Shown here: piece by piece, positions 1 through 8,078 of the stretch
Layout: each line of letters opens with the position of its first letter
How positions within the stretch are numbered: position 1 is the stretch's first letter
Notes under the pieces: generated by a model
Seen by the model: the letters and a program-made list of their open reading frames with translations, nothing else
Databases searched by the model: none
What the model was told of the DNA's origin: nothing
Assembly (NCBI GenBank): GCA_028065725.1
Contig: JAPTVL010000061.1
Span: 1-8,078 of the forward strand
From: Betaproteobacteria bacterium
GTDB lineage: Bacteria; Pseudomonadota; Gammaproteobacteria; Burkholderiales; Rhodocyclaceae
Direction: 5' to 3'
DNA length: 8,078 nucleotides
Program-made: the position numbers and the translations under genes

Positions 1-49
1 TTGATGCGAGTCAAGTCGGTACACGACCGGCTCATATATCATCAACCGC
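1..49 (+). promoter_or_regulatory. FNR/ANR-type class II promoter of the cytochrome b operon
   Basis: Positions 1-14 read TTGAT-GCGA-GTCAA, two FNR/ANR half-sites with the standard 4-bp spacer and one change from the ideal TTGAT-N4-ATCAA. A TATCAT hexamer (five of six matches to TATAAT) lies at 37-42, which predicts a transcription start near 49. The box centre (7.5) is then at -41.5, the spacing of class II FNR/CRP activation, and no good -35 hexamer is needed. The predicted 5' leader is about 50 nt. The match of box and spacing is seen directly; activation by an FNR/ANR/DNR-family regulator under low oxygen (or NO for DNR types) is inference. The box touches the window edge, so further upstream sites cannot be judged. 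Confidence 0.7.
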
Positions 50-80
50 TAATAGTCGGCGTTCATCTCCTAGTACCGAC
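15..80. repeat. 8-bp inverted repeat flanking promoter and leader
   Basis: GTCGGTAC at 15-22 is the exact reverse complement of GTACCGAC at 73-80, with 50 nt between. A further GTCGG at 55-59 could pair with CCGAC at 76-80 in the leader RNA (5-bp stem, 16-nt loop). The outer arm lies upstream of the predicted start site, so the full repeat would act as DNA (for example two operator half-sites), while the inner pair could be an RNA hairpin. The function is unknown and chance occurrence is possible. Confidence 0.3.
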
Positions 81-98
81 GTTACGGAATCTCCCAAC

Positions 99-1670
99 GT
101 GAGCTTGCACGCAGTCATGCGCGGCAACGCGCAAACCCTCTTCGAAAACCTCGAAAACCTGTTCGATGGATTTTTCGGCGGCGCCGACAACCCCCTGCGC
201 CATCTGGGCGCGCTGGGCCTGTTCTGCCTCTGGATCCTGGTTGCCACCGGGCTCTATCTCTATACGGTGCTGGACACCAGCATCGAAGGCGTCTACCGCT
301 CGATCGGCGACCTCTCGCGCGAGCAGTGGTATCTCGGTGGCGTGCTGCGCAGCCTGCACCGCTACGCCGCCGACGCCTTCGTGCTGCTCATGCTGCTGCA
401 TCTGGTCCGCGAATGGGCCTACGGCCGCTACCACGGCTTCCGCCTGTATTCCTGGGTCACCGGCGTGCCGCTGATTTGGCTCGCCTACATCTCGGGCATC
501 GGCGGCTACTGGATCACCTGGGATCGCCTGGCGCAGTTCTCCGCCATCGCCACCACCGAACTGCTCGACTGGCTGCCGATTTTCAGCGAACCGAGCGCGC
601 GCAACTTCCTCGTCCCGGATTCGATCAGCGATCGCTTTTTCACGGTGCTGGTGTTCATCCACATCGGCGTACCGCTGATGCTGGTGCTCGGCCTCTGGGC
701 TCATGTCAATCGCATCAGCCGGGTGGATTACCTGCCGTCGCGCCGCGTCATGCTGGCCACCCTGGCCAGCTTTCTGTTACTGGCCACGATCAAGCCGGCA
801 CTGTCCGACGCGCCCGCCGACCTGGCCCTGGTGCCGGCCGAGATCCGCCTCGACTGGTTCATGATGTTCATCCATCCGCTGACCGACATCAGCTCGCCGG
901 CCGCGATGTGGACGCTGATCTTCGGCGCCACGATCCTGCTTTTCGTCCTGCCCTTCCTGCCCCACCCGCAGGTGCGACCGGTCGCCGTGGTCGACGCCGC
1001 CAACTGCAACGGCTGCAGCCGCTGCCACGTCGATTGCCCCTACGAAGCGATCACCATGGCGCCGCATCCGTACAAGGCAAATCACAAAATCGCCATCGTC
1101 GATGCCGACCACTGTGCCGGCTGCGGCATCTGTGCCGGTGCCTGTCCGTCCTCGACGCCGTTCCGCAGCCAGGAAAAACTGGTGACCGGCATCGACATGC
1201 CGCAGCAGCCGGTCGACGTCATGCGTCAGCAGCTCGAAGCGAAGGTGGCGCAGTTAACCGGCAGCACCCGACTGGTGGTCTTCGGCTGCGACCAGGGCGC
1301 AGCCGTCGGCGCGCTCGCAGCAGCCGACACCGCCACGCTGAGCCTGATCTGCACCGGCATGCTGCCGCCCTCCTTCATCGAATACGCGCTGCGCAGCGGC
1401 GTCGATGGCATCGTCGTCACCGGCTGCCGCGACGGCGGCTGCGATTTCCGCCTCGGCATGGAATGGACGCGCGAGCGCCTGGCACGGCGGCGCGAACCCC
1501 ACCTGCGCCAGCTGGTACCCCTCGACCGCCTGCATGTGGTGGCCGCATCGCGCAGCGAAGGCAGGCAGCTTGCCGCCGCCGTCAAGGAATTCAGAACCCG
1601 ACTCGAAAACGAATCCAGCGTAAGCACTCGGCCGCCCGACTACTCCAGGAGAAAAATCCATCATGGCTAA
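99..1670 (+). CDS. Cytochrome b - 2x[4Fe-4S] ferredoxin - MvhD-type fusion protein
   Basis: A 523-residue membrane electron-transfer protein. Residues 1-290 form a cytochrome b/b6-type domain with about six or seven hydrophobic segments. H87/H101 and H188/H202 each show the His-x13-His spacing that ligates two b hemes. P246-F254 ends in LDWF, at the place of the PEWY quinol-site motif. Residues 303-350 hold two C-x2-C-x2-C-x3-C-P motifs (C303/306/309/313 and C339/342/345/349) for two [4Fe-4S] clusters. Residues 391-480 resemble the MvhD/FlpD hydrogenase iron-sulfur subunit, with C397, C418, C443 and C448. In methanogens MvhD passes electrons to HdrA. The likely role is electron transfer between the quinone pool and a soluble low-potential partner; direction and partner are unknown. 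The GTG start is chosen because GGAAT lies nine bases upstream; ATG at 117 is the alternative. The frame is open to the window edge but has no earlier start codon. It overlaps the next gene by 8 bp. Assignment of the domains is firm, the physiological reaction is not. Confidence 0.93.
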   Translation: MSLHAVMRGNAQTLFENLENLFDGFFGGADNPLRHLGALGLFCLWILVATGLYLYTVLDTSIEGVYRSIGDLSREQWYLGGVLRSLHRYAADAFVLLMLLHLVREWAYGRYHGFRLYSWVTGVPLIWLAYISGIGGYWITWDRLAQFSAIATTELLDWLPIFSEPSARNFLVPDSISDRFFTVLVFIHIGVPLMLVLGLWAHVNRISRVDYLPSRRVMLATLASFLLLATIKPALSDAPADLALVPAEIRLDWFMMFIHPLTDISSPAAMWTLIFGATILLFVLPFLPHPQVRPVAVVDAANCNGCSRCHVDCPYEAITMAPHPYKANHKIAIVDADHCAGCGICAGACPSSTPFRSQEKLVTGIDMPQQPVDVMRQQLEAKVAQLTGSTRLVVFGCDQGAAVGALAAADTATLSLICTGMLPPSFIEYALRSGVDGIVVTGCRDGGCDFRLGMEWTRERLARRREPHLRQLVPLDRLHVVAASRSEGRQLAAAVKEFRTRLENESSVSTRPPDYSRRKIHHG

Positions 1671-2178
1671 ACCCGCCGCCATAGTCGGACAGGTAATTCT
1701 GTACGGCGCCTTTGCCGCCTTCATTGGCTACTTTTCCACGGCGCCGACCTACAAGCAGATTGCGGACGACGTCGCCCTGATCAAGCTGTCGATGAGCCAC
1801 CTCGGCGGCCGCGAATGCCGCAAGCGGACGCCCGAGGAACTGGCCAAGCTGCCGCCCAACATGCGCGCGCCGCTGGATTGCCCGCGCGGACGGTCCGACA
1901 TCAAGCTGCAACTCGAACTCGACGGCAAGCCGATGTTCGAGACCGTGATGCATCCGACCGGACTTTCCAAGGACGGCGTCTCCACCGTCTACAAGCGCTT
2001 CGAGGTGAAGGCCGGCACCTACCAGTTGGCAGTAAAGATGAACGACAACCTGGTCATCAATCGCGACTTCAATTTCGTCAAGGAGGCGCAAGTCACGCTG
2101 AAGCCGGCGCAGATTCTGGTGATCGACTTCAATCCGGACAAGGGCGGGCTGTTCTTCCAGTCGGCCGACGCGAAATGA
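1663..2178 (+). CDS. Small membrane-anchored protein of the cytochrome b operon, function unknown
   Basis: A 171-residue protein that I do not recognise. Residues 6-25 are a single hydrophobic segment, followed by a polar domain with alternating beta-type stretches (residues 78-158) and two cysteines, C52 and C73, that could form a disulfide if the domain faces the periplasm. There is no lipobox and no heme- or metal-binding motif. The start is well supported: AGGAGA lies ten bases before the ATG, and the ATG sits inside the stop region of the preceding gene (8-bp overlap), which implies translational coupling. Its place between two paralogous cytochrome b fusions suggests an accessory or small structural subunit of a complex containing one or both of them; this is inference from position only. 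Confidence 0.9.
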   Translation: MAKPAAIVGQVILYGAFAAFIGYFSTAPTYKQIADDVALIKLSMSHLGGRECRKRTPEELAKLPPNMRAPLDCPRGRSDIKLQLELDGKPMFETVMHPTGLSKDGVSTVYKRFEVKAGTYQLAVKMNDNLVINRDFNFVKEAQVTLKPAQILVIDFNPDKGGLFFQSADAK

Positions 2179-2221
2179 ACCCCATCACGACACGCCCCAA
2201 ATTTCTGCGCGGATAACGACC

Positions 2222-4135
2222 ATGCTGACTCTCCTGCAAAAACTCGTGCGCTGGTTCTTCATGCGCGCGGAGAACCTGTTCAACGTCGCCTTCGGCGAGA
2301 AGCTGAACCCCTTCTACCACCTGGGCACCATCAGCTTCTGGCAGTTCTGGCTGCTGATCGGCACCGGCCTCTACCTCTACATCTTCGCCGATACCGCGGT
2401 GCATGACGCCTACGAATCAGTCGAGCGCATCACCCATGACCAGTGGTGGGCGGGCGGCATCATGCGCAGCATCCATCGCTACGCCACCGACGGCATGATC
2501 CTGACCATGCTGCTGCACATGCTGCGGCACTTCGCCTACGACCGCTACCGCGGCTTCCGCTGGTTCTCCTGGGCCACCGGCGTCGCCCTGATCTGGCTGA
2601 TCTACATCTCCGGCCTCAACGGCTTCATGCTGGTGTGGGACAAGCTGGCGCAATTCGTCGTCGTCGCCACTGCCGAATGGTTCGATGTGCTGCCGATGTT
2701 CAACGGCACGCTGATCCGCAATTTCATCTACCAGGACAACGTCACCAGCCGCTTGTTCACCCTGCTCGCCTTCATCCACCTCGGCGCGCCGCTGATCGCC
2801 GGCGTCATCGCCTGGGTCCATGTGCAGCGCGTGCCGCGCGCCCACGTCAATCCGCCACGCCCTTTCGCCATCGCCTTCACCGCGATGTTCGTCGTGCTCG
2901 CCTTGGTCAAGCCGGTGGTCAGCCAGGGCGGCGAAGCCGACATGCTGGTAGTGCCGACCAACATCGCCTTCGACTGGTTCCAGATGCCGGTGCTGGCGCT
3001 GGTCTATGTGGTCAATCCGCTCTATCTCTGGTTCGGCGTCCTCGGCTTGTCGCTGCTGCTGTTCCTCGCCCCCTGGCTGCCGCCCAAGCGCATGGGCGCG
3101 GGCAAGGCCGAAGCCACGGTGACCTTCCACCCGGACCACCGCGCGGTCGCCATCCGCTTTGACGAGACCCTGCTCGATGCCGGCCTGCGCCAGGACATCA
3201 ACCTGCCCTACGAATGCCGCAACGGCGGCTGCGGTCATTGCAAATGTACGGTGCGCAGCGGCAATGTCGATCCCGGGCTGTACCAGCCCAGCGCGCTGTC
3301 GGCCGAGGAACTCGCGGCGGGCAAGGTGCTGCTGTGCTGCGCCACGGCGCTCGGCGACGTCGAAATCGAATACGAGGCTTCGTCGAGGCCGGTCGCCATC
3401 CGCCGCTACACGGCCCATGTGGCAAAGCTGGAGAAGCTGACCCACGACGTCATGCGCGTCATGCTCAAGCTGCCCGAGGGTCAGCAGATTCCCTTCAAGG
3501 CCGGCCAGTACATCAACATCATCCTCGACAACGACCAGCGCCGCGCCTTCTCCTTTGCCAATCCGCCGCACCAGTCCGACCTGATCGAGCTGCAGATCCG
3601 CCTGATGCCGGGCGGCCTCTACACCACCTACGTCTTCGAGCAGATGAAGGAAGGCGATGCGGTCAGGTTCGAAGGCCCGCTCGGCGACTTCTCGCTGCGC
3701 GAATCGGAGCGTCCGATCGTCTTCGTCGCCGGCGCCACCGGCTTCGCACCGGTCAAGAGCATGGTCGAGGATGCCTTCCGGCGCGGCCTCAAGCGGCCGA
3801 TCTACCTCTACTGGGGCGTGCGCCGCCTGGCCGACCTCTACCTGCCCGATCTGCCGGCGAGCTGGGCGCGCGAAAACCAGAACTTCCATTTCATTCCGGT
3901 GCTGTCGGACGCCGCGCCCGAGGACCACTGGAGCGGCCGCACGGGCCTGGTGCATGAAGCCATCCTGGAGGACTTCCCCGACCTCAAGGGACACGAAATC
4001 TACGCCTGCGGCTCGGTGAAAATGGTCGAGGCCATCTTCCCGCAGCTGAAGAACCAGGGCGCCGAAGAAGGCATGTGCTTCTCCGACGCCTTCACCATCT
4101 CGGCGCGTTCGATGGCGTTCCAGCCCAAGGCTTAG
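2222..4135 (+). CDS. Cytochrome b - [2Fe-2S] ferredoxin - FAD/NAD(P) reductase fusion protein
   Basis: A 637-residue, three-module membrane oxidoreductase. Residues 1-290 are a cytochrome b/b6-type domain clearly paralogous to that of the first gene of the operon, with heme ligands H85/H99 and H186/H200 (His-x13-His twice) and a PEWY-like FDWF at 250-253. Residues 297-385 are a plant-type ferredoxin with C332, C337, C340 and, in LLCC, C372. Residues 390-637 are a ferredoxin-NADP reductase-like unit: RAFS (441-444) for flavin, GATGFAP (504-510) for pyridine nucleotide, and YACGS (594-598) with a C-terminal GMCF. The expected reaction is electron exchange between quinol and NAD(P)H via hemes, [2Fe-2S] and FAD. 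From memory, a cytochrome b/b6 fused to NAD(P)/flavin domains was proposed in the Accumulibacter metagenome as a way to pass quinol electrons to NAD(P)+ without oxygen; this protein has that layout. It starts 43 bases after gene 2, behind a modest GGAT ribosome site, probably on the same transcript. NAD versus NADP preference cannot be read. Confidence 0.93.
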   Translation: MLTLLQKLVRWFFMRAENLFNVAFGEKLNPFYHLGTISFWQFWLLIGTGLYLYIFADTAVHDAYESVERITHDQWWAGGIMRSIHRYATDGMILTMLLHMLRHFAYDRYRGFRWFSWATGVALIWLIYISGLNGFMLVWDKLAQFVVVATAEWFDVLPMFNGTLIRNFIYQDNVTSRLFTLLAFIHLGAPLIAGVIAWVHVQRVPRAHVNPPRPFAIAFTAMFVVLALVKPVVSQGGEADMLVVPTNIAFDWFQMPVLALVYVVNPLYLWFGVLGLSLLLFLAPWLPPKRMGAGKAEATVTFHPDHRAVAIRFDETLLDAGLRQDINLPYECRNGGCGHCKCTVRSGNVDPGLYQPSALSAEELAAGKVLLCCATALGDVEIEYEASSRPVAIRRYTAHVAKLEKLTHDVMRVMLKLPEGQQIPFKAGQYINIILDNDQRRAFSFANPPHQSDLIELQIRLMPGGLYTTYVFEQMKEGDAVRFEGPLGDFSLRESERPIVFVAGATGFAPVKSMVEDAFRRGLKRPIYLYWGVRRLADLYLPDLPASWARENQNFHFIPVLSDAAPEDHWSGRTGLVHEAILEDFPDLKGHEIYACGSVKMVEAIFPQLKNQGAEEGMCFSDAFTISARSMAFQPKA

Positions 4136-4141
4136 GCGGCA

Positions 4142-4175
4142 CCGGGACGAACGTCCGGAGTCATGGTGACCATGA
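4142..4175. repeat. Two small dyads between convergent genes
   Basis: After the stop of the cytochrome b operon two dyads follow each other. The first is an imperfect hairpin at 4142-4158 (GGACG pairing with CGTCC, with a very short AA loop). The second is TCATGGT-G-ACCATGA at 4161-4175, a 15-bp palindrome with 7-bp arms. Neither is followed by a T-tract on either strand, so they are at best weak candidates for factor-independent termination between the convergent genes; a protein-binding site is equally possible. Confidence 0.3.
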
Positions 4176-4198
4176 TTCCATGCGCCGTCGCGCAGGGC

Positions 4199-5110
4199 TC
4201 ACGGCTCGATCGCCCGCGTGATGTCCACACCCGGCAGCACCCTTGCCACCACATCGCGCAACTGACTGGCCGCGGATTCGGCGATGGCAGCACCCGGATG
4301 GCGCACATGGGGCGTGCGCAGTAGGCCGCGCATGCGCAGCAATTCCTTGCGCACAGCCACGCCGGGCTGCTGTTCGAAGACGATCAGCGGCAGGTATCTG
4401 GCATAGAGGCGGAAACTCTCGGCGTGATCCCCGGCCTGCGCGGCACGGTTGATCGCCATCAGCACCTCGGGAAAGGCAAAGCCGGTATTGAAGCCGTCGG
4501 CCCCGGCCAGCAAATCGAAGTAGCCGTACAAGGCACCCAGACCGGTGAGGATGGGCACGCGACGCTCGCCCATGCCCTGCTTCAGCCCGGCGACGCGCAC
4601 CGGCGTCGGCAGCCCCTCTTCCTTGATGCAGGCGATCGCCGGGATTTCCGCCACCAGGCGCAACAACAGGGGCAGCGACATGTGCACCTGGGTCGAGGCC
4701 GGGTGGTCCTGGGCCACGATGGGCAGCAGCCCGGCGGCGGCGACCTTCTGGAAATAGTCGAAGACGCGGCCCTCGTTGGGCACCGGCTCGGCCGATGGCG
4801 CGATCATCACCGCATCGGCGCCGAGTTCCTGCGCCATCCGGCACAGGCCGATGGTGGCTTCCGTGCCGGCATGGCTGGCGCCGACGATGACCCGGGTGCG
4901 GCCGCCGGCAGCGGCGACAGCCTGTGCGATCAGGGCTTCGCGCTCGCGGTCGAGCATGCGATTGGATTCGCCGAGCACCCCCAGCACGGTCACGCCGTCA
5001 ACGCCGAGATCGGCATTGAAGCGCACCATGCGATCGAAGGATTCGAGATCGAGACTGCCGTCCGCGTTGAAGGGAGTCGCCAGTATCGGAAACACGCCGC
5101 TGAAATTCAT
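4199..5110 (-). CDS. DapA/NanA-superfamily Schiff-base aldolase/lyase, substrate unknown
   Basis: A 303-residue cytoplasmic (beta/alpha)8 enzyme of the dihydrodipicolinate synthase / N-acetylneuraminate lyase superfamily. It opens with the usual GVFPILATPF strand, and K163 in CIKEE is at the place of the Schiff-base lysine. It is probably not DapA: the GTTGE loop reads GVLGE (44-48), replacing the paired threonines, and the YNVP tyrosine position reads QDHP (134-137). A lyase, aldolase or dehydratase acting on a 2-oxo acid is the reasonable general call. The start is placed at 5110 because GAGG lies six bases upstream and the family N-terminus begins there; the frame extends upstream to 5227 without family-like sequence. 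It lies 120 bp behind the small gene ending at 5231, with a 21-bp palindrome in the gap, so it may have its own regulated promoter. Confidence 0.88.
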   Translation of the reverse strand: MNFSGVFPILATPFNADGSLDLESFDRMVRFNADLGVDGVTVLGVLGESNRMLDREREALIAQAVAAAGGRTRVIVGASHAGTEATIGLCRMAQELGADAVMIAPSAEPVPNEGRVFDYFQKVAAAGLLPIVAQDHPASTQVHMSLPLLLRLVAEIPAIACIKEEGLPTPVRVAGLKQGMGERRVPILTGLGALYGYFDLLAGADGFNTGFAFPEVLMAINRAAQAGDHAESFRLYARYLPLIVFEQQPGVAVRKELLRMRGLLRTPHVRHPGAAIAESAASQLRDVVARVLPGVDITRAIEP

Positions 5111-5167
5111 GGATACCTCGTCGGGAAATGAAACCATGGCGTCAGGCCAACGCTTCAGCCACGCGCC

Positions 5168-5188
5168 AGGCTTGATGCATGCAAGCCT
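5168..5188. promoter_or_regulatory. 21-bp palindrome upstream of the aldolase gene, possible operator
   Basis: AGGCTTG-ATGCATG-CAAGCCT is an inverted repeat with perfect 7-bp arms and a 7-nt centre that itself contains the palindrome ATGCAT. It lies 58-78 bases upstream of the minus-strand start at 5110. There is no T-tract next to it, which argues against a terminator for the preceding gene. A dimeric repressor or activator site for the aldolase gene is the simplest reading, but no regulator gene is next to it in the window. Confidence 0.4.
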
Positions 5189-5230
5189 ACCATCGGCGCC
5201 GGCCCGGCGGCGCGGTACCGGAAGCACCGC

Positions 5231-5557
5231 TCAGCCGAAAATGACGATTTTCAGCCTGGCGAATCGGCCGAGGCCGGCCCACCAGAGCAAACCCCTCCGG
5301 CGGAATTCGACCCCGGCCGCCGTCAGCGCGAGTATTCGCACGCCCAGCTCGGTCGCTCCTGTGTCGGCAACGTATCCCAATTGCATCAGCCAGCGCGCAA
5401 TGGCCGGCTGCACGGGATTCCTGTCGATGCTCCAGCGCGCGCCAAAACCATCCGCCGCACCGCTCAGCATCAGCATCGGCACATTGCCGCCCATCAGCCG
5501 CAGCACTTGCAGCGTTTCGGCGCGATTGGGAATCGACGAGTAATCCGCAGCATCCAT
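5231..5557 (-). CDS. Small conserved-looking protein with winged-helix-like C-terminus, unknown
   Basis: A 108-residue protein from the ATG at 5557, opening with [13 protein letters not shown] do not recognise it with a named function. Residues 10-45 are a hydrophobic-rich segment ([16 protein letters not shown]); residues 53-88 alternate in a helix-turn-helix-like way ([10 protein letters not shown]) and then [10 protein letters not shown], a strand-turn like the wing of MarR-type winged-helix proteins. The C-terminus ends in KIVIFG. It has no signal peptide or metal motif. The reading frame stays open to an ATG at 5653 (140 residues), but the extra part covers a GC-rich hairpin at 5579-5596 and looks non-coding, so the shorter start is preferred. 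Neither start has a good Shine-Dalgarno sequence. A small DNA-binding or adaptor role is possible but unproven. Confidence 0.65.
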
Positions 5558-5578
5558 GATCGGTTCGATTATGACCCT

Positions 5579-5596
5579 TCCGGCCACGAGGCCGGA
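5579..5596. repeat. GC-rich hairpin in the leader of the small minus-strand gene
   Basis: TCCGGCC-ACGA-GGCCGGA forms a perfect 7-bp stem with a 4-nt loop, about 22 bases upstream of the preferred minus-strand start at 5557. It has no T-tract. It could shape the mRNA leader; if the longer 5653 start is right it would lie inside the coding region. Confidence 0.4.
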
Positions 5597-5763
5597 CGGG
5601 CCGGCACCAGCCTGCCGAAGATTTATGTTGCGTGTTTGCCCAATACAGTGCACAGTGCGCGCCAGCGAGCTTCAAGTAGTGACGTTTTGTCTGGTCTTCA
5701 GTACCCGCTTCCCAGCGGTCTCTTTCCCTTCATCACCCCGCCGTCTTGATGTTCGTCCCACCC

Positions 5764-5789
5764 AGGGGCGCGCCCCTTTGTTTTTTTTT
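5764..5789 (+). terminator. Terminator-like hairpin plus U-tract in the cold-shock gene leader
   Basis: AGGGG-CGCG-CCCCT (5764-5777) is a short, very GC-rich stem within the 12-bp palindrome GGGGCGCGCCCC, followed by TTG and nine consecutive T at 5781-5789. This is the layout of a factor-independent terminator on the + strand. It ends only 15 bases before the cold-shock ATG at 5805, and there is no + strand gene between 4136 and 5764 for it to terminate. It may be a leader attenuator, or the 3' end of a small RNA from the 5640-5764 region. I see no convincing promoter for it in 5654-5763, which otherwise contains only a tandem CAGTGCA/CAGTGCG near 5645-5658. Confidence 0.6.
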
Positions 5790-5804
5790 CAGGATATTCA
5801 AGAC

Positions 5805-6011
5805 ATGGCATCAGGTACTGTGAAGTGGTTCAACGACTCCAAAGGCTTCGGTTTCATCACCCCGGAAAACGGCGGCGATGATCTGTTCGCGCATTTTTCC
5901 GCCATCCAGAGCGCGGGTTTCAAGACCCTCAAGGAAGGTCAGCGCGTCAGCTTCGACATCACTACCGGCCCCAAGGGCCAGCAGGCGTCGAACATTCGCG
6001 ACGCGGGTTGA
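5805..6011 (+). CDS. cspA: Cold-shock protein (CspA family)
   Basis: A 68-residue single OB-fold (cold-shock domain) protein, the normal length. It shows the family opening [12 protein letters not shown]1 as KGFGFI (residues 13-18) and RNP2 as DLFAHF (about residues 26-31), the aromatic nucleic-acid-binding surface. Such proteins bind single-stranded RNA/DNA, melt hairpins and can act as transcription antiterminators. AGGAT ten bases upstream gives the start. The name cspA is generic, since the paralogue cannot be told from sequence alone. The gene sits between a terminator-like leader hairpin and a strong terminator at 6062-6093, so it is probably its own short transcript. Confidence 0.95.
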
Positions 6012-6061
6012 GCGGCGCTCCGGCATGACCCTGGTCGCGCCGGAGGCACCGTCTCTCCCGG

Positions 6062-6093
6062 AAAAGCCCGGCACTGCCGGGCTTTTTCTTTTT
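6062..6093. terminator. Strong factor-independent terminator between cold-shock gene and infA
   Basis: AAAAGCCCGGC-ACT-GCCGGGCTTTT pairs over 11 bp with a 3-nt loop and is followed by TTTTTCTTTTT on the + strand, ending the cold-shock transcript. On the minus strand the same stem is followed by four T, so it may also stop the convergent transcript of the oxidase gene after it has crossed infA. Confidence 0.88.
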
Positions 6094-6117
6094 CCGAACA
6101 CAGCTGGAGACCGCAAC

Positions 6118-6375
6118 GTGGCCAAGGAAGAACTCATCGAAATGAGCGGCGTAGTCACGGAAGTGCTGCCCGACTCGCGCTATCGCGTCACGCTCGACAA
6201 CGGCCACATCCTGGTCGCCTACACGGCGGGCAAGATGCGCCTGCATCACATCCGCATCATCGCGGGCGACAAGGTCACGCTCGAAATCTCGCCCTACGAC
6301 CTTTCAAAGGGCCGCATCAACTTCCGTCACATCGAAGGCCGCGCGGCGACGCCCCGACAGCAACACCGGCACTGA
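6118..6375 (+). CDS. infA: Translation initiation factor IF-1
   Basis: An 85-residue IF-1. Residues 1-72 follow the E. coli protein closely ([11 protein letters not shown] opening, [22 protein letters not shown], then [10 protein letters not shown]), forming one OB fold that binds the ribosomal A site of the 30S subunit during initiation. A 13-residue basic tail rich in R, Q and H extends beyond the usual 72 residues, as in the longer IF-1 copies I recall from beta-proteobacteria. The start is GTG at 6118, with GGAG eight bases upstream; no ATG alternative precedes it. It lies 25 bases after the terminator of the cold-shock gene, leaving little room for a promoter, so partial readthrough may feed it. 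Its stop is only three bases from the stop of the convergent oxidase gene. Confidence 0.96.
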
Positions 6376-6378
6376 GCC

Positions 6379-7710
6379 TCAGGCCCGGCGGCGCAGCATC
6401 AGCTTGAGGCAGACCAGGACGAACATGATGCCGCCGATCACGGCGATCAGGCCGCCCGCGCCCATCATGCCCATGCCGATTTTCTGCGGCAGCGAAACCA
6501 GCGCCTGCTCGGCACCGGCCACCTTGCGCTGCACGCCGTAGCCGCCCGACCAGGCCAGGCCGAGGATGTGGATCAACTGGCCGCCGCCATACACATAGGG
6601 CTGCCAGCGCGCCATGCGCCCCTCCACTTCGCCGAAGCCCAGTTGCGGCAGCAGCACATAGGCCAGGCCCATGAAGGCCAGCGTCACGCCCACCGTGGAG
6701 CCGTGATAGTGCGCCGGGATCACCACATTCACGCCCTGGATCATGTAGGCCAGCACGCCGCCCACGGCGAACAGCGAGAAGGACGCGATGAAGGCCGACT
6801 TGGCCGCACCGGACACCACCTTGCGCGTCGCCCACAGGCTGAGCAAGCCGACCAGGATCAGCGGCGCCATGTAGGGATGGCCCCAAATCATCAGCTTGGC
6901 AAACAGCTCCATGTGCGCCAGTTCGCCGACCGGTAGCGTGAAGTAGATCGCCGGCACCACCAGCAGGGGCAATGCCGCGATCCAGAACATGGCCGACATC
7001 GCGCGTGGCGCGGTCGCCGGGGGCTGCCCGAGATGGTCGGCAATCCACAGCCAGGCCACCACCATCAGCAGCGCATGCTGGAACTGCAGGGTATGACCGC
7101 CACCCCAGAATAGCACTTCGAAATAGATTTTTTCCTCGATCCGCGGCACCGCGATCCAGGACCAGACGAAGGCGGTCAGCGCGAAAAAGGCCGCCACCGC
7201 GCCGAGGAAGGCGCCGAGCTGCAGCGGCGAACCAAAGGCCGGACGCGGCCAGGTGGTGAGCAGCGCACGCAGCACCGCCAGCCCGAAGCCCGCGCCGCAG
7301 ATCCACAGCGAAGCGTAGAACACCGGCTGCTGCAGCACCGGGATGTAGTTGTTGAGCACCGGGTCGGCGCCCGGCAGGAAGGGTGATACCGTCATCACTG
7401 CGGTGCCCAGCGCCGCCAGCGCGAAACCGCACCAACCGAGCCAGGCAAAGCCGCCGCTGCCCAGCGCGCTCCAGATCACCGCGGCAAAAGCCATGAACCA
7501 GATCGCCACCGAGAGGTCGACATGGACTACCAGCGCGGCGCGGAAAAAATCCTTCAGCGGGAACACATCCTGGATTCCCGGCGTGCGCGAGAGCACCAGC
7601 AAAATGGCCAGCAATCCGGAACCGATGAGTGCCATCAGCCCCAGCCACAACCATGCCCTGGCAAGGGCTTTTGATCCCTCGCCGGAAACCGTAACGATAT
7701 GCGAATTCAC
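6379..7710 (-). CDS. Heme-copper oxidase superfamily subunit I-like protein (atypical active site)
   Basis: A 443-residue integral membrane protein with about twelve hydrophobic helices, close in length to NorB/CcoN-type subunits. Family marks in order: H63 in VVHVDLSV (helix II, low-spin heme), H206 in FWGGGH (helix VI, copper/FeB site), H278 in IWGHPYM (helix VII) and H334/H336 in AHYHG (helix X, high- and low-spin heme ligands). The helix VII pair that should read HH reads H278-P279, and the position of the helix VI cross-linked tyrosine (four after H206) is F210. This fits a NOR-like or otherwise non-standard member better than a normal O2-reducing oxidase; no subunit II or III gene is adjacent. 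GTG at 7710 is chosen as start because GGAG lies six bases upstream; the frame beyond it to 7935 runs antisense into the SCO gene. The divergent SCO gene supports a respiratory, metal-dependent role. Specific reaction uncertain. Confidence 0.85.
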   Translation of the reverse strand: MNSHIVTVSGEGSKALARAWLWLGLMALIGSGLLAILLVLSRTPGIQDVFPLKDFFRAALVVHVDLSVAIWFMAFAAVIWSALGSGGFAWLGWCGFALAALGTAVMTVSPFLPGADPVLNNYIPVLQQPVFYASLWICGAGFGLAVLRALLTTWPRPAFGSPLQLGAFLGAVAAFFALTAFVWSWIAVPRIEEKIYFEVLFWGGGHTLQFQHALLMVVAWLWIADHLGQPPATAPRAMSAMFWIAALPLLVVPAIYFTLPVGELAHMELFAKLMIWGHPYMAPLILVGLLSLWATRKVVSGAAKSAFIASFSLFAVGGVLAYMIQGVNVVIPAHYHGSTVGVTLAFMGLAYVLLPQLGFGEVEGRMARWQPYVYGGGQLIHILGLAWSGGYGVQRKVAGAEQALVSLPQKIGMGMMGAGGLIAVIGGIMFVLVCLKLMLRRRA

Positions 7711-7733
7711 TATAGCTCCGCGAAAAATGCTCA

Positions 7734-7739
7734 AGTATA
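7734..7739 (-). promoter_or_regulatory. Probable -10 box of the oxidase gene
   Basis: Read on the minus strand, 7739-7734 is TATACT, five of six matches to TATAAT, which would place the start site near 7727 and give a leader of about 16 nt before the GTG at 7710. No convincing -35 hexamer is found at 16-18 bp, so an activator may be needed. The 96-bp region 7711-7806 must carry the divergent promoters of both neighbouring genes; TACACT at 7765-7770 is a weak candidate -10 for the SCO gene. Confidence 0.4.
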
Positions 7740-7806
7740 CGGCAATGGTTCGAGGCAAACGCGGTACACTGGCAAATGCATCGACTCTCGCCCGTTTTTC
7801 ATTCCC

Positions 7807-8078
7807 ATGAAGCTGCTTGCCACCCTGTTTTTCAGCCTCGCCCTGCTGCTCTCCGGATGCTCCGAACCGAAGCAGTTCGTTTCCACCGACCTGTCGATGG
7901 TCGACTGGGGCAAGGATTTCAGGCTTACCGATCACAACGGCCAGCCGCGCAGCCTGGGCGACTTCAAGGGCAAGGCGGTGGTCCTGTTCTTCGGCTACAC
8001 CCAGTGCCCCGATGTCTGCCCGACCACGCTATCCACCATGCGCGAGGCCATGACGCTGCTCGGCGACGATGCCAAACG
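7807..8078 (+). CDS. SCO1/SenC-type copper/thiol assembly lipoprotein, 3' end cut by the window
   Basis: The first 90 residues of a SCO-family protein running off the right edge. Residues 1-18 form a lipoprotein signal peptide with lipobox LSGC (acylated C18), so the mature protein is membrane-anchored and faces the periplasm. The thioredoxin-like fold begins after F38, and TQCPDVCP carries the copper- or disulfide-forming C67-x3-C71 pair. The conserved distal histidine lies beyond the window. SCO proteins deliver copper to, or reduce thiols of, cytochrome oxidase sites (CuA or CuB) in the periplasm. Divergent placement beside the heme-copper oxidase-like gene matches that job. No clear ribosome-binding site precedes the ATG; the start is set by the signal peptide. 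Confidence 0.92.
   Translation, partial: MKLLATLFFSLALLLSGCSEPKQFVSTDLSMVDWGKDFRLTDHNGQPRSLGDFKGKAVVLFFGYTQCPDVCPTTLSTMREAMTLLGDDAK

What the first reader, a model, noticed from the sequence alone, without database searches (positions are those of the whole stretch)
99..4135. Twin cytochrome b fusions with different electron-output modules in one operon
Two paralogous cytochrome b cores (aligned at LFDGFFGG/LFNVAFGE, the HRYA and FIH(I/L)GxPL heme regions and DRLAQF/DKLAQF) are fused to different redox tails: 2x[4Fe-4S]+MvhD in one, [2Fe-2S]+FAD/NAD(P) reductase in the other, with a small membrane protein between. The cores look like a duplication with module exchange. If the two form a heterodimer, a single quinol site system could split electrons between a low-potential (ferredoxin/HdrA-like) and a pyridine-nucleotide branch, in effect a membrane confurcating or bifurcating complex. 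The fusions are seen in sequence; the joint complex and the splitting are hypothesis.
Basis: partly seen in the sequence, partly recalled or inferred. Interest (0 to 1): 0.82.

Follow-up and report, generated by a model that had tools for sequence, protein, structure and literature searches.

The report
Twin cytochrome b pair beside NO reductase
Two related membrane cytochromes with different cytoplasmic electron-carrying tails turn up, in the genomes sampled, almost always together with an unusual predicted nitric oxide reductase, so they probably form its electron-handling module and might even harvest part of its energy to make reducing power.

Summary
ORF1 (99-1670) is a bc-type cytochrome b core + 2x[4Fe-4S] + MvhD; ORF3 (2222-4135) is a paralogous core + [2Fe-2S] + FAD/NAD(P) reductase; ORF2 lies between. 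In 248 genomes of one family 48 have both, 2 only ORF1, 1 only ORF3. Splitting is untested. The key lies outside the window: in relatives ORF1-3 follow cox2, a heme-copper subunit ('HCO1'), ctaB and SCO1. HCO1 has the Gln-for-Tyr active site printed for eNOR nitric oxide reductases and its subunit II a CuA motif; NirS lies in 21 of 131 stretches, 11 of them with HCO1. ORF1 and HCO1 share 48 family genomes (50 each) and 23 of a phylum sample (25 and 24), where ORF3 is mostly missing and 11 of the 23 have the two genes apart. So ORF1 + HCO1 is the core pair, ORF3 an add-on. Best reading: electron module of a NO reductase linking quinol and cytoplasmic NAD(P)/Fe-S carriers; direction unknown, quinol bifurcation possible. 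A cytochrome b/b6 of Accumulibacter was already proposed for anaerobic electron transport.

The parts
99..1670 (+). ORF1: cytochrome b core + 2x[4Fe-4S] + MvhD fusion, 523 aa
852..860 (+). D-W-F motif of ORF1 (residues 252-254), aligned with PVWY (Qo motif) of bc1 cytochrome b of related genomes
981..1154 (+). ORF1 2x[4Fe-4S] ferredoxin domain (residues 295-352), 8 conserved Cys
1332..1607 (+). ORF1 FlpD/MvhD domain (residues 412-503); conserved C418, C443, C448 here and C397 just before it
1663..2178 (+). ORF2: one membrane helix (4-26) + beta-sandwich, two conserved Cys (52, 73), no family
2222..4135 (+). ORF3: cytochrome b core + plant-type [2Fe-2S] + FAD/NAD(P) reductase fusion, 637 aa
2972..2980 (+). 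D-W-F motif of ORF3 (residues 251-253)
3152..3349 (+). ORF3 [2Fe-2S] domain (residues 311-376)
3416..4036 (+). ORF3 FAD- and NAD(P)-binding domains (residues 399-490 and 501-605)
6379..7935 (-). HCO2: heme-copper-oxidase-fold protein that keeps haem-type His but lacks the CuB His pair; its homolog lies inside the ORF1-ORF3 cluster in other clades (start codon unsure, part used for the model begins at 7710)
7699..8076 (+). SCO1/SenC gene beside HCO2, cut by the window end

Best explanation
ORF1-ORF2-ORF3 is the downstream half of a respiratory gene cluster whose other half (CuA subunit II, Gln-type heme-copper subunit I, haem O synthase, SCO1) is an eNOR-type nitric oxide reductase. ORF1 and ORF3 are bc-type cytochrome b cores (helices A-F, two b haems, a P-side Qo-like loop) without a Rieske/cytochrome c1 partner in the cluster; instead they carry cytoplasmic redox tails. 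They act as the membrane electron module of the NO reductase, joining the quinone pool, cytoplasmic carriers (NAD(P)H through ORF3, a ferredoxin- or Hdr-type partner through ORF1) and the P-side CuA. Shown: anatomy, conservation, gene order, co-occurrence. Inferred: NO reductase activity, membrane topology, joint complex, electron route. Committed route (about 0.35 on its own): quinol is oxidised at the Qo-like site, one electron goes to CuA and NO, the other through the b haems to the tails.
For: Gene order cox2-HCO1-ctaB-SCO1-ORF1-ORF2-ORF3; of 79 stretches 73 hold all three ORFs and 55 of these also HCO1. Family sample of 248: ORF1 50, HCO1 50, both 48; the two ORF1-only genomes, G020 and G112, match L026 and L045 by ORF3 coordinates, and there the contig ends in or just past SCO1/ctaB. 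Phylum sample of 349: ORF1 25, HCO1 24, both 23; of these 23, 12 have the genes within 6 kb, 2 at 14-19 kb, 9 on different contigs, so they are kept together also when apart. The same holds for G183, G225, G240 (other contig) and G081 (28 kb) in the family. HCO1: GHSSQQ, Gln at the ba3 Tyr position, at 97% or more of 57 rows, with CuB and haem His; HSTQQ in L117; paper table gives Q as the eNOR residue. Subunit II keeps CNExCGxxHHxM. NirS at 60% identity or more in 21 of 131 stretches. Conserved ligands and Qo-like motif.
Against: No activity, expression or complex data. Co-occurrence is not corrected for shared ancestry. Rieske of bc1 is over cut-off in 47 of 50 ORF1 genomes, so in most the cluster does not replace bc1. 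Ca. Nitricoxidivorans perseverans, which lacks bc1 and has the cluster, reduces NO with an expressed cNOR. 18 of 73 ORF1-3 stretches hold no HCO1, some cut by contig ends, some long Accumulibacter stretches; for five of these (L020, L025, L033, L037, L041, matched to G183, G225, G240, G081, G863) HCO1 was found elsewhere in the genome, the rest were not followed up one by one. Five ORF1 stretches with NirS have no HCO1 in the stretch (L114, L115, L119, L122, L123). HCO1 was not placed among known eNORs by a tree.
Confidence: 0.55

Rival explanations
1. Transmembrane wire, NOX-like: NAD(P)H (ORF3) and a low-potential Fe-S donor (ORF1) are oxidised in the cytoplasm and electrons cross through the b haems to the P side and CuA of the NO reductase, bypassing quinone; its job is NO removal, not energy saving.
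For: Dehydrogenase tail on a two-haem membrane domain; CuA partner in the same cluster; NirS neighbours mean NO is made nearby. The NOX likeness is recalled, not tested.
Against: A Qo-like acidic motif is kept in both paralogs, which a plain wire would not need; wasteful for NO/N2O at +1.173 V (value from PMC10390337).
Confidence: 0.25
2. Reverse electron transport as proposed for Accumulibacter: quinol reduces NAD(P)+ through the cytochrome b fusion, driven by membrane potential, to keep the TCA cycle turning without acceptor.
For: A paper on Accumulibacter says anaerobic electron transport is 'proposed possible' with 'cytochrome b/b6 oxidase', citing the 2006 metagenome paper; that this is the ORF3-type fusion, and the quinol to NAD(P)+ direction, are recalled (paper not held).
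Against: Does not explain why the fusions are kept with a Gln-type heme-copper subunit (48 family genomes) and with nir genes, nor ORF1 without ORF3. Electron flow from a P-side site to the N side builds, not uses, membrane potential (bc1 knowledge).
Confidence: 0.12
3. Two independent enzymes, each its own homodimer: ORF1 a quinone/Hdr-type oxidoreductase, ORF3 a NAD(P)H:quinone oxidoreductase, linked only by operon convenience.
For: ORF1-type alone in 21 of 25 positive phylum genomes; in two genomes, G709 (L104/L129) and G742 (L108), two ORF2 copies flank ORF1, one of them next to ORF3, as if each fusion had its own partner.
Against: Both kept in 48 of 51 family genomes with either; in two small genomes the pair is two ORF1-types in tandem, as if a pair were wanted.
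Confidence: 0.3

Closest known systems
eNOR nitric oxide reductase (B-family heme-copper, subunits I and II)
   Same: HCO1: Gln at the active-site Tyr position, CuB and haem His kept, cupredoxin subunit II directly upstream
   Different: The passages I read on eNOR mention no cytochrome b fusions with it; the paper I took for the main eNOR paper is not held
Cytochrome b of bc1/b6f complexes
   Same: Two bis-His haems, Qo-like acidic motif; best solved relative of the ORF1 core cytochrome b6 (6rqf, E 8.2e-15)
   Different: No Rieske or c1 found in the cluster, core ends after helix F (inference), tails on the N side (inference); ORF1 His35 sits at b6 Cys35 (haem cn site by recall)
HdrA2 C-terminal ferredoxin-MvhD half
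   Same: ORF1 295-507 matches positions 571-773 of 777 of HdrA2, E 2.1e-24, below the model's cut-off
   Different: The rest of HdrA is missing; joined to a cytochrome b
BenC / NqrF-type NAD(P)H reductases
   Same: ORF3 307-625, BenC model E 6.2e-63, below its cut-off
   Different: Joined to a cytochrome b core

Membership tests
eNOR-type NO reductase (HCO1, outside the window) | Gln at the position of the cross-linked Tyr | tested here: met
   At 97% or more of 57 aligned rows and in the further copies printed; residue per PMC8756737
eNOR-type NO reductase (HCO1, outside the window) | Cupredoxin subunit II next to subunit I | tested here: met
   cox2 with CNExCGxxHHxM motif upstream
eNOR-type NO reductase (HCO1, outside the window) | Falls inside the eNOR clade | not tested
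   No reference eNOR sequences were fetched
eNOR-type NO reductase (HCO1, outside the window) | Reduces NO to N2O | not testable with these tools
   NirS neighbours are indirect support only
bc1/b6f complex | Two bis-His b haems in the membrane core | tested here: met
   ORF1 H87/H101/H188/H202, ORF3 H85/H99/H186/H200 conserved
bc1/b6f complex | Rieske protein and c-type cytochrome partner in the same cluster | tested here: not met
   No such gene among those named in the cluster (not every neighbouring frame was scanned); Rieske genes of these genomes lie elsewhere where compared, e.g. G001 C22 and C19 against the cluster on C33
Electron-bifurcating complex | A two-electron site feeding one high- and one low-potential branch | not testable with these tools
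   Anatomy allows it; no redox data
Electron-bifurcating complex | Both fusions in one heterodimer | not tested
   Only single-chain prediction was on hand

The most novel reading that the evidence does not exclude
A quinol-bifurcating respiratory complex: a cytochrome b pair with a Qo-like site sends one electron of quinol to an eNOR-type NO reductase on the outside and the other, through the b haems and the Fe-S/flavin tails, to NAD(P)+ and ferredoxin-level acceptors inside, so that NO reduction pays for reducing power in autotrophic and PHA-storing Rhodocyclales.
Probability: 0.2. Interest if true: 0.9.

Novelty: new variant of a known kind. Interest (0 to 1): 0.62.

Why it matters
It ties an orphan pair of cytochrome b fusions, found in the phosphorus-removing bacterium Accumulibacter and in other Rhodocyclales, to a predicted NO reductase that may be hidden under the name ba3 oxidase. 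An organism said to lack NO reductase genes norBC, Ca. Desulfobacillus denitrificans, carries this predicted one (L058), which bears on N2O budgets. If the bifurcating reading holds, it would be a Q-cycle that makes NAD(P)H, a new way to recover the energy of NO reduction.

Tried and rejected

The cluster as a general replacement of bc1: rejected, Rieske is over the cut-off in 47 of 50 ORF1 genomes; G027, G236 and G152 show none. G027 has the contig length of P0202, Ca. Nitricoxidivorans perseverans (2704353), and agrees with the published absence of bc1.

HCO2 as a working oxidase: doubtful. It has the heme-copper fold (best Foldseek hit ba3 oxidase 3s8f, E 1.8e-7) and haem-type His, but no His pair where HCO1 has H278/H279.

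Literature: the listings showed no paper that I could tell to describe these fusions together with eNOR. The paper I took for the main eNOR paper and the 2006 Accumulibacter metagenome paper are not held, so this is no proof of novelty. Passages said nothing on the fusions.

Counts read by eye were typed into. In one search the HCO1 list lacked G093 and G040 (their HCO1 is within 6 kb). ORF3 fragments in G018 and a tail-less ORF3-type core in G021 were left out of the ORF3 count of 49. The 131 stretches overlap in part (L101 repeats L114, L102 repeats L115, and others without NirS repeat too), so 21 NirS stretches are 19 places, two of them (L112, L125) the source of the queries. Scripts missed the bc1 sequences through a wrong filter of mine; one search found them.
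Full report
What is there. ORF1 is a cytochrome b core with a 2x[4Fe-4S] and an MvhD domain; ORF3 is a second core with a plant-type [2Fe-2S] domain and a FAD/NAD(P) reductase; ORF2 sits between. The two cores are 40-42% identical in L001. Over 69 and 72 aligned rows the expected ligands are conserved at 98% or more: four haem His in each core, eight ferredoxin Cys and four MvhD Cys in ORF1, four [2Fe-2S] Cys in ORF3. A D-W-(F/Y) motif aligns with the PVWY Qo motif of the bc1 cytochrome b of related genomes; it is present in 108 of 120 MvhD-tailed and 90 of 94 other cores, most of the rest keeping D-W with another residue (overlapping stretches are counted twice). ORF1 His35 aligns with Cys35 of cytochrome b6, which by recall binds haem cn; three of the 15 fusion rows shown have Tyr there. 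The N-side place of the tails follows from known cytochrome b topology and is inference.

Where it comes from. No genome is held for the window. The nearest stretch is a Sulfuritalea MAG, L001, 98% identical in ORF3 and 91% in ORF1. Of 79 stretches found with ORF3, 73 hold ORF1, ORF2 and ORF3; the other six (L052, L054, L068, L075, L076, L077) are short on the upstream side: L068, L076 and L077 begin inside ORF3, L075 begins just before ORF2, L052 has 678 and L054 1,292 bases before ORF3.

The missing half. Upstream of ORF1 in relatives lie a CuA-type subunit II, a heme-copper subunit I (HCO1), haem o synthase and SCO1. HCO1 is nearest to Thermus ba3 oxidase among solved structures (E 2.7e-42), but where ba3 has a Tyr (237, the cross-linked one by recall) it has Gln: GHSSQQ stands in 97% or more of 57 rows and in the further copies whose site was printed, with HSTQQ in L117. 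A paper table gives Q as the mark of eNOR, and the text puts the cupredoxin subunit directly upstream (PMC8756737, passages read). A second paper says eNOR has been characterised and reduces NO (PMC11388526, passages and discussion read). Cytochrome cd1 nitrite reductase NirS, which makes NO, lies at 60% identity or more in 21 of 131 stretches (19 distinct places), 11 of them with HCO1 in the same stretch (L019, L056, L058, L059, L060, L065, L069, L112, L113, L124, L125); in L112, L124 and L125 it comes next after ORF2, apart from small frames. Any cd1-family gene is in 39 of 131. This makes HCO1 a NO reductase by inference, not by assay.

Co-occurrence. In 248 genomes of one family: ORF1 50, ORF3 49 full length, HCO1 50; ORF1 and ORF3 both 48; ORF1 and HCO1 both 48. 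ORF1 without ORF3: G040 and G093, which have HCO1; ORF3 without ORF1: G009, whose copy starts 682 bases into its contig. HCO1 without full ORF1: G018 (ORF1-like fragments) and G021 (an ORF3-type core only). Of the 48 ORF1-ORF3 pairs, 36 lie under 1 kb apart, 11 at 1-6 kb, one on two contigs. In 349 genomes drawn from the phylum: ORF1-type 25, HCO1 24, both 23, but ORF3-type in only two (G001, G590); of the 23, 12 have the genes within 6 kb, 2 at 14-19 kb and 9 on different contigs. In 300 genomes of the order 23 were positive, 17 with two matches. So ORF1 with HCO1 is the wider unit and ORF3 belongs to one part of it. Fisher p values (1e-32 to 1e-47) ignore kinship.

Variation. In the Desulfobacillus branch and in L084, L085, L092 and L130 a further heme-copper-fold protein, HCO2, lies between ORF2 and ORF3; in the window its homolog is the minus-strand gene at 6379-7935. 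It keeps haem-type His but lacks the CuB His pair in 52 rows, and folds as a heme-copper subunit (pLDDT 86.8). G709 and G742 have two ORF2 copies. Two small genomes, G386 and G438, have two ORF1-types in tandem. The tree puts MvhD-tailed and reductase-tailed cores in one group each, the latter with weak support and three long MvhD-tailed branches.

What it does. The safest statement is that ORF1, with ORF3 where present, handles electrons for an eNOR-type NO reductase. Three routes fit the anatomy: quinol oxidation with splitting between NO and the cytoplasmic tails; cytoplasmic donors feeding NO reduction across the membrane; quinol to NAD(P)+ driven by membrane potential. I lean to the first because both paralogs keep the acidic Qo-like motif, at about 0.35, and no data here decide it.

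Literature. One paper states that electron transport in the anaerobic phase of Accumulibacter is 'proposed possible' with 'cytochrome b/b6 oxidase', citing the 2006 metagenome paper (PMC6593511, passages read); that this is the ORF3-type fusion is my recall. A paper on Accumulibacter UW-LDO-IC reports a ba3 oxidase (cbaA, cbaB) in all Accumulibacter genomes it examined (PMC6446978, passages read); the genome of that strain (L041, G863) has one strong match to HCO1, with the Gln site, and one weak match which is HCO2, so the ba3 may be this enzyme. Ca. Desulfobacillus denitrificans is said to lack norBC (PMC8402940, passages read) but has HCO1, ORF1-3 and nirS in one 22 kb stretch, L058; the authors looked at cbb3 oxidases as a stand-in. 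In the NO-fed enrichment, MAG2 (JAOTRV) is listed with N2O reductase only (PMC10390337, passages read), yet L051, a Sulfuritalea contig of accession JAOTRV, holds the HCO1 cluster. Against my reading, the dominant organism there, which lacks bc1 and has the cluster, reduces NO with an expressed cNOR.

Verdict. Real, conserved and only partly described. Interest lies in the tie to a NO reductase and in a testable, unproven splitting mechanism.

Noticed in passing
window 6379-7935 (-): HCO2, a heme-copper-fold protein with haem-type His but no CuB His pair in 52 aligned rows, placed inside the cluster in other clades; function unknown.
   Followed up: partly
L058, L112, L124, L125: nirS sits near the eNOR-type cluster, with a nirF-like gene in L058, L124 and L125 and a NirDL-like gene in L125.
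   Followed up: yes
L117 7566-10994, L118 2371-5948: Two tandem ORF1-type fusions, both with MvhD tails, in genomes of 1.7-1.9 Mb.
   Followed up: partly
L082 6015-6941: An ORF3-type core without its reductase tail, in a cluster with cox2, HCO1, ctaB, SCO1 and ORF2 but no ORF1.
   Followed up: no
L137 (genome of Accumulibacter UW-LDO-IC): The only strong match to HCO1 there has the Gln site, so the published ba3 oxidase may be a NO reductase.
   Followed up: partly
window 5643-6375 (+): Cold-shock protein, terminator-like stem at 6060-6088, then translation initiation factor IF-1.
   Followed up: no
window 4199-5227 (-) and 5231-5653 (-): DapA-family gene (below the dapA cut-off) and a 140-aa protein with no family, the latter seen in four of 79 related stretches.
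   Followed up: no
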